Shown here: positions 1 through 64,000 of the stretch, piece after piece
Position numbering within the stretch: the first letter of the stretch is position 1
Layout of the letters: each line of letters opens with the position of its first letter
Origin: Ignavibacteria bacterium
GTDB taxonomy: Bacteria; Bacteroidota; Ignavibacteria; Tepidaquicellales; OLB5
Direction: 5' to 3'
Assembly: GCA_020852705.1 (NCBI GenBank)
Contig: JADZAP010000007.1
Span: forward strand, 1-64,000
DNA: 64,000 bases
Notes under the pieces: generated by a model
What the model was told of the DNA's origin: nothing
The model's input: only the letters and a program-made list of their open reading frames with translations
Databases searched by the model: none
Position numbers and translations under genes: made by a program

Positions 1-699
1 ACCCCTCTCCTAAAAGGAGAGGGGGAAGAAAAGACCTCACCCGCGTCCCCTCTCCCGGAAGGAGAGGGGGGCAAAGACCCCAAGATTTTGGATGAAGATG
101 AAATTTTAAGGTTTACCTCCTTTACAAGGCAGGCACCACCTGCCCTTATCAAAGAAGAGGAAGAGGTCATAGACCAGAAAATCATCGGATCTGGACTCCC
201 CTTCTCCTCACAGGAGAAGGGGACGGGGGTTGAGGTATACACTCCGGACCACAGTTTTGACTCAATACCCGACCTGATTGTAATAGATGGCGGCAAAGGT
301 CAACTTTCAAGTGCAGTAAAAGTTCTGCATGATATTGGCATGGATTCATTTAATATTATTGGTCTGGCTAAAAGACTAGAGGAAGTATTTCTGCCGGGGG
401 CACATGATGCACAGTCAATACCAAAAACATCAAGCGGGTTAAAGCTGCTTCAGCGTGTGCGGGATGAAGCACACAGATTTGCAATTACCTTTCACCGCTC
501 ACTGCGCGATAAGCGAACACTTACCAGCGGGCTTGAAGAAATAAAAGGGATAGGCAAAAGTACAGCACAAAAACTGCTTAAAGAGTTTGGTTCAGTTGAA
601 ATTATAAAAAAAATGGCAATGCAAAATTATGAAGAGTTTGAAAAGCGTGCAGGTAAAAAATCTGCACAAAGTATTAAAGAGTGGGCGGAGAATTCTTAA
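1..699 (+). CDS. uvrC: UvrABC excinuclease subunit C, C-terminal part (5' end outside window)
   Basis: This is the 3' part of uvrC, which makes the dual incision in nucleotide excision repair with UvrA and UvrB. The frame is open from base 1, so the gene enters from upstream and the first ATG (88) is not its start. The visible part holds the RNase H-like endonuclease segment PDLIVIDGGKGQL (about bases 265-303), which makes the 5' incision, and the helix-hairpin-helix DNA-binding end (EEIKGIGKSTAQKLLKEFG, about bases 535-594). The stretch before the IDGGKGQL motif is unusual. Where UvrC normally has a compact DFxSMREVVxRRY-to-PDL linker, this frame translates three palindromic repeats (2-24, 47-69, 198-222), adding proline-, glycine- and glutamate-rich sequence. 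The gene may still be functional because every insertion keeps the frame. The identification is firm; the effect of the insertions is not known. Confidence 0.93.
   Translation, partial: TPLLKGEGEEKTSPASPLPEGEGGKDPKILDEDEILRFTSFTRQAPPALIKEEEEVIDQKIIGSGLPFSSQEKGTGVEVYTPDHSFDSIPDLIVIDGGKGQLSSAVKVLHDIGMDSFNIIGLAKRLEEVFLPGAHDAQSIPKTSSGLKLLQRVRDEAHRFAITFHRSLRDKRTLTSGLEEIKGIGKSTAQKLLKEFGSVEIIKKMAMQNYEEFEKRAGKKSAQSIKEWAENS
2..24. repeat. Palindromic repeat copy A inside uvrC
   Basis: Inverted repeat with arms CCCCTCTCCT (2-11) and AGGAGAGGGG (15-24) around a 3-base loop. It belongs to the widespread CCCCTCTCC/GGAGAGGGG palindrome class and is read in frame by uvrC. Its left flank lies outside the window. 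Confidence 0.85.
35..69. repeat. Palindromic repeat copy B inside uvrC
   Basis: Flank CCTCACCCGCGTC (35-47) followed by arms CCCCTCTCC (47-55) and GGAGAGGGG (61-69). The flank plus stem matches copy C read on the other strand (stem, then GACGGGGGTTGAGG), so B and C are the same element in opposite orientation. It is translated in frame. Confidence 0.85.
198..236. repeat. Palindromic repeat copy C inside uvrC
   Basis: Arms CCCCTTCTCCT (198-208) and AGGAGAAGGGG (212-222), followed by the flank GACGGGGGTTGAGG. It is translated in frame as roughly LPFSSQEKGTGVE. The inverted orientation relative to copy B argues for separate insertions, not tandem duplication. Confidence 0.85.
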
Positions 700-830
700 A
701 CATCAAATGATATTTCTGATAATTAAATTATAAAATTAATTTTCTAATTTTTCATGTATAGAACTGCAATATCCTTCGACATAAATTTTACATATAATTT
801 TTTAAAAGTATTAAATGAACTTTTATTCCC

Positions 831-859
831 TTGACAAATGCTGAAATCATTATTAATAT
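831..859 (+). promoter_or_regulatory. Sigma70-like promoter in the 313-base gap 700-1012
   Basis: TTGACA (831-836), a 17-base spacer, then TAATAT (854-859) is close to the classical consensus and points toward the gene at 1013. It would give a leader of about 145 bases. That leader contains AGGAGGT (894-900) with no start codon placed to use it. Nothing else recognisable lies in 700-1012, which is A+T-rich and has stops in all frames. Confidence 0.5.
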
Positions 860-1012
860 TACTTAAAGAGTTTAAATTTTTTAAGAACTTTACAGGAGGT
901 TTATCGGTATAAACAATTAAGCATTAAAATATTTACCTAAAGAGCAGCAAAGTTGTTTAGAGGCAGAAAATCATTTAAGGCAGCAATAATTGTTAATTAA
1001 ATTATTAATTAT

Positions 1013-1708
1013 ATGAATAACTCAAAGGTTGCAGTCACTTTAAAAGATTATACAGATGTAACGGATATTGAACGCTCAAAATATCTGCTTTTAAATAAGT
1101 TCCAGTTCTGCCAAAAAGAACTGAATGAAACAAGACTTTATCCCACCTATCAGATGCTTATTAGCATTTACAGTCAGCTTACAGATATATTAAACAATCA
1201 CAACCGAATATTTAATAAAGAATACACCGACGCACTAACCGAACAAGAATCAGAAGAAAAGCACTTGCATATTAACAATGAATTGGAAAAAAGCTTTGAG
1301 CTAATGCATTGGTCTTTTGTACACTTAAACAACCTGCTTGAAAACGGAAAAGCTATTTATGATTTTGTTGATGAATCAATTACTATAGAATCTATTGGAA
1401 TAACCAGCAGTTATAATAATGATGGATATTTTATTTTGCCTGATAACAGGGCAAGGATTTTCAGAATATTAAAGTATTCCCGCAATCTGTACAAAATTTT
1501 AAAAACAAAGGAAATTGCAAACAGGCAGATGACACTTATTACCATACCTAACGAAGTTTTAAAGAATGAAATGTTATCGGAAGATATTATAAATCAAATA
1601 ATATATAAGTTGGATACAGAACTTAATTTTTCTTACAGCAGTACAATACTGCCGGTTGCAAAAAGAAAGTTTTTAAATTATCTGGAAGGCAAATATAATT
1701 TTAATTAA
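1013..1708 (+). CDS. Uncharacterised 231-residue soluble protein
   Basis: I do not recognise this family. The protein has no signal peptide and no membrane segment. It is rich in Glu, Asn, Ile and Leu and looks largely helical, with a likely coiled or bundled region at residues 30-125 and a short basic C-terminus (VAKRKFLNYLEGKYNFN). The ATG at 1013 follows an A+T-rich leader without a good Shine-Dalgarno, as elsewhere in the window. It stands alone between uvrC and purK, with gaps of over 160 bases on both sides, so it is probably a single-gene unit read from the promoter at 831-859. Composition matches its neighbours and gives no sign of recent transfer. Confidence 0.7.
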   Translation: MNNSKVAVTLKDYTDVTDIERSKYLLLNKFQFCQKELNETRLYPTYQMLISIYSQLTDILNNHNRIFNKEYTDALTEQESEEKHLHINNELEKSFELMHWSFVHLNNLLENGKAIYDFVDESITIESIGITSSYNNDGYFILPDNRARIFRILKYSRNLYKILKTKEIANRQMTLITIPNEVLKNEMLSEDIINQIIYKLDTELNFSYSSTILPVAKRKFLNYLEGKYNFN

Positions 1709-1872
1709 AAAAATTACTTAATTACATTAGCTTATTGCATTAATATAAACTTAATTAGCAGCTTTATAAGCACAAAACAGGAAGTTATAATAGATTTCAT
1801 TTTTTCTGATTTTTATAGATATTTGCCTTACAAACAGTACATTTCTCAATAATTTCAGTATACAGAAAAATT

Positions 1873-3009
1873 TTGGGCAAACCAAAATGTATAGGTATTT
1901 TAGGCGGGGGACAACTTGCAAGAATGTCATTATTTGCAGGCAAACGGCTTGGTTTTGATATAGCCATACTTGAAAAAGAATCCGGTTCACCTGCCGGACA
2001 GCTTACTCACTTAGAGTTTACCGGTAGTCCAATAAACAAAACTTTGCTAAAAAAATTTTCTGCCTGCTCTGATGTTATTACCCTTGAAAACGAATTCATA
2101 GATTACAAGATACTTGAATATATTGAAAACCTTGGAACAAAAGTATTACCCTCATCTGAAACAATTTCATTAATACAGGATAAACTTATTCAAAAGGAAA
2201 CCCTTAAGAAAAATAATATTCCGGTTCCAAATTTTATTGCGGTTAATAGTAAAACTGATTTTAACAAAGCTGCCGAATTTCTTAAATTGCCCTTTATACT
2301 TAAATCAAGAAAAATGGGTTATGACGGTTACGGTAATGCACTGATAAAGAACAAACGGGATTTTGATAAATCATTTGATAAGCTCACACGAAGACACTCA
2401 AAACTGATGGCAGAGCAGTTTGTAAAATTCACCAAGGAGCTTGCTGTTATGATTGCCAGAACGGAAAATGAAACTGCAATTTACCCGGTTGCAGAAACAA
2501 TTCAGAAAGATCATATTTGTCATACAGTAATTGCTCCTGCTGAAATAAGTACAATTGTTTACAAAAAAGCAAGGCAAGCGGCACTAATAGCTGTTAAAGC
2601 TGTAAAAGGTTTTGGTTTATTTGGTATTGAATTATTTCTTACAAACACAGGAAAAATTCTTGTTAACGAAATGGCTCCCCGCCCCCATAATTCCGGACAT
2701 TACACCATTGAAAACTGTATAAGCTCACAATTTGAAAATCATATACGTTCAGTTTTGGGTCTGCCGCTTGGTTCAACAGAAATGATTAAGCAATGTGCAG
2801 TTATGATTAACCTGCTTGGAAAAACCAATACAACCGGAGAAGTTAAAAATTACAAACAGGCACTTTCTGACCAATGTGTACATTTACATGTATATGGTAA
2901 AAAGTTATCAAGGATTGGCAGAAAAATGGGTCATATTACTGTTACAGGAGATGATAGAAAGAAAGTACTTTTAAAAGCAAAAAAATCAGAAAGAAAAATT
3001 ATTATATGA
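1873..3009 (+). CDS. purK: 5-(carboxyamino)imidazole ribonucleotide synthase, PurK
   Basis: PurK carboxylates AIR with ATP and bicarbonate to give N5-CAIR in de novo purine synthesis. The ATP-grasp architecture is complete: an N-terminal [11 protein letters not shown] nucleotide loop (residues 8-18), the substrate strand [13 protein letters not shown] (about 141-153), and the C-terminal [18 protein letters not shown] active-site segment (about 265-282). The length (378) is normal. The start is TTG at 1873, because no ATG lies upstream in frame and the first glycine-rich motif follows at once. The stop overlaps the purE start (ATGA at 3006-3009), so the two enzymes are translationally coupled and hand over unstable N5-CAIR. 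Confidence 0.95.
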
Positions 3010-3494
3010 AAAATAAACCTGTTGTAGCAATTTTAATGGGAAGTGACTCAGATCTGGCCACTATGCAGGAAGCTGCAAAAGTTTGTGAAGAATTTGGTGT
3101 ACAATATGAGGTTAAAATTACCTCAGCACATCGTACACCTACCTTTATGGCAAAATATTCTGAAACTGCACATAAACGCGGAATCAAAATTATTATTGCC
3201 GGAGCAGGAGGTGCAGCTCATTTGCCAGGTATGGCGGCATCACACTCCCCGCTTCCGGTAATTGGTGTACCAATAAGAACAAGATCGTTAGAAGGGATTG
3301 ATTCACTGCTATCTATTGTTCAAATGCCGGCAGGAGTTCCTGTTGCAACCGTTGCAATTGGCAACGCAAAAAATGCAGGATTACTGGCTATGGAAATTCT
3401 GGCAGTAAGCGATAAACGGCTTTTCAGAAAAATTCAGATGTATAAAAAAAAGCTGGAAAAAGAATCTATGGCAAAAAATAAAAATTTAAAATAA
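3006..3494 (+). CDS. purE: N5-carboxyaminoimidazole ribonucleotide mutase, PurE class I
   Basis: PurE moves the carboxyl group of N5-CAIR to C4 to form CAIR, the step after PurK. Visible family motifs are the phosphate-binding [10 protein letters not shown] (residues 11-20), SAHRTP with the catalytic histidine (about 40-45), and [12 protein letters not shown] (about 66-77). The length of 162 is right for class I, which works with PurK, and PurK is present immediately upstream. The last 25 residues form a lysine-rich tail slightly longer than usual. The ATG overlaps the purK stop by one base pair step, making a two-gene operon. Confidence 0.95.
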
Positions 3495-3595
3495 TAAAAT
3501 AATTAATTGCCGTATTTACGGTATAGCAGAATACTCTTATTAAACTAATATTATACTTGCTTTAATTTTAGATTAAAATTAAACGATAAATTCTA

Positions 3596-3603
3596 TATAT
3601 TTG
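3596..3603 (+). promoter_or_regulatory. Bacteroidota-type -7 box (TATATTTG)
   Basis: Matches TAnnTTTG and lies 27 bases before the ATG of the TPR lipoprotein gene, giving a leader of about 20 bases. The motif is short, so chance is possible. Confidence 0.4.
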
Positions 3604-3630
3604 AATTCATTCCAATAAATATTCATTTTT

Positions 3631-4425
3631 ATGAAAAAATTAATTATATATGTATTATTTCTGTTATTGTTTGGTATTTTCTCTGTTTTTAACGGCTGTA
3701 CTAAAAAAAGTGAAACAGAGCTTCGCAGAGAAAAAGATTCACTTGAACAGGTTAAATATGATGAAGTAATAAGAGAACTTATTGATTCTAATGTTATAAA
3801 GATGAGGGATAGTACCGATGTTTACGGAACCGGAAATTTTGATTACAAGGATTCTCTAGAATCATATCACAGAGGTTACAGTATTCCAAGAGATAGTATC
3901 TACAAGGTATGGAATACAAAAGCATTTCAGGAACTAAACGAACTGATAAGGAAAAAGCCAACTCAGCCGGGTCCATATCTTGACCGAGGTAACCATTTTC
4001 AGAATATTAAAATGTACAGAGATGCAATTTCTGACTACAATGCATATATTAAACTGAATCAATCCAATCCTTCGGCTTATATGAACCGCGGGAATGCTTA
4101 CGAAAGATTTAAGATATATGATTCTGCAATGGCGGACTACAATATGGTACTTTACTTAAAACCTGATGATACCATTGCCAACTTTAACAAAGGTAATATT
4201 TATGATATACTAGGAAAACCTGATTCTGCTGTATTGCAGTATGACACGGTAATTTTTAAAGATCCGCGTCTTGCAAAAGCTTATTATAACCGAGGAACTT
4301 CTTATCTTGCACAAAGGAAATTTAAAGAAGCTGCGCGAGATTGGGAGCAGGCAATAGCACTTAACAGGACTTATGAAATGGAATTAAGACCAAAAATAAA
4401 TAAAATAAGGCCGCTGATAAAATAA
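3631..4425 (+). CDS. TPR-repeat lipoprotein
   Basis: A secreted lipoprotein: signal peptide residues 1-22 ending in the lipobox FNGC with Cys23 as the lipidated residue. After a charged linker, four or more tetratricopeptide repeats run from about residue 105 to 250 (for example PYLDRGNHFQNIKMYRDAIS and AYMNRGNAYERFKIYDSAMA). These stack into a helical protein-binding surface, probably at the inner face of the outer membrane. A TATATTTG box at 3596-3603 is a plausible Bacteroidota-type promoter. Partners cannot be deduced. A similar TPR lipoprotein lies at 5029-6072. Confidence 0.85.
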   Translation: MKKLIIYVLFLLLFGIFSVFNGCTKKSETELRREKDSLEQVKYDEVIRELIDSNVIKMRDSTDVYGTGNFDYKDSLESYHRGYSIPRDSIYKVWNTKAFQELNELIRKKPTQPGPYLDRGNHFQNIKMYRDAISDYNAYIKLNQSNPSAYMNRGNAYERFKIYDSAMADYNMVLYLKPDDTIANFNKGNIYDILGKPDSAVLQYDTVIFKDPRLAKAYYNRGTSYLAQRKFKEAARDWEQAIALNRTYEMELRPKINKIRPLIK

Positions 4426-4480
4426 TAATTATTTTTAATTTTCACTTAAGTCATGTATAAGGCATTAAGTGGGGAAACAA

Positions 4481-4512
4481 AAAAAGGAATGGCAGAAATG
4501 ACATTCCTTTTT
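4481..4512. terminator. Bidirectional intrinsic terminator
   Basis: Arms AAAAAGGAATG (4481-4491) and CATTCCTTTTT (4502-4512) around a 10-base loop, with A/T runs on both sides. It lies between two convergent lipoprotein genes and can serve both. Confidence 0.8.
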
Positions 4513-4541
4513 GATTTAAAACGATTTCAAAACTTTTAAAA

Positions 4542-4946
4542 TTACTCTCTATATACAGACCAGGTACCTTCTGTTTTTACATCTAGCACATAAGCACGTG
4601 TTTCGGGTACATTTACTTTTTTCTTGCCCTTATAATCTCCCGTTACATCTGCAAGCACATCAACAACCTGACCATCGGCATACATTAATGTGCATTTAAA
4701 TGAACCCGATCCCTGATGAATCAGGTCAAAAGTTGCCGGACCCTGAATCAAATCAATTATTTGATTTTTATTGCCGGTAAACATTTCAGCAACCCTGTAT
4801 TGATCTTTATTGATCTTAACAGTGTCTTGGCTATTTTTCTGATTTTGGGTGTTGTTTTGCTTTGACCTGTTGCTGTTACATGCATTAAATATTAATAATA
4901 AAAATAATAAAGTTAAAAATGCTAATTTTATCTTATTTTTTCTCAT
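4542..4946 (-). CDS. Small lipoprotein of unknown function
   Basis: A 134-residue lipoprotein. The signal peptide ends in FNAC with Cys23 as lipidation site, followed by an Asn/Gln/Ser-rich linker (24-42) that would hold the domain off the membrane. The remaining 90 residues look like a small all-beta fold (FDLIHQGSGSFKCTLMYADG, then VPETRAYVLDVKTEGTWSVY). I do not recognise a family. It is transcribed divergently from the TPR lipoprotein at 5029 across 82 bases, and ends at the shared terminator 4481-4512. Confidence 0.75.
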   Translation of the reverse strand: MRKNKIKLAFLTLLFLLLIFNACNSNRSKQNNTQNQKNSQDTVKINKDQYRVAEMFTGNKNQIIDLIQGPATFDLIHQGSGSFKCTLMYADGQVVDVLADVTGDYKGKKKVNVPETRAYVLDVKTEGTWSVYRE

Positions 4947-5028
4947 ATTTCTAACCCTTATACGGTATTTCGGTTAAGTTTTTAATTTTTTAAACTTACT
5001 TAATTAAATCCTAAAATTCAACTTAAAT

Positions 5029-6072
5029 ATGCTTTATAAATATATAATAATTACTCTTATTTTATCGGCTATTATTTTAGGGTGTGCACAAAGAAATCCG
5101 GTTGAGTCAGCAAAACACTTAAAATCCGGAATTGAACTTCAAAACAATGGTAAGCTGGATGATGCAATGAGTGAATACAACATGGCAATAGAACTTGATA
5201 ATAAAAATCCAACAGCATGGTTTCAGAGGGGTGTGCTTTATTTTTCAAAAAATAACACAGAAAAAGGAATTGAAGACCTGACAGAAGCAATTGATATTTC
5301 ACCGGACTCAGCAAGATTTTATGATGCACGCGGCTATATTTATATTAATTTAAAAGACTACAGCAAAGCAATGGATGACTATGAAAAAGCAGTTAGCAAA
5401 GCTCCGGATAATGCAATTTATGTGAACAGGCGCGGATATGTTTATGCTTTGCTTAAAGATTATGTTACTGCGGTAAAAGATTATAATAAAGCAATTGAGC
5501 TAAATCCAAAATATGAAGATGCATATTCAAACCGCGGGTTTTCTTATTTAAGTTTAAAGAAATATGAAAATGTTGTTAATGATTTTACAAAAGCAATTGA
5601 ATTAAATCCAAACCGGGCAGTTTATTACAATACACGCGGATATGCATATTCAAACATGAAACGGCTTTTTGAGGCACTTCCTGATTACGATAAAGCTATA
5701 CAGCTTGATTCAAACCTAGCCGATGCTTATGTGAACAGGGGTTACATTTATCTTAATTCAGATCAGTTTAAGTTTGCGTTAATGGATTTTGATAAAGCAA
5801 TTACACTTGGTGCGGTAAATTCAGCTAACTATAATGCACGCGGATTTGCATTTGCAAATTTAAGACAATATACAGAAGCAATTAATGATTACACAAAGGC
5901 AATTGAGCTTGACCCTAATTTGACCGATGCTTATGTAAACAGAGGGTTTTCTTATTATAATTCACTTGAAAAAGAAAATGCCCTAAAAGACTGGCAAACT
6001 GCTGTTACCCAAAAGCCAGAATTAGACAGTTCACTAAAAAATTATATGGATAAAGCCGGAAGAAAACAATAA
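5029..6072 (+). CDS. TPR-repeat lipoprotein, about nine repeats
   Basis: Lipoprotein with signal peptide and lipobox ILGC (Cys19). Almost the whole mature protein (residues 27-340) is an uninterrupted set of about nine 34-residue tetratricopeptide repeats of the form AxxxYNxAIELxPNxxxAYxNRGxxY, with the TPR hallmark G8, A20 and P32 positions visible. Such solenoids are scaffolds for envelope complexes or secretion machines. The gene ends before a strong terminator (6138-6170). The close similarity between successive repeats suggests expansion by internal duplication. Confidence 0.9.
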   Translation: MLYKYIIITLILSAIILGCAQRNPVESAKHLKSGIELQNNGKLDDAMSEYNMAIELDNKNPTAWFQRGVLYFSKNNTEKGIEDLTEAIDISPDSARFYDARGYIYINLKDYSKAMDDYEKAVSKAPDNAIYVNRRGYVYALLKDYVTAVKDYNKAIELNPKYEDAYSNRGFSYLSLKKYENVVNDFTKAIELNPNRAVYYNTRGYAYSNMKRLFEALPDYDKAIQLDSNLADAYVNRGYIYLNSDQFKFALMDFDKAITLGAVNSANYNARGFAFANLRQYTEAINDYTKAIELDPNLTDAYVNRGFSYYNSLEKENALKDWQTAVTQKPELDSSLKNYMDKAGRKQ

Positions 6073-6137
6073 AATTTTTAAATTCTGTAAAATATATTTA
6101 CCTCCAAAGAAAAATATATTTTATCGGGGTAACACCC

Positions 6138-6170
6138 AAAGGCAGCTGTAAAAAGCTGCCTTTTTTATTG
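6138..6170 (+). terminator. Intrinsic terminator after TPR lipoprotein
   Basis: Stem AAAGGCAGCT (6138-6147) with AGCTGCCTTT (6154-6163), loop of six, followed by a T-run. Confidence 0.85.
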
Positions 6171-6245
6171 CAATTATCAGATGTGATTTTAAAATGATTA
6201 AAACCGAATAAGAATTGATTAATTTTATTATTTAAGAATGAAATA

Positions 6246-6278
6246 AAAAAGAGCAGTATGCGGGGAACTGCTCTTTTT
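6246..6278. terminator. Bidirectional intrinsic terminator
   Basis: Arms AAAAAGAGCAGT (6246-6257) and ACTGCTCTTTTT (6267-6278), a 12-base-pair stem with A/T runs on both flanks. It sits just past the 3' end of the minus-strand gene 6316-6891. Confidence 0.85.
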
Positions 6279-6315
6279 ATGTTTAATTTTGCAAGGATGG
6301 CACAATAACATTTAT

Positions 6316-6891
6316 TTAAAAAGGAGCTTCTTCATATTCAAAATAATTTTTAGCAGCATATTTGTTTGAAGTAATTTCAATATTTTGATTTACTTCTGCC
6401 TGAACCGGGTTTTTTTCATCAAGCTGTGAGCGGTCAACAATTAATAATGATCTTGAAGGATTTTCATCAAGGTGCAACAGAAAACTCTCAGCCCAGCACT
6501 CAATAGCTTTTAAAAAGCTATTTTTGTGATCATTATCTTTTGATGAATATATCTTTTCCCAGGAACTGTCATCACACACGCCGCCTTCATAACTGATAAA
6601 ACCTGTATAAATCTCAAAATAATCTTCACCTATGGTAAATGAGCTGTAATCAAGTCCCCCGCCCGGTAAATGTGTATTTGCAGAAATATCAATGTATCCC
6701 GTTATTTTTTTTACGGGAAAGCTTTCTAATGCATAATATGCTTTAACAAGAGTATTAAATTTTACTGCAGATACATTGAATTTATCTGAGTGTAAGATAA
6801 GTTCTCTAATTACATTTTTACAAACATTTGCAGCTATTACATCTGCTTTATTTATTTTTATAAGTTTGCCCGAGTTATTTTTATTATTCAT
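6316..6891 (-). CDS. Uncharacterised 191-residue protein
   Basis: No family recognised. The protein is soluble with no signal peptide. Residues 15-60 look helical (VIAANVCKNVIRELILHSDKF). The central part is beta-rich with a short glycine loop (HLPGGGLDYSSFTIGEDYFEIYTGF is the region at about 75-100), and the C-terminus is acidic (FEYEEAPF). The gene is flanked downstream by the terminator at 6246-6278. The small membrane-peptide gene at 6928-7062 lies 36 bases upstream on the same strand, so the two may form one transcript. Confidence 0.65.
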   Translation of the reverse strand: MNNKNNSGKLIKINKADVIAANVCKNVIRELILHSDKFNVSAVKFNTLVKAYYALESFPVKKITGYIDISANTHLPGGGLDYSSFTIGEDYFEIYTGFISYEGGVCDDSSWEKIYSSKDNDHKNSFLKAIECWAESFLLHLDENPSRSLLIVDRSQLDEKNPVQAEVNQNIEITSNKYAAKNYFEYEEAPF

Positions 6892-6927
6892 ATTTTTTAC
6901 CCTTACTTTCTATTAACAAAGTTTAAT

Positions 6928-7062
6928 TTAAAGAGCAGATACTATTATGCTTAATGCCAGAAAAAATACTGAAAGCACTAATGTAAATTTCATAAGCCCT
7001 CTTTCATGATCCAAACGTCTTTCAATCCTTAAATCTTCTACAAAATTCTTTAGTGATACCAT
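6928..7062 (-). CDS. Small single-pass membrane protein, 44 residues
   Basis: A short gene reading MVSLKNFVEDLRIERR... and ending ...LALSIIVSAL. The first 24 residues are charged (likely a cytoplasmic amphipathic helix). Residues 25-43 form one hydrophobic segment (FTLVLSVFFLALSIIVSA). The start is well supported because AAGGAG lies eight bases upstream of the ATG, one of the few good Shine-Dalgarno sites in the window. Function is unknown. It may be cotranscribed with the gene at 6316-6891 and is divergent from the WYL regulator at 7269. Confidence 0.6.
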   Translation of the reverse strand: MVSLKNFVEDLRIERRLDHERGLMKFTLVLSVFFLALSIIVSAL

Positions 7063-7134
7063 TTTAAAAACTCCTTCTTAAAACTTTAATTATTTACTTA
7101 CACTGCAAATATATATTGCTTGTTCCGGCTATGC

Positions 7135-7151
7135 GTATCATTTAATGATAC
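7135..7151. promoter_or_regulatory. Candidate operator, 17-base palindrome
   Basis: GTATCATT-T-AATGATAC is a perfect inverted repeat in the 206-base divergent region between the small membrane protein and the WYL regulator. Position and symmetry suit a dimeric regulator, possibly the WYL protein itself. This is inference only. Confidence 0.4.
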
Positions 7152-7268
7152 TTTTTAAAAAGTTCAATAATTGGCGGATTTTTCACTATAAAAATCAAGA
7201 TCGTCATTTGAATTTATCCATAAAATTCTTCCCTGTTTTACCTGAAAAATGGTTTTATTTTACAAATA

Positions 7269-8129
7269 ATGTTAGACTTCAGATTAAAATTTAAAAGGCA
7301 GATAGAAATTTTAGGACTGTGTATTTCTAAAAGCTATAATGGTATGACAGTGAGTGATTTTGCAGGGATGTTCAATGTTGAAGAGCTTACCATTAAAAGA
7401 GATTTAAACGATTTGCGTGCATCTGGAATTGCAATACATTCACAAAAAGGTTTTGGCATAGTAGTTGAAAAAAAGCCCCCCGCAGAAAAGATACGCGAAC
7501 TTATAAAGCAATACGGGGCACTGATTACTTCAGGCGGATTTGTGGAAAAATCCACAGCTCTGCTTGTAACAAAGCTTAAAGATGAAGCACTTGCAAATTT
7601 AGTGGTTTTGCAAATATGCATTGATTCAAACACAATGGCTGTAATTGATTATGAAAAAGATGCCGATGTTTTTGAGCGTTCTTTGGAAATCTCTCCGCTA
7701 TTAATATTTCAAACTGATAATTACTGGCGGTTATTAACAATTAAAGATGGCAGAATAAAGCAATTTCTTATGAATAAAATAATTTCTGCTAAACCTTCTC
7801 CCCGTACATTTAAACCGCCATCAAAAGATAAGATTGAAGACCTATTTAAACATTCATTCCGCAGCTGGATTGGTGAGGATACTTATAATATTAAGCTGTC
7901 ATTTTCCTCATACTGGGCAGATAGACTTAAGCCCAAACAACTGCTTGATTCAGAAACATTCCGTACAATGCCGGATAGTTCAATTGAATATACAGCAATG
8001 GTAAACTCACTGGATGAAATTGCAGGGTGGATTGTAACCCGCGGAGAAGGAGTAAAGGTAATTGAACCGCAGGAGTTGAAAGAAAAGGTAATTAAGCTTG
8101 CTGAAGGTGTGCTGAAGAATTATAAATAA
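7269..8129 (+). CDS. HTH/WYL-domain transcriptional regulator
   Basis: Residues 1-65 form a DeoR/YafY-type helix-turn-helix (FKRQIEILGLCISKS, MTVSDFAGMFNVEELTIKRD, then the wing GIAIHSQKGFGIVV). The middle part (about 100-190) is a WYL-type sensor domain (MAVIDYEKDADVFERSLEISPLLIF, DNYWRLLTIKDGRIKQF). The end (about 215-285) is the WCX dimerisation extension. WYL domains bind small ligands or nucleic acid. It is the first gene of a tight run (gaps 5, 12, -4 and 1 bases) with four downstream genes, so it probably controls them and itself. Confidence 0.85.
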   Translation: MLDFRLKFKRQIEILGLCISKSYNGMTVSDFAGMFNVEELTIKRDLNDLRASGIAIHSQKGFGIVVEKKPPAEKIRELIKQYGALITSGGFVEKSTALLVTKLKDEALANLVVLQICIDSNTMAVIDYEKDADVFERSLEISPLLIFQTDNYWRLLTIKDGRIKQFLMNKIISAKPSPRTFKPPSKDKIEDLFKHSFRSWIGEDTYNIKLSFSSYWADRLKPKQLLDSETFRTMPDSSIEYTAMVNSLDEIAGWIVTRGEGVKVIEPQELKEKVIKLAEGVLKNYK

Positions 8130-8134
8130 TAATC

Positions 8135-8515
8135 TTGAGTAAATCTGTCATCAATAAAATTCTCACAATTCTTATATCGCTTGTATGGCTTGTAAACGGA
8201 CTTTTTGCAAAAGTTCTTGGTATTGTACCTCGCCATCAAGAAATTGCTGCAAAAATATTAGGAGATGATATTTCATTTATTGCAGTAAAAATTATTGGGG
8301 GGCTTGAAATTTGTATGTTTTTATGGATAATTTCAGGGAAATTTGCAAAACTTTGTGCTGTTACACAGATTGTAATTGTTATGACAATGAATGTTTTAGA
8401 GTTTTTAATTGCACCTAATCTGCTTCTTTTTGGCAGACTTAATATTGTAATTGCACTGATATTTGTTACTGTTATATATATAAATGAATTTATAATTAAG
8501 CCAAAATTACATTAA
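8135..8515 (+). CDS. DoxX-like integral membrane protein
   Basis: 126 residues with four predicted membrane helices (about 8-28, 48-68, 72-92, 98-120) and the DoxX-like signature of an arginine-containing loop after helix 1 (GIVPRHQEIAAKILG). The start is TTG (8135), only five bases after the regulator's stop. DoxX-like proteins have poorly defined redox or carrier roles. Being sandwiched between a WYL regulator and a DUF2071 gene suggests a shared task, not yet known. Confidence 0.75.
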   Translation: MSKSVINKILTILISLVWLVNGLFAKVLGIVPRHQEIAAKILGDDISFIAVKIIGGLEICMFLWIISGKFAKLCAVTQIVIVMTMNVLEFLIAPNLLLFGRLNIVIALIFVTVIYINEFIIKPKLH

Positions 8516-8527
8516 TAATACAGATAA

Positions 8528-9265
8528 ATGTTTTCGCTTAGAGATCATCCTTTTCCTGTTGAAACATATTTTGATAACTCCCTTGTAATTACATTTGCCG
8601 CACTCAAAGAAGAATTACTGAATTTTATACCATCATTTCTTACACTTGATACATATAAAAATAAATGGGCGTTTATTGCAGCAGCAATGGTTAAAACCAA
8701 AGGTCTTCGCCCAAAGGGATTTCCAAAAGCAATAGGAAATGATTTTATTCTAATAGGTTACAGAATATTTGTAAGATACCGCACTAATGCAGGTAAAAAC
8801 CTGAGAGGGTTGTATATTTTAGGTTCACAAACCAATAAGAAAAAAATGGAATTATTTGGAAATATATTTACACATTATAATTACACAACTACTGATATAG
8901 AATTTGGAATAAATGAAGGTATTATAAATGTATATTCTGAAAAATCAGGAATAGATGTTAAAGTAAAATGCGGCTTATCTGATGTAAAACTACCAAACGG
9001 ATCGCCGTTTGATAACTGGGTTGATGCAAGGAAATTTGCAGGTCCACTGCCGTTTACATTTACCGTAAATGAAAATAAAAAGGAAATATTGATTATTGAA
9101 GGAGTCCGCAGCAACTGGAATCCTGAACCTGTAGAAATAATAAAGCAAAAAATAAAGTTCATTGAATCTTTAAAAATAAATAGTTTACGACCTGCAAATG
9201 CTTTTATAGTAAAAAATATTCCATATTACTGGAAAAAAGGACGGAAGGAAAAATTATTAGTGTGA
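8528..9265 (+). CDS. DUF2071 (YqjF-like) family protein
   Basis: 245 residues, no signal or membrane segment. The pattern MFSLRDHPFPVETYFDNSLV, KNKWAFIAAAMVKTKGLRPKGFPK, FVRYRTNAGKNLRGLYILGS and FDNWVDARKFAGPLPFTF agrees with the DUF2071/YqjF family, a beta-rich fold related to acetoacetate decarboxylase-like barrels. Biochemical function is unknown. Its stop overlaps the GTG start of the next gene by four bases (GTGA), indicating coupled translation. Confidence 0.7.
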   Translation: MFSLRDHPFPVETYFDNSLVITFAALKEELLNFIPSFLTLDTYKNKWAFIAAAMVKTKGLRPKGFPKAIGNDFILIGYRIFVRYRTNAGKNLRGLYILGSQTNKKKMELFGNIFTHYNYTTTDIEFGINEGIINVYSEKSGIDVKVKCGLSDVKLPNGSPFDNWVDARKFAGPLPFTFTVNENKKEILIIEGVRSNWNPEPVEIIKQKIKFIESLKINSLRPANAFIVKNIPYYWKKGRKEKLLV

Positions 9266-10008
9266 CCAGAAAGCCATTTTCAGGTGTTTTTAATATCATT
9301 AGATTCAACTGGCACTTTTACGCTGCTGCTATTGTGTTAATTTTAGCGGGAATTATACTATTCGGGTTTTTGCCTCATCCTTTTAATTATTTAATATTTG
9401 CATTATCATTGCTTGCAGGATGTATAATATTTATCAGTATATTTGTTTCATGGTATATTTATGATCATTCAAATTTATATACTTTAAAATGGATAGATGA
9501 ACTTACTCTTCCAATAGCGGCAAGAATTGCAAATATAAACGCCGGTTTTGATGAAACAAGTGCTTTATTAAAATATAAATATCCTGATTCATTGCTTGAT
9601 GTTTTTGATTTCTATGACCCGGTTAAACATACTGAAATTTCAATTGAACGGGCAAGAAAAGCTTATCCTGAATATACGGGTACAAAACAAATCAATACAT
9701 CAAATACAAAACTTGCTGAAAAAGCATACGATATTATTTTTTTAATATTGGCAGTTCACGAAATTAGGAATAACAATGAAAGAACAGATTTTTTTAAGCA
9801 GCTTGCACTTGCTTTAAATCCCAAAGGCAGAATTATTGTTGTTGAGCATCAAAGGGATTTTATAAACTTCATAGCATTTAATATTGGGTACCTGCATTTT
9901 TTCTCACCGGCAGAATGGATACATAATTTTGAAAATTCAGGTTTAAGAGTTAATGAAATTAAAAAATTAACACCTTTTTTGAAAATTTACAATTTATCAG
10001 TTAAATAA
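9262..10008 (+). CDS. Membrane-anchored SAM-dependent methyltransferase-like protein
   Basis: Residues 1-75 hold two membrane helices (about 18-36 and 43-66). The rest resembles a class I methyltransferase: ARIANINAGFDETSALL in place of the usual glycine loop, DVFDFYDP as the acidic strand, YDIIFLILAVHEIR, and LNPKGRIIVVEH as the strand-5/helix motif. The glycine-rich motif I is poorly conserved, so SAM binding is uncertain. The start is GTG within the stop of the preceding gene. The neighbours suggest modification of a lipid or membrane-embedded substrate. Confidence 0.7.
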   Translation: MTRKPFSGVFNIIRFNWHFYAAAIVLILAGIILFGFLPHPFNYLIFALSLLAGCIIFISIFVSWYIYDHSNLYTLKWIDELTLPIAARIANINAGFDETSALLKYKYPDSLLDVFDFYDPVKHTEISIERARKAYPEYTGTKQINTSNTKLAEKAYDIIFLILAVHEIRNNNERTDFFKQLALALNPKGRIIVVEHQRDFINFIAFNIGYLHFFSPAEWIHNFENSGLRVNEIKKLTPFLKIYNLSVK

Positions 10009-10009
10009 A

Positions 10010-10426
10010 TTGCAGTTATATATTAAAATTTCGGGAATAATACTCATTTTGCTTGCAATAATTCACATTATTTTTCCAAAAAGATTCAACTGGAAAAATG
10101 AACTTATTCACCTAAGTCTTATGAACAGGCAATTAATGGTAGTTCATACATTCTTTATAGCTCTAATTGTTTTTATGATGGGAATATTGAATTTGTTTTA
10201 TTCAGATGAGCTTGTAAATAACCAGTTTGGCAGAGTTATTTCACTAGGATTGGGAATATTCTGGCTGATTAGACTTGTATTCCAGTTCTTTGTGTACTCC
10301 AAAGAACTGTGGAAAGGGAAACGATTTGAAACCAATATGCATATAATATTTTCAATTACATGGATCTATTTAACAACAGTGTATATATTGACATATTTTG
10401 AATTTAATGATTTACCAACTCCATGA
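10010..10426 (+). CDS. Uncharacterised four-helix membrane protein
   Basis: 138 residues with four hydrophobic segments (about 6-22, 42-62, 78-96, 110-130). The start is TTG (10010), one base after the preceding stop, so it is the last gene of the WYL-led operon. The last 23 bases overlap the 3' end of the convergent methyltransferase gene at 10404-10988. No family is recognised. The charged loop PKRFNWKNELIHLSLMNRQL between helices 1 and 2 is its most distinctive part. Confidence 0.7.
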   Translation: MQLYIKISGIILILLAIIHIIFPKRFNWKNELIHLSLMNRQLMVVHTFFIALIVFMMGILNLFYSDELVNNQFGRVISLGLGIFWLIRLVFQFFVYSKELWKGKRFETNMHIIFSITWIYLTTVYILTYFEFNDLPTP

Positions 10427-10988
10427 ATATTTCTCTGCCCGCCCTTGGTGTAATTGAATTTTCTGCGATTTCAAATTTCTTTACTTCAAACTTATCATTA
10501 TAAAAATACTTCCTGAACCCCTCAAAAGTATCAATAAACGGGGGTCCTTCGGCAGCAGGTTCGGAATCAAAAATCAACAATCCGGCAAGTACACCTCCCG
10601 GTATCAATAGTTCGTGCATTTTATTAATGTAACTGTTTCTCATTTCAGGATCTATTGCTATAAAAAAAGTCTGCTCAATAATAAGGTCATATTTTCCTGT
10701 ATGTTCAAAAAAATTTTTATTAAGTAAATTTCCTTTAGGAAATTCCGGAACCCGCAAAGCAAGATTCTTCAGTGGTTTTAAAGTAATATCCAGAACAAAT
10801 ACATTTTTAAAACCATGTTTATATAAATATTCGGCTTCATAGGCGTTACCGGCACCGGGTATTAATATTTTAATATTCTTATCAGGCAGTTTATCAATAT
10901 AAGCAGCAATCGGGGGTGCAGCGCATCCTAAATCCCATCCGGTCTGATTATTTTCCCATCTGTTTTGCCAAAAATCTTTATTACTCAT
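10404..10988 (-). CDS. TPMT-like SAM-dependent methyltransferase
   Basis: 194 residues resembling the thiopurine S-methyltransferase family: the N-terminal FWQNRWENNQTGWDLG lid, the SAM loop ILIPGAGNAYEAEYLYKHG (about 41-59), VFVLDITLKPL as the acidic strand, YDLIIEQTFFIAIDPEMR as the catalytic-site strand, and LLIPGGVLAGLLIF. Bacterial members methylate thiols, selenium or tellurium compounds; the substrate cannot be read from sequence. It is a single gene on the minus strand that overlaps the 3' end of 10010-10426 convergently and has a normal composition. Confidence 0.8.
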   Translation of the reverse strand: MSNKDFWQNRWENNQTGWDLGCAAPPIAAYIDKLPDKNIKILIPGAGNAYEAEYLYKHGFKNVFVLDITLKPLKNLALRVPEFPKGNLLNKNFFEHTGKYDLIIEQTFFIAIDPEMRNSYINKMHELLIPGGVLAGLLIFDSEPAAEGPPFIDTFEGFRKYFYNDKFEVKKFEIAENSITPRAGREIFMELVNH

Positions 10989-11130
10989 AGTATTATAGTT
11001 AAATTGTTTTGTTTAAAATTTTAAAACTTATTAAAAAATAGTAAGTAAAAGCTTGTTAAATTAGTAAAAATTTTATTTTACTTATTATTGGATTACAAAT
11101 TTATATTTAATTTAATTAATTTGCATTCCA

Positions 11131-12885
11131 TTGCAAAACGCACAGAAAATATTAACCCTATCAGGAAAATCGATACATGATACTGTTTTCACAGTTTTTG
11201 ATGTTGAAACAACCGGCTTAAGTGCAGAGCGCTGCCGAATGACTGAAATTGGAATTGTAAAGCTGCGGGGCGGAGAAATTATTGATGAATTTGAAACACT
11301 TATAAATCCAGGTGAATTCATTCCTCCGGGCATTACACAGCTAACAGGTATAACAAATGAAATGGTTTATGGAAAGCCAAAGTTTGGTGAGTTAGCACAG
11401 AATGTTCTTGGATTTATATTTTCGGATGATTTACCTGTTGTGCTTGGCGGACATAACGTAAGGTTTGATTACAGTTTCCTTAATTCATCTCTTCAACGTG
11501 AAGGGTATAATAAGATTTCAGTACCTGCTTTGTGTACCGCAAGACTTGCCCGCAGACTGAATAAAAAGCTGCCATCCAAATCATTAGATTCACTGAAAAG
11601 ATATTTTGGGATTTACTCCCGCCGTAAACACCGTGCAATGGATGATGCCAAAGCTGCCGCCCATATTCTTTCTCACTTTATTGAAATGCTTGTAAACGAG
11701 TATGAATATGAAACGATTGATGATATTTTAAGCTTTCAGTACCGGAAAATTTATGATGATACAAAAACCAGTACAAGATTTAAAAATATTAAGATAGATC
11801 TTAAATCTGTTCCAAAGTCACCCGGTATATATTATATGTATAACAGAAAGGGTGAAATAATATATATAGGTAAGGCAAAAAATCTTAAAGAGCGTCTTGG
11901 TTCGTACTTTTATCATAACACCTCTCACTCAAGCAAAGTTAGAAAACTTATAAGGTATGTATATAAGGTAGAGTGGGAAACAACAGGTTCAGAGCTTTCT
12001 GCACTATTGGCTGAAAGCCGTATGATAAAAACTCATAAACCCAGATTTAATTCTGCAATTAAATCTTACCGTAAATTTCCCTTCATCAAGATAGATATTC
12101 AGCGGTCATATCCAAGAATTCAGAAGGTGTATGAAATAATTCCCGATGGGGCAAAATATTACGGACCTTTTGCAAGCAGTTTTACTGTAAATACACTAAT
12201 TGAAAAAATTAATAAACTTTATAAGCTTCGTAAATGTGATGATATTAATCTGAAACCTTCAAAGAAACACAGCACTTGCATGTATTATGAAATTGGACAA
12301 TGCGGTGCACCGTGCAATTATACGATTAGCCAAAATGAATACCGAAAGGAAGTAAATCAGGTAGATAAATTCCTGATTTCTGACACAAATGAAGGTGCTT
12401 TAAAATACCTTGAGAGCGAAATGAATAATGCAGCAGAAGAAATGAATTTTGAAAATGCATCATATTTAAGGGATAATATTACTGACTTAAAAAAAGTGAT
12501 GTTAAATATTGAGCTTACAAACTCAATAGTTGAACTGCAGAACTACATAATCAAATGCCGCAATGAATCAGATGAAAATGTATATGAAATATTTCTTATG
12601 GTGAACGGCAAAACTGCTAAAACTTTTTTAATGAACAGCGAAATTAAAAATGATACTCAAACAATGGAAAATATTAAAGAAGAAATTAACTGCCTGTATT
12701 TTTCAGGTACTTTGTTCAGAGATTATGTTTTTAGTAAGGCGTATCACAAATTTAAGATTGATGAAATTGATACATTAAAAATAATTTCAAACTGGGTTTA
12801 CCGGAATTATAAACCCTCAAGAATAATGAAAATGACAGTCAAAACAAAGTTAGAAGATGTAATGAAGTTTTTGATAAAAAAGTGA
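11131..12885 (+). CDS. DnaQ-type exonuclease fused to UvrC-like GIY-YIG nuclease
   Basis: A 584-residue fusion. Residues 18-195 form a DEDDh 3'-5' exonuclease of the DNA polymerase III epsilon type with all motifs: FDVETT (D24, E26), HNVRFD (about 108-113) and HRAMDDA (about 168-174). Residues 228-320 are a GIY-YIG nuclease (SPGIYYMYNRKGEIIYIGKA), followed by the UvrC-like CMYYEIGQCGAPC cysteine cluster (about 386-398) and a UVR-like helical hairpin (about 424-452). It lacks the UvrC RNase H and HhH parts, so it resembles E. coli Cho with an added proofreading-type nuclease. The start is TTG (11131). It stands alone, and uvrC itself is at 1-699. Confidence 0.9.
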   Translation: MQNAQKILTLSGKSIHDTVFTVFDVETTGLSAERCRMTEIGIVKLRGGEIIDEFETLINPGEFIPPGITQLTGITNEMVYGKPKFGELAQNVLGFIFSDDLPVVLGGHNVRFDYSFLNSSLQREGYNKISVPALCTARLARRLNKKLPSKSLDSLKRYFGIYSRRKHRAMDDAKAAAHILSHFIEMLVNEYEYETIDDILSFQYRKIYDDTKTSTRFKNIKIDLKSVPKSPGIYYMYNRKGEIIYIGKAKNLKERLGSYFYHNTSHSSKVRKLIRYVYKVEWETTGSELSALLAESRMIKTHKPRFNSAIKSYRKFPFIKIDIQRSYPRIQKVYEIIPDGAKYYGPFASSFTVNTLIEKINKLYKLRKCDDINLKPSKKHSTCMYYEIGQCGAPCNYTISQNEYRKEVNQVDKFLISDTNEGALKYLESEMNNAAEEMNFENASYLRDNITDLKKVMLNIELTNSIVELQNYIIKCRNESDENVYEIFLMVNGKTAKTFLMNSEIKNDTQTMENIKEEINCLYFSGTLFRDYVFSKAYHKFKIDEIDTLKIISNWVYRNYKPSRIMKMTVKTKLEDVMKFLIKK

Positions 12886-13011
12886 TAATTATTAACTAAA
12901 CTACCAAATTTTAGGTTAGATTTAATCTGAAAAATTCATTATTTATGTACTCAGTTTTAACGTAAATGCCGGTTTTTTTAGCTAAAAAGCTTTATTTTTC
13001 TTTGAAATACC

Positions 13012-13098
13012 GCCCGGATGGCGGAACTGGTAGACGCGCAGGACTTAAAATCCTGTTGGGATAATATCTCAGTGCCGGTTCGATTCCGGCTCCGGGCA
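13012..13098 (+). tRNA. tRNA-Leu (anticodon UAA)
   Basis: An 87-base class II tRNA. The acceptor stem GCCCGGA (13012-13018) pairs with TCCGGGC (13091-13097). The anticodon loop reads CTTAAAA with anticodon TAA, flanked by AGGA/TCCT-type arms. There is a long variable arm typical of leucine tRNA and a TPsiC arm with GGTTCGATTCC. The 3' CCA is not encoded (discriminator A, then CA AA). Confidence 0.96.
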
Positions 13099-13188
13099 CA
13101 AAGTTTTGTTTGATTGTTTTATTTGTAAATTAACTACAATATTTTATTTTTATAAAGAAATAAAATAATTTTTTTCTCGACTGCTTAT

Positions 13189-13704
13189 ATGAAATGGAAC
13201 GCTGAAAATATCTTTATAATGCTGTTTGCAATCATGGCACTTGGTTCTGCCATAATGATGGTTACAAGAGGTAATCCTGTTACAAGTGCATTATATCTTA
13301 TTGTTAATTTCTTTTCCATTTCCGGATTATTCCTTATGCTGCGCTCACAGTTTATTGCAATTATTCAGGTTATTGTTTATGCCGGTGCTATTATGGTACT
13401 TTTTCTTTTTGTAATTATGTTGCTTAATTTAAGCACTGAAAAGTTTACGGAAAACCTGACATATAAAAAGATCTCAGCTGTAATTCTTGGTTTGCTTTTC
13501 TTCTCATCACTTGGCATTACTGCTTTCTTTGCTTTTTTTGGAAAATATAAAACACTTAACCAAAACGCAGAAGTTATGGGAACAATTCAATCAGTAGGCA
13601 AAGAGCTTTATACCACATATTCATTTCCTTTTGAACTTGTTTCATTTATTTTGATAGCAGCTATTGTTGGAGCAATAGTTCTTGCACAGAAAAAATTAGA
13701 TTGA
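13189..13704 (+). CDS. nuoJ: NADH-quinone oxidoreductase subunit J (orphan NuoJ)
   Basis: A membrane subunit of respiratory complex I (ND6 homologue). The 171 residues contain five membrane helices, including the conserved helix-3 segment QVIVYAGAIMVLFLFVIMLL (about 64-83) that couples quinone chemistry to proton pumping. The last helix is FELVSFILIAAIVGAIVLA. No other nuo gene is adjacent: a tRNA lies upstream and trpS downstream. The rest of complex I must therefore be encoded elsewhere, or this is a second, separate J subunit. Confidence 0.9.
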   Translation: MKWNAENIFIMLFAIMALGSAIMMVTRGNPVTSALYLIVNFFSISGLFLMLRSQFIAIIQVIVYAGAIMVLFLFVIMLLNLSTEKFTENLTYKKISAVILGLLFFSSLGITAFFAFFGKYKTLNQNAEVMGTIQSVGKELYTTYSFPFELVSFILIAAIVGAIVLAQKKLD

Positions 13705-13749
13705 AATGCCGGCATTCTTTAAAACATTAACAATTAATATCTACCGTTA

Positions 13750-14742
13750 ATGTCAACCTCACATCATAATAAGACAAAAAGAATTCTTTCAGGAGTTAAA
13801 CCTACAGGTAAAGCACATATAGGTAATTACCTTGGGGCAATGCGTAATCATGTAAATATGCAGCAAGACCATGAAAATTTTATTTTTATTGCTGACCTGC
13901 ATTCATTAACAACTGTTAAAAATAAAGCTGAACTGCAGGGACTAATTATTGACCTTGCATTAGATTACCTTGCACTTGGTCTTGATCCCAAAAAGGCAGT
14001 CTTTTTCAGGCAAAGTGATATACCTGAACATACCGAGCTTACCTGGATTTTAAACTGTCTTACACCTATGCCAATGCTTGAAAATGCCCATGCCTATAAA
14101 GATGCAGCAGCAAAAGGAAATAAAGAAATTAATGCCGGAACATTTACATATCCTGTTTTAATGGCGGTTGATATACTTATTTATAAACCGGATATTGTAC
14201 CGGTTGGAAAAGACCAGAAACAGCATGTAGAAATAGCACGAGATTTAGCTGGAAAGTTTAACCGCACTTTTGGAGAAGTTTTTAAACTGCCAGAACCATA
14301 CATCCCCAAGGAAGCTGCTGTTGTAATTGGCACGGATGGTCAAAAAATGAGCAAAAGCTACGGTAATACCATAGAAATATTTGCATCTGACAAAGAATTA
14401 AAAAAGCAGGTAATGGGTATTATTACCGACTCAACTCCAATTGAAGCACCAAAAGCTCCCGATACTATTTACCAGCTGTACTCATACTTTGCAAATGAAC
14501 AAGAAAAAGCAGATCTTCTTGAAAAGTACCAAGCAGGCGGTATGGGATATGGTGATGCAAAGAAACAACTTCTTGAAAAGATCACAGAAACATTTAAACC
14601 GTATCGCCAAGAGCGTGAGAAACTTAAAAATGACCTTAAATACGTAATGGATGTATTAAAAACCGGTGCTGAAAAAGCAAGAGAAACAGCTTCTGCTACC
14701 AAAGCAGAAGTTTGGGATAAAACCGGACTATCTATTTCATAA
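13750..14742 (+). CDS. trpS: Tryptophanyl-tRNA synthetase
   Basis: A class I aminoacyl-tRNA synthetase that charges tRNA-Trp. The N-terminal ILSGVKPTGKAHIGNYLGAM contains the HIGH-type motif (HIGN) and the tryptophan/ATP site. KMSKSYGN (about 199-206) is the KMSKS loop. DLHSLTT and the PVGKDQKQHVE segment are also typical. The length of 330 is normal for bacterial TrpRS, and residues 265-330 form the charged helical anticodon-binding end. The ATG at 13750 follows nuoJ by 45 bases and may be cotranscribed with it. Confidence 0.96.
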   Translation: MSTSHHNKTKRILSGVKPTGKAHIGNYLGAMRNHVNMQQDHENFIFIADLHSLTTVKNKAELQGLIIDLALDYLALGLDPKKAVFFRQSDIPEHTELTWILNCLTPMPMLENAHAYKDAAAKGNKEINAGTFTYPVLMAVDILIYKPDIVPVGKDQKQHVEIARDLAGKFNRTFGEVFKLPEPYIPKEAAVVIGTDGQKMSKSYGNTIEIFASDKELKKQVMGIITDSTPIEAPKAPDTIYQLYSYFANEQEKADLLEKYQAGGMGYGDAKKQLLEKITETFKPYRQEREKLKNDLKYVMDVLKTGAEKARETASATKAEVWDKTGLSIS

Positions 14743-14774
14743 TACTTCTGCTGTAATAAAGCTGTATAAATACA

Positions 14775-15281
14775 ATGATAATTTTTCTTTCCGGCTCAAT
14801 TAATTCCGGTAAAACCACAATAGCAAACCTGCTTAAAAAAGAAATCCCCTCAACAGCTCATATTGAAGTGGATAATATCAATGATATTTATGATTGGTTA
14901 GAGCTTAAGGAGGCAATTCCATTGAACCTTAAAAACACATTATGCATTACAATGAATCTTATTGAAGAAAACATGAATGTAATAATTACTTATCCATTAA
15001 GTAAAAATGAATATGAATTCTTTAACCGTAATCTGCCGCTAGATGTGCAGAGGTTTTTTTTTACTTTAAATCCTGCAATTAAAACTGCATTATCAAATCG
15101 CGGCAGCAGAGAGCTGACCAAGCAGGAAAAAGAAAGAATTAAATATCATTATTCAACAGGTGTTAATAACCCGGGATTTGGAATAACACTTGATACAACT
15201 ATGCACACACCCCATGATACAATTAACGAAATTTTATATTACATAGAGCAGCGTGAAATAAGATATAAAATGGAAGATTAA
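14775..15281 (+). CDS. P-loop kinase-like protein
   Basis: 168 residues with a Walker A motif GSINSGKTT at residues 7-15 near the N-terminus and an acidic strand HIEVDNIN that suits a kinase of the shikimate/adenylate kinase type. A possible lid segment SNRGSRELTKQEKERIKYHY with paired arginines follows. The substrate is unknown. It lies 32 bases after trpS and may be in the same transcript. Unrecognised chloramphenicol phosphotransferase-like or zeta-toxin-like roles cannot be excluded, but no antitoxin partner is present. Confidence 0.7.
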   Translation: MIIFLSGSINSGKTTIANLLKKEIPSTAHIEVDNINDIYDWLELKEAIPLNLKNTLCITMNLIEENMNVIITYPLSKNEYEFFNRNLPLDVQRFFFTLNPAIKTALSNRGSRELTKQEKERIKYHYSTGVNNPGFGITLDTTMHTPHDTINEILYYIEQREIRYKMED

Positions 15282-15398
15282 GAATTTTAAAATATCTGTT
15301 ATAATTTTTAATACAATTCTATTGCATAAAATTTGCAAAGCTGTTTCAATTGAATAACATTAATATTACATGTAATTTACAATAAAATTATATAAATA

Positions 15399-16235
15399 AT
15401 GGGACTAGAGCAGGATATAGAAAAATATTTTTCCACAGCTGAGCTTAAACCTTCTGAAAAGAATAAAGCAATTTCAGCTTTTAAAGAAATGGTTAAGCTT
15501 TTGAATAATGGAGAAGTAAGAAGTGCTGAGAAAACAAACGGTAAGTGGAAAGCTAATTCCTGGGTTAAAAAGGGTATCCTGCTTGGTTTTAAGCTGGGTA
15601 AAAATAAGGATATGTCAATTGACAGGCAGCTTTTCTTTTTTGATAAAGATACATTACCTGTTAAGTCAATGAAAGTTAATGATGGTGTTCGTATTGTCCC
15701 GGGAGGTTCATCAATCAGAAGCGGAGCATATATAGGCAAAGGTGTTATATGTATGCCGCCAATGTATATCAATATAGGTGCTTATATTGATGATAACTCA
15801 TTGATTGATTCACATGCACTTGTTGGCTCATGTGCTCAGCTTGGCAAAAAGATACATTTATCTGCAGCTGCACAAATTGGAGGGGTACTTGAACCAATAA
15901 ATTCAGTTCCTGTTATTATTGAAGATGAGGTAATGATTGGCGGAAACAGCGGTATATATGAAGGTACAATTGTTCAAAAAAGAGCAGTGATTGGAGCAGG
16001 ATGTATAATTACCGGTTCAACTCCAGTTTACGATACTGTAAAGGGAAAAATATACAGGAAATCAAAAGAAGAACCGCTTGTAATTCCGGAAGGAGCCGTT
16101 GTTGTAGCAGGTTCAAGAGCTCTTCAAAATGAATATGGCTTAGAAAAAAATTTATCAGTATATACTCCGGTAATTATTAAATACCGCGATGAAAAGACTG
16201 ATGCTGCTACTGCACTTGAAGAAAGTCTTAGGTAA
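15399..16235 (+). CDS. dapD: 2,3,4,5-tetrahydropyridine-2,6-dicarboxylate N-succinyltransferase
   Basis: DapD succinylates tetrahydrodipicolinate in the succinylase branch of lysine and meso-diaminopimelate synthesis, so it also feeds peptidoglycan. The N-terminal helical domain (1-95, with [13 protein letters not shown]) is followed by a left-handed beta-helix of hexapeptide repeats (about 100-235; [63 protein letters not shown]). The length of 278 is normal. It is followed nine bases later by a phosphoesterase gene. Confidence 0.95.
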
Positions 16236-16244
16236 ATATTTAAA

Positions 16245-16964
16245 ATGAAAGTTGCTGTTATATCAGATTTGCATGCTAACCTTGAAGCCACTGAGGCATG
16301 TTTTAAAGAAATTGAAAAAATTTCAGTTGATAAAGTAATCTGTCTTGGTGATTTGGTTGATTATTGTGCCCAGCCAAACGAAGTTAGTATATTGATAAAA
16401 CAAAAATGTGATACAGTTATACTTGGTAATCATGATGAGGCACAATTCAATTATTTACTTTCTGAAGGATTTAGTGAACAGGCAAAAATATCATCTTATC
16501 ATACCAGAAAAATTATTAAACCCGAGCATATTGAATATTTAAAAACTCTTCCCCGGATATATACTATTAATGAACTTATGTTTGTTCACTCATCACCTTT
16601 TGAACCTCATAACTATAATTATGTTTTGGATGAAGACGATGCTTTATTTAACTTTGATTATTTCTCTCAAAAAGTATGTTTTATTGGACACTCCCACATA
16701 CCTGTAATATTTAAAAAATCAGGAGAAAATATTTCAATAATAAATGATGGCAAGTTGGATATTAACAGCCGTTATATTATTAATGTTGGAAGTGTAGGTC
16801 AGCCAAGGGACCGGGATCCAAGATTATCATTCGGGATATTTGATACAGCTGATTTTACATACAAAAATATTCGCGTAAGCTATGATGTAAAATCTGCAAG
16901 CAATAAAATTCTAAAAGAAGGGTTGCCCGATTTTTTAGCATTAAGAATTCTTGAAGGCAGATGA
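16245..16964 (+). CDS. YfcE/MJ0936-like metallophosphoesterase
   Basis: A calcineurin-like phosphoesterase with the full metal-binding set: DLHAN (residues 8-12), GDLVDY (about 35-40), GNHDEA (about 64-69), and C-terminal GHSHIP plus NVGSVGQPRD. The two-metal site hydrolyses phosphomonoesters or diesters. The 239 residues fit the subfamily that also contains bis(5'-nucleosyl)-tetraphosphatase-like members; the real substrate is open. It is close behind dapD (nine bases), so probably cotranscribed, without an obvious functional link. Confidence 0.85.
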   Translation: MKVAVISDLHANLEATEACFKEIEKISVDKVICLGDLVDYCAQPNEVSILIKQKCDTVILGNHDEAQFNYLLSEGFSEQAKISSYHTRKIIKPEHIEYLKTLPRIYTINELMFVHSSPFEPHNYNYVLDEDDALFNFDYFSQKVCFIGHSHIPVIFKKSGENISIINDGKLDINSRYIINVGSVGQPRDRDPRLSFGIFDTADFTYKNIRVSYDVKSASNKILKEGLPDFLALRILEGR

Positions 16965-17146
16965 TTCTGATGTTTCTAAGGAGCAGAATTTATCTTTAAA
17001 AAGATAATATAATTAAAATTAATGATTTTTATCTTATTGCATATTGATTAGTATTATTTGGTACAATAGATTTACTAATTAAATTTGTATTAAAAAAATT
17101 GAGATTTCTATAAAATATTGAATTTTTTGAAATTATAATTTTAAAT

Positions 17147-17554
17147 ATGAGAAAAACCGCTAAAATTGAGTGGGCAGAAGGGTTTAAACTTAAAGGAATT
17201 ACCGATACCGGGAAAGAAGTTATAATGGATTCCGGTACTGAGGCAGTTGCAGCATCGCCTGCGCAGCTTGTGCTGCAGGCACTTGCAGGATGTACTATGA
17301 TGGATTGCTATCTAATCATTTCAAAGTCAAGAAAAAAAATAGATAAGTTTTGGGTTGAAGTTGATGCTGAGGAAGCAGAAGATCATCCGAAGATTTTCAC
17401 AAAGATCCATTTGACATATAATTTTTATGGAAGTGAACTTAATGATGAACTAATAAAAAGGGTTATAAACTTATCAGAAACAAAATACTGCAGGGTGCAT
17501 TCAATGCTTTCAAAGTCTTCTGAAATAACATCTTCATATAAACTAAATAAATAA
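17147..17554 (+). CDS. OsmC-family peroxiredoxin-like protein
   Basis: A 135-residue OsmC/YhfA-type protein. The family cysteine pair is present: one in ALAGCTMMDC (Cys49 and Cys54) and one in YCRVHSML near residue 116. Members reduce organic hydroperoxides or, in the YhfA branch, have an undefined thiol role. The short length and the LVLQALAGCTMMD pattern favour the YhfA branch. It sits alone, 30 bases before the porin gene, with a 182-base A+T-rich upstream gap in which I see nothing definite. Confidence 0.82.
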   Translation: MRKTAKIEWAEGFKLKGITDTGKEVIMDSGTEAVAASPAQLVLQALAGCTMMDCYLIISKSRKKIDKFWVEVDAEEAEDHPKIFTKIHLTYNFYGSELNDELIKRVINLSETKYCRVHSMLSKSSEITSSYKLNK

Positions 17555-17584
17555 AAGTTGTTCAACAAAACTTAAATATTTTTA

Positions 17585-18649
17585 ATGTATAATATATTTA
17601 CAATTTTAGCCGTTCTATTTATAGTTACCTGTGCAATAAATTCACAAAACAAAAATACAGTTGAAAAAGGCGGAAAAATTTGGGGCTATGTTTTTGGTGA
17701 TTACTTTTTTAAAACGTCGGGAGATTCAAGCGGAAGCTCTGTACAATATGCAGGCTATCAAAATTCTTTCCAAGGGTTTGAAATTAGACGGGCTTACCTT
17801 GGATATGATTACACATTTAGCAGTAAACTATCTTCGCAAATTTTACTTGAAGGCAACGATAAAATTTTAACAAACACCCGCCTTGGACTATTTATTAAAA
17901 CTGCTTTTGTTGAATGGAAGGCATTTGAAAATGTCAGTTTCGCTATCGGATTGCTGCCAACACCTTCATGGAGTAGAGCATTAAACGAAAGAGCATGGAA
18001 CTACCGCTCAATTGAAAAAACCATTTTAGATATGCGCAGTCTAGGCAACGGAAGCGATCTAGGTGTTTCTGCTCGAGGAAAATTTGATAAAGCGGGGAAT
18101 TATGGTTTTGCTTTAATGATTGGGAATGGTAGCGGTCAAAAACCAGAAATTAATAAGTTTAAAAAATATTATGGTTCTATTTTTGCAAAACCAATAAAAG
18201 AGCTTCAAATAGAGTTATATGGTGATTTCGAACCTAATACTGGGGATAAAAACAAATTAACATTAAAAGGCTTTGCAGGTTATAAATTTGATAAATTCAA
18301 TTTTGGTATAGAAGTAATTCAGCAAGTTCAGAAGAATGCAGGAGGAAAAAATATTGACGCAATACCGTTTGGTATCAGCACGTGGATTTGGGGAAATCTT
18401 TTAGGCAAAGCAGATAATCTAATTCTAAATGCATTTGGAAGATATGATATGTATAACCCTGATGTAAAAAATGACTCAACCGGATATATAGAAAATTTTA
18501 TTTCTGTTGGATTAGATTATATGCCAATTGAAAATATTCATTTTATGCCGAATGTTTGGATTAATAAATATTCAGTTAAAAGTTCATTATTTTCTAAACG
18601 TAAAACTGATGTAGTTGGCAGAATGACATTTTATTTCATATTTAATTAA
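17585..18649 (+). CDS. Outer membrane porin-like beta-barrel protein
   Basis: 354 residues with a signal peptide (about 1-20, cleavage near NSQ) and then alternating amphipathic strands through the whole chain (KIWGYVFGDYFF, FEIRRAYLGYDYTFSSKLSSQ, FAIGLLPTPSWSR, ISVGLDYMPIENIHFMPNVW), ending with the aromatic C-terminal strand VVGRMTFYFIFN expected for outer membrane assembly. The EIRRAYLGYDYTF segment resembles OprO/OprP-like porins. The substrate is not evident. Confidence 0.8.
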   Translation: MYNIFTILAVLFIVTCAINSQNKNTVEKGGKIWGYVFGDYFFKTSGDSSGSSVQYAGYQNSFQGFEIRRAYLGYDYTFSSKLSSQILLEGNDKILTNTRLGLFIKTAFVEWKAFENVSFAIGLLPTPSWSRALNERAWNYRSIEKTILDMRSLGNGSDLGVSARGKFDKAGNYGFALMIGNGSGQKPEINKFKKYYGSIFAKPIKELQIELYGDFEPNTGDKNKLTLKGFAGYKFDKFNFGIEVIQQVQKNAGGKNIDAIPFGISTWIWGNLLGKADNLILNAFGRYDMYNPDVKNDSTGYIENFISVGLDYMPIENIHFMPNVWINKYSVKSSLFSKRKTDVVGRMTFYFIFN

Positions 18650-18697
18650 TGAAATTAATTTTTCATACAATATGGAATAATCACAGTGATAACAAAT

Positions 18698-18731
18698 AAA
18701 AAAGGGACAACCTATATTCAGACTATCCCCT
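18698..18731 (-). terminator. Weak intrinsic terminator after NfrB-like gene
   Basis: On the minus strand AGGGG pairs with TCCCT (one G-T pair) around a long loop and is followed by TTTTTATTT. It lies 26 bases past the stop of the glycosyltransferase gene. The stem is short, so confidence is limited. Confidence 0.4.
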
Positions 18732-18756
18732 GTTTACCTAGGTATTAAATTTTATA

Positions 18757-20091
18757 TTAATAATGTTCAGTTGATTCCCAAACAACCTTATTTTTCATAT
18801 TCATAAATACTTTTAATGCTCTGAATGTAGCAAAAAAGTTTATTAAGTTATCAAAGTTAAGTCTAATAAGACTGAAGAAAGCATACTTTAACCCGTACCA
18901 GCTGTAAGTGAAAATGAATCTATGAAGCAGCCGCCATACCATAAAAAAGAAGCATGCCCATAAGAAAAACCAAAGTGCAGTGTTTTGTTCAACTGCAGAT
19001 TCAAATACTCTTATCCCTAATCCAAACCCAAGCAGGTAGAGTAAAAAGAATGCGAACACAAGATTGCTTAATAGCACCATAAAGTTACTGAAAATGGTTT
19101 TTCTATCACGCATAAGGAAATATTTTGTCCATAAATTACCTGCCCATTTGTGCATTTTCCAGTTTTGGAAACATATTCCTGCAGTCCATCTTGAACGCTG
19201 TTTAACAGCAGCCCAAAATGTATTTGGAAAATATTCACCAGTTGCAACCCTTGAGTTAGGATTATTTTTATCTAATAGAAGATTTATGTAAGCTGTTTTA
19301 TAGCCCATCTTAAAGAGTCTTAACCCTAACTCATAATCTTCCGTAAGATTTGCTTCATTAAATACCTGCGGAAAGTGGCTGTCAAGGTTCATAAAGATCT
19401 CTCTGCGGAAGCTCATTCCGGTTCCTGCAAAGGGAATGAAAACTTTTAATGCCTGTCTAACAATAAGGTCCTTTGAATGTACTTCTGCAAATGCATCGCA
19501 ATAGGTTCTGTGTATAAATTTACCGCGATCATCTTTAATAGGTACTACAGGAATTTGCACTGCATCAATACCCTGATGCATTATCAGATAGTTATCTATT
19601 TTTAGAGTTAATGGATGAATAAAATCTTCACTATCATGAATTGAAATAACATCAAAATTCTTACCATTATCTTTTTCAAACCGTTTAATTGATTCATATA
19701 CATTATTAAGGTTATCAGCTTTTGTTGTAGGACCATCATGTGAATTAACACAGATAACAACTTTATTGTTTTTCTGAGCAATGCGTTTAACAACTTCAAG
19801 GGTTTTAGTATCATTAGGATAAACACCTACAAAAATTGTAAAATTGCTGTAACGCATTTTACTTAAAGCATAAGTTAAGGTTCTTCCAATTACTTTATAC
19901 TCGCGCCATGCACATATTACAAGTGCAATGCTGTTTTCACCCGCAGAAAGAACATCATCCATTTTTGGCAAGCTTCTGTAATATTTCCATCGGTTGAACC
20001 AGTACAGCAGGTCAACCAAAACATCATCAATTCCGCTGATAACCAGCAGTATTGAACAAATCCAAAGTAATACTGTAAAAACTTCTTGCAT
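18757..20091 (-). CDS. NfrB-like membrane glycosyltransferase (GT2)
   Basis: A processive family-2 glycosyltransferase closely patterned on NfrB, the E. coli N4-adsorption protein that builds a ManNAc-containing surface polysaccharide. One membrane helix (4-28) precedes the catalytic domain with VGVYPND, GPTTKADNLNNV, SIHDSEDF (about 148-155), LTEDYELGLRLFKMGY (TED at about 250) and QRSRW (about 299-303). Membrane helices follow at about 335-360, 370-390 and 395-420, ending VVWESTEHY. E. coli NfrB continues for about 300 residues with a c-di-GMP-binding MshEN region. This one stops exactly before it, so control must differ. It pairs with the barrel protein gene just upstream (64-base gap). 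Confidence 0.88.
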   Translation of the reverse strand: MQEVFTVLLWICSILLVISGIDDVLVDLLYWFNRWKYYRSLPKMDDVLSAGENSIALVICAWREYKVIGRTLTYALSKMRYSNFTIFVGVYPNDTKTLEVVKRIAQKNNKVVICVNSHDGPTTKADNLNNVYESIKRFEKDNGKNFDVISIHDSEDFIHPLTLKIDNYLIMHQGIDAVQIPVVPIKDDRGKFIHRTYCDAFAEVHSKDLIVRQALKVFIPFAGTGMSFRREIFMNLDSHFPQVFNEANLTEDYELGLRLFKMGYKTAYINLLLDKNNPNSRVATGEYFPNTFWAAVKQRSRWTAGICFQNWKMHKWAGNLWTKYFLMRDRKTIFSNFMVLLSNLVFAFFLLYLLGFGLGIRVFESAVEQNTALWFFLWACFFFMVWRLLHRFIFTYSWYGLKYAFFSLIRLNFDNLINFFATFRALKVFMNMKNKVVWESTEHY

Positions 20092-20154
20092 ATAGTTTAA
20101 TTTAATTTCTGCAAATTACAAAATGAAAATCAAAAACTAACATATTAATACATT

Positions 20155-21462
20155 TTAAAATGCTGCCTTATAGTTAAATACAAAACCAGCTTTTAACTGA
20201 AATGAATTCTTTGAATCACCAAAAAAATACACTTTATAAGTCGGTTCAATAAAAATTACAGGAAATACCATTAAATTTGGTTTAAACCTAATACCGGTAC
20301 CAATTTCAAAATAATTATTGTAACCAAGCTTTCTGCCATCAAACTGCCCTGATTCAAATATGTAGTTTTCTACATAAGAGTATCCGCCTGTATGAAAGCG
20401 AAGTACCTGCTGAAGCATTCCCTGCAGAAAAGCATTTTTGTATTTATAGTCATACATAGCAGCATAATAAATATCAAAGTAAAAACTAGTTTTTGATGAT
20501 GATTTGCTTTCTACATAAACTTTAGCATTGCCAAATCTGTTAAAATAAACAAGCATAGGTTTAAAGTTTATTTTGTTTGAATCTAAATCAATTTGTCTAG
20601 TATATCCAATTCTTCCTTCAAAGAAAAGGTTACGCATAATATAATATCTTAAAAACAGTCCTGCTTCAACAAACCTGTCATTGTATATCAAGTTTTTACT
20701 TGAGCGTGAATCGGTATAAACATCAAGATACGGACCTGCATAAAATCCGGGACCAATTCTGAAATTAACATGGCCTACCAGGTTTGCTATATAATTTTCC
20801 TGGTGAGTATCATAAAAATTATGAAAATAAATTTCTACTGACTTTTTAGATGTTCCGGCTAATTCATCTCTTAAAACCAAAGATGCTGATTTAGACTGTT
20901 CTTTTAACTTGAGGTTTGAAGTATGACTGCCAACATAATCAAAATGTTTAAGTGAACTTGAGTATTTTTTCTGATCATAATAAATGTAGGCAAGCTGCAT
21001 TCTGGCATTGTCATCAGAAGGTTTATCTTTAAGATGCAGTTCAAACATTTGAGCTGCCTTAGTTTTGTTTCCGTTTTTATAGTAATAGTAACCTGAATCT
21101 GCGTAATTTCCGCCTGTGGAGTAAACCTGCTGGTTATTATTTACAGCAGTAATGCCATCTATATTCTGTACCATTTGTTTAGCCATCTGAACTTCATTTT
21201 CATTGGTTGAATTTTTGCTGACATAATCAAACTGCTCTCTTGCCTTAGATGTTTGTTTAATATCATAATACAGATAGCCAAGATCAAGCCTTACCTGGTA
21301 ATTTGAAGGATTTTGAATAATAAATTCTTCAAAAAAACCGGCAGCTTTTTCTTTTAAACCAATTTTTTGATAATAATACCCGGAATCTGCGAGATTTTGT
21401 GAATGACTGACAGAAGTGTATATAATTGCCAGAAAAAGAATCGGGAGTAGTCTTTTTAACAT
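20155..21462 (-). CDS. TPR plus outer-membrane barrel protein, NfrA-like
   Basis: 435 residues: signal peptide (1-20), two long homologous helical repeats (about 25-85 and 120-180, each starting ADSGYYY and ending HFDYV or QFDYV) of TPR type, then from about residue 205 a set of amphipathic strands (VEIYFHNFYDT, GHVNFRIGPGFYAGPYLDVY, GAGFVFNY-like last strand) forming an outer membrane barrel. TPR-plus-barrel layout next to NfrB matches NfrA, the outer membrane exporter and N4 receptor of that pathway, though this protein is much shorter than E. coli NfrA. Direct similarity is weak, and context carries the assignment. Confidence 0.7.
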   Translation of the reverse strand: MLKRLLPILFLAIIYTSVSHSQNLADSGYYYQKIGLKEKAAGFFEEFIIQNPSNYQVRLDLGYLYYDIKQTSKAREQFDYVSKNSTNENEVQMAKQMVQNIDGITAVNNNQQVYSTGGNYADSGYYYYKNGNKTKAAQMFELHLKDKPSDDNARMQLAYIYYDQKKYSSSLKHFDYVGSHTSNLKLKEQSKSASLVLRDELAGTSKKSVEIYFHNFYDTHQENYIANLVGHVNFRIGPGFYAGPYLDVYTDSRSSKNLIYNDRFVEAGLFLRYYIMRNLFFEGRIGYTRQIDLDSNKINFKPMLVYFNRFGNAKVYVESKSSSKTSFYFDIYYAAMYDYKYKNAFLQGMLQQVLRFHTGGYSYVENYIFESGQFDGRKLGYNNYFEIGTGIRFKPNLMVFPVIFIEPTYKVYFFGDSKNSFQLKAGFVFNYKAAF

Positions 21463-21653
21463 TTTATTTTAAATTGTTGAAAAATAGCGTTTCAATTAAA
21501 GTGTTACTTTATTTTATAGCACTTAGTAACTAATAAACTATTACGCATACCCCCAAAACTAAAATACATAATTTTTTTTCAAAAATCAAAGTACTTTTTC
21601 ATTTGGGGATACTAAATTAGGATATACCGCTAGTGTATTCAATACCGCTGATA

Positions 21654-21667
21654 CGGTATATATACCG
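21654..21667. promoter_or_regulatory. Palindrome CGGTATATATACCG upstream of tsaD
   Basis: A perfect 14-base inverted repeat in the 277-base divergent gap between the NfrA-like gene and tsaD. Two further ATACCGCT half-site-like copies lie just to its left (about 21624-21649), making a possible operator cluster. Confidence 0.35.
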
Positions 21668-21705
21668 AATATTAAGTAGTGATTACAGTGTGATTTCTCT
21701 AAGAA

Positions 21706-21736
21706 TTGCTAAATTTTAATAAAAATGATATTTTTG
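21706..21736 (+). promoter_or_regulatory. Bacteroidota-type promoter of tsaD
   Basis: TTG (21706-21708), 20 bases, then TATTTTTG (21729-21736), with the ATG four bases later. The same TATxTTTGTAAATG arrangement is found at nusB. The position implies a leaderless or nearly leaderless mRNA. Confidence 0.55.
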
Positions 21737-21739
21737 TAA

Positions 21740-22756
21740 ATGCCAGTAATAACTTTAGCCATTGAATCTTCGTGTGATGAAACATCTGCATCTATATTAC
21801 AGAATGAAAATGTTAAATCTACCATAATTTCATCACAGTATTTTCATAAAGAATATGGCGGAATTGTACCTGAACTTGCCTCGAGAGCACATATTGAGAA
21901 TATAAGTATAATTGCAAATAATGCTATACAAAAAAGCGGTATAAACATAAAAGATATAAACCTTGTTGCTGCAGCTAAAGGTCCCGGTTTAATAGGTTCT
22001 CTTTTGGTTGGATATAATTTTGCAAAAGGTTTTGCCATTAATAATAATTTACCTTTTATAGGAATTGATCACATTGAGTCACATTTATTTTCCTGCTTCA
22101 TCGGAAAAAAAGAGGTACATTTTCCATTTATAGCTCTGGTAGTTTCAGGGGGACATACAATAATTTTTTTAGTCAAAAGTTATTCTGAATATAAAATTTT
22201 AGGAAATACTAACGATGATGCAGCAGGTGAAGCATTTGATAAAGCTGCAAAGATGCTTGGGCTTCAGTATCCCGGCGGTCCGATAATAGATGAGTTAGCA
22301 CAAACAGGTAATAAAAACTTTCATCAATTTCCCAAAAGTAATATTAAAGGCAGACCTTATGATTTTTCATTCAGCGGGATTAAAACATCTATGCGGTATT
22401 TTCTGAAAGAAAATTATCCTGATATTAAAAATAATTTACCATTAAATGATATAGCAGCTTCATTTCAGGAAGCTGTTACAGGTGTACTTGCACAAAAAAC
22501 ACTTCAGGCAGCAATAGATAATAATATAAAAAGAATTGCCGTATCAGGAGGTGTTTCGGCAAATACCGGATTAAGAAACAAGTTTAATGAATTGCAAAAA
22601 AAAGGTTATGAGATATATTTCCCAGAAAAAATATATTCAACTGATAATGCAGCAATGATAGGTTACAATGCATTTATAAAGTACAGGACAAACAATTTTA
22701 AAATAAATGAAGATACAATTCAAGATAGTGCTTATGCACGATTCCGGTATATTTAA
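21740..22756 (+). CDS. tsaD: tRNA N6-adenosine threonylcarbamoyltransferase
   Basis: TsaD (YgjD/Kae1/Gcp) transfers threonylcarbamoyl to A37 of ANN-decoding tRNAs with TsaB, TsaC and TsaE. The ASKHA fold motifs are present: LAIESSCDETSASI (residues 5-18), ELASRAHIENI and GIDHIESHLFS with the metal-binding histidines, SGGHT, GEAFDKAAKMLGL, and the C-terminal STDNAAMIGY. The 338 residues are full length. The gene starts almost at its probable transcription start and is followed 11 bases later by mgtE. Confidence 0.96.
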   Translation: MPVITLAIESSCDETSASILQNENVKSTIISSQYFHKEYGGIVPELASRAHIENISIIANNAIQKSGINIKDINLVAAAKGPGLIGSLLVGYNFAKGFAINNNLPFIGIDHIESHLFSCFIGKKEVHFPFIALVVSGGHTIIFLVKSYSEYKILGNTNDDAAGEAFDKAAKMLGLQYPGGPIIDELAQTGNKNFHQFPKSNIKGRPYDFSFSGIKTSMRYFLKENYPDIKNNLPLNDIAASFQEAVTGVLAQKTLQAAIDNNIKRIAVSGGVSANTGLRNKFNELQKKGYEIYFPEKIYSTDNAAMIGYNAFIKYRTNNFKINEDTIQDSAYARFRYI

Positions 22757-22767
22757 GCCAAATAATA

Positions 22768-24153
22768 ATGTCAGAAATAAAACAGCACAGAGCGGTAATT
22801 GATGTTGATGAGCAGCTATTAAGCGATATATCAGACCTGATTGAAAGCGGCTCTGATACATTGCTTAAAAATATTTTGAGGGATATTTACCCTCCGGATA
22901 TTGCTCTTATTATTGATAACCTTGAGGAAAGTGACAGTCTTGCTCTCTTTAAACTTCTGGATAATAAAACTATGGCAGAAGTAATATTAGAGCTTGGCGT
23001 TCATCATAAAGATTTTCTGCTTTCAAAACTTTCAGCCGATGAAATTACTGCATTAGTTGGCGAAATGGACTCGGATGATGCTGCTGATATTATTGGTGAC
23101 CTTGAAGAAAATAAAGCTGAAGACGTACTTCAGCAAATGAATGCTGAAGACCAGAGCGAGGTTAAAGAACTATTAAATTACCACGAAGATACCGCAGGCG
23201 GTATCATGCAGAAGGAGTTTGTTACAGTTCACTCTAATGACAGCATTAACAGAGCAATTGAAGTTATAAGAGAAGAAGCACCGGATAATGAACATCTCTA
23301 TCATATTTGGGTTACCGATGAAAGAGGCAGGCTGCTTGGGATAGTTTCACTTAAAAAAATAATTGTAGCTCTTAATACACCTTCGGTAATAATGGCAGAC
23401 CTGATGAATGAAGAAGTTATCTCTGTTGATGCTGAAACAGACCGTGAAGAAGTTGCCTCAATTATGAGAAAATATGATTTGGTATCAATACCGGTTGTTA
23501 ACAAAGAACAGGTTGTTATTGGCAAAATAGTATTTGATGATATAGCTGAAATTATGGAAGAAGAATTCAGCGAAGATGTTGCCAAAATAGTTGGTTCTGA
23601 TGCTGACGAACTTGAAAGCAAATCACCGTTTCAAATTGCGTGGCTCCGCCTGCCATGGGTATTGATAACACTTGGAATAGAATTTCTGGCTGGTGTGGTA
23701 ATACATCATTACGATGCAACACTTACAAAAATTATCTTGCTTGCATCATTTATGCCCATAATTTCAGCTATATCAGGAAATACGGGTTTGCAAGCTGCAG
23801 CAATTACAGTAAGAGCTTTGGCAACAGGTCATGTTACACTTAATAAATGGTGGGTACCTATCAGAAGGTCAGTAGAAACCAGTTTGATAATTGGAGGAGT
23901 CTGCGGAATAGTAATTGGGATAATAGCGGGCTTTTGGGATGGCAGGCTGCTTTTTGGTGTTTTGGTAGGTTTTTCTATGTTTATTTCTATAAATATTTCA
24001 GGGTTTGTTGGTTCGGCTGTTCCGTTAATTTCTAAGAAATCCGGTTTTGATCCGGCAATAACTGCAGGACCTTTTGAAACCGCATTTCAGGATGTTGTTG
24101 GTATTACTATTTTTCTTTCACTTGCTTCTTTTTTAATGAAATGGCTTACCTAA
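22768..24153 (+). CDS. mgtE: Magnesium transporter MgtE
   Basis: A Mg2+ channel with self-regulation by cytosolic Mg2+. Residues 15-140 are the MgtE N domain of helical repeats (LIIDNLEESDSLALF, EMDSDDAADIIGDLEENKAE). Residues 145-265 are a CBS pair (MQKEFVTVHSNDSINRAIEV, LMNEEVISVDAETDREEVAS). Residues 290-461 carry five membrane helices with the pore segment (ISGNTGLQAAAITVRALATG). The length of 461 is normal. It follows tsaD by 11 bases, so cotranscription is likely. Confidence 0.95.
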   Translation: MSEIKQHRAVIDVDEQLLSDISDLIESGSDTLLKNILRDIYPPDIALIIDNLEESDSLALFKLLDNKTMAEVILELGVHHKDFLLSKLSADEITALVGEMDSDDAADIIGDLEENKAEDVLQQMNAEDQSEVKELLNYHEDTAGGIMQKEFVTVHSNDSINRAIEVIREEAPDNEHLYHIWVTDERGRLLGIVSLKKIIVALNTPSVIMADLMNEEVISVDAETDREEVASIMRKYDLVSIPVVNKEQVVIGKIVFDDIAEIMEEEFSEDVAKIVGSDADELESKSPFQIAWLRLPWVLITLGIEFLAGVVIHHYDATLTKIILLASFMPIISAISGNTGLQAAAITVRALATGHVTLNKWWVPIRRSVETSLIIGGVCGIVIGIIAGFWDGRLLFGVLVGFSMFISINISGFVGSAVPLISKKSGFDPAITAGPFETAFQDVVGITIFLSLASFLMKWLT

Positions 24154-24162
24154 TTTTCTTCA

Positions 24163-25125
24163 ATTAAGCACATCAAAAAATATTTTAAATATCTTTCACC
24201 CGCTGATGTTGTTACACAAAGTATGCTGATTGTGCTTAGCGGTATCTTTTTATTTTATAATTTTCGTATTGAATTCTGGTATGCCTATGCTTTAATAAAT
24301 TTTTTTATTATATGGGCTATAGCAGCGATTGTTTATAAATTTGAAACCCGGGTAGTTAAAGAAGGTGAAAGCAGTATCCCAAATTCTTCATTAATTAAAA
24401 TTGTAAGATATTGGTATGGAGCAGCAGCAATACTATATATATTTAAACAGGTATATATAATTGGTTATACATTAAAACCAGCTGACTGGGATCTTGTTTA
24501 TATAAAATTGGATTTTGTAATTTTTGGTTTAAACCCAACTCAATGGATATATAAATATAATAATCCCTTTTTAACAGAATTTCTGCAGATAGTTTATGTT
24601 TATTACTATCCAATGATAGTGGTTTTTGGATTAGAGCTATATTTAAGGCATAGATATACAGAATTTAAATACACAATTTTTGTTTTATTCTTAAGTTTTT
24701 TTACAAGTTATTTACTTTATCTTATATTTCCTGCAAACGGTCCAAGGTTTCACCTGCATGATTTTTATTCAATAAGCAATGAGCTTCCGGGAATATTACT
24801 TACTGAACCAATTAGGGCATTTTTGAACTTCGGTGAATCAATACCTCGAGGGGTACAAAATCCGCAGGATTATGTACAAAGAGATGCAATGCCAAGTCTG
24901 CATACAATAACTGCATTTTTAATTATGTATCTTTCATGGAAATTCAAATCCAAATCATTTTACTTTTATCTTCCTTATTTTTTCTGCATGGTATTGGCAA
25001 CGGTTTACTTAAGGTATCATTATGTAGTTGATATAATTGGAGGGCTAATATTGTGTGTATTTACTATAATTGCGGGTATAGCAGTTTACTGGAAAAAACA
25101 GAAATTACCTGTTAAATTTAACTGA
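24163..25125 (+). CDS. PAP2-type membrane phosphatase / phosphotransferase (5' end uncertain)
   Basis: A membrane enzyme of the PAP2 superfamily, related to inositol phosphorylceramide synthase-like lipid phosphatases. Six helices are visible. The active-site motifs are RDAMPSLHT (about three quarters through) and YLRYHYVVDIIGG at the C-terminus. The first ATG is 24223, but the in-frame codons before it read IKHIKKYFKYLSPADVVTQS, which looks like the real N-terminal amphipathic part. No ATG, GTG or TTG exists between that and the in-frame TAA of mgtE (24151-24153). An ATT (24163) or ATC start is possible, so I give 24163 as the likely extent and 24223 as the conservative start. Confidence 0.8.
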   Translation: MKHIKKYFKYLSPADVVTQSMLIVLSGIFLFYNFRIEFWYAYALINFFIIWAIAAIVYKFETRVVKEGESSIPNSSLIKIVRYWYGAAAILYIFKQVYIIGYTLKPADWDLVYIKLDFVIFGLNPTQWIYKYNNPFLTEFLQIVYVYYYPMIVVFGLELYLRHRYTEFKYTIFVLFLSFFTSYLLYLIFPANGPRFHLHDFYSISNELPGILLTEPIRAFLNFGESIPRGVQNPQDYVQRDAMPSLHTITAFLIMYLSWKFKSKSFYFYLPYFFCMVLATVYLRYHYVVDIIGGLILCVFTIIAGIAVYWKKQKLPVKFN

Positions 25126-25200
25126 AATTATATTTTGCCATAATAATAAGTAATTTAATTATGAAATTCTTTATTTAACTCTTTCAATATTCTTATTAAT

Positions 25201-25869
25201 TTAATATTCTATTCCTTTTCTTGCTTGAATACCTTTATCGAAATAATGTTTCACTTTTCTGTTTTCAGTAATAAGGTCAACTTTTTCTTCTAATCCATCA
25301 AACAATTTATGACCTGTTATAACAAGTTCAAAGCGTCGGTTTTTATCATATAGATCAAGTATTTCAAGCACATCTTTTTCATTTATAAGGTGATAGTTAG
25401 CAGCTGCAACAAATTCATCAAGTACAAGCAAATCTTGTTTACCGTTAATTATCAGGTTTTTTGTTAATTCCAGAGCTCTTTTTGCTTCAGCAAAATCTTC
25501 TTGGGCATTTTTAAAACGGAAGGTTCCATCTTCATTCATTCTTTCACAGCCGGTTGAATATAGTTCAATCGGATATCCAAGTTCTTTAAGTTTAAGGAAA
25601 ATCCTTCGCTCATAGTAATGCTCCTTTGCCTGATCATGTCCTTTATCAAACTCAACAATTGCAGCACTTAATCCTGCACCTAATGCTCTAAATGCAAGAC
25701 CAATTGCGGCTGTTGTTTTACCCTTGCCATAACCATAATATAAATGTGATTGATGCTTTTTTTCATCAGGAAGATTTTCGTATTCTTCAAGTACCTTTTG
25801 TACTTTTTCCTTGTATTTTTTTCCGCCAGCTTTTTTTGCTTCTTCCAGCGTTAATTTTTTCTTTTCCAT
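25201..25869 (-). CDS. Cob(I)yrinic acid a,c-diamide adenosyltransferase (CobO/BtuR type)
   Basis: Converts cob(I)alamin or its precursor to the adenosyl form. The P-loop GYGKGKTTAAIGLAFRALG (about residues 46-64), VEFDKG, and LLVLDEF are hallmarks of the CobA/CobO/BtuR family. An N-terminal lysine-rich helix (1-40) precedes it, as in many CobO proteins. The 222 residues are normal. It is the last gene of the riboswitch-led operon and starts five bases after the dCMP deaminase gene. It supplies coenzyme B12 from imported cobalamin. Confidence 0.93.
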   Translation of the reverse strand: MEKKKLTLEEAKKAGGKKYKEKVQKVLEEYENLPDEKKHQSHLYYGYGKGKTTAAIGLAFRALGAGLSAAIVEFDKGHDQAKEHYYERRIFLKLKELGYPIELYSTGCERMNEDGTFRFKNAQEDFAEAKRALELTKNLIINGKQDLLVLDEFVAAANYHLINEKDVLEILDLYDKNRRFELVITGHKLFDGLEEKVDLITENRKVKHYFDKGIQARKGIEY

Positions 25870-25874
25870 CTCTA

Positions 25875-26366
25875 TTATAAACCGGCAGAAAAATCTATTG
25901 TAATGCTTTTATCGTTAAGTATCAGCTGCCTGTAAGAAACCCCTGCCATATCAAGCATTTTTTTAGATGCCTGCACGCTGCCTGTATCTTTATATTTATC
26001 GCTTAAATAAATAATTTCCAGTATCCCTGATTGTATAAGCAGTTTAGTACATTCATTACAGGGAAAGAGTGCAACATATATTCTTGCACCGTGCAGATCT
26101 TTAGTTGAATTAAGTATTGCGTTTGCTTCGGCATGCACAACATAAGGATATTTGGTATCGTTTGCATTTTCGGATGATTTGCCCCACGGTAATTTATCAT
26201 CATCACAGCCAATGGGAAAACCGTTATAACCAATTCCAACTATTTTGTTATACTGATTAACTATGCAAGCACCAACCTGCGTGCTGGGATCTTTGCTTCG
26301 CATTGCAGAAAGTAATGCAATACCCATAAAATACTCATCCCATGAAATGTAATTTTTTCTTTTCAT
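25875..26366 (-). CDS. Deoxycytidylate (dCMP) deaminase
   Basis: A zinc-dependent deaminase making dUMP from dCMP for thymidylate synthesis. The zinc site is HAEANAI (His, Glu) with PCNEC (two Cys). The N-terminal RSKDPSTQVGACIVN and GIGYNGFPIGCDDDKLPW are typical of the ComEB/DCTD family, including the extra Cys for structural zinc. The 163 residues are full length. Its place within the B12 operon is unexpected: it is 38 bases after the kinase-like gene and five before the adenosyltransferase. Confidence 0.92.
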   Translation of the reverse strand: MKRKNYISWDEYFMGIALLSAMRSKDPSTQVGACIVNQYNKIVGIGYNGFPIGCDDDKLPWGKSSENANDTKYPYVVHAEANAILNSTKDLHGARIYVALFPCNECTKLLIQSGILEIIYLSDKYKDTGSVQASKKMLDMAGVSYRQLILNDKSITIDFSAGL

Positions 26367-26404
26367 GTTATAAATTCAAAAAGGAATTTTTTAGTGTATA
26401 AATC

Positions 26405-26938
26405 TTATAAATATTTATTTAATTCTTCATTCATTTCTTGGAGGGAGCCGTCATTTATTATAAGGTAATCAGTAAAGGCAATAGGTCCCCCTTTATCTAA
26501 ATTTTCTATTTCGCTAATATCCCTGCTTATAGATTCTTCGTTTGTAAGGGGTCTGAAGCTGCGTTTAAAAAGTCTTTCATATCTTATAGATTTTGTGGTG
26601 TAAACGGTAAGAAGTTTAAAATTTTCACCAAATTTATCTTTTAATATTTTAAATTCTTCCCAAGAATATAGACTTTCAATAACAACGTTATCTGTTTTAA
26701 AAAATTCTTCTATCAAAGGAAGAGATTTAACAGCCATTGCGCCCATACCGTAGTCATTTCGCAGGTTTTCGCGGGTTTTGCGTTCATTTGCTTCATTAAT
26801 TTCCAGTCCAAGTTTTTTCATTTCATTCATAACTACTTCGCCAAAATAAACTTTTTTAAAGCCGTGTTCAACAAAAAACTTCACAGCTTCGCTTTTTCCG
26901 GAACCGCACATGCCAATAACAGCAATTATCTTTTTCAA
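26405..26938 (-). CDS. P-loop nucleotide kinase-like protein (UPF0200/CoaE-like)
   Basis: 177 residues with Walker A GMCGSGKSEA (about 9-18), a switch region LRNDYGMGAMAV, and the helical lid RLFKRSFRPLTNEESISRD ending in EIENLDKGGPIAFTDYLIIND. This resembles dephospho-CoA kinase and the UPF0200 group of nucleoside monophosphate kinase-like proteins. The R-D/E-x(5)-G-x3-FxD-IxN ending is shared with CoaE. The real CoaE substrate loop is not obvious, so the substrate is open. It lies between metH and dCMP deaminase, which hints at a nucleotide substrate. Confidence 0.75.
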   Translation of the reverse strand: MKKIIAVIGMCGSGKSEAVKFFVEHGFKKVYFGEVVMNEMKKLGLEINEANERKTRENLRNDYGMGAMAVKSLPLIEEFFKTDNVVIESLYSWEEFKILKDKFGENFKLLTVYTTKSIRYERLFKRSFRPLTNEESISRDISEIENLDKGGPIAFTDYLIINDGSLQEMNEELNKYL

Positions 26939-26983
26939 TTTTTTAGTATTAAATAATATCTTACATTAATTTGATATTTCTGT

Positions 26984-29900
26984 TCAGGATAGCTCTTTTT
27001 CTTTAATTTCATAACCAATAATGGGTGCAAGCCATCTTTCAATTTCTTCAACAGACATATTTTTCCTTTTAGCATATTCTGTAATTTGGTCGCGGTTTAA
27101 TTTACCAACATTAAAGTATTTTGAGCCCGGATGTGAAAAATACAATCCGCTTACGGATGATGCAGGATACATTGCATAGCTTTCGGTAAGTTTTATCCCG
27201 GCTTTATCTTCTGCTTCAAGCAGATCAAAAATTATCTGTTTTTCTGTGTGATCTGGCTGTGCCGGATACCCGGGTGCCGGTCTAATACCTAAATACTTTT
27301 CAGCAATTATATCTGTATCTGTAAGGTTTTCATCTTTAGCGTAACCCCATAATTCTTTTCGGACCATTTCATGCATTAGCTCTGCAAACGCTTCTGCAAG
27401 TCTATCAGCCAAAGCTTTTGTCATTATACTGCTGTAATCATCATTTTCTTTGGCAAATTTTTCAAGGAGGGCTTCAATTCCAATGCCTGTTGTTACAGCA
27501 AAGCAGCCAATATAATCGTTAAGAGCTGATTCTTTTGGAGCAATAAAATCTGAAAGTGCATAATAGGGGTCATTATTTGTTTTTTCTGCCTGCTGCCTTA
27601 GTGTGTGCAGTACTGCTAAATTATCCTTGCGTTTATCATTAACATAAAGCTCAATATCATCTCCGGCTGCATTGGCGGGATATAATCCGATAACAGCATT
27701 TGCACTTAACCATTTATTGGAAATTATTTCATCCAGAAGTTTATTTGCCTCATCAAAAAGTTTTTTTGCTTCACTTCCGGAATTTTTATCATTAAAAATT
27801 GCAGGATACTTTCCTTTCATTTCCCAAAGCAAAAAGAAAGGAGTCCAGTCAATTTTTTCTCTAATTCTCTCAAGCGGAAAGTTACTAAATACTTTATTGC
27901 CGGTAAAAACCGGTTTTGTAATGTTTAAAGTTTTCCAGTCTGTTTTAAATTTTCTGTTTCTTGCCTCATTAATAGTAAGATACTTCTTTTCATCTTTTCT
28001 TCCTTTATGTGAAATCCTCATTCTGTCATACTCTTGTTTAACAGAATGAATATAGTTTTCGCGGTTTTCTTTATTCATAAGACTACCGGCAACTGTTACA
28101 CTTCTGGAAGCATCAAGAACATGAACTGTAGGATTAGTATAATTTGGTGCTATTTTTACCGCGGCATGAATTTTAGATGTTGTTGCACCTCCAATAAGCA
28201 GTGGAACTTTAAACCCCCGTCTTTCCATTTCTTTGGCAACATGAACCATTTCATCAAGTGATGGTGTAATTAACCCGCTTAAGCCAATCATATCCACATT
28301 TTTTTCAATTGCAGTATCAAGAATCTTATCAGCCGGAACCATTACACCAAGATCAATAACTTCATAGTTATTACATCCAAGCACAACACCAACAATATTC
28401 TTACCAATATCATGAACATCGCCTTTTACAGTTGCAAGCAATATCCTGCCGTTAATATTTGAAGCCCCTGATGCTTTTTCTTTTTCAATAAACGGAGTTA
28501 AATAGGCGACAGATTTTTTCATCACTCTGGCACTTTTTACAACCTGAGGCAAAAACATTTTGCCCGACCCAAAAAGATCACCAACAATATTCATTCCGTC
28601 CATTAATGGACCTTCAATAACATCAAGAGGTTTGGGATATTTCTTTCTTGCTTCTTCAGTATCTTGTTCAATAAACTCTGTAATACCCTTAATTAAGGCG
28701 TGTTTTAATCGCTCTTCAACCTGGGCATTACGCCATGAATTATCCTGTTCTATCACCTTACCTTTTGATTTCACCGATTCCGCAAATTCAACAAGTCTTT
28801 CAGTTGCATCTGCCCTTCTGTTCATCAGAACGTCTTCTACGCGTTCAAGCAAATCTTTGGGAATTTCATCATAAACTTCAATCATTCCTGCATTAACAAT
28901 TCCCATATCCATTCCAGCTTTTATAGCGTGATATAAAAATGCAGAATGCATTGCTTCTCTAACAACATTATTTCCTCTGAATGAAAATGAAATATTGCTC
29001 ACTCCTCCGCTTACTTTAGCCCTAGGAAGATTTTCTTTTATCCATTTTACAGTTTTAATGTAATCAACTGCATAATTATTATGTTCATCTATTCCGGTTG
29101 CAACAGTAAGAATATTTGGGTCAAATATAATATCCTGAGGCATAAAGCCGACTTGTTCGGTAAGTAATTCATAACATCTTTTGCAGATTGCAATTCTGCG
29201 TTCAAAACTATCAGCTTGTCCCTGTTCATCAAATGCCATAATAATTACAGCGGCACCAAAAAGTTTTATCTTTTTTGCTTGTTCAATAAATTTTTCTTCA
29301 CCTTCTTTAAGACTAATAGAGTTAACTATACCTTTACCCTGAAGGCATTTTAAACCTGCCTCAATAATTTCCCATTTGGATGAATCCAGCATAACAGGTA
29401 CTTTTGCAATATCCGGCTCAACAGCCACAAGTTTTAGGAATTTTTCCATTGCTGCTATACCATCAATCATACCTTCATCCATATTAATATCAATCACCTG
29501 TGCCCCTGATACCACCTGCTGCAGTGCAACAGAAAGAGCCTCCTCATAATTTTCTTCACGAATAAGTTTGGCAAATTTTGCAGAACCTGTAATATTAGTA
29601 CGCTCTCCAATATTAACAAAATTAGTTTGCGGTGTAAGGTTTAATGCTTCCAGCCCGCTGAGTCTTAAATATGGCTGTATTTCAGGTATCTTTCTTGGTT
29701 TTACATCTTTTAAAAGTGAGGTTATCTGCCTAATGTGATCAGGAGTTGTACCGCAGCAACCTCCTACTAGATTAAGGAAACCGCTTTGTGCAAATTCAAG
29801 TAAAAGTTCAGCAGTTTCCTTTGGCAGTTCATCATACTCGCCAAATTCATTTGGCAGACCTGCATTTGGATACGCACTAAGATACACGTTAGCTTTTTGA

Positions 29901-30676
29901 GAAAGTTCTTCAATATAGGGGCGCATTTCCTTTGCTCCAAGTGAACAGTTCAGCCCTATGCTCATTAATCCTGCATGACTAATAGAATTCCAGAATGCTT
30001 CAACTGTTTGTCCGGAAAGAGTTCTTCCGCTTAAATCAGTAATAGTACCTGAAACCATTATTGGCAGTTTACAGCCGATTTTATCAAAATATTCATTAAT
30101 GGCATAAAGTGCTGCTTTGCAGTTAAGTGTATCAAAAACTGTTTCAACAAGCAGTATATCTACACCGCCATCAATTAGTCCTTTAACCTGCTCAAGATAT
30201 GATTCTTTTATCTGATCAAAAGTTACGGCACGGAAACCCGGATCGTTTACATCGGGAGAGAGTGAAAGGGTTTTATTCATAGGTCCAATTGCACCTGCAA
30301 CAAAACGGGGATTATTGGGAGTTAAAGCTGAAAATTTATCAGCAGCTTTTCTTGCAAGTTTTGCTGACTTCAGATTTATTTCATAAACATACTCCTCAGT
30401 GTGATAATCACCTTGAGAAATTGAGGTAGAGTTAAATGTGTTGGTACCAATAATATCACTGCCTGCATCAAGATACTCTTCGTAAATTTCAGTAACTATC
30501 TGCTGCTGCGTGATATTCAGAATATCATTATTGCCTTTAAGGTCATGCGGATGATTTTTAAATCTTTCTCCCCGGAAATCAGCTTCGCTTAATTTCCGTT
30601 TCTGGATCATTGTACCGCGGGGTCCATCAAGAAATACAATTCTTCTTTTTAATTCTTCAAAAAGGCGTGATATCAT
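26984..30676 (-). CDS. metH: Cobalamin-dependent methionine synthase
   Basis: Transfers a methyl group from methyl-tetrahydrofolate to homocysteine through methylcobalamin. All modules are present in 1230 residues: homocysteine domain (about 1-330; zinc cysteines in GLNCSLG and GGCCGTT), pterin domain (about 345-625; [16 protein letters not shown]), cobalamin cap and Rossmann part (about 645-890; DVHDIG, with the B12-coordinating His at about 757), and the C-terminal reactivation domain (about 905-1230; [12 protein letters not shown] and YFNVGKL). No module is missing. It is the fourth gene of the B12 operon, 11 bases after the DUF6580 gene. Confidence 0.97.
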
Positions 30677-30687
30677 AAAATAGGAAA

Positions 30688-31245
30688 TTACTTCTTAATC
30701 CTAGCTTCCTGCAAAGCTGTTTTGCCTGAAAACTTTATAACAAGCTCATATATACCAAACATAGCAGCAGCATAAAACAAGTCACCTGCAAGTGAATTAC
30801 GGAAAAACGGAATTGCCATTGTATAACATTCAGCAAGTCCTTTAAAATTCATTTCGTAAAACATCCCGCTTAACCAGACACCAAAATTTGTAATGATAAA
30901 GAAAATTACAGAAGTAACCAATGCAGTACCAAAAATATAAGCGGTTTTAGTTAAACCTGTTTTGCCATTTATTTTTTTGCCAAGCCAAAGTCCAATAAAT
31001 GCTATTACAGCAAATGAACCGTAAACCCATTCAATTCCGCTGTAAAAACCTATAAAAATATCACTAAGCAGCATTGCAGCAACAGGAACAATAAACGCAA
31101 ATTTTTTGCCAAGGTAAGCACCTGCAAAAAGTGCAATTGCTGCTATAGGTGCAAAATTCATGGGATGAGGTATAAGCCTTGAAAAAGCTGCAAACAAAAT
31201 TAATACAGCTGCAATGATAAAGTTTGTTATTTTAGAGTTATTCAT
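30688..31245 (-). CDS. DUF6580-like integral membrane protein, candidate B12 transporter
   Basis: 185 residues with five to six hydrophobic helices and a conserved-looking [24 protein letters not shown] start (RLIPHPMNF at about residues 23-31), the DUF6580 pattern. Such small six-helix proteins resemble the substrate-binding (S) components of ECF vitamin transporters. It lies between the btuB-like receptor gene (27-base gap) and metH (11-base gap) under a cobalamin riboswitch, while no BtuC, BtuD or BtuF is present in the operon. The B12-transport role is inferred from context only. Confidence 0.75.
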
Positions 31246-31272
31246 AATATAATTCTCCTGAAATAAAATTAC

Positions 31273-33255
31273 TTAATAAATAAAATTAATTTCTGCTTTA
31301 AAATTTCTTCCCGGCATTGGATACCCGCTAATAACAGAATACTGTTCATTAGTCAGGTTATTAACAATTAAACGCAATTCTGCATTTAATTTATTTATTT
31401 TTAGCCCAAAACCAATATTGGCATCAAAAATTTTATAACCTGAAATAAATACAGTATTTTCAAAATTTGAATACCGTTTTGAAGAATAATTATAAAACAG
31501 GTTAAAAGATACAAAATTTAAAAATTTACTTGTAGTCAAATAATTCATCATAATTGAAGCTTTTACCATTGTTTTTGGCAGATAAATCAACTGTTTATTG
31601 TATGAAGGGTCTCCCGGAAAATCTTCATTTTTTTTTGTAGAGCTGCCATAGCAGTAATTAAAACCAAAATTTACAGTAAATGGTTTTGCAAGCTCAAAAA
31701 CAGACTTTATTCCGGCACTTACTCCTTCCGAACTCACTTTCTGAATATTAAGCGGTCTCCAGATACTGCCACTAACAGGTACCCATACAATTCTATCAGT
31801 TGTAAAGATATTGTAATATGATAATTCAACTTCACCCTTAGCAAACAGTTTAAATTTATAAATTATTCCGGCATCAAAACTTATTGAGCGCTCCGGTTTT
31901 AGCTCTTTGTTGCCTATATCTTTCCAATACAATTCATTAAAAGTTGGCGCACTAAAATTATTGCCAAAAGATGATTTAAAATGAAGCTCTGCTTTACCAA
32001 ACGGCTGAAAATTTAAACCAAGCTTTCCGGTTGCTACATTATGCTCTCTGATATTTGAATAATAATCAAATCTTGCTGATGGATATATGAGCAATGTACT
32101 GCCTGCAAATTTTATTATGTGTTTTGATACAGCATAAACGGCAGCTTGAAATGCATCAGCTTCATCGGTTTCATTGCTATTAAGCATATCAAAATTAACT
32201 TCACCGCCTGCATCTATACTGAACTTACTGCCGTTAGAATAAGTAAGGTTATTTGAAAACGATAATCTTTTAGTTTTGTAAAAACTGTTTATAACTGTAT
32301 TCAACCCAAATGTTGCAGTATCATAATATTTCTGAAGTTGATATCTAAAACTAAGATCATTTTTTTGATTAAGGTTTTTATTCCAGTTTTTCTGCAGGGA
32401 TATACCTGATATTATGGTTTTATCATTTTGTCTTGCGGTGCTTGTTAAATAACCCGAAAACGGTCCGGGTACACCTCTGTTAAAGTTTGAGTAATTTGTA
32501 TAAATCTGCACAAATTGATCCTGATCATAATAATAACGTAAATTTAAACCGGCAGACTGAATTTTAAAATCAGAGTTTTCTCTGCGAAATTCATTATTGC
32601 TGCTTAAAGTTTTAAAATTATATGTGAAATTATTTTCTGCCCTTTCATCTCCTGCAAAAATATCATAAGAAATTGTATTTTTACCCTGAATTTTGAAACT
32701 TTGTGAAATCTTTCCGTAAAAATTCCGGTATCCAAATGAACCAAAAGATGAAATGAGGTCAAATCCAAACTTTTTAAAACTTGGATGTGAAGTTATAATG
32801 TTTATAACTCCGCCAATTGCTTCGCTGCCGTAGAGTGCTGAAAGGCCTCCGTTTGATATTTCAATTCTTTCTATATTATTTAAGTCAAATAAAGATAAGT
32901 CATACTGCGCGTTTTGTCTGCTGTTAAGCTTAATACCATCAACAAGTATAAGAGTATGCTCACTTTGTGTTGAATTTAGTGAAATTGTTTTAATTCCTGA
33001 ATTAAAACCATAATCTTTAATAAATACACCATCCATAATGTTAAGCGCATCAGGAAGCCGGGAGCCATTAAGGTTTTTTAAAACAGTCTTATCAATTATC
33101 TGAAGTTTATTGGGTGCTTCTGATTTAGACATTTTAAGTCTGTTTGTTTCAACTAATATTTCTTTTGTAGAAAGGCTATCCCCGCCATGGGAATCTAAAT
33201 CCTGTGCGGCAGTATTTATAATAAAACAAAATATTATTAATATATTTTTAAACAT
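31273..33255 (-). CDS. btuB: TonB-dependent cobalamin receptor, BtuB-like
   Basis: An outer membrane receptor of 660 residues: signal peptide (1-17), a TonB-box-like KEILVET (about 31-37), a plug domain (about 45-155; PDALNIMDGVFIKDYG, LILVDGIKLN, IERIEISNGGLSALYGSEAI, GGVINIIT) and a 22-strand barrel ending in the aromatic FKAEINFIY. The small size and plug pattern match BtuB better than siderophore receptors, and the cobalamin riboswitch upstream fixes the substrate class. Its ATG overlaps the last base of the BtuG-like gene, coupling the two surface partners. Confidence 0.9.
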   Translation of the reverse strand: MFKNILIIFCFIINTAAQDLDSHGGDSLSTKEILVETNRLKMSKSEAPNKLQIIDKTVLKNLNGSRLPDALNIMDGVFIKDYGFNSGIKTISLNSTQSEHTLILVDGIKLNSRQNAQYDLSLFDLNNIERIEISNGGLSALYGSEAIGGVINIITSHPSFKKFGFDLISSFGSFGYRNFYGKISQSFKIQGKNTISYDIFAGDERAENNFTYNFKTLSSNNEFRRENSDFKIQSAGLNLRYYYDQDQFVQIYTNYSNFNRGVPGPFSGYLTSTARQNDKTIISGISLQKNWNKNLNQKNDLSFRYQLQKYYDTATFGLNTVINSFYKTKRLSFSNNLTYSNGSKFSIDAGGEVNFDMLNSNETDEADAFQAAVYAVSKHIIKFAGSTLLIYPSARFDYYSNIREHNVATGKLGLNFQPFGKAELHFKSSFGNNFSAPTFNELYWKDIGNKELKPERSISFDAGIIYKFKLFAKGEVELSYYNIFTTDRIVWVPVSGSIWRPLNIQKVSSEGVSAGIKSVFELAKPFTVNFGFNYCYGSSTKKNEDFPGDPSYNKQLIYLPKTMVKASIMMNYLTTSKFLNFVSFNLFYNYSSKRYSNFENTVFISGYKIFDANIGFGLKINKLNAELRLIVNNLTNEQYSVISGYPMPGRNFKAEINFIY

Positions 33256-34340
33256 TAATGTTTAAAAGCAAACCTGCGGGGATATTTACCTCCAATATCA
33301 GGATATGTTTTTAATAACGTACCTGCTGTATTATAAATACGAACTTCACCGTTATTATTTCCTTTTGCAATTGCAATATACAGCTTATTTTCTGCTGAAT
33401 CGTAATCAATCCCGTAAATAACATCTGTTCCGGAAACATTTACAGAAAAACCGGTTTCAACGGTTTTAGATACAAGATTAATTTTATAAATACTTTTACC
33501 TTCCATATACTGAAAAGCAGTATCTGTACCCAAAACATACATTTCGTTATTACTTCCGGAAGCAAGATATCCAATACCTGCCTGAGAAATAGGAATATCA
33601 ATTGAATCTGTTATCAGCGTTGAAGAAACATCAATAACCATTAATTTTTTATATCCAAAAGTAGAAATATATACTTTGCCGGAATTTTGAGCTAACGCAA
33701 CAGGCGGTCCCTGTAAAAATATTTTGCTTACCTGATTACTTTGATTAATTACAGAAAGAGATCTTTCAAATGCATAAGTTTGCTTACCCACAAAAATATT
33801 GTTTCCGGCACTTAAAATATCAGCGGGACTATCACCAACAGCAACAGTATCGGTTAAAATGCCCAGGTTCATATCTGTTATAATAACTTTTCCGCTGCTG
33901 ATATTTGTAAAATAAATCTTATTATTTGCAACAGTCAAATTATATGGATTATTTCCGATAGCATTTACAGAATTAATAAGCTGATTGGTTTCAGCATTAA
34001 TTTTATAAATTGAGCCGGGCTGTCCATAAGCACCCTGTGATGTAATAAATAATTCATTTCCTGCCAGCAGCATCCCATCGGGAAATGAATTTAATAATGC
34101 ACCGTTATTGGAATTTTGGAATACATTAGTAAATACGGTATCACGTTCAGTATCAATAAAAGCATAATCATACGAAGTTGACTGCCCAAATGCACCTTCA
34201 TACAAAATAAATATACCTTTGGTTGAAGTAACAGGATTGATGTTTACTATATCTTCACCTTGGCATCCGCTTAAAATTGAAAAAAATACGACAGTTAAAA
34301 TTAAAAATTTGAATACAGAAAGTTGTTTTAACTTTTTCAT
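33255..34340 (-). CDS. BtuG-like beta-propeller surface lipoprotein (DUF5074/YncE type)
   Basis: Lipoprotein of 361 residues with lipobox LSGC (Cys26). The mature part is a seven-bladed propeller: repeats such as GSIYKINAETNQLINSV, NPYNLTVANNKIYFTN, GKVIITDMNLGILTDTVAVG and KLMVIDVSSTLITDSIDI. In Bacteroides, BtuG lipoproteins of this architecture sit on BtuB and capture cobalamin with very high affinity. Here the gene is first after the riboswitch and overlaps btuB by one base, the same arrangement. The assignment rests on architecture and operon position; sequence identity to BtuG was not measured. Confidence 0.8.
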   Translation of the reverse strand: MKKLKQLSVFKFLILTVVFFSILSGCQGEDIVNINPVTSTKGIFILYEGAFGQSTSYDYAFIDTERDTVFTNVFQNSNNGALLNSFPDGMLLAGNELFITSQGAYGQPGSIYKINAETNQLINSVNAIGNNPYNLTVANNKIYFTNISSGKVIITDMNLGILTDTVAVGDSPADILSAGNNIFVGKQTYAFERSLSVINQSNQVSKIFLQGPPVALAQNSGKVYISTFGYKKLMVIDVSSTLITDSIDIPISQAGIGYLASGSNNEMYVLGTDTAFQYMEGKSIYKINLVSKTVETGFSVNVSGTDVIYGIDYDSAENKLYIAIAKGNNNGEVRIYNTAGTLLKTYPDIGGKYPRRFAFKH

Positions 34341-34383
34341 AATTTCTCCCGATGAAAAAAGTTTAGTTATTGAAATTGGTTAA

Positions 34384-34441
34384 TAAAAAAGCCCTGTTTC
34401 TAAATGACTTGGGATAAATACATGGTCAAATAGAGACAGGG
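34384..34441 (-). terminator. Riboswitch-linked intrinsic terminator
   Basis: On the minus strand the arms CCCTGTCTCTATTTGAC (34441-34425) and GTCATTTAGAAACAGGG (34408-34392) pair at 14 of 17 positions and are followed by a C and six T residues. It lies between the riboswitch and the first gene (start at 34340), so it is the likely expression platform: terminated when B12 is bound. Confidence 0.85.
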
Positions 34442-34499
34442 AGTCTCCGGTTTCAATAACATGTTATCTTTACCCGCGAAGATCATTATAGTTTATATT

Positions 34500-34672
34500 A
34501 ACGGCAGGTCTCCTGGCTTAAAAGCAATTTCCGGCAAGTCTTCCCATAAAAATACAGTGACACTCTTTGCCGGTCTTCTTTATTACAGTTGCGGGGACAG
34601 CTCCGGCATATACACCGGATTCCCTATTTATCCCGGCTGCCCGGGATAATTCACTGTTTTTAATAGTGAACC
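34500..34672 (-). ncRNA. Cobalamin (AdoCbl) riboswitch
   Basis: Read on the minus strand, the element shows GGGAATCCGGTG (34624-34613), the invariant core GCTGTCCCCGCAACTG (34601-34586), GTCACTG and GGGAAGAC (about 34562-34539), and the closing B12 box AGCCAGGAGACCTGCCG (34518-34502). A 5' hairpin TTCACT...AGTGAA lies at about 34650-34671. These are the conserved features of the cobalamin riboswitch family. It directs the seven-gene operon ending at 25201. Confidence 0.95.
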
Positions 34673-34898
34673 GAAAATATTTATCTGTTTTTTTAACAGA
34701 CTATTTATAAAGAACTTTTACAATTATAATAAATATTTGTATAACATTAAAGTTATACATTTATTCTGCTCGAGTTGCTTGATATATATTACAAGTAATA
34801 TTATATATACTAAATTTCTAAATTTATTATCATTTTAATAATTACGATATTTACAGGTTAAAACAAAAGGAAAATGTGCATGAGGCACGCAGAAATCG

Positions 34899-36248
34899 AT
34901 GAAATTTGAAGAGTTAGAGCTTTCAGGTTTTGGCAAATACCCTAAAGCTAAATGTAAAGTAACACGCCCTCCGGGCATTTTTGATCTAAGAGAGCTTATT
35001 AAAAATAATTCCATAACTCCCCGCGGACTTGGAAGAAGCTACGGTGATGCAGCAATTAATGAAAAAGGTGTAGTTGCAGAATCTACCCTGATGAACCGCT
35101 TCATTTCTTTTGATGAGAATAAAGGAATTTTAAAATGTGAGGCAGGTGTAACATATAAGGATATACTTGAAACTTTTGTTTTAAGGGGGTGGTTCCCTCC
35201 GGTAACGCCGGGAACAAAGTATGTAACAATGGGAGGTGCCATAGGAAGTGATGTTCATGGAAAAAACCACCATAAGGTGGGGTCAATTTCAAGCTTTATA
35301 AAAAGCTTTAATATATTAACAGCAACGGGTGAAATAATTGAGTGCTCAAGAAAAAAGAACAGCGATCTTTTTTGGGCAACTGTTGGCGGAATGGGTTTAA
35401 CCGGATTTATACTTGATTGTGAAATTCAGCTTAAAAAAATCAGCTCGCCATATATTTATAATAAAGCCATTAAGTTAAAAAATCTTGATATATTATTTAA
35501 TAAAATAGAAGAACTAAGTGATCAATATAATTATTCAGTTGCATGGATAGATATTGTAGCCGCAGGCAGCAGCTACGGCAGAGGTGTTTTGCTGCTGGGC
35601 AATAATGCTGAGCTTGATGAACTTCCTGAAAAACTTAAAAAAAGATCTAAAGCCAAATATATTGAAAAAAAAATCACAGTACCGTTTGAAATTCCGTTTA
35701 ACACATTAAATAAATTTACTATCAGTCTTTTTAATGCCGGATTTTATACTACCGCAAGAAATGGTGAAGATTTTCAGCATTATGATAAGTATTTTTACCC
35801 GCTTGATTTCATTTTGGACTGGAATCACATATACAGCAAAAGCGGGCTTATACAATATCAGCTTAATGTACCTTTAGTAAAGGGAAAAGAAGCAATTGAT
35901 AAAGTACTTAAAAAAGTTGTATCATACGGCGGGGGTTCTTTTCTTGCTGTAATAAAGAAAATGGGTGATCAGGAAGGAATACTTTCGTTCCCGTTTAAAG
36001 GTTACACACTTTCAATGGATTTTCCGGTAAAAAAAGGTACAATTGAAATGTGCTGTGAGCTTGATAAAATTGTTCTTGAATACGGAGGAAGAACATATTT
36101 GACCAAAGATTCAATTCTTGATGAAAAAACATTTAAACAAATGTACAACGGTATATGGGAAAAGTGGATGGAAATAAAAATGAAATATGACCCGAAAAAT
36201 AAATTTACTTCAAATCTTGGGAGGAGAATAGGTTTATGTCTCTTCTAG
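34899..36248 (+). CDS. DprE1-like FAD-dependent oxidase
   Basis: 449 residues of the FAD-linked oxidase (VAO) fold, most like decaprenylphosphoryl-ribose 2'-oxidase DprE1: flavin-binding RGLGRSYGDAA (residues 42-52), VTPGTKYVTMGGAIGSDVHG (about 100-119) followed by KNHH, then GSISSFIKSF. DprE1 oxidises polyprenyl-phosphoribose to the 2-keto form for epimerisation to arabinose. A DprE2-like reductase follows with a 13-base overlap, the usual partner. The product would be a polyprenyl-phospho-pentose donor for the cell envelope. Its arabinosyltransferase users are not in this window. Confidence 0.82.
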   Translation: MKFEELELSGFGKYPKAKCKVTRPPGIFDLRELIKNNSITPRGLGRSYGDAAINEKGVVAESTLMNRFISFDENKGILKCEAGVTYKDILETFVLRGWFPPVTPGTKYVTMGGAIGSDVHGKNHHKVGSISSFIKSFNILTATGEIIECSRKKNSDLFWATVGGMGLTGFILDCEIQLKKISSPYIYNKAIKLKNLDILFNKIEELSDQYNYSVAWIDIVAAGSSYGRGVLLLGNNAELDELPEKLKKRSKAKYIEKKITVPFEIPFNTLNKFTISLFNAGFYTTARNGEDFQHYDKYFYPLDFILDWNHIYSKSGLIQYQLNVPLVKGKEAIDKVLKKVVSYGGGSFLAVIKKMGDQEGILSFPFKGYTLSMDFPVKKGTIEMCCELDKIVLEYGGRTYLTKDSILDEKTFKQMYNGIWEKWMEIKMKYDPKNKFTSNLGRRIGLCLF

Positions 36249-36973
36249 TACTTGGAGCAAACTCTTTGATAGCACAGGCAGCAGCATCTCACTTTGCTGC
36301 TGAAGGCGAAGAAATAATATTTTGCGGAAGAAAGCAGGATGAACCTGAAAAATATGCAAATGACTTTGCTATACGTTACAAATGCAAAACAAGTGCTGAA
36401 TATATAGATGCACTTGATTACTTATCACATAAAAAATTTATTGAAGAAGTATTTACAAAAACTCCGCAAATTGATTATGTTTTAATAGTTTTCGGGTATT
36501 TGGGTACCCAAGAAACAGCTCAAAATAATTTTAATGAAGCACACAGAATAATAGATACAAATTATACCGGAGTAGTTTCGGTTTGTGAACTTTTAGCTGC
36601 AGAGTTTGAATCAGTAAAAAAGGGAAATATCACGGTCATATCCTCGGTAGCCGGGGATAGAGGAAGACAAAGTAATTACATGTATGGTTCTGCAAAAGGA
36701 GGATTATCTGTATATCTCTCCGGTTTAAGGAACAGACTTTATAAATCAGGTGTAAATGTTTTAACAATAAAGCCCGGTTTTGTAAATACCCCTATGACTT
36801 ACGGAATGCCTCTGCCAAAACTTTTGGTTTCTTCACCCGAAACAATTGGCAAAATTATTTATAGAGCAATGAAAAAGCGTAAAAGCATAGTTTACGCTCC
36901 GTTTTTCTGGTGGTGGATAATGAAGATTATTACATCTATACCGGAGTTTATATTTAAAAAATTAAAATTATAA
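36236..36973 (+). CDS. DprE2-like short-chain dehydrogenase
   Basis: 245 residues with the SDR Rossmann start LVLGANSLIAQAAASHFA (residues 4-21), an unusual glycine spacing typical of DprE2, the active-site serine/tyrosine set ISSVAGDRGRQSNYMYGSAK (Tyr and Lys of YxxxK visible as YGSAK), and a C-terminal membrane-leaning segment (FFWWWIMKIITSIPEFIF). DprE2 reduces the keto intermediate from DprE1. The gene overlaps dprE1-like by 13 bases, so the two are translationally coupled. Confidence 0.82.
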   Translation: MSLLVLGANSLIAQAAASHFAAEGEEIIFCGRKQDEPEKYANDFAIRYKCKTSAEYIDALDYLSHKKFIEEVFTKTPQIDYVLIVFGYLGTQETAQNNFNEAHRIIDTNYTGVVSVCELLAAEFESVKKGNITVISSVAGDRGRQSNYMYGSAKGGLSVYLSGLRNRLYKSGVNVLTIKPGFVNTPMTYGMPLPKLLVSSPETIGKIIYRAMKKRKSIVYAPFFWWWIMKIITSIPEFIFKKLKL

Positions 36974-37084
36974 ATTATATTTTCTTCATACTTCTATTTG
37001 TTTAAGATTTCACAGAGATTTTAAAACTCTGCTGCAGCGTATTAATTAAACAAACAAAAGTGCGGGGTTAAAAGGGAAAACACA

Positions 37085-38059
37085 ATGACAAGAGGTCCAA
37101 TATCTCAATTCATGGAAAAGCATTATCTGCATTTTAATGCTGCTGCAATGATGGATGCGGTAAAAGCTTATGAAAAACATCTTTCAGAGGGCGGTAAAAT
37201 GATGATTACGCTTGCAGGTGCAATGAGTACAGGCGAGCTTGGAATTTCACTTGCAGAAATGATTAGGAATGATAAGGTACAGATAATTTCATGCACAGGG
37301 GCAAACTTAGAAGAAGATCTTATGAACCTTGTGGCTCACTCACATTATAAAAGGGTACCTCACTACCGTGATTTGACACCAAAAGAAGAATGGGATTTGC
37401 TGGAAAAAGGATTAAACAGAGTAACTGATACCTGCATTCCGGAAGAAGAAGCATTCCGCAGACTGCAGAAACATATTTATGAACTCTGGAAAGATGCTGA
37501 AGAAAAAGGGGAAAGATATTTTCCACATGAATACATGTATAAAATGATATTAAGCGGGGTACTTGAGCAGTATTATGAAATTGATCCCAAAAATTCATGG
37601 ATGATAGCAGCCGCTGAAAAAAACCTTCCGATTATAGTACCCGGATGGGAAGATTCTACAATGGGTAATATTTTTGCATCCTACTGTATAAAAGGCGAGC
37701 TTAAGGCTTCAACTATGAAATCAGGTATTGAATATATGGTAACATTAAGTGATTGGTACCGGAATAATTCTTCCGGCAAAGGAATTGGATTTTTCCAAAT
37801 AGGCGGGGGTATTGCTGGTGATTTCCCAATCTGTGTAGTTCCAATGATGTATCAGGATTTGGAGTGGCATGATGTACCGTTCTGGAATTATTTCTGTCAG
37901 ATATCAGACTCAACAACAAGCTATGGCTCATATTCAGGTGCTGTACCAAATGAAAAAATAACATGGGGCAAACTTGATATTAATACCCCTAAATTTATTG
38001 TAGAAAGCGACGCAACTATAGTTGCTCCGCTGATGTTTGGCTGGTTATTAGGCTGGTAA
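37085..38059 (+). CDS. Deoxyhypusine synthase-family protein
   Basis: 324 residues matching the deoxyhypusine synthase (DHS) fold: AGAMSTGELG, the NAD-binding SCTGANLEEDLMNLVAHSHY (about 63-82), GFFQIGGGIAGDFPICVVP (about 234-252), and ISDSTTSYGSYSGAVPNEK ahead of WGK with the catalytic lysine at residue 296. In eukaryotes and archaea DHS transfers aminobutyl from spermidine to eIF5A. Bacteria lack eIF5A, and bacterial members are thought to act on polyamines, for example forming homospermidine-type products. The real reaction here is open. It is a single gene ending at a terminator (38081-38122). Confidence 0.88.
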   Translation: MTRGPISQFMEKHYLHFNAAAMMDAVKAYEKHLSEGGKMMITLAGAMSTGELGISLAEMIRNDKVQIISCTGANLEEDLMNLVAHSHYKRVPHYRDLTPKEEWDLLEKGLNRVTDTCIPEEEAFRRLQKHIYELWKDAEEKGERYFPHEYMYKMILSGVLEQYYEIDPKNSWMIAAAEKNLPIIVPGWEDSTMGNIFASYCIKGELKASTMKSGIEYMVTLSDWYRNNSSGKGIGFFQIGGGIAGDFPICVVPMMYQDLEWHDVPFWNYFCQISDSTTSYGSYSGAVPNEKITWGKLDINTPKFIVESDATIVAPLMFGWLLGW

Positions 38060-38080
38060 ATTGGTTTAATTAAAATTTTT

Positions 38081-38122
38081 GCCGGGATATAATGCAATTC
38101 TATGCGTAATTCCGGCTTTTTT
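38081..38122 (+). terminator. Intrinsic terminator after DHS-like gene
   Basis: GCCGGGAT (38081-38088) pairs with ATTCCGGC (38109-38116; one G-T pair) and is followed by TTTTTTAT. Confidence 0.75.
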
Positions 38123-38195
38123 ATATTAAAGTAAGTGAAACTATAATTGAATGTTATTATATTTATAGTTTATATAGGTATTTATTAATGATAAT

Positions 38196-39269
38196 TTGAA
38201 TACTAAAAAAGATAAGGGAATAATTCTGATAATCTTGTGGCTTGTATGTTATGAGCTTGGCATCTTATTTTTTATGGAAGCTTATAAATACTGGTTAAAC
38301 TCATCTTATGCAACAATTTTTTCGAGGGGATTTATTTCTTATTTTTTCAGCTCTTTCAGTTTGCTTTATACCGGAAATCTTTTCTGGATAACAATAAGTC
38401 TGATTGCGATTATTGCAATAATAAATATATCGCTTCAATCAGCAAAAGTTAACCGAAATGCCTTGCGTGTGCTTGTTATATTTTCAGTAATTTCACTTAT
38501 AATGCTGTCATTTGGTTTTTTTCAGGGAAAAATACCACGTGAAACATTTTATGAAAATCTTGTTACTCTTTCTCAAAAAGGTATCCAAACAATTACACTT
38601 TCTGTATTTGCAATACTGCATTTGTTTATTGCCATTTCTGCCTGCGTAATTTCATTTTCGGTATTGATGAAATTTTATATTTTCAGAAGTATCTGGATAA
38701 CTTTATTGGTAGTGTTTTCGGCATATTGCATAGTTTTTTTATTTGCATATAACTTTAAAGACGACCTGAATCTGTTAAAAAATAATAAAAAAACAGTAGA
38801 TGCGGGCACTGTTTTGGGGGCAGCTGTATGGGGCGGAAATCGTCCTTCTCCGGTTTTAAGGGAACGCATTAATAAAGGATATGAACTGTATAATACAAAT
38901 ATTATAAGAAATATTATTTTAACTGGAGGCGGAGCACCGGGCGAAATGACCGAAGCTGAAGTTTCTAAAAAGGAACTCCTAAAAAAGGGTGTACCTGAAA
39001 GAAATATTTTTATTGAAAATAAATCCAACTCTACTTTAGAGCAAATACAATATCTTAACAACAATCTTTATAAAAAAAATAACTGGAAAGAAATTGTAAT
39101 TATAAGCGATAATTTCCATTTGTTAAGAACAAAGCAAATTTGCAAATTTTTTGGAATTAATTCATACATGGTAGCATCAGATACACCGCTTTCAACTGAA
39201 TCAACTTTTAATTTTTGTATCAAAGAAAGTTTCGCAGTAATTTTGTTCTGGCTATTTGGAATTGGTTAA
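38196..39269 (+). CDS. DUF218 (YdcF/ElyC-like) membrane protein
   Basis: 357 residues. Residues 1-195 carry about five membrane helices. Residues 200-340 form the DUF218 domain: VLGAAVWGGNRPSPVLRERI, NIILTGGGAPGEMTEAE, ENKSNSTLEQIQY and VIISDNFHLLRTKQICKFFG. ElyC/SanA/YdcF relatives act in envelope polymer or undecaprenyl-phosphate handling. The start is TTG (38196); the ATG at 38188 is in another frame and closes after three codons. It precedes nusB by 13 bases. Confidence 0.82.
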   Translation: MNTKKDKGIILIILWLVCYELGILFFMEAYKYWLNSSYATIFSRGFISYFFSSFSLLYTGNLFWITISLIAIIAIINISLQSAKVNRNALRVLVIFSVISLIMLSFGFFQGKIPRETFYENLVTLSQKGIQTITLSVFAILHLFIAISACVISFSVLMKFYIFRSIWITLLVVFSAYCIVFLFAYNFKDDLNLLKNNKKTVDAGTVLGAAVWGGNRPSPVLRERINKGYELYNTNIIRNIILTGGGAPGEMTEAEVSKKELLKKGVPERNIFIENKSNSTLEQIQYLNNNLYKKNNWKEIVIISDNFHLLRTKQICKFFGINSYMVASDTPLSTESTFNFCIKESFAVILFWLFGIG

Positions 39270-39271
39270 AT

Positions 39272-39279
39272 TATCTTTG
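39272..39279 (+). promoter_or_regulatory. Bacteroidota-type -7 box of nusB
   Basis: TATCTTTG matches TAnnTTTG and the ATG follows after TAA, i.e. four bases past the G. Transcription would start at or next to the start codon. Spacing is identical to the tsaD box at 21729-21736. Confidence 0.5.
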
Positions 39280-39282
39280 TAA

Positions 39283-39750
39283 ATGGCATTAACCAGAAGG
39301 TATTTACGCGAAAAAGCATTGCAGGTTCTTTATGCATACGAGCTTACCAAAGACCCGATTGAGCAGGTAAAACAGCTTCAATTTGAAGAACTTGAAAAAA
39401 AAGATGACAGAAAATTCTGTGATGACCTTATAAGATATACAATAGATAATAACAAAAAATACGAAACTATCATTCAGGAAAATGTTGATAACTGGGATAT
39501 GGAGCGCATTGCCCTAATAGATTCAATAATAATAAAAATGTGCCTTACAGAATTTTTTCATTTCGAAGATATTCCGCCTAAAGTATCAATTAATGAATCT
39601 ATTGATATAGCTAAGGATTTCAGCACACGAAATTCCGGAAAATTTGTGAACGGTGTTCTTGATGCAATTCTGGATAAACTTGAAAAGGAAAACCAGATCA
39701 GGAAAAAAGGAAAAGGCCTTATAGGCAGCAAAAAACAAACCGTAAGCTAA
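39283..39750 (+). CDS. nusB: Transcription antitermination factor NusB
   Basis: All-helical NusB binds boxA RNA with S10 (NusE) and supports rRNA antitermination. The 155 residues begin with the typical RRYLREKALQVLYAYEL and include NWDMERIALIDSIIIKMCLTE and PPKVSINESIDIAKDFS, then KFVNGVLDAIL, all close to the family pattern. The lysine-rich tail (KKGKGLIGSKKQTVS) is a short extension. An MFS transporter gene follows after 35 bases. Confidence 0.95.
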   Translation: MALTRRYLREKALQVLYAYELTKDPIEQVKQLQFEELEKKDDRKFCDDLIRYTIDNNKKYETIIQENVDNWDMERIALIDSIIIKMCLTEFFHFEDIPPKVSINESIDIAKDFSTRNSGKFVNGVLDAILDKLEKENQIRKKGKGLIGSKKQTVS

Positions 39751-39785
39751 CCTGCATTTAATATAAATATTTTAAATTACTTTTT

Positions 39786-41021
39786 ATGGTGCAACCATCA
39801 TCCAACAGTAAATGGCTAACCAAAGATGTATTTAACTGGTCTCTGTTTGATTTTGCAAACTCTACATTTGCAACAATAATAGCAGCATTTGTTTATGCAA
39901 TATATTTTAAAAAGGAAGTAGCATCAGGAATGCCGGTTGGTGACCTGTACTGGTCTTTAGCAATAAATATTTCAATGATAATTGTTGCTGTATTAAGCCC
40001 TGTGCTTGGCGCTGCAAGCGACTATTACAGCAGTAAGAAAAAATATCTGATGTTTTTTACTTTCCTTTGCATTATTTCAACTTCACTGCTTTATTTTGTT
40101 ACCGAAGGAATGGTATTATGGGGAATAATACTCTTTATTTTTGCAAATATTGGTTTTCAGGCGGGTTTAGGTTTCTATGATTCGTTTATAAAAGAAATTT
40201 CACTGCCCGAAAACTATAATAAAGTTTCTTCATTTGGCTATGCAGTTGGATATTTGGGCTCACTTGCCTCATTGGCTGCGGTTATTATTTTACAGGATAC
40301 CCCAAGACTTACATTTATTGCTTGTGCAGTAATGTTTCTTCTGTTTTCATTGCCAATATTTTTATTTGTTAAAGAAAAACAGTCTGAAATTCCTCAAGAT
40401 CACCCTAATTTTCTTAAAATCGGATTTAAAAGAATATCCGAAACCCTGCATCACATAAAAAGTTACAGAAATATACGTTTATTTTTATTTTCATACTTTT
40501 TATATATAGATGGGGTTAACACAATAATTTTCTTTTCGGCAAATTTTGCTCAATCAACATTAAATTTTTCTGTGCCTGATCTTATTTTGTTTTTCATAAT
40601 AGTACAGGTAACTGCATTAATTGGTTCGTTTTTATTTGGCTGGATTGCGGACAAAACAAGTACAAAAGGTGCCCTTTTATTTATTATTGCTGGCTGGGCA
40701 GTTTTAACACTGCTCGTATTTTTTGCCAATGATAAAACAACTTTCCTGACCATTGGTGCATTTGCAGGCACATTTCTGGGTTCATCACAGGCACTTTCGC
40801 GAAGTTATTTTGGTAAAATGATACCCTTTGAAAAGAAAACAGAATTTTACGGCTTTTACAGTCTATTTGAAAAAACTTCAACTATACTGGGTCCGCTTGC
40901 TTTTGGATTAGTTTCGTGGCTTACGGGTAATCAGCGATTTGCAGTACTTTCAATTATATTGTTTTTTATTGCCGGATTATTACTTTTAAAAAAGGTAAAA
41001 GAAAACCCCGCTGAAATTTAA
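39786..41021 (+). CDS. UMF1/Atg22-family MFS transporter
   Basis: 411 residues with twelve membrane helices. The N-terminal DVFNWSLFDFANSTFATII (residues 14-32) is the signature of the UMF1/Atg22 branch of the major facilitator superfamily, and the substrate motif ADKTSTKGALL lies after helix 8. Relatives export amino acids or unknown solutes. The gene ends inside the strong terminator 41002-41033, whose left arm codes for the last residues. Confidence 0.88.
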   Translation: MVQPSSNSKWLTKDVFNWSLFDFANSTFATIIAAFVYAIYFKKEVASGMPVGDLYWSLAINISMIIVAVLSPVLGAASDYYSSKKKYLMFFTFLCIISTSLLYFVTEGMVLWGIILFIFANIGFQAGLGFYDSFIKEISLPENYNKVSSFGYAVGYLGSLASLAAVIILQDTPRLTFIACAVMFLLFSLPIFLFVKEKQSEIPQDHPNFLKIGFKRISETLHHIKSYRNIRLFLFSYFLYIDGVNTIIFFSANFAQSTLNFSVPDLILFFIIVQVTALIGSFLFGWIADKTSTKGALLFIIAGWAVLTLLVFFANDKTTFLTIGAFAGTFLGSSQALSRSYFGKMIPFEKKTEFYGFYSLFEKTSTILGPLAFGLVSWLTGNQRFAVLSIILFFIAGLLLLKKVKENPAEI

Positions 41022-41033
41022 CAGCGGGGTTTT
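41002..41033. terminator. Bidirectional terminator overlapping the MFS stop
   Basis: Perfect 12-base-pair stem AAAACCCCGCTG (41002-41013) and CAGCGGGGTTTT (41022-41033), loop of eight. It lies between convergent genes and the transporter stop codon falls within it. Confidence 0.9.
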
Positions 41034-41055
41034 ATATTTGTTTTATGTATTCTGG

Positions 41056-41874
41056 TTACTTTTTACCTAAATAAAATGCTGCACCTACGTAAAACTGTAA
41101 ATACATTAAATTTCTGTCTTTTGTAAGGTTCTTACTTAATGAAGTATCTTCCTTATCATTTAGATAGAATTTATTAACCTCTTGTGATAATTTTGAATCT
41201 TTTAACAGCAGATTTGGCATTCTCCATTTAGCACCAATTGAAATACCAAATGATTTTGTAAATCTGCCATTTACACCAAATCCAACACCTATTCCAAGTC
41301 TGGTTGCATTCTTATATGTATAGGCAACTTCTAGCCCGGTTGAGTTAGGTGTTTGTTTATAAGTTCCAAATAACATATTCATTGTAAAATCAAAATTAGC
41401 ATACGGTGTCCAAGTAGTTTTATTCACAAAAGCATATTCAAAACCTGCGCCAAAGCTAAAATCATGCAGGTACATCTTTGATGTTCCGGCAACTGTTCCA
41501 GTTACAGCAGTATCGTTTGGCCAGTGTGTGGTAATATTATTGGGTATGTACGCTGTGGTTTTATTTGAGTTAAGAAAAAGATCATATCCAATTGTTAAAA
41601 ATGGTCTCATCTTTCCTTTTTTATCAGTAACAAGCTTAAAATAAAGCTGACTGCCAAATCCTTTGTTTACCCCATAATTTTTGAAATTGAATTGTTCTCC
41701 AATATCACCCATCATATTTGGAAGCGGCTGTGAATAAGACAAATTGAATTCTATTAAAAATCCTGGTGGTCTTTTAAGTGAAGATGTTTTAGTTTTTACC
41801 TGAGATTCAACAGTTGAAGTCCCAAATAAAAAACAGACAATCAGAAACAAGACAGTAAATTTTGTTATTTTCAT
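41056..41874 (-). CDS. Outer membrane beta-barrel protein of unknown function
   Basis: 272 residues with a signal peptide (about 1-25), then alternating strands (FLIEFNLSYSQPLPNM, FLTIGYDLFLNSN, FSFGAGFEYAFVN, LGIGVGFGVNGRF, FGISIGAKWRM) and a final strand MYLQFYVGAAFYLGKK typical of an eight- to ten-stranded barrel. No enzymatic motif is visible. It is transcribed alone and shares the terminator at 41002-41033 with the convergent transporter gene. Confidence 0.75.
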   Translation of the reverse strand: MKITKFTVLFLIVCFLFGTSTVESQVKTKTSSLKRPPGFLIEFNLSYSQPLPNMMGDIGEQFNFKNYGVNKGFGSQLYFKLVTDKKGKMRPFLTIGYDLFLNSNKTTAYIPNNITTHWPNDTAVTGTVAGTSKMYLHDFSFGAGFEYAFVNKTTWTPYANFDFTMNMLFGTYKQTPNSTGLEVAYTYKNATRLGIGVGFGVNGRFTKSFGISIGAKWRMPNLLLKDSKLSQEVNKFYLNDKEDTSLSKNLTKDRNLMYLQFYVGAAFYLGKK

Positions 41875-42065
41875 TAATTACTCCTTTTAATTTTTAAAAA
41901 AAAAATTTATTCATTCTAAATTAACTGAATTTTAATTAAAAATCAAACAAAATCTTGTATAAAAACCCCCAAAAAAAGTGATTTTAGTTAATTATTATAC
42001 AATTTTTTAAAGAACTTTTTAAATATAAGAAATAATTTTTCATGACTTTAAAAAAGAGAACCAAA

Positions 42066-42089
42066 TAAAAAAGCGTGCTTTAAACACGC
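42066..42089 (-). terminator. Intrinsic terminator after thioredoxin-like gene
   Basis: On the minus strand GCGTG and CACGC (42089-42085 / 42077-42073) form a stem with a seven-base loop followed by TTTTTTA. Confidence 0.8.
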
Positions 42090-42116
42090 CAATTAAATGA
42101 TATAAAATTAAATTTT

Positions 42117-42620
42117 TCAGACTGTTGTGCTTAAGTCAGTATCTTTATACTTTCCATCTTTAAAATATTCAAGTATCTTTTTAAATTCCTTTGCCTTAAA
42201 ATACCCGGGTACACTTTTCATCGGATACTTATCGTAACTGAATGTAATAATTTTGCCGTCAGGTTCTAAAAATACCGTAGTTGGAAAACTGAATACCTCA
42301 AAAAAATATGAAAGTTCTTCTTCGGTATATTGTTTGCCGTTATATGTCAGTTTGCCGTCACCTTCAGCATTTAATTTTACAAAAATAAAATTATCATCAA
42401 TTATCTTTTTAATATCATTATTACTGTACACATCTTCATCCATTTTTTTACACCATCCGCACCAGTCAGTATATACATCTACTATCACCCGTTTATTTTC
42501 TGTTTTTGCTTTCTTTAAAGCATCATCAAAATTACTTTGGCTTAAAGTAACAGCACCAAGCAGAAAAAATAAAGCAAAATATCTTAATTTAAACAATTTT
42601 TCCTTCCTTTTTAGACGCAA
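42117..42620 (-). CDS. Exported thioredoxin-like protein
   Basis: 167 residues: a basic start and hydrophobic signal segment (about 10-28) followed by a thioredoxin fold with the redox motif TDWCGWCKKMDEDVY (about residues 48-62) and the cis-proline segment FSFPTTVFL. The DWCGWCKKM form resembles the DsbD-C/DUF255-like periplasmic reductases of Bacteroidota. It probably handles disulfides in exported proteins, of which this window encodes several. It is followed by the terminator at 42066-42089. Confidence 0.85.
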   Translation of the reverse strand: MRLKRKEKLFKLRYFALFFLLGAVTLSQSNFDDALKKAKTENKRVIVDVYTDWCGWCKKMDEDVYSNNDIKKIIDDNFIFVKLNAEGDGKLTYNGKQYTEEELSYFFEVFSFPTTVFLEPDGKIITFSYDKYPMKSVPGYFKAKEFKKILEYFKDGKYKDTDLSTTV

Positions 42621-42673
42621 TTATGCAAATCTAATAATAATTAAACTTAAATTACACAAGATTAAGTTCCGGA

Positions 42674-43702
42674 TTATTTTTTTAAATTAATAAATTCACT
42701 AATCTTATCAAATACATATTGAACGCTTAGATCTTTCATACACCTGTGCCTGTTAGGGCAATCTTCAATTCTTGTTAAATTGCAGCCAAGACAAGTTAGT
42801 TTTTCATTTTTAATAACAATGGAATTACTGCTCAAGGGACCTTGCAGATTAGAGTTTGTTGGTCCAAATATTGCTGCCGTATTTGTACCTGTTACCCAAG
42901 ATAAATGCATAGGACCTGTATCATTGCTTACAAATAAACGGCACTTGTTTATTAAAGCAGCCATATATTTTAAATTTACCTCAGGAATAAGTACAGCATT
43001 TTCACCTATACCAGCTTTTATTTCCAATGCCAGTTTTCTTTCTTCTTCATAGCCCCAAAATAAAAGTATTTTATATTCAGTGCTAAATTTTCTGCCAAGC
43101 TCTATCCATTTATCCTTATACCAAACTTTAGTTTGCCAGGTACCGCTTGGATTAAAACCGATAGTTTTAGCGGGGTCTAAACTGTTACCGCTGAAAAAGC
43201 GCTTGGCAAATTCAAAATGTACCCCGTTAAGAAATATTTTTGGCTGCGAGGTTATTATTTCCATACCTAATGCACGAAGTGCATCAAGGTTAAACTCAAC
43301 ATTATGAACTATGTTTCCGCGGGGAGTTACTTTAATGTTATATGCTAAAGCCCGCCACTTAAACCTGAATCCAACCTTATATTTTGCATCGCTGTTGAAA
43401 ACCAATATAGCAGTCCTTGGATTTCCAAAAAGATCAATAATTAGATCATAGTTTTGTTTATTAATATTTTTTAACAAACACCACGAACTATCACCTTTGC
43501 CAATATCATAAGTCAATATTCTTGAAAGGTATGGGTTTTCTGTTAATACTTCTCTGCAATAACTTTGGGTTAAAAAATTAATTTCAGCATGTGGAAAATG
43601 ATACCGCAGATTTTCTATAACAGGGGTAGAAAGAAGAACATCTCCTATGGCTCCGGGTTTAATAACCAGTATTTTATTTACCTTATCTTTATTGAAATGC
43701 AT
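42674..43702 (-). CDS. Family 9 (heptosyltransferase-type) glycosyltransferase
   Basis: 342 residues with the GT9 pattern: ILVIKPGAIGDVLLSTPVIENLR (split here as PGAIGDVLLSTP, residues 16-27), DLIIDLFGNPRT, the C-terminal IGFNPSGTWQTKVW, and the nucleotide-sugar site FVSNDTGPMHLSWVTGTNTAAIFGPT (core VSNDTGPMHL). Members add ADP-heptose to lipopolysaccharide core. The C-terminal cysteines (CLGC...CPNRHRC) resemble those often seen in GT9 proteins of this group. It lies three bases after the endonuclease III gene. Confidence 0.9.
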   Translation of the reverse strand: MHFNKDKVNKILVIKPGAIGDVLLSTPVIENLRYHFPHAEINFLTQSYCREVLTENPYLSRILTYDIGKGDSSWCLLKNINKQNYDLIIDLFGNPRTAILVFNSDAKYKVGFRFKWRALAYNIKVTPRGNIVHNVEFNLDALRALGMEIITSQPKIFLNGVHFEFAKRFFSGNSLDPAKTIGFNPSGTWQTKVWYKDKWIELGRKFSTEYKILLFWGYEEERKLALEIKAGIGENAVLIPEVNLKYMAALINKCRLFVSNDTGPMHLSWVTGTNTAAIFGPTNSNLQGPLSSNSIVIKNEKLTCLGCNLTRIEDCPNRHRCMKDLSVQYVFDKISEFINLKK

Positions 43703-43705
43703 AAT

Positions 43706-44422
43706 TTAATGAATATGCTCAAGGATTACAAAATTATTATCCCTTGGTTCCGGTTTGCTTAATAAAGCATACTTTTTTTTATCGGGGTACACACAAAGCT
43801 TATATAGCCGGCATTTACCGCAAAGCGGAACTGCTGAGCGGCATATTTTCCTCCCAAACCTTATTAGCAGTGCATGGAAAAGTAACTTTTTACCTTTTGG
43901 AATTTTATCATTTAGCTGTTCAAATGTTTTAACCGGATTTTTGGCATTTGCAATTCCAAGTCTGTTGGTTACGCGGTGAACATGAGTATCAACCGGAAAA
44001 ACATCTCTGCCAAGACTGAATGCAAGCATACAGCTTATAGTTTTTACTCCAATTCCTTTGTTTTTTATAAGCATGCTGCAAATTTCATCGTCTGTTTTGT
44101 TTTTAAGAAAATTCAGACTAAGCTTACCATGTTCTTTTTTAATATTTCTTAACAGATTTTTAAGTGTATTTGCTTTTTGGTTTGTTAAACCGCATACTTT
44201 AATTGAACTTTTAATTTTATTTAACGGAGCATTTAAAACTTCATCCCAGTTTTTAAAATTATTTTTAAGGTTAGTAAATGCAATATAACTTGTTTTATCT
44301 GTTGTGTTTTGTGAAAGCATTGTTGCAATTAAAGTATCCAGCGGGTCTGCTTTTGAAGGTTTTGGCTTATACCCCGGGAACTCCTTTTGCAAAAGTCTTA
44401 TTATCTCAGAAATTTTATTCAT
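43706..44422 (-). CDS. nth: Endonuclease III-like DNA glycosylase
   Basis: A base-excision repair enzyme of the HhH-GPD superfamily. LSQNTTDKTS is the substrate-pocket helix. NKGIGVKTISCML contains the HhH hairpin with the catalytic lysine. FPVDTHVHRVTNRLG carries the catalytic aspartate. The C-terminus has the iron-sulfur cluster pattern C-x6-C-x2-C-x5-C (CRSAVPLCGKCRLYKLC). The 238 residues are slightly longer than E. coli Nth owing to a short tail. It is cotranscribed with the glycosyltransferase gene (three-base gap). Confidence 0.92.
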   Translation of the reverse strand: MNKISEIIRLLQKEFPGYKPKPSKADPLDTLIATMLSQNTTDKTSYIAFTNLKNNFKNWDEVLNAPLNKIKSSIKVCGLTNQKANTLKNLLRNIKKEHGKLSLNFLKNKTDDEICSMLIKNKGIGVKTISCMLAFSLGRDVFPVDTHVHRVTNRLGIANAKNPVKTFEQLNDKIPKGKKLLFHALLIRFGRKICRSAVPLCGKCRLYKLCVYPDKKKYALLSKPEPRDNNFVILEHIH

Positions 44423-44477
44423 TTAAAGGTAAGTGAAGATTACAAAAATATTTTAGCACAAAAAAAATTAATTCAGT

Positions 44478-46580
44478 TTAAAATTTAATATCAAGCTGAA
44501 GCGAAAACCTGTTTTTAAGGTCTCCCATTATCTCATCATTACCTGAACCGGTAGAGAGTGCACCTTCAATAATTGTTTCAGCATATTTGGCAGAAAGTTC
44601 AAGATAGCTGAATGGTTTATATTTAACCATCAGATACCACCTTCTGCCCTTACCATAAAGCCCCTGATTTGAAACCACACCATTAAGTTCATTTTCGTAT
44701 TCATATAATCTTGAGTCATACGAATCGGTCTGAAAAACAATAAACCTTCCGTCAATTAAAAGGTTTTTAAGAGGAGTTACTCTGAAATCTGAAAAGAACA
44801 CAAGCCCTTTTTCTGATGTTCTAAAACCCTGATAATCAACAAACACATATTCAAACCTGCTGCGTACTCTGAATGTACGGAAAATATTATAGTCAAACTG
44901 AAGCCGGTAATTTGTTTGAGTTCTGTTATATATCTTATCTGTTTCAAAACCATTGGGTTCTGTAATTGTTATCACATCCTCTTTTGTTTCATTTTTGTAT
45001 TTTGCAAACAGTTTTAGATTACGGGTAACATTCCACTCAGAAAAAGTCATAAAATCTCTTCCTTCGGTGGGCACAGGATTAAAGAATGTTTCATAGGGAA
45101 ATTTATACTGATCATAGTACGCATTTATTACGGCAAGTTTTCCAATTTTAAATTTTATACCTGAATAAATTCCAAATTCATTCTGTGAAGTTCCGCTTTG
45201 CTCGCCAAATCCATAAGAATGCAGCATTATGAAATTCTTAGGATAATTTCTTACCATAAATATCAGGTCAGCAAGCTTAAAGAAAAGGAATTTAACACCT
45301 GTTACACCTCCAACAATATCGGTGTAACTTCTTGCCCACTCACCAAAAATGTTCATGTTCTTAATTACAATATCGTAATCAACACCTAAAGCATTTGAGC
45401 TGCTGCCTGAAAATTTATATAAGCCTTTGTATTCAAATGGCTTATCATATTTTGAATCATAGTAAGTTAAACCTAATTTTGTAGTCCCAAGAAATTTTGA
45501 TTCATATAAAATCCTGCCGCCGTAAAGCCGTTCTTTTCCGGAATTCTTTCTGTTGTTTTCTGATTCAGTTCTGTGATAGCCGTCTATATATCCGCTTGAA
45601 AGCTGATTTAAAACCGTATCTATAGATGCATCAATGCTGTTGTTTGAATAAAACCCGTACAGACTAAAATCTCCAAATGAAGTTGATTGTTTTAACTTTT
45701 CAGCTACGCCTCTGAAATACTGTACCTCATTCACAGAGTTGTAGGAGTCAATATCATCTCCATTTTTCTTTATTCCTGAAACTGCATCGCTGCTTTTGGA
45801 AAATGAGTAAGAGCTCCATAAAGTAATCCCCTGTCCAAATTCTAATGTATAATCACCCGCTATAACCTGATTTAAAAGAGTGGATGATTTCATTTCAATA
45901 AAACCGCCTAAGTGATCAGCCCAGTTAAGCTCACCTGCATCTTTTTCAGTAAGTAAGCTGCCTGTAAAGTTAAATTTTCCTGCGGAATATTTGGCAATAA
46001 GCCGGTTATAGAATTTAGGACGCGGTCCGAGATATTTTTCAGGGGGCAGGTATCCCCTGCTTGGCTGAAGATCATTGGAAAATCTGGATCTAAGCTCAAA
46101 ACCAAAATTACTCCAGCCGCTTTTTTTTGATTCCCTTAATTTTTTTACAATTCCAAACTCATCTTTGATAAAATCTAACTTAGCACTTTTTACATAAACA
46201 AATTTATTAATCTTTTCATAAAGGTCTTCATCAATTCCGTCAACATATCTTAGCTCAGCTATTGAAAGGAATTTAGAATTTTTAATTCGGTATTCAACAA
46301 TTTTAAGGGCAAGTATAGCATCTAAATACGGTATCTTCTGCAGGTCATCTGTGCTTGCAGAATTAAGCTCAATCGGATTTTGTTTAAGGTTTTCAATTTG
46401 CTCAAGCAGTTTAGAATCTTCAGCATCTTCGGTCTGGTTTTCCAGCAGCATTTCAATATCTTCGCTATTTCTAACATCAACTGTATCGCCTGTTTTAAGC
46501 GTATCAGTTTGCGAATAAATTCTGCCGGCTGAAATAATTGCACACAGCAAAATAGTCCGAAATATTAAATATTTTACCAA
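44478..46580 (-). CDS. Helix-hairpin-helix plus outer-membrane barrel protein
   Basis: 700 residues: signal peptide (1-23), an acidic linker, then a ComEA-like tandem HhH domain (about 65-130; PIELNSASTDDLQKIPYLDA, FLSIAELRYVDGIDEDLYEK) and from about residue 160 a large barrel of amphipathic strands ending SLQLDIKF. HhH modules usually bind DNA without sequence preference. Its presence on the periplasmic side of an outer membrane protein recalls DNA uptake, but function in this family is not established. The gene stands alone, 55 bases upstream of nth on the same strand. Confidence 0.82.
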   Translation of the reverse strand: MVKYLIFRTILLCAIISAGRIYSQTDTLKTGDTVDVRNSEDIEMLLENQTEDAEDSKLLEQIENLKQNPIELNSASTDDLQKIPYLDAILALKIVEYRIKNSKFLSIAELRYVDGIDEDLYEKINKFVYVKSAKLDFIKDEFGIVKKLRESKKSGWSNFGFELRSRFSNDLQPSRGYLPPEKYLGPRPKFYNRLIAKYSAGKFNFTGSLLTEKDAGELNWADHLGGFIEMKSSTLLNQVIAGDYTLEFGQGITLWSSYSFSKSSDAVSGIKKNGDDIDSYNSVNEVQYFRGVAEKLKQSTSFGDFSLYGFYSNNSIDASIDTVLNQLSSGYIDGYHRTESENNRKNSGKERLYGGRILYESKFLGTTKLGLTYYDSKYDKPFEYKGLYKFSGSSSNALGVDYDIVIKNMNIFGEWARSYTDIVGGVTGVKFLFFKLADLIFMVRNYPKNFIMLHSYGFGEQSGTSQNEFGIYSGIKFKIGKLAVINAYYDQYKFPYETFFNPVPTEGRDFMTFSEWNVTRNLKLFAKYKNETKEDVITITEPNGFETDKIYNRTQTNYRLQFDYNIFRTFRVRSRFEYVFVDYQGFRTSEKGLVFFSDFRVTPLKNLLIDGRFIVFQTDSYDSRLYEYENELNGVVSNQGLYGKGRRWYLMVKYKPFSYLELSAKYAETIIEGALSTGSGNDEIMGDLKNRFSLQLDIKF

Positions 46581-46753
46581 ATTTGTTGAAAATTTCCATA
46601 AATATAGAAAAAATATTTAACAGTTTTAAGGATATAATAAAAAGAAAATGCTGTAAACAAGCAGTATTATTCAAGTATAAATAGAAACTTTGAAAACAAA
46701 TAGTTTTTCAGGAAATGTAATATATTCGATTGAGAAAAATTAGAAAAGTTACT

Positions 46754-46788
46754 CAAAAAAAACCGCCTGTTAAAAATAACAAGCGGTT
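46754..46788 (-). terminator. Intrinsic terminator after first Omp28-like gene
   Basis: On the minus strand AACCGCTTGTTA and TAACAGGCGGTT (46788-46777 / 46772-46761) pair with one mismatch and are followed by seven T. The other 200 bases of the gap to 46580 hold nothing recognisable. Confidence 0.85.
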
Positions 46789-46813
46789 GGAATAATAATA
46801 AATTTTACAAGCA

Positions 46814-47851
46814 TTACTTAACCAGCATCATTTTTTTAGTTTCTTTAAATTCACCGGCAGTTAATGTATAGAAATAAATACCGCTTGAAAGCATTGAGGC
46901 ATCCATATCAATTACATAATTACCTGCATCAAATCTGCCGTTGGCAAGAAGTATCACTTCTCTGCCAAGCATATCATATACGGCAAGTTTTACATTTGCA
47001 GAGTTTGGAAGACTGAATTTAATATTTGTAACCGGATTAAAAGGATTTGGATAATTTTGCGAAAGTGAAAAATTCTCAGGAATTTCTGAATTTGTATTAG
47101 TTATACCTGTTGGATTTACTGAACCTTTTCCTACATTAAGCACTTCTTTGTTATTATCATTCTGAATAAATGCAACAGTTATCATTGAAGTATCTTTCCA
47201 GACAGGATCAATTTTATATGTAAATATAAACTGCTGATTTCCAGAATTTCCGTTAAATGTAGTGCCTGCAGTATTTGGATATGCATGCCTGAATACATGC
47301 TCAAAATGTGTTTCACCGTTTGAGCCGGGCGGAGATGTATATATTACCCATTTTTCAATTGCCATTACGCGAAGTTTGTAATTGCCTGCTGGGAGATTTG
47401 AAGGAATATTAATGTTTACAGTTGCTTTAATTGAATCACCGGCAATTCTTTGATCGGTAACGGTAATCTGAAGCGGCGCAGGTATTCCAAGTCTGCCGTA
47501 AAATGCATTATTAAAGTTTGTAAGTGTAAAGGGCCAAACATCATTTATAATACCATCTACATTTAACCAAGGCATTGCATTCATCCCATAATAATTATTG
47601 TAACGCTCAACATTTTGAGAAGGATTATGAGAGTACATTGGGTCGTATCCCGGAAAACTTGCATGATATTTTAATGCAATTATTGAATCCCCTTTCCCAT
47701 CAACATAAGCTTTTAAATAGGGATTATTTGCAGCACAGGGTCCGCATGAAGCATTGGTTGCTTCTTCAAATAAAACTTTCCGAACAAACTGTGCATTTGT
47801 AACAGATGAAGTAATTAACAAAACTAAAAAAAGTAAATATATTTTTTTCAT
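46814..47851 (-). CDS. T9SS-secreted Omp28-like thioredoxin-fold protein (CGPC)
   Basis: 345 residues. Signal peptide 1-20; the thioredoxin-like motif EEATNASCGPCAANNPYL places a CGPC pair at Cys36-Cys39. A beta-rich Omp28 middle domain follows (GETHFEHVFRHAYP). The C-terminal 80 residues are a T9SS sorting domain (QNYPNPFNPVTNIKFSLP, then SSGIYFYTL and KKMMLVK). The product should be exported by the Sec system and then T9SS to the surface. CGPC suggests disulfide exchange activity. It is the most downstream of four related genes, each with its own terminator. Confidence 0.88.
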   Translation of the reverse strand: MKKIYLLFLVLLITSSVTNAQFVRKVLFEEATNASCGPCAANNPYLKAYVDGKGDSIIALKYHASFPGYDPMYSHNPSQNVERYNNYYGMNAMPWLNVDGIINDVWPFTLTNFNNAFYGRLGIPAPLQITVTDQRIAGDSIKATVNINIPSNLPAGNYKLRVMAIEKWVIYTSPPGSNGETHFEHVFRHAYPNTAGTTFNGNSGNQQFIFTYKIDPVWKDTSMITVAFIQNDNNKEVLNVGKGSVNPTGITNTNSEIPENFSLSQNYPNPFNPVTNIKFSLPNSANVKLAVYDMLGREVILLANGRFDAGNYVIDMDASMLSSGIYFYTLTAGEFKETKKMMLVK

Positions 47852-47920
47852 TGGAAATTAGTTTATTTAACTCAAAAATAATAAATAAAATTTAGTTTTT
47901 CTATCAATTTAATATAATAA

Positions 47921-47945
47921 AAAAGGGGCATTTAAAGCCCCTTTT
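47921..47945 (-). terminator. Intrinsic terminator after second Omp28-like gene
   Basis: AAAAGGGGC (47921-47929) pairs with GCCCCTTTT (47937-47945). The minus-strand T-tract is mixed with A. Confidence 0.7.
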
Positions 47946-47964
47946 AATAAATATTAATAAATAA

Positions 47965-49068
47965 TTACTTAACAAGCATCATTTTCTTTGTTGAAGTAAA
48001 ATCACTTGTTGTTAATGTATAGAAATAAATTCCGCTTGAAAGGTTTGAGCCGTCAAAATCTGCATTATAAGTGCCCGCTTTCATAAATCCTTCAGCATAA
48101 GTGCTAATAAGCTGTCCTGTTGAATTAAATATTTTCAGGCTAACATTTCCATCTTTAGGCAGTGAAAATTTAATATTAGTTGTAGGATTAAACGGATTGG
48201 GATAATTTTGTTCAAGATCAAATGAAGCAGGAACTTCATTTCCTGTTTGTATTATTCCCACTAAATCAGAAACATTTTTAACAACACCCTGACCAACTTC
48301 ACTTAAAAACAATCCTGTTGGGTTTTCCTTAAATACAATAATATTCATAACACAGTTTTCTGCAACCCATGCATTATCTATTGTAACAGTAACATTTTTA
48401 GAAATAACCTGATTTTGGTTCCAAGTACCGGAATTCATATTATCACCTGAGGGATTATTTACAACAGTTCTGGCAATCCATTTATGAACATAGTCATTAT
48501 GATAACCTGCTGTGCCGCAGCTTGAGTAAAAATTCTGCGGATATACTACATTATTTTCGGTTAATATATAAGATATTTTATATTGACCTGTCAGGTTCTG
48601 CAATGCAGTTGCATCTACATTTACATTTAGTTCTCTGGTACCGGAGTTATAACTGCTTGAAGTAACTGCAAGATTTATCTGTGTAGTTGGCGAACTGGAC
48701 ATTCTGCTGCTTGAATAACCTGCCCACATATTATAAGTAATATACGGATACGGGGCTCCGTTATTGCCCGGGTGATTTGTTCTGTCAAAAACGCCTGTTG
48801 GATATGCACCAAAACCCATCATTGTTCTTATTGCATAACCGTTAAAATACTGCCATGGGTCAGTACTTGCACCATGATATGCAATAACAATTGTTCCCGG
48901 GTACGTGCTTAAAATCTGCTCAGCAGCTACATCTCCGCAGGGGCAGTAACCGCACCATGTGCCTGTACAGAATTCAAGAACCATTCTTCTTGGTTCTGCA
49001 TAATTATTAATAGCGGCTGTTAACAATAACAGCAAAACTCCTATAACAAAGTAACTAATTTTTTTCAT
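47965..49068 (-). CDS. T9SS-secreted Omp28-like protein with CxxCPC motif
   Basis: 367 residues. Signal peptide (about 1-24). The motif LEFCTGTWCGYCPCGDVAAE carries four cysteines (34, 39, 42, 44), an extended form of the thioredoxin CxxC. A beta-rich central region and a further cysteine (SSCGTAGYHNDYVHKW, where HKW matches the conserved Omp28 His region) follow. The T9SS sorting domain covers about the last 80 residues (NYPNPFNPTTNIKFSLP to KKMMLVK). It closely resembles the next gene upstream (49187-50248), so the pair probably arose by duplication. Confidence 0.87.
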   Translation of the reverse strand: MKKISYFVIGVLLLLLTAAINNYAEPRRMVLEFCTGTWCGYCPCGDVAAEQILSTYPGTIVIAYHGASTDPWQYFNGYAIRTMMGFGAYPTGVFDRTNHPGNNGAPYPYITYNMWAGYSSSRMSSSPTTQINLAVTSSSYNSGTRELNVNVDATALQNLTGQYKISYILTENNVVYPQNFYSSCGTAGYHNDYVHKWIARTVVNNPSGDNMNSGTWNQNQVISKNVTVTIDNAWVAENCVMNIIVFKENPTGLFLSEVGQGVVKNVSDLVGIIQTGNEVPASFDLEQNYPNPFNPTTNIKFSLPKDGNVSLKIFNSTGQLISTYAEGFMKAGTYNADFDGSNLSSGIYFYTLTTSDFTSTKKMMLVK

Positions 49069-49108
49069 TTTAAACCCTCCTAAAAAGTGTTTATTTAAAC
49101 TTAATTAA

Positions 49109-49135
49109 AAAAGCGGAGATTTTAACCCCGCTTTT
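49109..49135 (-). terminator. Intrinsic terminator after third Omp28-like gene
   Basis: AAAAGCGG (49109-49116) pairs with CCGCTTTT (49128-49135), an eight-base-pair stem, with T-rich sequence following on the minus strand. Confidence 0.75.
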
Positions 49136-49186
49136 ATAAAAAATAATAATTACCCGAAAAAGCACGGGGGAATATTTTTTGAATAT

Positions 49187-50248
49187 TTACTTAACAAGCA
49201 TCATCTTTTTTGTTTCTGAAAAGCTTGGGGTTTTTAGTGTATAGAAATAGATACCGCTTGAAAGCATTGATCCGTCAAAATCTGCATTATAAACACCAGC
49301 TTTTAAAAAGCCATCAACATACGTTGCAACTTCCTGCCCCATAGCATTATAAAACTTTAAGCTTACATTTTCATCTTTTGGAATTGAAAACTTAATGTTT
49401 GTTGTTGGGTTAAACGGATTGGGATAATTTTGTGATAAACTGTATTCAGTAGCAATTTCATTATTATTATGAATCCCTACCGGCTGTGTAACAGATATAA
49501 CCTTTGTTTGCTGAACCTGCTGGTCTGTTGAGGGGTTACCTCCGGTTTTGTATATAAAAATATTAACACTTGAGTTACCTTCTGATACACCTGCAGGAAT
49601 TATATAACTTAATGGCACGGTGTATGATGTATTTTGATTCCATGGATTAGCTGAATTAACCAATGTGCCTGTAGTACCGTTAATTAGTCCGCGAACTACA
49701 TGATCATGTACATAATTTGAACCACCGCTGCAGCTTCCGTTGCCCGCCTGATTATAAATCAGGTTATTTTCCGTTAATACAAACATTACATTATAAGTGC
49801 CTGATAATGTAACAAGCGCAGTTATCTGAACATCTGCTGTAATTGTTCTTGTTCCTGAATTATAATTTTTATTATTTACAGCAATTGAAACACCGGGATC
49901 AAATGTAAAAGACTGAATTACAACCCTGTTGTTCCATGCTGTTCTATCCATAATTCCTGTATTTCTGCTTACAATTCCGGTTGGATATGAATTAAACCCA
50001 AAATACTGAATCATTGGTAATCCGGTTGAGGTCCACGGGTCATTACTGGGTCCGTGATAAGCCAATACCATGGTATTTGGATAATTTGCAAGTATATCAT
50101 GAATAATTGTGTGACCGCAGGGACACCATGGGCACCAGGTACCGGTACAGAATTCAATTATTGGATTAAATCCGGTTTGTGACCTTGTGCTGAAGTTAAA
50201 GCCAGTAATAGTAATAACAGCAATTAGTATGAGTAATTTTTGTTTCAT
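49187..50248 (-). CDS. T9SS-secreted Omp28-like protein with CxxCPC motif
   Basis: 353 residues, paralogue of 47965-49068. Signal peptide (about 1-23); IEFCTGTWCPWCPCGHTIIH with cysteines 34, 39, 42 and 44; then a beta-rich domain with GNGSCSGGSNYVHDHVVRG; then a T9SS tail (NYPNPFNPTTNIKFSIP to KKMMLVK). The middle pair is CPWC in place of CGYC, so redox potential may differ between the paralogues. The long upstream gap (50249-50571) carries a perfect 22-base palindrome 95 bases before the ATG, a candidate regulator site. Confidence 0.87.
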   Translation of the reverse strand: MKQKLLILIAVITITGFNFSTRSQTGFNPIIEFCTGTWCPWCPCGHTIIHDILANYPNTMVLAYHGPSNDPWTSTGLPMIQYFGFNSYPTGIVSRNTGIMDRTAWNNRVVIQSFTFDPGVSIAVNNKNYNSGTRTITADVQITALVTLSGTYNVMFVLTENNLIYNQAGNGSCSGGSNYVHDHVVRGLINGTTGTLVNSANPWNQNTSYTVPLSYIIPAGVSEGNSSVNIFIYKTGGNPSTDQQVQQTKVISVTQPVGIHNNNEIATEYSLSQNYPNPFNPTTNIKFSIPKDENVSLKFYNAMGQEVATYVDGFLKAGVYNADFDGSMLSSGIYFYTLKTPSFSETKKMMLVK

Positions 50249-50342
50249 AATTATATATTGTGTTAAATTGTTAAATTAATTTTGAAAAACTAATTTAATT
50301 AATATTAAATTTCAAGACCATTTTGCCGTAAATTAAGGTAAA

Positions 50343-50364
50343 TTATATGATTTAAATCATATAA
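50343..50364. promoter_or_regulatory. Perfect 22-base palindrome, candidate CRP/FNR-type site
   Basis: TTATATGATTTAAATCATATAA reads identically on both strands. Its core TGAT-N4-ATCA is the half-site geometry of FNR-type regulators, and TATGA-N6-TCATA is shared with 60842-60865. The remainder of the 323-base gap 50249-50571 is A+T-rich and holds only this site and the terminator at 50523. Confidence 0.5.
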
Positions 50365-50522
50365 AACACTAATTTCAGCCATTATTTTAACAATTCCATT
50401 TTTTTGTTAAAAATTGGATTTTAAATTTTATTTTGAAAATTAAATTCAGTGTGCTCTATTACTTTTGTTAAATTTATGTTTAATAACTGATAACAGAAAA
50501 TCCAATTTTTTAATTCAATAAA

Positions 50523-50550
50523 AAAGGCGTTCAAAATATTGAACGCCTTT
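50523..50550 (-). terminator. Intrinsic terminator after fourth Omp28-like gene
   Basis: AAAGGCGTTCAA (50523-50534) pairs perfectly with TTGAACGCCTTT (50539-50550), with a T-run on the minus-strand side. Confidence 0.88.
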
Positions 50551-50571
50551 GAAGCAATTACTAAATACAGT

Positions 50572-52419
50572 TTATTTAATTAATACCATTCGCTTAACGC
50601 TGGAATAATTTCCTGCATCAATTCTGTAAAAATAAACACCTGATGAATAATCAGCTGCATTCCATTCAGCTATATAATAACCTGCTTCAAGCTCACCGTT
50701 ATAGAGCGAAGCAACTTCATTTCCAATTATATCGTAAACCCTGATTTTTACATTTGAAAATTGGGGTATATCAAATTTAATTTTTGTTACCGGGTTAAAC
50801 GGATTTGGATAATTTTGATGAAGCTCGTAAACCTGCGGAACACCAGTATGCAGATTCTGGATTCCTATAGGAGGAATTGTATCATATATTGCTGATTGCA
50901 CTATAACATTATTCATGTGCTGAATTGTTACATTGGGGTTAGTTCCTGAATACGAACCGTTACCTGTGCCGTTCCATCTCTGGAAATAATACTCTTTTCC
51001 GTTATAAGTAAGCTGAAGCGGCGAGGGAGCAATAACAGCAGTAGAAGCTGAGTCATAAAACGTATTCCCGCCTGAAATAGTTACAGGAATTCCGCCGGGT
51101 GAAACACTTGAAATAAGCTTGAACTGTGTTTTATAATTACAGGTGTAATTTGTAGTATTAGCTGAAACTGTAATAACATGGCTGGTATCACCATTATCGC
51201 TCCAGTTAGTAAAAACCCATCTGGTTGAGCCGGATACTTGCGGGGTAATTGCAGCTAATGTATGCGTTGCATTAATATCCCAGTTAAATAAAGCAGAACC
51301 GGTATAGTTTGAATTATCAACTTTTACCTGTAAATGATTTCTGTTTGCATTAACATTAATAAAATTTTTACCAACAAGATATGAAACCGAAGTTTTATGA
51401 ACTTTATTGCTATCGTTAGTACCTGTAATAATTATTCTGTAAGCACCTGTTGGAACTGCCGCTGTAGAGCTAACATCAACATTAAAGTTTGCAGGAAATG
51501 TGTTAATAGTAGTGCCACCCGGAAAGCTTACAGTAATTCCGGCATTTGGCGGATCAACGGCTGCGGTCAAGTGAACAGGGGTGTTATATCCTGCAGCAAT
51601 TACAGGTATTTGTATTTGATAGGTTGCATTTTGACTTTGACCTTGATTTACAGATTTATAAGGACTGTTTGGAATTAAGGTAAAATTATTAGTTTTTTTG
51701 CCGGCATTTAACATTTCCTGTGCCTGCTGAACAAAAACTATTGGCATTACCTGTGACTGATTCCAAATTGGATCTTTATAAAAAGTTTTTTGTACTATAA
51801 CTGTTGAACCCGGATAAAGAGTAACCGGCTGACCTGTTCCATTATTATTCATTCTTCTCATTACATCATAAAAATCTATTTCACCATTTGTTCCGGGAGG
51901 TGAACTGAAATGATTATGTCTTTCCTGCATTGAAAAATGTACTAATGCATTCATATTAGACATAAACACCTCACAATAAATTCTTGCAGTTACTTTAATG
52001 CTGTCACCAAATGTGCTGTCTGTTAATACAATTGTAATAGGTGATAAAACATTTGTTCTTGTATTAAAATAAGCTGTTAAACCGCCTGTTGTATAGGGAG
52101 ACTGGATATTAATTAATCCATCCATTTGTGCCTGTGGAATAGCATTAATGCTGTAAAAACTTCTTCTTGAATTGTTATCTGTTGGGTTATATAAATAATA
52201 TCCATCATTGCCCGGCGGAGGCCAGTTCATGTGATATGCAATTCCGACAATTTTATCAGCATCAAGAGAATTTATAAATGCCTCCATAGTTGGATTATTT
52301 GAAGCACAGGGACCGCAGGTCCAGCTTGTGAATCTTTCTATAATTACCATTCTGTCTCCGGAGTATGCTGTTAGGGTAATAGTAATTAGTAGAAGAAAAA
52401 ATGTAACTAACTTTTTCAT
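50572..52419 (-). CDS. T9SS-secreted Omp28-like protein with PEGA/Ig-type insert
   Basis: 615 residues, the largest of the four. Signal peptide (1-20); ERFTSWTCGPCASNNPTME with a CGPC pair at 35-38; Omp28 domain with GEIDFYDVMRRM; then from about residue 250 to 500 extra beta-sandwich repeats, including a bacterial-repeat-like segment (HTLAAITPQVSGSTRWVFTNW then WSDNGDTSH). The end is a T9SS sorting domain (QNYPNPFNPVTKIKFDIP to VKRMVLIK). The extra repeats may project the redox head from the surface. It starts the four-gene series and is divergent from 52603. Confidence 0.87.
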   Translation of the reverse strand: MKKLVTFFLLLITITLTAYSGDRMVIIERFTSWTCGPCASNNPTMEAFINSLDADKIVGIAYHMNWPPPGNDGYYLYNPTDNNSRRSFYSINAIPQAQMDGLINIQSPYTTGGLTAYFNTRTNVLSPITIVLTDSTFGDSIKVTARIYCEVFMSNMNALVHFSMQERHNHFSSPPGTNGEIDFYDVMRRMNNNGTGQPVTLYPGSTVIVQKTFYKDPIWNQSQVMPIVFVQQAQEMLNAGKKTNNFTLIPNSPYKSVNQGQSQNATYQIQIPVIAAGYNTPVHLTAAVDPPNAGITVSFPGGTTINTFPANFNVDVSSTAAVPTGAYRIIITGTNDSNKVHKTSVSYLVGKNFINVNANRNHLQVKVDNSNYTGSALFNWDINATHTLAAITPQVSGSTRWVFTNWSDNGDTSHVITVSANTTNYTCNYKTQFKLISSVSPGGIPVTISGGNTFYDSASTAVIAPSPLQLTYNGKEYYFQRWNGTGNGSYSGTNPNVTIQHMNNVIVQSAIYDTIPPIGIQNLHTGVPQVYELHQNYPNPFNPVTKIKFDIPQFSNVKIRVYDIIGNEVASLYNGELEAGYYIAEWNAADYSSGVYFYRIDAGNYSSVKRMVLIK

Positions 52420-52602
52420 CTTTTTAAATGATTATTTTATAATTTAATTTTACTAAAATAAAGATAGATTTATATTTTTACAAGTTAAACAATGTGCCTG
52501 ATTTAACAAAACTTAGAGAATATAACTAAAAGGGTTGATTTTGCAATATTATCCTTATAAAATTGTGGAATTTATAAAAAATTAACCGAAAAACTGTAAA
52601 AA

Positions 52603-52983
52603 ATGAAAAAAAAACTTAATCTAAGAAAAATAAAAACTACTCAAAGCAAAAAAGATGATAAAGTAAGTGTTACTAGGTTTTCTGTTTCACCGCAAAAACC
52701 CAAAAAGGGTGATAAAGTAACAGTTAAAATGACAATTAAAAATGTTTCAGAAAAACTGTTAAAGGGAGTTCCATGGCAAATAGTAAGAAATAAAAAAATA
52801 TTATATTATGGAGTAAGAAATGAAATTGCCTCAGGCGACAGCTTTACTGTTTCAGTTACATGGACTGCATTAAAAGGAAACCATTTTTTTTACGGTGATG
52901 CAGACCCTAAAAATACGCTTAAAGAACCAAAAATAAAACAGTTTAATAACCTGCCTCAAGGAGCAGATCTGAAAATTAAATAA
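52603..52983 (+). CDS. CARDB-like small beta-sandwich protein
   Basis: 126 residues. A lysine-rich N-terminus (1-20) precedes one Ig-like domain of CARDB type: VTRFSVSPQKPKKGDKVTV, KMTIKNVSEKLLKGVPWQIV, ASGDSFTVSVTW and HFFYGDADPKNTLKE. There is no signal peptide, which is unusual since CARDB domains are normally exported. The channel gene starts 18 bases later, so both are probably read together. A partner role for the channel is possible but only inferred. Confidence 0.7.
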   Translation: MKKKLNLRKIKTTQSKKDDKVSVTRFSVSPQKPKKGDKVTVKMTIKNVSEKLLKGVPWQIVRNKKILYYGVRNEIASGDSFTVSVTWTALKGNHFFYGDADPKNTLKEPKIKQFNNLPQGADLKIK

Positions 52984-53001
52984 TATAGTTAATACTTTTA
53001 A

Positions 53002-54906
53002 ATGCGCATACGTAACATTTCATTCTCAGAAAAACTACGGTATAAGTTTGATATTTTAATGTCAAAAGGCACCATTGCATTAATTGGCTGGCTTGGTTTA
53101 CTTTCATTAATATTAGTTTCAGCTGCAGGAATTGTTTTAACAATTACCGGTTTTGCTCAAACAGATGGAGAATCACTTAATTTTATTGAAGCTGCATGGG
53201 AAAGTTTAATGAGAACGCTTGACCCGGGAACAATGGGCGGAGATACGGGCTGGGGGTTTAGATTGGTAATGCTTGCAGTTACTTTAGGAGGAATTTTTAT
53301 TGTTTCAACTCTAATTGGTGTACTTGCCTCAGGAATTTCTAACAAGCTTGATGAGCTTCGCAAAGGACACTCTTTTGTTGTAGAAAACGGGCATACTCTA
53401 ATCCTTGGCTGGTCAGAAAAGATATTTCCTATTATTTCAGAGCTGCTAAGAGCAAATGAAAACCAAAAAAACCCGGTTATTGTAATTCTTGGTCAAAAAG
53501 ATAAGGTTGAAATGGAAGATGAAATTAATACAAAAATTCCCGATACAAAAAATACGCGCGTTATATGCAGAAGCGGTAGTACAATAGATATAACTGATCT
53601 TGATATTGTTAATCCGCATGATTCACGCTCAATTATCATTCTAGCACAGGAAGGAAATGACCCTGATATAAGTGTTATCAAAACAATTTTAGCTTTAACA
53701 AACAATCCAAACAGAAGACCTGAACCATATCATATAGTTGCAGAAATAAGCAGTAATAAAAATAAAGAAGTTGCTGAAATGATAGCTTCGGGTGAAGTAA
53801 CTTTAGTTCACACAGAAGATCTAATATCGCGTGTAATAGCACAATCATGCAGGCAATCCGGTTTAAGTGTTGTTTACACGGAATTACTTGATTTTGAAGG
53901 TGATGAAATTTATTTTCAGGAAGAAAATGGTTTAGCAGATAAAACTTTTAAAGAAGCAATATTTTGTTATGAAAGCTCGGCAGTAATTGGTATCAGAAAT
54001 AAAGAGGGTAAAATCAAAATCAATCCTCCGATGGATACAAGGTTTAAAGCAGGTGATAAAGTTGTGGCAATTTCAAAAGATGATGATACAATTGTACTAA
54101 ATGAAAAGTCTGATTATGGTATAAATGAAACTGCAATAATTTTAAGCAAAGTTGATAAAATATTTGTTGAGCACACTATAATTCTGGGGTGGAATATAAA
54201 AGCATGCAGCATAGCAAAAGAGCTTGATAATTATTTAGGAAAGGGTTCAACATTAACCATAGTTGCAGAAGGAGATGGAATTGAAAATCAAATTGAACAG
54301 CTTAAAAATAAATTAAAGAATCATACAGTTACATATATTGCAGGAAATATAAGTTCAAGGGAGCAGCTTGATTTGCTTGAACTTCAGCAATATAATCATA
54401 TAATACTCTTAAGTTATTCTGATATAATGCCTGAGCAGGAAGCTGATTCAATTTCACTGATAACTTTGCTCCATTTAAGGAACATAGAAGAAAAAACGGG
54501 ATACGATTTTACAATTGTAAGTGAAATGATGGATATTAGAAATAAAGAGCTTGCAGAAATTACAGAAGCAGATGATTTTATCATCAGCAATAAGCTTATC
54601 AGCTTAATGCTTTCACAGCTTTCTGAAAACAAGGAGCTTAAAGCAGTGTTTGATGATTTATTTGATGCAAATGGTTCAGAAATTTATGTAAAACCGGTAA
54701 CTAATTATATTAAACCCGGGGAATCTGTTAATTTTTATACATTATGTGAATCTGCCGCACGAAAGGGTGAAGTTGCAATTGGATACAGAAGAAATGAATT
54801 TTCTCGGAATGTTGAAAAAGCATACGGAGTTGTTGTAAACCCGCAGAAATCTGAGATGGTTACATTTACAGATAAAGATAAACTGATAGTAATAGCAGAA
54901 GATTAA
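53002..54906 (+). CDS. CASTOR/POLLUX-like RCK-gated ion channel
   Basis: 634 residues resembling plant CASTOR and POLLUX and their bacterial relatives. Two membrane helices (about 25-50 and 88-112) flank a pore-loop region (ESLMRTLDPGTMGGDTGWGF). The remaining 500 residues are two tandem RCK/TrkA-N-like units: NGHTLILGWSEKIFPIISEL (about 130-149) and HTIILGWNIKACSIAKELD (about 390-408), each with a Rossmann start and a following TrkA-C-like part. Such proteins conduct K+ or Ca2+ under ligand control. The selectivity filter cannot be read with certainty. Confidence 0.88.
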   Translation: MRIRNISFSEKLRYKFDILMSKGTIALIGWLGLLSLILVSAAGIVLTITGFAQTDGESLNFIEAAWESLMRTLDPGTMGGDTGWGFRLVMLAVTLGGIFIVSTLIGVLASGISNKLDELRKGHSFVVENGHTLILGWSEKIFPIISELLRANENQKNPVIVILGQKDKVEMEDEINTKIPDTKNTRVICRSGSTIDITDLDIVNPHDSRSIIILAQEGNDPDISVIKTILALTNNPNRRPEPYHIVAEISSNKNKEVAEMIASGEVTLVHTEDLISRVIAQSCRQSGLSVVYTELLDFEGDEIYFQEENGLADKTFKEAIFCYESSAVIGIRNKEGKIKINPPMDTRFKAGDKVVAISKDDDTIVLNEKSDYGINETAIILSKVDKIFVEHTIILGWNIKACSIAKELDNYLGKGSTLTIVAEGDGIENQIEQLKNKLKNHTVTYIAGNISSREQLDLLELQQYNHIILLSYSDIMPEQEADSISLITLLHLRNIEEKTGYDFTIVSEMMDIRNKELAEITEADDFIISNKLISLMLSQLSENKELKAVFDDLFDANGSEIYVKPVTNYIKPGESVNFYTLCESAARKGEVAIGYRRNEFSRNVEKAYGVVVNPQKSEMVTFTDKDKLIVIAED

Positions 54907-54969
54907 GCTAAAAATTTTTTTTAATTTTGCGGCGAGATTAAGAAACCATACAATTTTTTATAATATTTT

Positions 54970-56490
54970 ATGATAAAATCACGTGCATTAGCGGATAATA
55001 CAAAAGATTTCTCAGAAAAATTTCCGCATCTGCTGTATAAACCGCTTGGCAATACCGGTTATACGGTTTCTGCCTGCGGTTTTGGTGCCTACCGCGTTGA
55101 CTACAGAGTTAAAGAGCACTTTGACTCGCTTGAATATGCTTTATCTAACGGAATAAATCTAATTGATACATCAGCAAACTATGCAGATGGAGGCAGCGAA
55201 ATACTTATTGGCAATGTTTTAGGTGATTTAATTAACAGGGATATTATAAAACGTGAAGAAATTGTAATTGTTTCAAAAGGCGGATATTTGCAGGGTAAAA
55301 TTCTTGAAGCTGCAAAAAAAATGAAAGATGATGGTTTGGGCTATAAGGAAGTTACTGAATACGCTGAAAATATCTGGCACTCTATACATCCTGATTTTCT
55401 GAAAGATCAGATAACACTTTCTCTTGAAAGAATGAAACTTGAAACAATTGATGTTTATCTGCTGCATAACCCCGAGTATTTTCTGGATTCACCGCAAGCA
55501 ATTGATATTGAGCCGGAAGTTTTACGTAAGCAATATTACAGCAGGATAAAAAAAGCATTTTCTTATCTTGAAGAAGAAGTTAAAAACGGCAGAATTACAT
55601 ATTATGGTATTTCATCAAATGCTTTTGTAAAAGATTCAGATGACCCTGTATTTACCTCGTTAAAAGAATGTGTAAATGCTGCAAATGAAATTAGTGAAGA
55701 TAACAATTTTTATGTAATTGAGCTTCCGCTAAATCTTTACGAAAAAGGAGCAATTGCAAATAAAAATCTGGAAGATAACAAATTTTCTGTGCTTGAATAT
55801 GCATATGAAAGTGAGCTTGGTGTATTGGTTAACAGACCGCTTAACGCTTTAGGCGCAAACGGACTTATGCGTCTTGCAGATTTTTTAGTAAATTATGAAT
55901 ATGTTAATCTTGATGAAACACAAATTACAGCAGAAATCAATCTGCTAGATATGATTGAAGAAGAATTTCTTAAAGAATACCTGGATATACTTGAATTAAC
56001 TGAATCTAATAAAGAAGCAGTAAACTATTTTCTTAAAGCAGGCAAATTACTTAAGGAAAACTGGAAAAATTTTGGTACAGCAGAAAACTTTAACGACATT
56101 AAAAAGCAGTATCTTATACCAAGAATAAATTTTGCTTTAAATTTGCTAACAACATCACCAAAATTAACTCCTGAAATGAAGCAAAAACTGGAAAAGATAG
56201 CTAAACAGATTAATAAACTTGTGGAAATTATGGACAGCATTTATGGTTTTATAGCAAATGAAAATCATAAGGATTTGCATATTAAACTAAATACAGTAGT
56301 TGAGGGGTTTGAAGCAGATAAATTTAAAGAACTTACGCTTTCGCAAAAGGCAATTCTGTTTATAAATTCACTTCGTGAAATAAGCTGTACGCTTGTGGGT
56401 ATGCGTCAGCAGAAATATGTTGATGATGTATTAACTGCGTTAAAACAGGGTGTACTTGTTGATGCAGCTGATAAATTTTCACAGATATAA
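54970..56490 (+). CDS. Long aldo/keto reductase-family protein
   Basis: 506 residues. The first 330 form an aldo/keto reductase barrel: LGNTGYTVSACGFGAYRVD, the catalytic DTSANYADGGSE (Asp, Tyr), IVSKGGYL (Lys), DVYLLHNPE (His) and YYGISSNAF. The remaining 170 residues are a helical extension absent from ordinary members (about 310 residues), with YLDILELTESNKEAVNYFLK and a long TPEMKQKLEKIAKQINKLVE helix, before a last barrel-like piece CTLVGMRQQKYVDDVL. The insert splits the usual C-terminal part. Substrate unknown. The gene lies 63 bases after the channel gene. Confidence 0.83.
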   Translation: MIKSRALADNTKDFSEKFPHLLYKPLGNTGYTVSACGFGAYRVDYRVKEHFDSLEYALSNGINLIDTSANYADGGSEILIGNVLGDLINRDIIKREEIVIVSKGGYLQGKILEAAKKMKDDGLGYKEVTEYAENIWHSIHPDFLKDQITLSLERMKLETIDVYLLHNPEYFLDSPQAIDIEPEVLRKQYYSRIKKAFSYLEEEVKNGRITYYGISSNAFVKDSDDPVFTSLKECVNAANEISEDNNFYVIELPLNLYEKGAIANKNLEDNKFSVLEYAYESELGVLVNRPLNALGANGLMRLADFLVNYEYVNLDETQITAEINLLDMIEEEFLKEYLDILELTESNKEAVNYFLKAGKLLKENWKNFGTAENFNDIKKQYLIPRINFALNLLTTSPKLTPEMKQKLEKIAKQINKLVEIMDSIYGFIANENHKDLHIKLNTVVEGFEADKFKELTLSQKAILFINSLREISCTLVGMRQQKYVDDVLTALKQGVLVDAADKFSQI

Positions 56491-56519
56491 AACTTCAAAA
56501 AAGGGTTACGATTTAACAC

Positions 56520-57083
56520 TTATTTAATTACAATTTGTTTAGGGCTGTTGCAAATAATCTGCGGTTTGCCTTTAAACATAGATACCCTGCCGGTAACTTC
56601 AATATCTTTATTTTTATATTTTATAATATCAGGAAAGTCACTGAACTTGCTTGCAAAAATAACTGCAGTAAAAGGATTATTGGGGAATTTTTCAACAAAA
56701 TTAAGGTAAGCTACTTTTTCTGATTGATAAACATCTGCAACAAAACCTTTTACGGTAACGGTTTTACCGTTATAATCATTTGCTTCAAGCGGCGAAATTA
56801 CTGCAACCGGTTTTTCATTTTCAAAATCCTTATATTTTGAATTTGGATTTTTCTGATTGCTGTTATCTGTATTATTATTAGTAGTATCATTTTTTTGAAC
56901 ACTGTTATCATCAACACTATTTTCTGAGTTATTTAATTGCTCGGTTTTTGTATCATTTGTTTTTGAATCCGTTTTATCATCAACAAACTCCGGCTTTTTA
57001 TCTTTTCCGCATGAAAATAATGAAACAGAAAATATTATTAAGAAAATTATATTTAAGTATTTTGGGGCTATTACATGCATCAT
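56520..57083 (-). CDS. Lipoprotein with OB-fold domain
   Basis: 187 residues. The lipobox is LFSC with Cys25. A very long Asp/Asn/Thr/Lys-rich linker (26-90) would act as a flexible tether. Residues 95-187 resemble an OB-fold of the nucleic-acid-binding type (GKTVTVKGFVADVYQSEKVA, YLNFVEKFPNNPFTAVIFAS, DIEVTGRVSMFKGKPQIIC). This exported version probably binds a protein or polymer; nucleic acid is possible. The first ATG (57083) is immediately followed by a second in-frame ATG, so the start is uncertain by one residue. Confidence 0.82.
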   Translation of the reverse strand: MMHVIAPKYLNIIFLIIFSVSLFSCGKDKKPEFVDDKTDSKTNDTKTEQLNNSENSVDDNSVQKNDTTNNNTDNSNQKNPNSKYKDFENEKPVAVISPLEANDYNGKTVTVKGFVADVYQSEKVAYLNFVEKFPNNPFTAVIFASKFSDFPDIIKYKNKDIEVTGRVSMFKGKPQIICNSPKQIVIK

Positions 57084-57206
57084 CTTTTGAATAGATTAAT
57101 TAAAAATATAAGGTAAAATATAAATATATTTTACGCTATACAATGAAAAGTAATTGCTGCTTGAAAATTTAATATATGATGTAACAATTGAGATAAATAT
57201 TTAAAA

Positions 57207-57230
57207 TAAAAAGCCGGGCTAAAACCCGGC
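57207..57230 (-). terminator. Intrinsic terminator after ppdK
   Basis: GCCGGG (57213-57218) and CCCGGC (57225-57230) form the stem, followed on the minus strand by TTTTTATTTT. Confidence 0.88.
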
Positions 57231-57250
57231 AATATAATATTTTTAAAAAT

Positions 57251-60118
57251 TCATTTTATTTTTTTTCTAGGTGATCTGTTTGCTCCGTTTACTTTTACAT
57301 CATAGTTTTTAATCAGTTTCTTAGCTCGCTTTATAGGTTTTTTTATTCCGCTAGAATTTAAACTAGCTTTGCCATTTCCGTTATTAGAATTTATAATATC
57401 ACCATATAGCAGGTATGCCTGCGCTGCTGAAAGTCTTGCTATCGGCAGTCTGAATGGTGAGCAGCTTACATAATTAAGTCCTGCCTGATGGCAGAATTTG
57501 ATAGTTTTAGGGTCACCACCATGCTCTCCGCAGATACCTATTTTAAGTTTGGGTTTTACGCTTCGCCCTTTTTCTACTCCCATTTTAACTAACAACGCAA
57601 CAGCATTATCAATTGAAATAAACGGATTACCAGGAATAATTTCCTTGGATTCATAATAAGGTAAAAATGTACCTGAATCATCTCTTGAAAGACCCATTGT
57701 TAACTGTGTAAGGTCATTTGTTCCAAATGAAAAAAATTCAGCTGATTGAGCAACTTCATCGGCAGTAATTGCGGCACGCGGAACTTCTATCATTGTGCCA
57801 ACATGGAATTCAAATTTTGAACCATACTCATCCATTACATCTTTTGCAATTTTTCTTACCACTTTAGCCTGGTTATCAAGCTCTCGTGCATAGGCAATAA
57901 GCGGGATCATAACTTCAGGTTTTACATTAATCCCTTCCTTTTTTACTTCAGCAGCTGCCGTGAAAATTGCACGTGCCTGCATAGCAGTAATTTCGGGAAA
58001 AACTATTCCAAGTCTGCAGCCTCTGTGTCCCATCATTGGGTTAAACTCATTTAGACTTTCAACCTTAGCTTTAATTTCATCAAAGGTTTTACCGGTTTTT
58101 AAAGCAAGCTCTTTTTGCTCTTCATCTGAGTGAGGCAAAAATTCGTGAAGCGGGGGATCTAATGTCCGTATTGTAACGGGTCTATCACCCATAGCTTTAA
58201 ATATACCATAAAAGTCATCCTTCTGGAAAGGGAAGATTTTAGCTAATGCTTTTTCTCTTTCTTCAATTGTATCACTCAAAATCATTTCTCTTACAGCATC
58301 AATTCTATCACCGCCAAAAAACATGTGTTCAGTCCTGCAAAGCCCAATTCCCTGGGCACCAAATGCTAATGCATTAATGCATTGATCCGGCTGGTCAGCA
58401 TTTGTTCTTACTTTAAGAGTTCTGTATTTATCAGCCCACCGCATAACTTTATCATAAATCTGGTATGTTTCGCTGTATTCGGGTTTAAGTGATTTTTCAA
58501 GAAGTACCTGCAGTATTTCTGACTCTTTGGTGTTAATTTTTTCATCAAATACTTCACCTGTTGTACCGTCTATTGAAATCCAGTCACCTTCTTTAAGTGT
58601 AATTGTTTTATCATCAAGTGCAACATTAAGCTCTCTTTTGTTATAATCAATATCAAGTGTACCGCATCCTGCAACGCAAACCTTGCCCATTTGCCTTGCA
58701 ACAAGTGCTGCATGAGAGGTCATTCCCCCTCTTGCAGTTAAAATACCTTCTGCTGCATTCATTCCTTTAATATCTTCCGGTGATGTTTCTATTCTAACAA
58801 GTATAACTTTTTCATTTTTTGATGCGGCTTCTTCTGCATCAGCAGCATTAAAATAAATCCTGCCCGTTGCGGCACCGGGTCCGGCATTTAATCCTTTGGC
58901 AATTAACCTGCCTTGCTTTATTGCCGAAGCTTTTTCTGTATTATCAAAAATAGGTCTTAAAAGCTGGTTAAGCTGATCAGGTTCAATTCTAAGCAATGCT
59001 TCTTTTTCTGTTATCAGTTTTTCCTTTACCATATCAACCGCAATTTTAACAGCCGCATTTCCGGTTCTTTTGCCTACCCGGCATTGAAGTATAAACAGCT
59101 TCCCATCCTGAATAGTAAACTCTATATCCATCATATCCCTATAATGCTTTTCCAAAGACTTACGAACATTTTCAAGCTGAGAATACATATCCTTATCCTG
59201 TACCTGCATTGTTTTAATTGTAAGCGGTGTTCTTATACCTGCAACAACATCTTCACCCTGTGCATTCATAAGGTACTCGCCGTAGAATACATTTTTACCT
59301 GTAGCGGGGTCACGGGTAAATGCAACTCCTGTTCCGGATGTTTCGCCCATATTACCAAAAACCATTGATTGAACGTTCACAGCTGTTCCCCATGACTCGG
59401 GAATATAATTCAGTTTGCGGTAAACAATTGCTCTATCATTCATCCAGCTGTTGAATACTGCATCAACGGCACCGTTAAGCTGATCAACAGGGTCTTCGGG
59501 AAATTCCCTGCCGAGCTTATTTTTAATTTCAAGTTTAAAACGGTAAACAAGCTCTTTAAGATCATCTGCGGTAAGTTCAGTATCCTCGGTAACTCCTTTG
59601 GCTTTTTTGGTAGCTTCAATAATAAGCTCAAAGGGGTCGCGTTCATCATCGCTGTGCGGGCGAAGCTCCATAACTACATCACCGTACATCTGTACAAAGC
59701 GGCGGTATGAATCGTAAGCAAAGCGTTCATTGCCGGTCATTTCTATAAGCCCCAGAACAGTATCATCATTTAAACCAAGATTAAGAATTGTATCCATCAT
59801 ACCGGGCATTGATGCACGGGCACCGGAACGCACCGAGACAAGCAAAGGATCGAGTTTATTGCCGAACTTTTTGCCAATTTCTTCTTCCATTCTGGCTAAA
59901 GCCGCTCTTACCTGCAATCGTAATTCCATTGGATATTTTCTTTTATTATTATAGTAATGGGTACAAACTTCTGTGGTGATAGTGAAACCGGGGGGAACAG
60001 GCAGTTTTAAATTTACCATTTCTGCCAGATTTGCCCCTTTACCACCAAGTAAGGATTTCATTCCGGCATCTCCATCAGCTTTTTTACCGCCAAAATAATA
60101 AACTAATTTTTTAGGCAT
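57251..60118 (-). CDS. ppdK: Pyruvate, phosphate dikinase
   Basis: Interconverts pyruvate, ATP and phosphate with phosphoenolpyruvate, AMP and pyrophosphate, for gluconeogenesis or PPi-driven glycolysis. The N-terminal ATP-grasp part ([14 protein letters not shown], residues 22-35), the swivelling phosphohistidine domain ([16 protein letters not shown], His469) and the PEP-binding barrel ([19 protein letters not shown]) are complete. After the usual end ([10 protein letters not shown], about 908) there is a 46-residue extension, first Asn/Ser/Gly-rich and then strongly basic ([20 protein letters not shown]). The ptsN gene lies 147 bases upstream on the same strand. Confidence 0.95.
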
Positions 60119-60265
60119 TCTATTATATATTTATATGGTATCTTAAAAAATTCACTGTTTACTTTTGTGAAGGATGTATAATGCTTTAATTGATTTTACA
60201 TTTTAGTTTAAACTGATGATGCAGAATGCAATTGAAACTTGAAAATTTATAAATCAGCAGGTAAA

Positions 60266-60736
60266 CTAAATATCAAAGTAATTTTTCTCTTCATCCTTAA
60301 ATATTGCAAGTACTTCTTCAGGGCTGCCGGCTTCAAGCAGTTTATCCCTGAATTCATCTTTGTTCATCAGCCGTGAAATACGGCTTAATAGTTTAATGTG
60401 AGTATTAAGCAGATTTTCTTTGCCAATGAGCAGGAAAATAAACCGCACCGGTTCACCATCAATTGAATCAAAATCTATTGGTTCTTTGGTGATTGCAAAT
60501 GCAGCCACTACATCACTAATGGAATCAGTTTTTCCGTGGGGAATAGCAAAACCTTTGCCAACTCCGGTAGAAACTAATTTTTCCCTTTCAAAAATTGTTT
60601 TGGATACTTTTTCGTTATCAAGGATCCTTCCGGATTTTGACGCAAGATCAATAACTTTTCTTATTGCATCATCCTTATCTGAGGTTTCTAAATTTACTGC
60701 TATTACATCTGTACTTAAAATGTCTGAAATTTTCAT
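60266..60736 (-). CDS. ptsN: PTS EIIA-type regulatory protein (PtsN-like)
   Basis: 156 residues of the fructose/mannitol EIIA fold, closest to PtsN. The phosphorylatable histidine is in FAIPHGKTD (His67), preceded by REKLVSTGVGKG. VRFIFLLIGKENLLNTHIKL is the typical central part. No PTS permease (EIIB/EIIC) or HPr is adjacent. PtsN-like proteins sense the PEP/pyruvate balance, and ppdK, which sets that balance, lies just downstream, so a regulatory link is plausible. Confidence 0.9.
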   Translation of the reverse strand: MKISDILSTDVIAVNLETSDKDDAIRKVIDLASKSGRILDNEKVSKTIFEREKLVSTGVGKGFAIPHGKTDSISDVVAAFAITKEPIDFDSIDGEPVRFIFLLIGKENLLNTHIKLLSRISRLMNKDEFRDKLLEAGSPEEVLAIFKDEEKNYFDI

Positions 60737-60841
60737 GAACTCGATCTGTAAATATAATATTTATATAACTGTTACAAAGTTAGCAAAATTAAGTATAATA
60801 AAAAATCGTGAATTTATCCCAAAACGCTGTTTTTTAGCAAA

Positions 60842-60865
60842 ATTTTATGATTTTCGTCATAAAAT
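60842..60865. promoter_or_regulatory. Palindrome upstream of ptsN, candidate CRP-family site
   Basis: ATTTTATGA-TTTTCG-TCATAAAAT, nine-base arms around six bases. The TATGA-N6-TCATA core equals that of 50343-50364. It is centred 117 bases before the ptsN ATG in a 189-base gap that is otherwise featureless. Confidence 0.5.
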
Positions 60866-60925
60866 CACCCTATATGTAATTAATCTTTTTAAATTAAGCA
60901 AACCCGAAAAATTAACGCAGGGTTA

Positions 60926-61768
60926 TCATAAATGAATGCTCTTATTCCTTTTTCTCAAATGATTAAATGTTGATCTTACTGCTCTTTGAACAACCTGATT
61001 TTCATCATTTGCCAGTATCCGTAAGTACTTTATTGCTTCATTTGGGTGACGGCAGTCGAAACTGTTATTGAATGCCATCGCTATATTCCACCTTACATGC
61101 GGATCTTTTATCTTTATCATTTTATACAGGAATGCCAATACAATGCCCGGCATATTGTTACCGTAATATGACCCAAGTATGTACGGTCCGAGATTTTTCT
61201 TCACATACTGTGAGCTGTCATACATCAGTGGTTCAAACAGATCGAATGCCTTTTTAATTTTTACGGCGTCGTTCTTATCGCGCAGCGCAGTTACTGAAAG
61301 CACTATAGCGCGCCTGATATTTTCTGAGCTATCCTTCACCCACTTTTTAAGTGGGGTATAAAATTCGGGATTTGCAGCAAGTGTCCCGCCTAAAGCGCCA
61401 GCCACATACTCGCGTACTTCCCAGTTGATGTCATCTGTGGTTTTTATAGAGCCATTTTGTGACAGCAGCTTTATTGTATTTGTATCCCTGCCACAAAATA
61501 TGAATACCTACTTCTTTGGCATTATCGGACTTTAATTTGAGTATGTTTAAACCTGCTTTATAAAATTCACGTTCGGGATTTTTGTAATTCACACCTGTGA
61601 TATGCCTTACAATTTCAGCAATAACATACCGCTTATCTTTCATCTTGGCTGTACCTGAGTGCTTGGTGGAAATCTTATCAAGCTCAGCAATAATTTTTTT
61701 GTAATCCTGCTTACTTAAAGTTGCCTCAATAATTGCTTTTTATTTTTGGTGAGAAGCGTATCATTCAT
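60926..61768 (-). pseudogene. Frameshifted HEAT/AlkD-like protein gene
   Basis: One broken gene in three frames, or two sequencing errors. It starts at ATG 61768 (MNDTLLTKNKK), shifts frame in an A-run near 61738, continues in a second frame (AIIEATLSKQDYKKIIAELD ... EVGIHIL), and shifts again near 61495 into a third frame (CGRDTNTIKLLSQNG ... VREYVAGALGGTLAANPEFY ... FNHLRKRNKSIHL). Joined, it is about 280 residues of helical HEAT-like repeats as in DNA alkylation repair (AlkD) relatives. The C-terminal 159-residue piece is intact at 60926-61405. A TATCTTTG promoter box five bases before the start supports the gene boundaries. Confidence 0.75.
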
Positions 61769-61818
61769 ATCACAAAGATACAAAAAAAATTCGCAGAGTG
61801 AAAAGTATTTATTAAAAA

Positions 61819-62280
61819 TTAAAACGAATGGTACTGTTTTCTGATTTTGTTACCGGATTTTTTTGATGGTATTAATGCATCAATAACTGAAGCTATCCAG
61901 TTAGCCGTAAAAAGCGCTGTGGCGTATAGTTTTTGCGGACTTGAGCGTCCATCACCAGTAATGCTAATAGGAGGAGAAAGCAAAAACCACAAAACACATA
62001 TTCCCGAAATACCTAATCTTATTCCGCCATTAATAAATTCTTCCTTGTAAAACTGACCCAATGCAGCACCGGGTACGATAAAAGACAGCCCGCCTGCAAG
62101 CAGTAAACTTTTATTTTTTGCCAATGAGTTTTGCGAATAAAGGACTTTGCTTTGAGAAAGCACGATTAAACCCCGTTTGGTATCCTTTAAACGGAATTCT
62201 TTTCTGTTTATTAACTGAGCATTTGAAGTGCTCAAAAATGTCAACAGTAAAATTGTAAAGATTGAAATATTTCTAAACAT
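61819..62280 (-). CDS. DUF5683-like small membrane protein
   Basis: 153 residues. Signal-like N-terminus (1-21); then RLKDTKRGLIVLSQSKVLYS; then three hydrophobic segments, the first containing the GLSFIVPGAALGQFYKEEF pattern (Pro-Gly...Gly-Gln-Phe-Tyr) that is typical of DUF5683/TM2-like proteins in this phylum, the last being ATALFTANWIASVIDAL. A basic C-terminal tail ends the protein. Function is unknown. It is followed by the AlkD-like pseudogene. Confidence 0.7.
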   Translation of the reverse strand: MFRNISIFTILLLTFLSTSNAQLINRKEFRLKDTKRGLIVLSQSKVLYSQNSLAKNKSLLLAGGLSFIVPGAALGQFYKEEFINGGIRLGISGICVLWFLLSPPISITGDGRSSPQKLYATALFTANWIASVIDALIPSKKSGNKIRKQYHSF

Positions 62281-62349
62281 GACATATAATTATTTTGTTA
62301 ACAGACCCACAAGCAGGATTACCGGTTAAATGATCTCGGGTTCTCAGGA

Positions 62350-63666
62350 TCATTTAATCATCAACATTTTTTTTGTTTCTTTAAAATTACTGGAGCGTAA
62401 AGTATAAAAATAAACACCACTAGTAAAATTCCCGGCATTCCACTCTATTTCATATTTACCGGGCTGAAGTTCCTCATCCACTAAAACAGAAACTATTTTA
62501 CCCGTTATGTCATAAATTATGAGACTTACAGATGCATTTGCGATATTAACAGGAATTTCAAAGTTTATTTTTGTAACAGGATTAAACGGATTTGGATAAT
62601 TCTGATGCAATAAATAACTTTCAGGTATATTTGAGTAAACCGGTTCAAACCCAATCGGTTCCCCGCCGCCATTTGTGGTTTTGAATATTTTACCATTCAG
62701 ATCCGTACCTGAGGACGAACAAAATAATGTTGTCGCATAACCGGTGTTAGAATTAACCATAAATATTGAGGACAGACAGGAGCTTGAATCAGGTTGCAAA
62801 CTGGTGGATTGTTCAAACCAATCAATTCCGCCATTGGTAGTTTTTAAAATCATTCTATATTGAATATTGTTCGATCTTACTTTTGAGCCAATTACCCAAC
62901 CTGTAGAAACATAAAGAAAAAATGGGTCGCCTAAAAACGTACTATCTCTTGTATAAATAATAAACCAGTTTGAACCTCCATTAGTAGTTTTAATAATATT
63001 TGAGGATAAGATTGTATTAAAAACAGTTGAATAACCTATATTAGCATCTACAAAATCCAAACCAATATTGTCTGGACCGGATGATGATATCCAGTTGTTT
63101 CCACCATTAGTAGTTTTATAAAACTTTGCATAATATCCTGAGACAAAACCTGTATTAGCATCAACGAAGTCAAATGAAGTCAGAAAATTTCCATTCAGTG
63201 ATTGTGTTGCCCAGTTCATCCCTCCATTTATTGTTTTGTACACAAAATTACTATCAGTTAAAATATAACCCACAGTGTCATCATTAAATTTAAGAGAATT
63301 TAATGTAATATCACTAAAATTAATAACCGACCAATTAGTTCCGGAATTTGTAGTTTTTAAAAGAAAACCTATTCTGTTTAAAAAATTATCTCCCAAGGCA
63401 TAACCAGTATTTATAGAAGTAAACTGAATATCTGTTAAATTATATCCCGATGTTCCATTCAACGAAAGCCAATTTAGTCCGCCATTAGTAGTCTTAATAA
63501 TAGCAGAATCCCCTCTTACAACATATCCTGTACTTTCAGAAGTAAAATAAACAGAATAAAAAGATAAATAGTATGAACTTTGCTCTGTATAAATATTAAC
63601 CCATTGCGAAATAGAAACCACGTAAATTGTTAGCTGTAAAATTATTATAAATCCCATTCTTATCAT
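62350..63666 (-). CDS. T9SS-secreted YCF48/BNR-type repeat protein
   Basis: 438 residues. Signal peptide (about 1-20), then about eight repeats of the form TGYxxGxxxxIxKTTNGGxNW (for example IIKTTNGGLNW, VYKTINGGMNW, FYKTTNGGNNW), a propeller of the YCF48/photosystem II assembly-factor or BNR kind. The last 80 residues are a T9SS sorting domain (QNYPNPFNPVTKINFEIP, SGVYFYTLRSSNFKETKK). It should be displayed or released at the surface; its ligand is unknown. Its ATG overlaps the stop of the upstream remnant gene as TAATG. Confidence 0.88.
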   Translation of the reverse strand: MIRMGFIIILQLTIYVVSISQWVNIYTEQSSYYLSFYSVYFTSESTGYVVRGDSAIIKTTNGGLNWLSLNGTSGYNLTDIQFTSINTGYALGDNFLNRIGFLLKTTNSGTNWSVINFSDITLNSLKFNDDTVGYILTDSNFVYKTINGGMNWATQSLNGNFLTSFDFVDANTGFVSGYYAKFYKTTNGGNNWISSSGPDNIGLDFVDANIGYSTVFNTILSSNIIKTTNGGSNWFIIYTRDSTFLGDPFFLYVSTGWVIGSKVRSNNIQYRMILKTTNGGIDWFEQSTSLQPDSSSCLSSIFMVNSNTGYATTLFCSSSGTDLNGKIFKTTNGGGEPIGFEPVYSNIPESYLLHQNYPNPFNPVTKINFEIPVNIANASVSLIIYDITGKIVSVLVDEELQPGKYEIEWNAGNFTSGVYFYTLRSSNFKETKKMLMIK

Positions 63667-63987
63667 TACTTTATCAATATCATTTTTTTTGTATCTACAA
63701 AATTACCACTTTCCATCTTCTTCATCTTCTCTAAAAGCACCAGTAACAACATAGCCTCTGTACCATGGACCTTCATTATACCAACCTTGCCACCAAGGTC
63801 CAATTCGGCTATTCATTGCGGTATAATTAACATTCTTCTGGTCTTTTACTAATTCCCAAGCATTCCAGACAATATATTTATGTGCATCATTATCATATGC
63901 AACTAAATTAGCAGAAAATACAAAATTAAACAAAAATATAATTAATGAATTTATTAATACGGGTAATCTAAAGTTTTTCCTTTTCAT
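63666..63987 (-). pseudogene. Remnant of a T9SS-secreted hydrolase gene with internal deletion
   Basis: The first 94 codons (63987-63703) read a signal peptide and YDNDAHKYIVWNAWELV...GPWWQGWYNEG...VVTGAFREDEEDGKW, then a stop. The HKYIVWNAWE and GAFREDEED motifs resemble the start of secreted zinc-dependent phospholipase C-like enzymes. In another frame, from about 63711, the sequence continues as SGNFVDTKKMILIK and stops at 63668-63666: this is the last strand of a T9SS sorting domain. The enzyme core and most of the tail are missing, so this is an in-place deletion remnant. Confidence 0.75.
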
Positions 63988-64000
63988 AACTGCCTCCTGA

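Follow-up and report, generated by a model that had tools for sequence, protein, structure and literature searches.

The closest described counterpart of the gene pair treated here is NfrB/NfrA of Escherichia coli (nfrBA-ybcH, the N4 glycan receptor system), in which a membrane GT2 glycosyltransferase (GT) stands beside a TPR-barrel partner and a UDP-GlcNAc 2-epimerase is genetically linked, as it is to homologues of E. coli NfrB. Residues D169, D267 and W330 of NfrB were mutated and proven essential, c-di-GMP is bound by L490 and G491, the tested MshEN residues beginning at 490, and E. coli genetics indicated UDP-ManNAc as substrate (PMC8669469). The MshEN domain is carried by 1,705 of 1,841 NfrB homologues, which leaves 136 outside that majority (PMC8669469). 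For NfrA a barrel of 16 strands was modelled, which is itself a prediction (PMC8669472). PgaC/PgaA and BcsA/BcsC follow the same logic of a processive GT2 plus a TPR-barrel exporter, but belong to other sequence families, and c-di-GMP enters there via PilZ or PgaC/PgaD.

The window analyzed in the present study, i.e., the whole stretch of 64,000 nucleotides from the start of contig JADZAP010000007.1 (Ignavibacteria bacterium, assembly GCA_020852705.1), belongs to a genome of 2.94 Mb with a completeness of 97.6%. An earlier note on this DNA had claimed an NfrA/NfrB-like pair lacking the c-di-GMP domain and lying outside the Proteobacteria, and such a pair was found in this member of the Ignavibacteria (Table 1). 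Both ORFs are encoded on the minus strand with 63 bp between them and are transcribed in the order barrel, then GT. The pair differs from E. coli NfrB/NfrA in having the barrel gene first in the operon, as well as in the absence of a YbcH neighbour and of MshEN.

Table 1. Features of the NfrB/NfrA-like locus in the window (minus strand) and unsplit synthases of the sister family.
Feature	Position	Strand	Remarks
NfrB-family membrane GT2 synthase	18757..20091	(-)	444 aa, intact, no MshEN domain
HDSED motif, residues 152-156	19624..19638	(-)	D153 aligned to E. coli NfrB D169
Loop, residues 240-250	19342..19374	(-)	Break point of the sister family's two-gene GT
TED motif, residues 250-252	19336..19344	(-)	D252 aligned to E. 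coli D267 (catalytic base)
QRSRW motif, residues 298-302	19186..19200	(-)	W302 aligned to E. coli W330 (acceptor site)
NfrA-like TPR plus outer-membrane barrel protein	20155..21462	(-)	435 aa; barrel predicted
Signal-peptide-like N-terminus, residues 1-21	21400..21462	(-)	Sequence MLKRLLPILFLAIIYTSVSHSQ
TPR region, residues 23-204	20851..21396	(-)	One module in two tandem copies
Predicted 12-strand beta-barrel, residues 207-434	20161..20844	(-)	Structure model
Terminator-like hairpin just past GT stop	18702..18731	(-)	Relatives mostly have wecB downstream
Unsplit 485-aa sister-family GT	L043 8211-9668; L044 7982-9439		

Among the NCBIfam models only those of NfrB-type glycosyltransferases scored high on the 444-aa GT, which they match over its whole length (E 1e-96 to 3e-118). 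Best were the full-length matches to the MshEN-less NfrB-like GTs of PRK14716 (NF011305, NF011307), which carry no c-di-GMP domain either; NF011305 has a cut-off of 409 bits, which the GT with its 396 bits narrowly misses, placing it just outside this curated equivalog, while NF012033 reached 347 and NfrB itself 325 bits. To E. coli NfrB the identity is 37% across 97% of the length (tblastn), the homology being full-length with the C-terminal membrane helices included and the membrane layout the same. HDSED, LTEDYE and QRSRW are in register with E. coli NfrB, and all three residues essential there are kept (alignment A3). The AF2 model (pLDDT 82.5), with shallow input alignments of 15-25 rows, is closest in fold to hyaluronan synthase and BcsA, so that processive polymerisation, with translocation via the enzyme's own helices, would be the expected mechanism. 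Weak matches of 40 residues to AVR-Pik (PDB, Pfam) stayed below the cut-off and were put down to chance. Judged by its sequence, the gene encodes an intact NfrB-family GT2, presumably processive.

Regarding its control, the last residue of the GT aligns with NfrB residue 476 (alignment A3) and the ORF stops there, with no in-frame MshEN following; the length of 444 aa is shared by all 15 genomes of the window's family, in agreement with the earlier observation that the enzyme ends where MshEN begins. No MshEN was detected in the 15 genomes of this family, and in the order it was present in seven of 43 genomes, within frames of 636-696 aa that going by size are type II/IV ATPase-like. A search for GGDEF detected the domain in E. 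coli and in seven further controls but not in any of the order's 43 genomes; c-di-GMP control of the window pair is therefore very unlikely, the different control suggested beforehand is borne out, and the loss of MshEN fits lost c-di-GMP signalling. By these predictions the GT is a c-di-GMP-independent NfrB-like glycosyltransferase and not a 'c-di-GMP-activated NfrB'. The lack of MshEN, real as it is in the window GT, is in itself not new, since MshEN-less NfrB homologues are already known, as the 136 mentioned above and several NCBIfam models of 442-502 aa demonstrate. A phylum-wide search yielded two other genomes with MshEN-less GTs of 468-473 aa and barrel partners of 394-404 aa. An NfrB-like GT without MshEN was also seen in a record labelled Patescibacteria, which is possibly misbinned (L102 5574-6974).

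The partner had been described as a compact TPR-plus-barrel exporter, and its predicted architecture corresponds to this: Pfam TPR_19 matches with 3e-8, the TPR module shows a self-repeat score of 157 vs a shuffled mean of 30, and the model (pLDDT 84.8) contains 12 barrel strands behind the signal-peptide-like start. Taken from protein lengths, the number of TPR modules varies from one in several relatives and two in the window to three in many sister-family proteins; three motif copies were seen directly in two of the latter. Since Pfam NfrA_C (PF13283), present in E. coli NfrA, was not found in the window partner, homology to NfrA was shown via an intermediate, the barrel protein adjoining a Legionella NfrB-like GT (24% identity along 417 aa that take in the barrel, E 1e-14), in which NfrA_C is absent too; furthermore, the family profile aligns with E. 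coli NfrA across TPR and barrel (hhalign, probability 85, E 6e-6). Fold matches include BcsC, among the top ones, and the 12-strand NanC, and a PDB sequence search with the barrel protein returned TPR matches only. With 435 aa and 12 predicted strands, compared with 990 aa and 16 modelled strands in E. coli NfrA, the partner is NfrA-like by descent but smaller, and the lower strand number makes export of a polymer through the barrel less certain.

Both genes co-occur without exception within the order: 31 of the 43 genomes possess both, 12 neither, and none only one of them, for which the chance is 6.5e-11 if genomes are independent, a P-value that ignores shared ancestry. Neither outcome that the earlier note had named as refuting it, a barrel unlike NfrA or genes not occurring together elsewhere, was thus observed, and its account of anatomy and homology holds. 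TsaD and, inside the window's family, MgtE flank the locus where the contigs of relatives reach that far. A WecB-type UDP-GlcNAc 2-epimerase is situated directly downstream of the GT in 10 out of the 13 family relatives that have loci, beside the GT in many sister-family loci and beside proteobacterial relatives; in the window genome the orthologue (56-60% identity) is found on another contig (L033 1462-2640) and not in the operon. This linkage, shared with E. coli NfrB homologues, makes UDP-ManNAc the likeliest, though not a proven, substrate. As most relatives have wecB for a third component, calling the pair a 'minimal' machine is doubtful. The terminator-like hairpin behind the GT is weak, given two such sites found against 1.2 expected by chance. 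At the position of the relatives' wecB the window holds a porin-like gene without Pfam match on the opposite strand (17585-18649). Elsewhere in the window a 584-aa ORF (11131-12885) appears by eye to combine a DnaQ-type exonuclease with a UvrC-like GIY-YIG domain as a fusion. In many sister-family loci the gene after the operon encodes an S15/CocE-like hydrolase that is secreted and bears a Por secretion (type IX) tail (L035 10946-12979 and equivalents), possibly a glycan or ester modifier.

In this sister family, which belongs to the same order, matches to the GT lie in two places that correspond to two adjacent genes (L034 6716-9862, L035 6885-9766, L038 8272-11629, L040 7025-10297, plus others). 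The N-half ends at about residue 240 and the C-half begins at about residue 243, covering abutting positions of the NfrB model (about 4-240 and 249-470). In every undamaged pair one of the chains bears HDxED and KADNLN and its partner TED and QxxRW; the cut thus separates the catalytic motifs DxD and TED, running through the active site, and maps to the loop between helices 230-239 and 251-261 of the window model. Most N-halves have gained a further transmembrane helix, many also a SPOR-like tail (2e-8 for the best match, weak elsewhere), and in several lineages the C-halves start with DUF772 (4e-9; IS5/IS1182 transposase-like), followed by an acidic linker. Apart from this, DUF772 is seldom seen in these genomes, where one real transposase was found, and capture of transposase sequence at fission is therefore plausible. 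Alg13/Alg14-type enzymes, which are GT-B, likewise carry one GT activity on two polypeptides; they are divided between two natural domains, whereas the break in the sister family lies inside a single GT-A domain, with DxD on one side and the catalytic base on the other. A GT2 enzyme split in this way was not found in the literature, which is weak evidence as subscription journals were mostly outside coverage.

The split forms constitute one clade with a support of 92/91, below 95, and the tree needs one change, which points to a single origin. Two sister-family genomes keep an unsplit GT of 485 aa (Table 1), in which an insert of 41 aa lies exactly at the split point; for the unsplit GTs of L084 and L095 both tree placements are compatible with the data, and the insert may represent either a pre-split stage or a re-fusion. 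The whole-protein alignment with both halves (A4) consisted mostly of gaps and was left out of the analysis. Some second copies of the split GT, in several genomes, have no neighbouring barrel gene; one of them (L036 1407-9683) has genes for two GH130 mannoside phosphorylases and for a GT4 next to it.

Could the division be an artefact, caused by sequencing error, pseudogenization, an intein or a programmed frameshift? All records are metagenome-assembled genomes and the copies in G035 are truly damaged with broken frames, yet the split recurs in about 15 genomes of eight genera, where contigs reach 1.17 Mb, each half possesses its own stop or start and its own extension of 30-720 aa, and Pfam found no intein domain, which renders an artefact highly improbable. 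Also unlikely is that the halves no longer form one enzyme and were each recruited to a separate function, as might be read from the new domains on both and from extensions that differ strongly between copies. This is opposed by the 16 complete pairs of adjoining N-half and C-half genes in named records, which always keep the same order and direction with gaps of 6-60 bp (15 undamaged pairs), and by the retention of every catalytic motif on its proper half. Both GT halves are strongly conserved, with low and similar dN (0.02-0.09 at saturated dS), the extensions changing about 4-12 times faster, and the split form is as near to the window GT (49-62% identity) as the unsplit sister-family form (52-57%).

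As to the product, the window pair may make another glycan, mannose- or GlcNAc-based for instance, the wecB linkage then reflecting merely a shared sugar pool. The GH130 and GT4 neighbours of split second copies would suit this idea, as would the nearness of the GT fold to hyaluronan and cellulose synthases; the recurrence of wecB-type epimerases beside the GT in both families and in proteobacterial relatives, together with the E. coli genetics favouring UDP-ManNAc (PMC8669469), speaks against it, and we regard it as the lesser possibility, albeit one to be reckoned with. That the product acts as a phage receptor, like NGR for N4 in E. coli, was raised as a possibility in the earlier note and is an analogy drawn from NfrA/NfrB homology; the receptor role in E. 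coli is incidental to glycan making, and the proposal seems improbable for the window pair.

The reading favoured here, to which we assign a probability of about 0.78, is that the window pair represents a c-di-GMP-free synthase-exporter of the NfrB/NfrA type and that the synthase of the sister family underwent fission once, its two chains forming one active site. The GT2 would take up a cytoplasmic UDP-sugar, probably UDP-ManNAc supplied by the WecB-type epimerase, and form from it a polymer that passes through the enzyme's own membrane helices, whereupon the NfrA-like TPR scaffold and the 12-strand barrel would carry it over the outer membrane, the system working without c-di-GMP control. In the sister family one fission in an exposed loop would have separated a donor-site half (HDxED) from a catalytic-base and acceptor half (TED, QxxRW), and both chains would have to join for one active site, i.e., a two-chain GT-A polymerase assembled in trans. 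The helix and SPOR-like tail gained by one chain, and the putatively transposase-derived DUF772 and acidic linker gained by the other, may control assembly or location. We lean, with modest confidence, towards the more specific proposal that the sister lineage harbours a naturally split GT-A polysaccharide synthase, with donor-site and catalytic-base/acceptor halves as separate proteins derived from a single fission that captured transposase sequence, and that the switch is no longer c-di-GMP but the assembly of the halves via the SPOR-like and DUF772/acidic modules.

Glycans of the NfrB type are new surface polymers, so far described chiefly in Proteobacteria, and the Ignavibacteria are now shown to possess a compact, c-di-GMP-free version of NfrBA, whose conserved core is the pair together with a WecB-type epimerase. 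More surprising is the sister family's synthase encoded by two genes. If true, it would be a two-chain GT-A polymerase in which two proteins share one active site, and hence a natural tool to study how processive synthases are assembled and switched and to what extent they tolerate being cut, while the split point itself would provide split-enzyme control with a designed break point.
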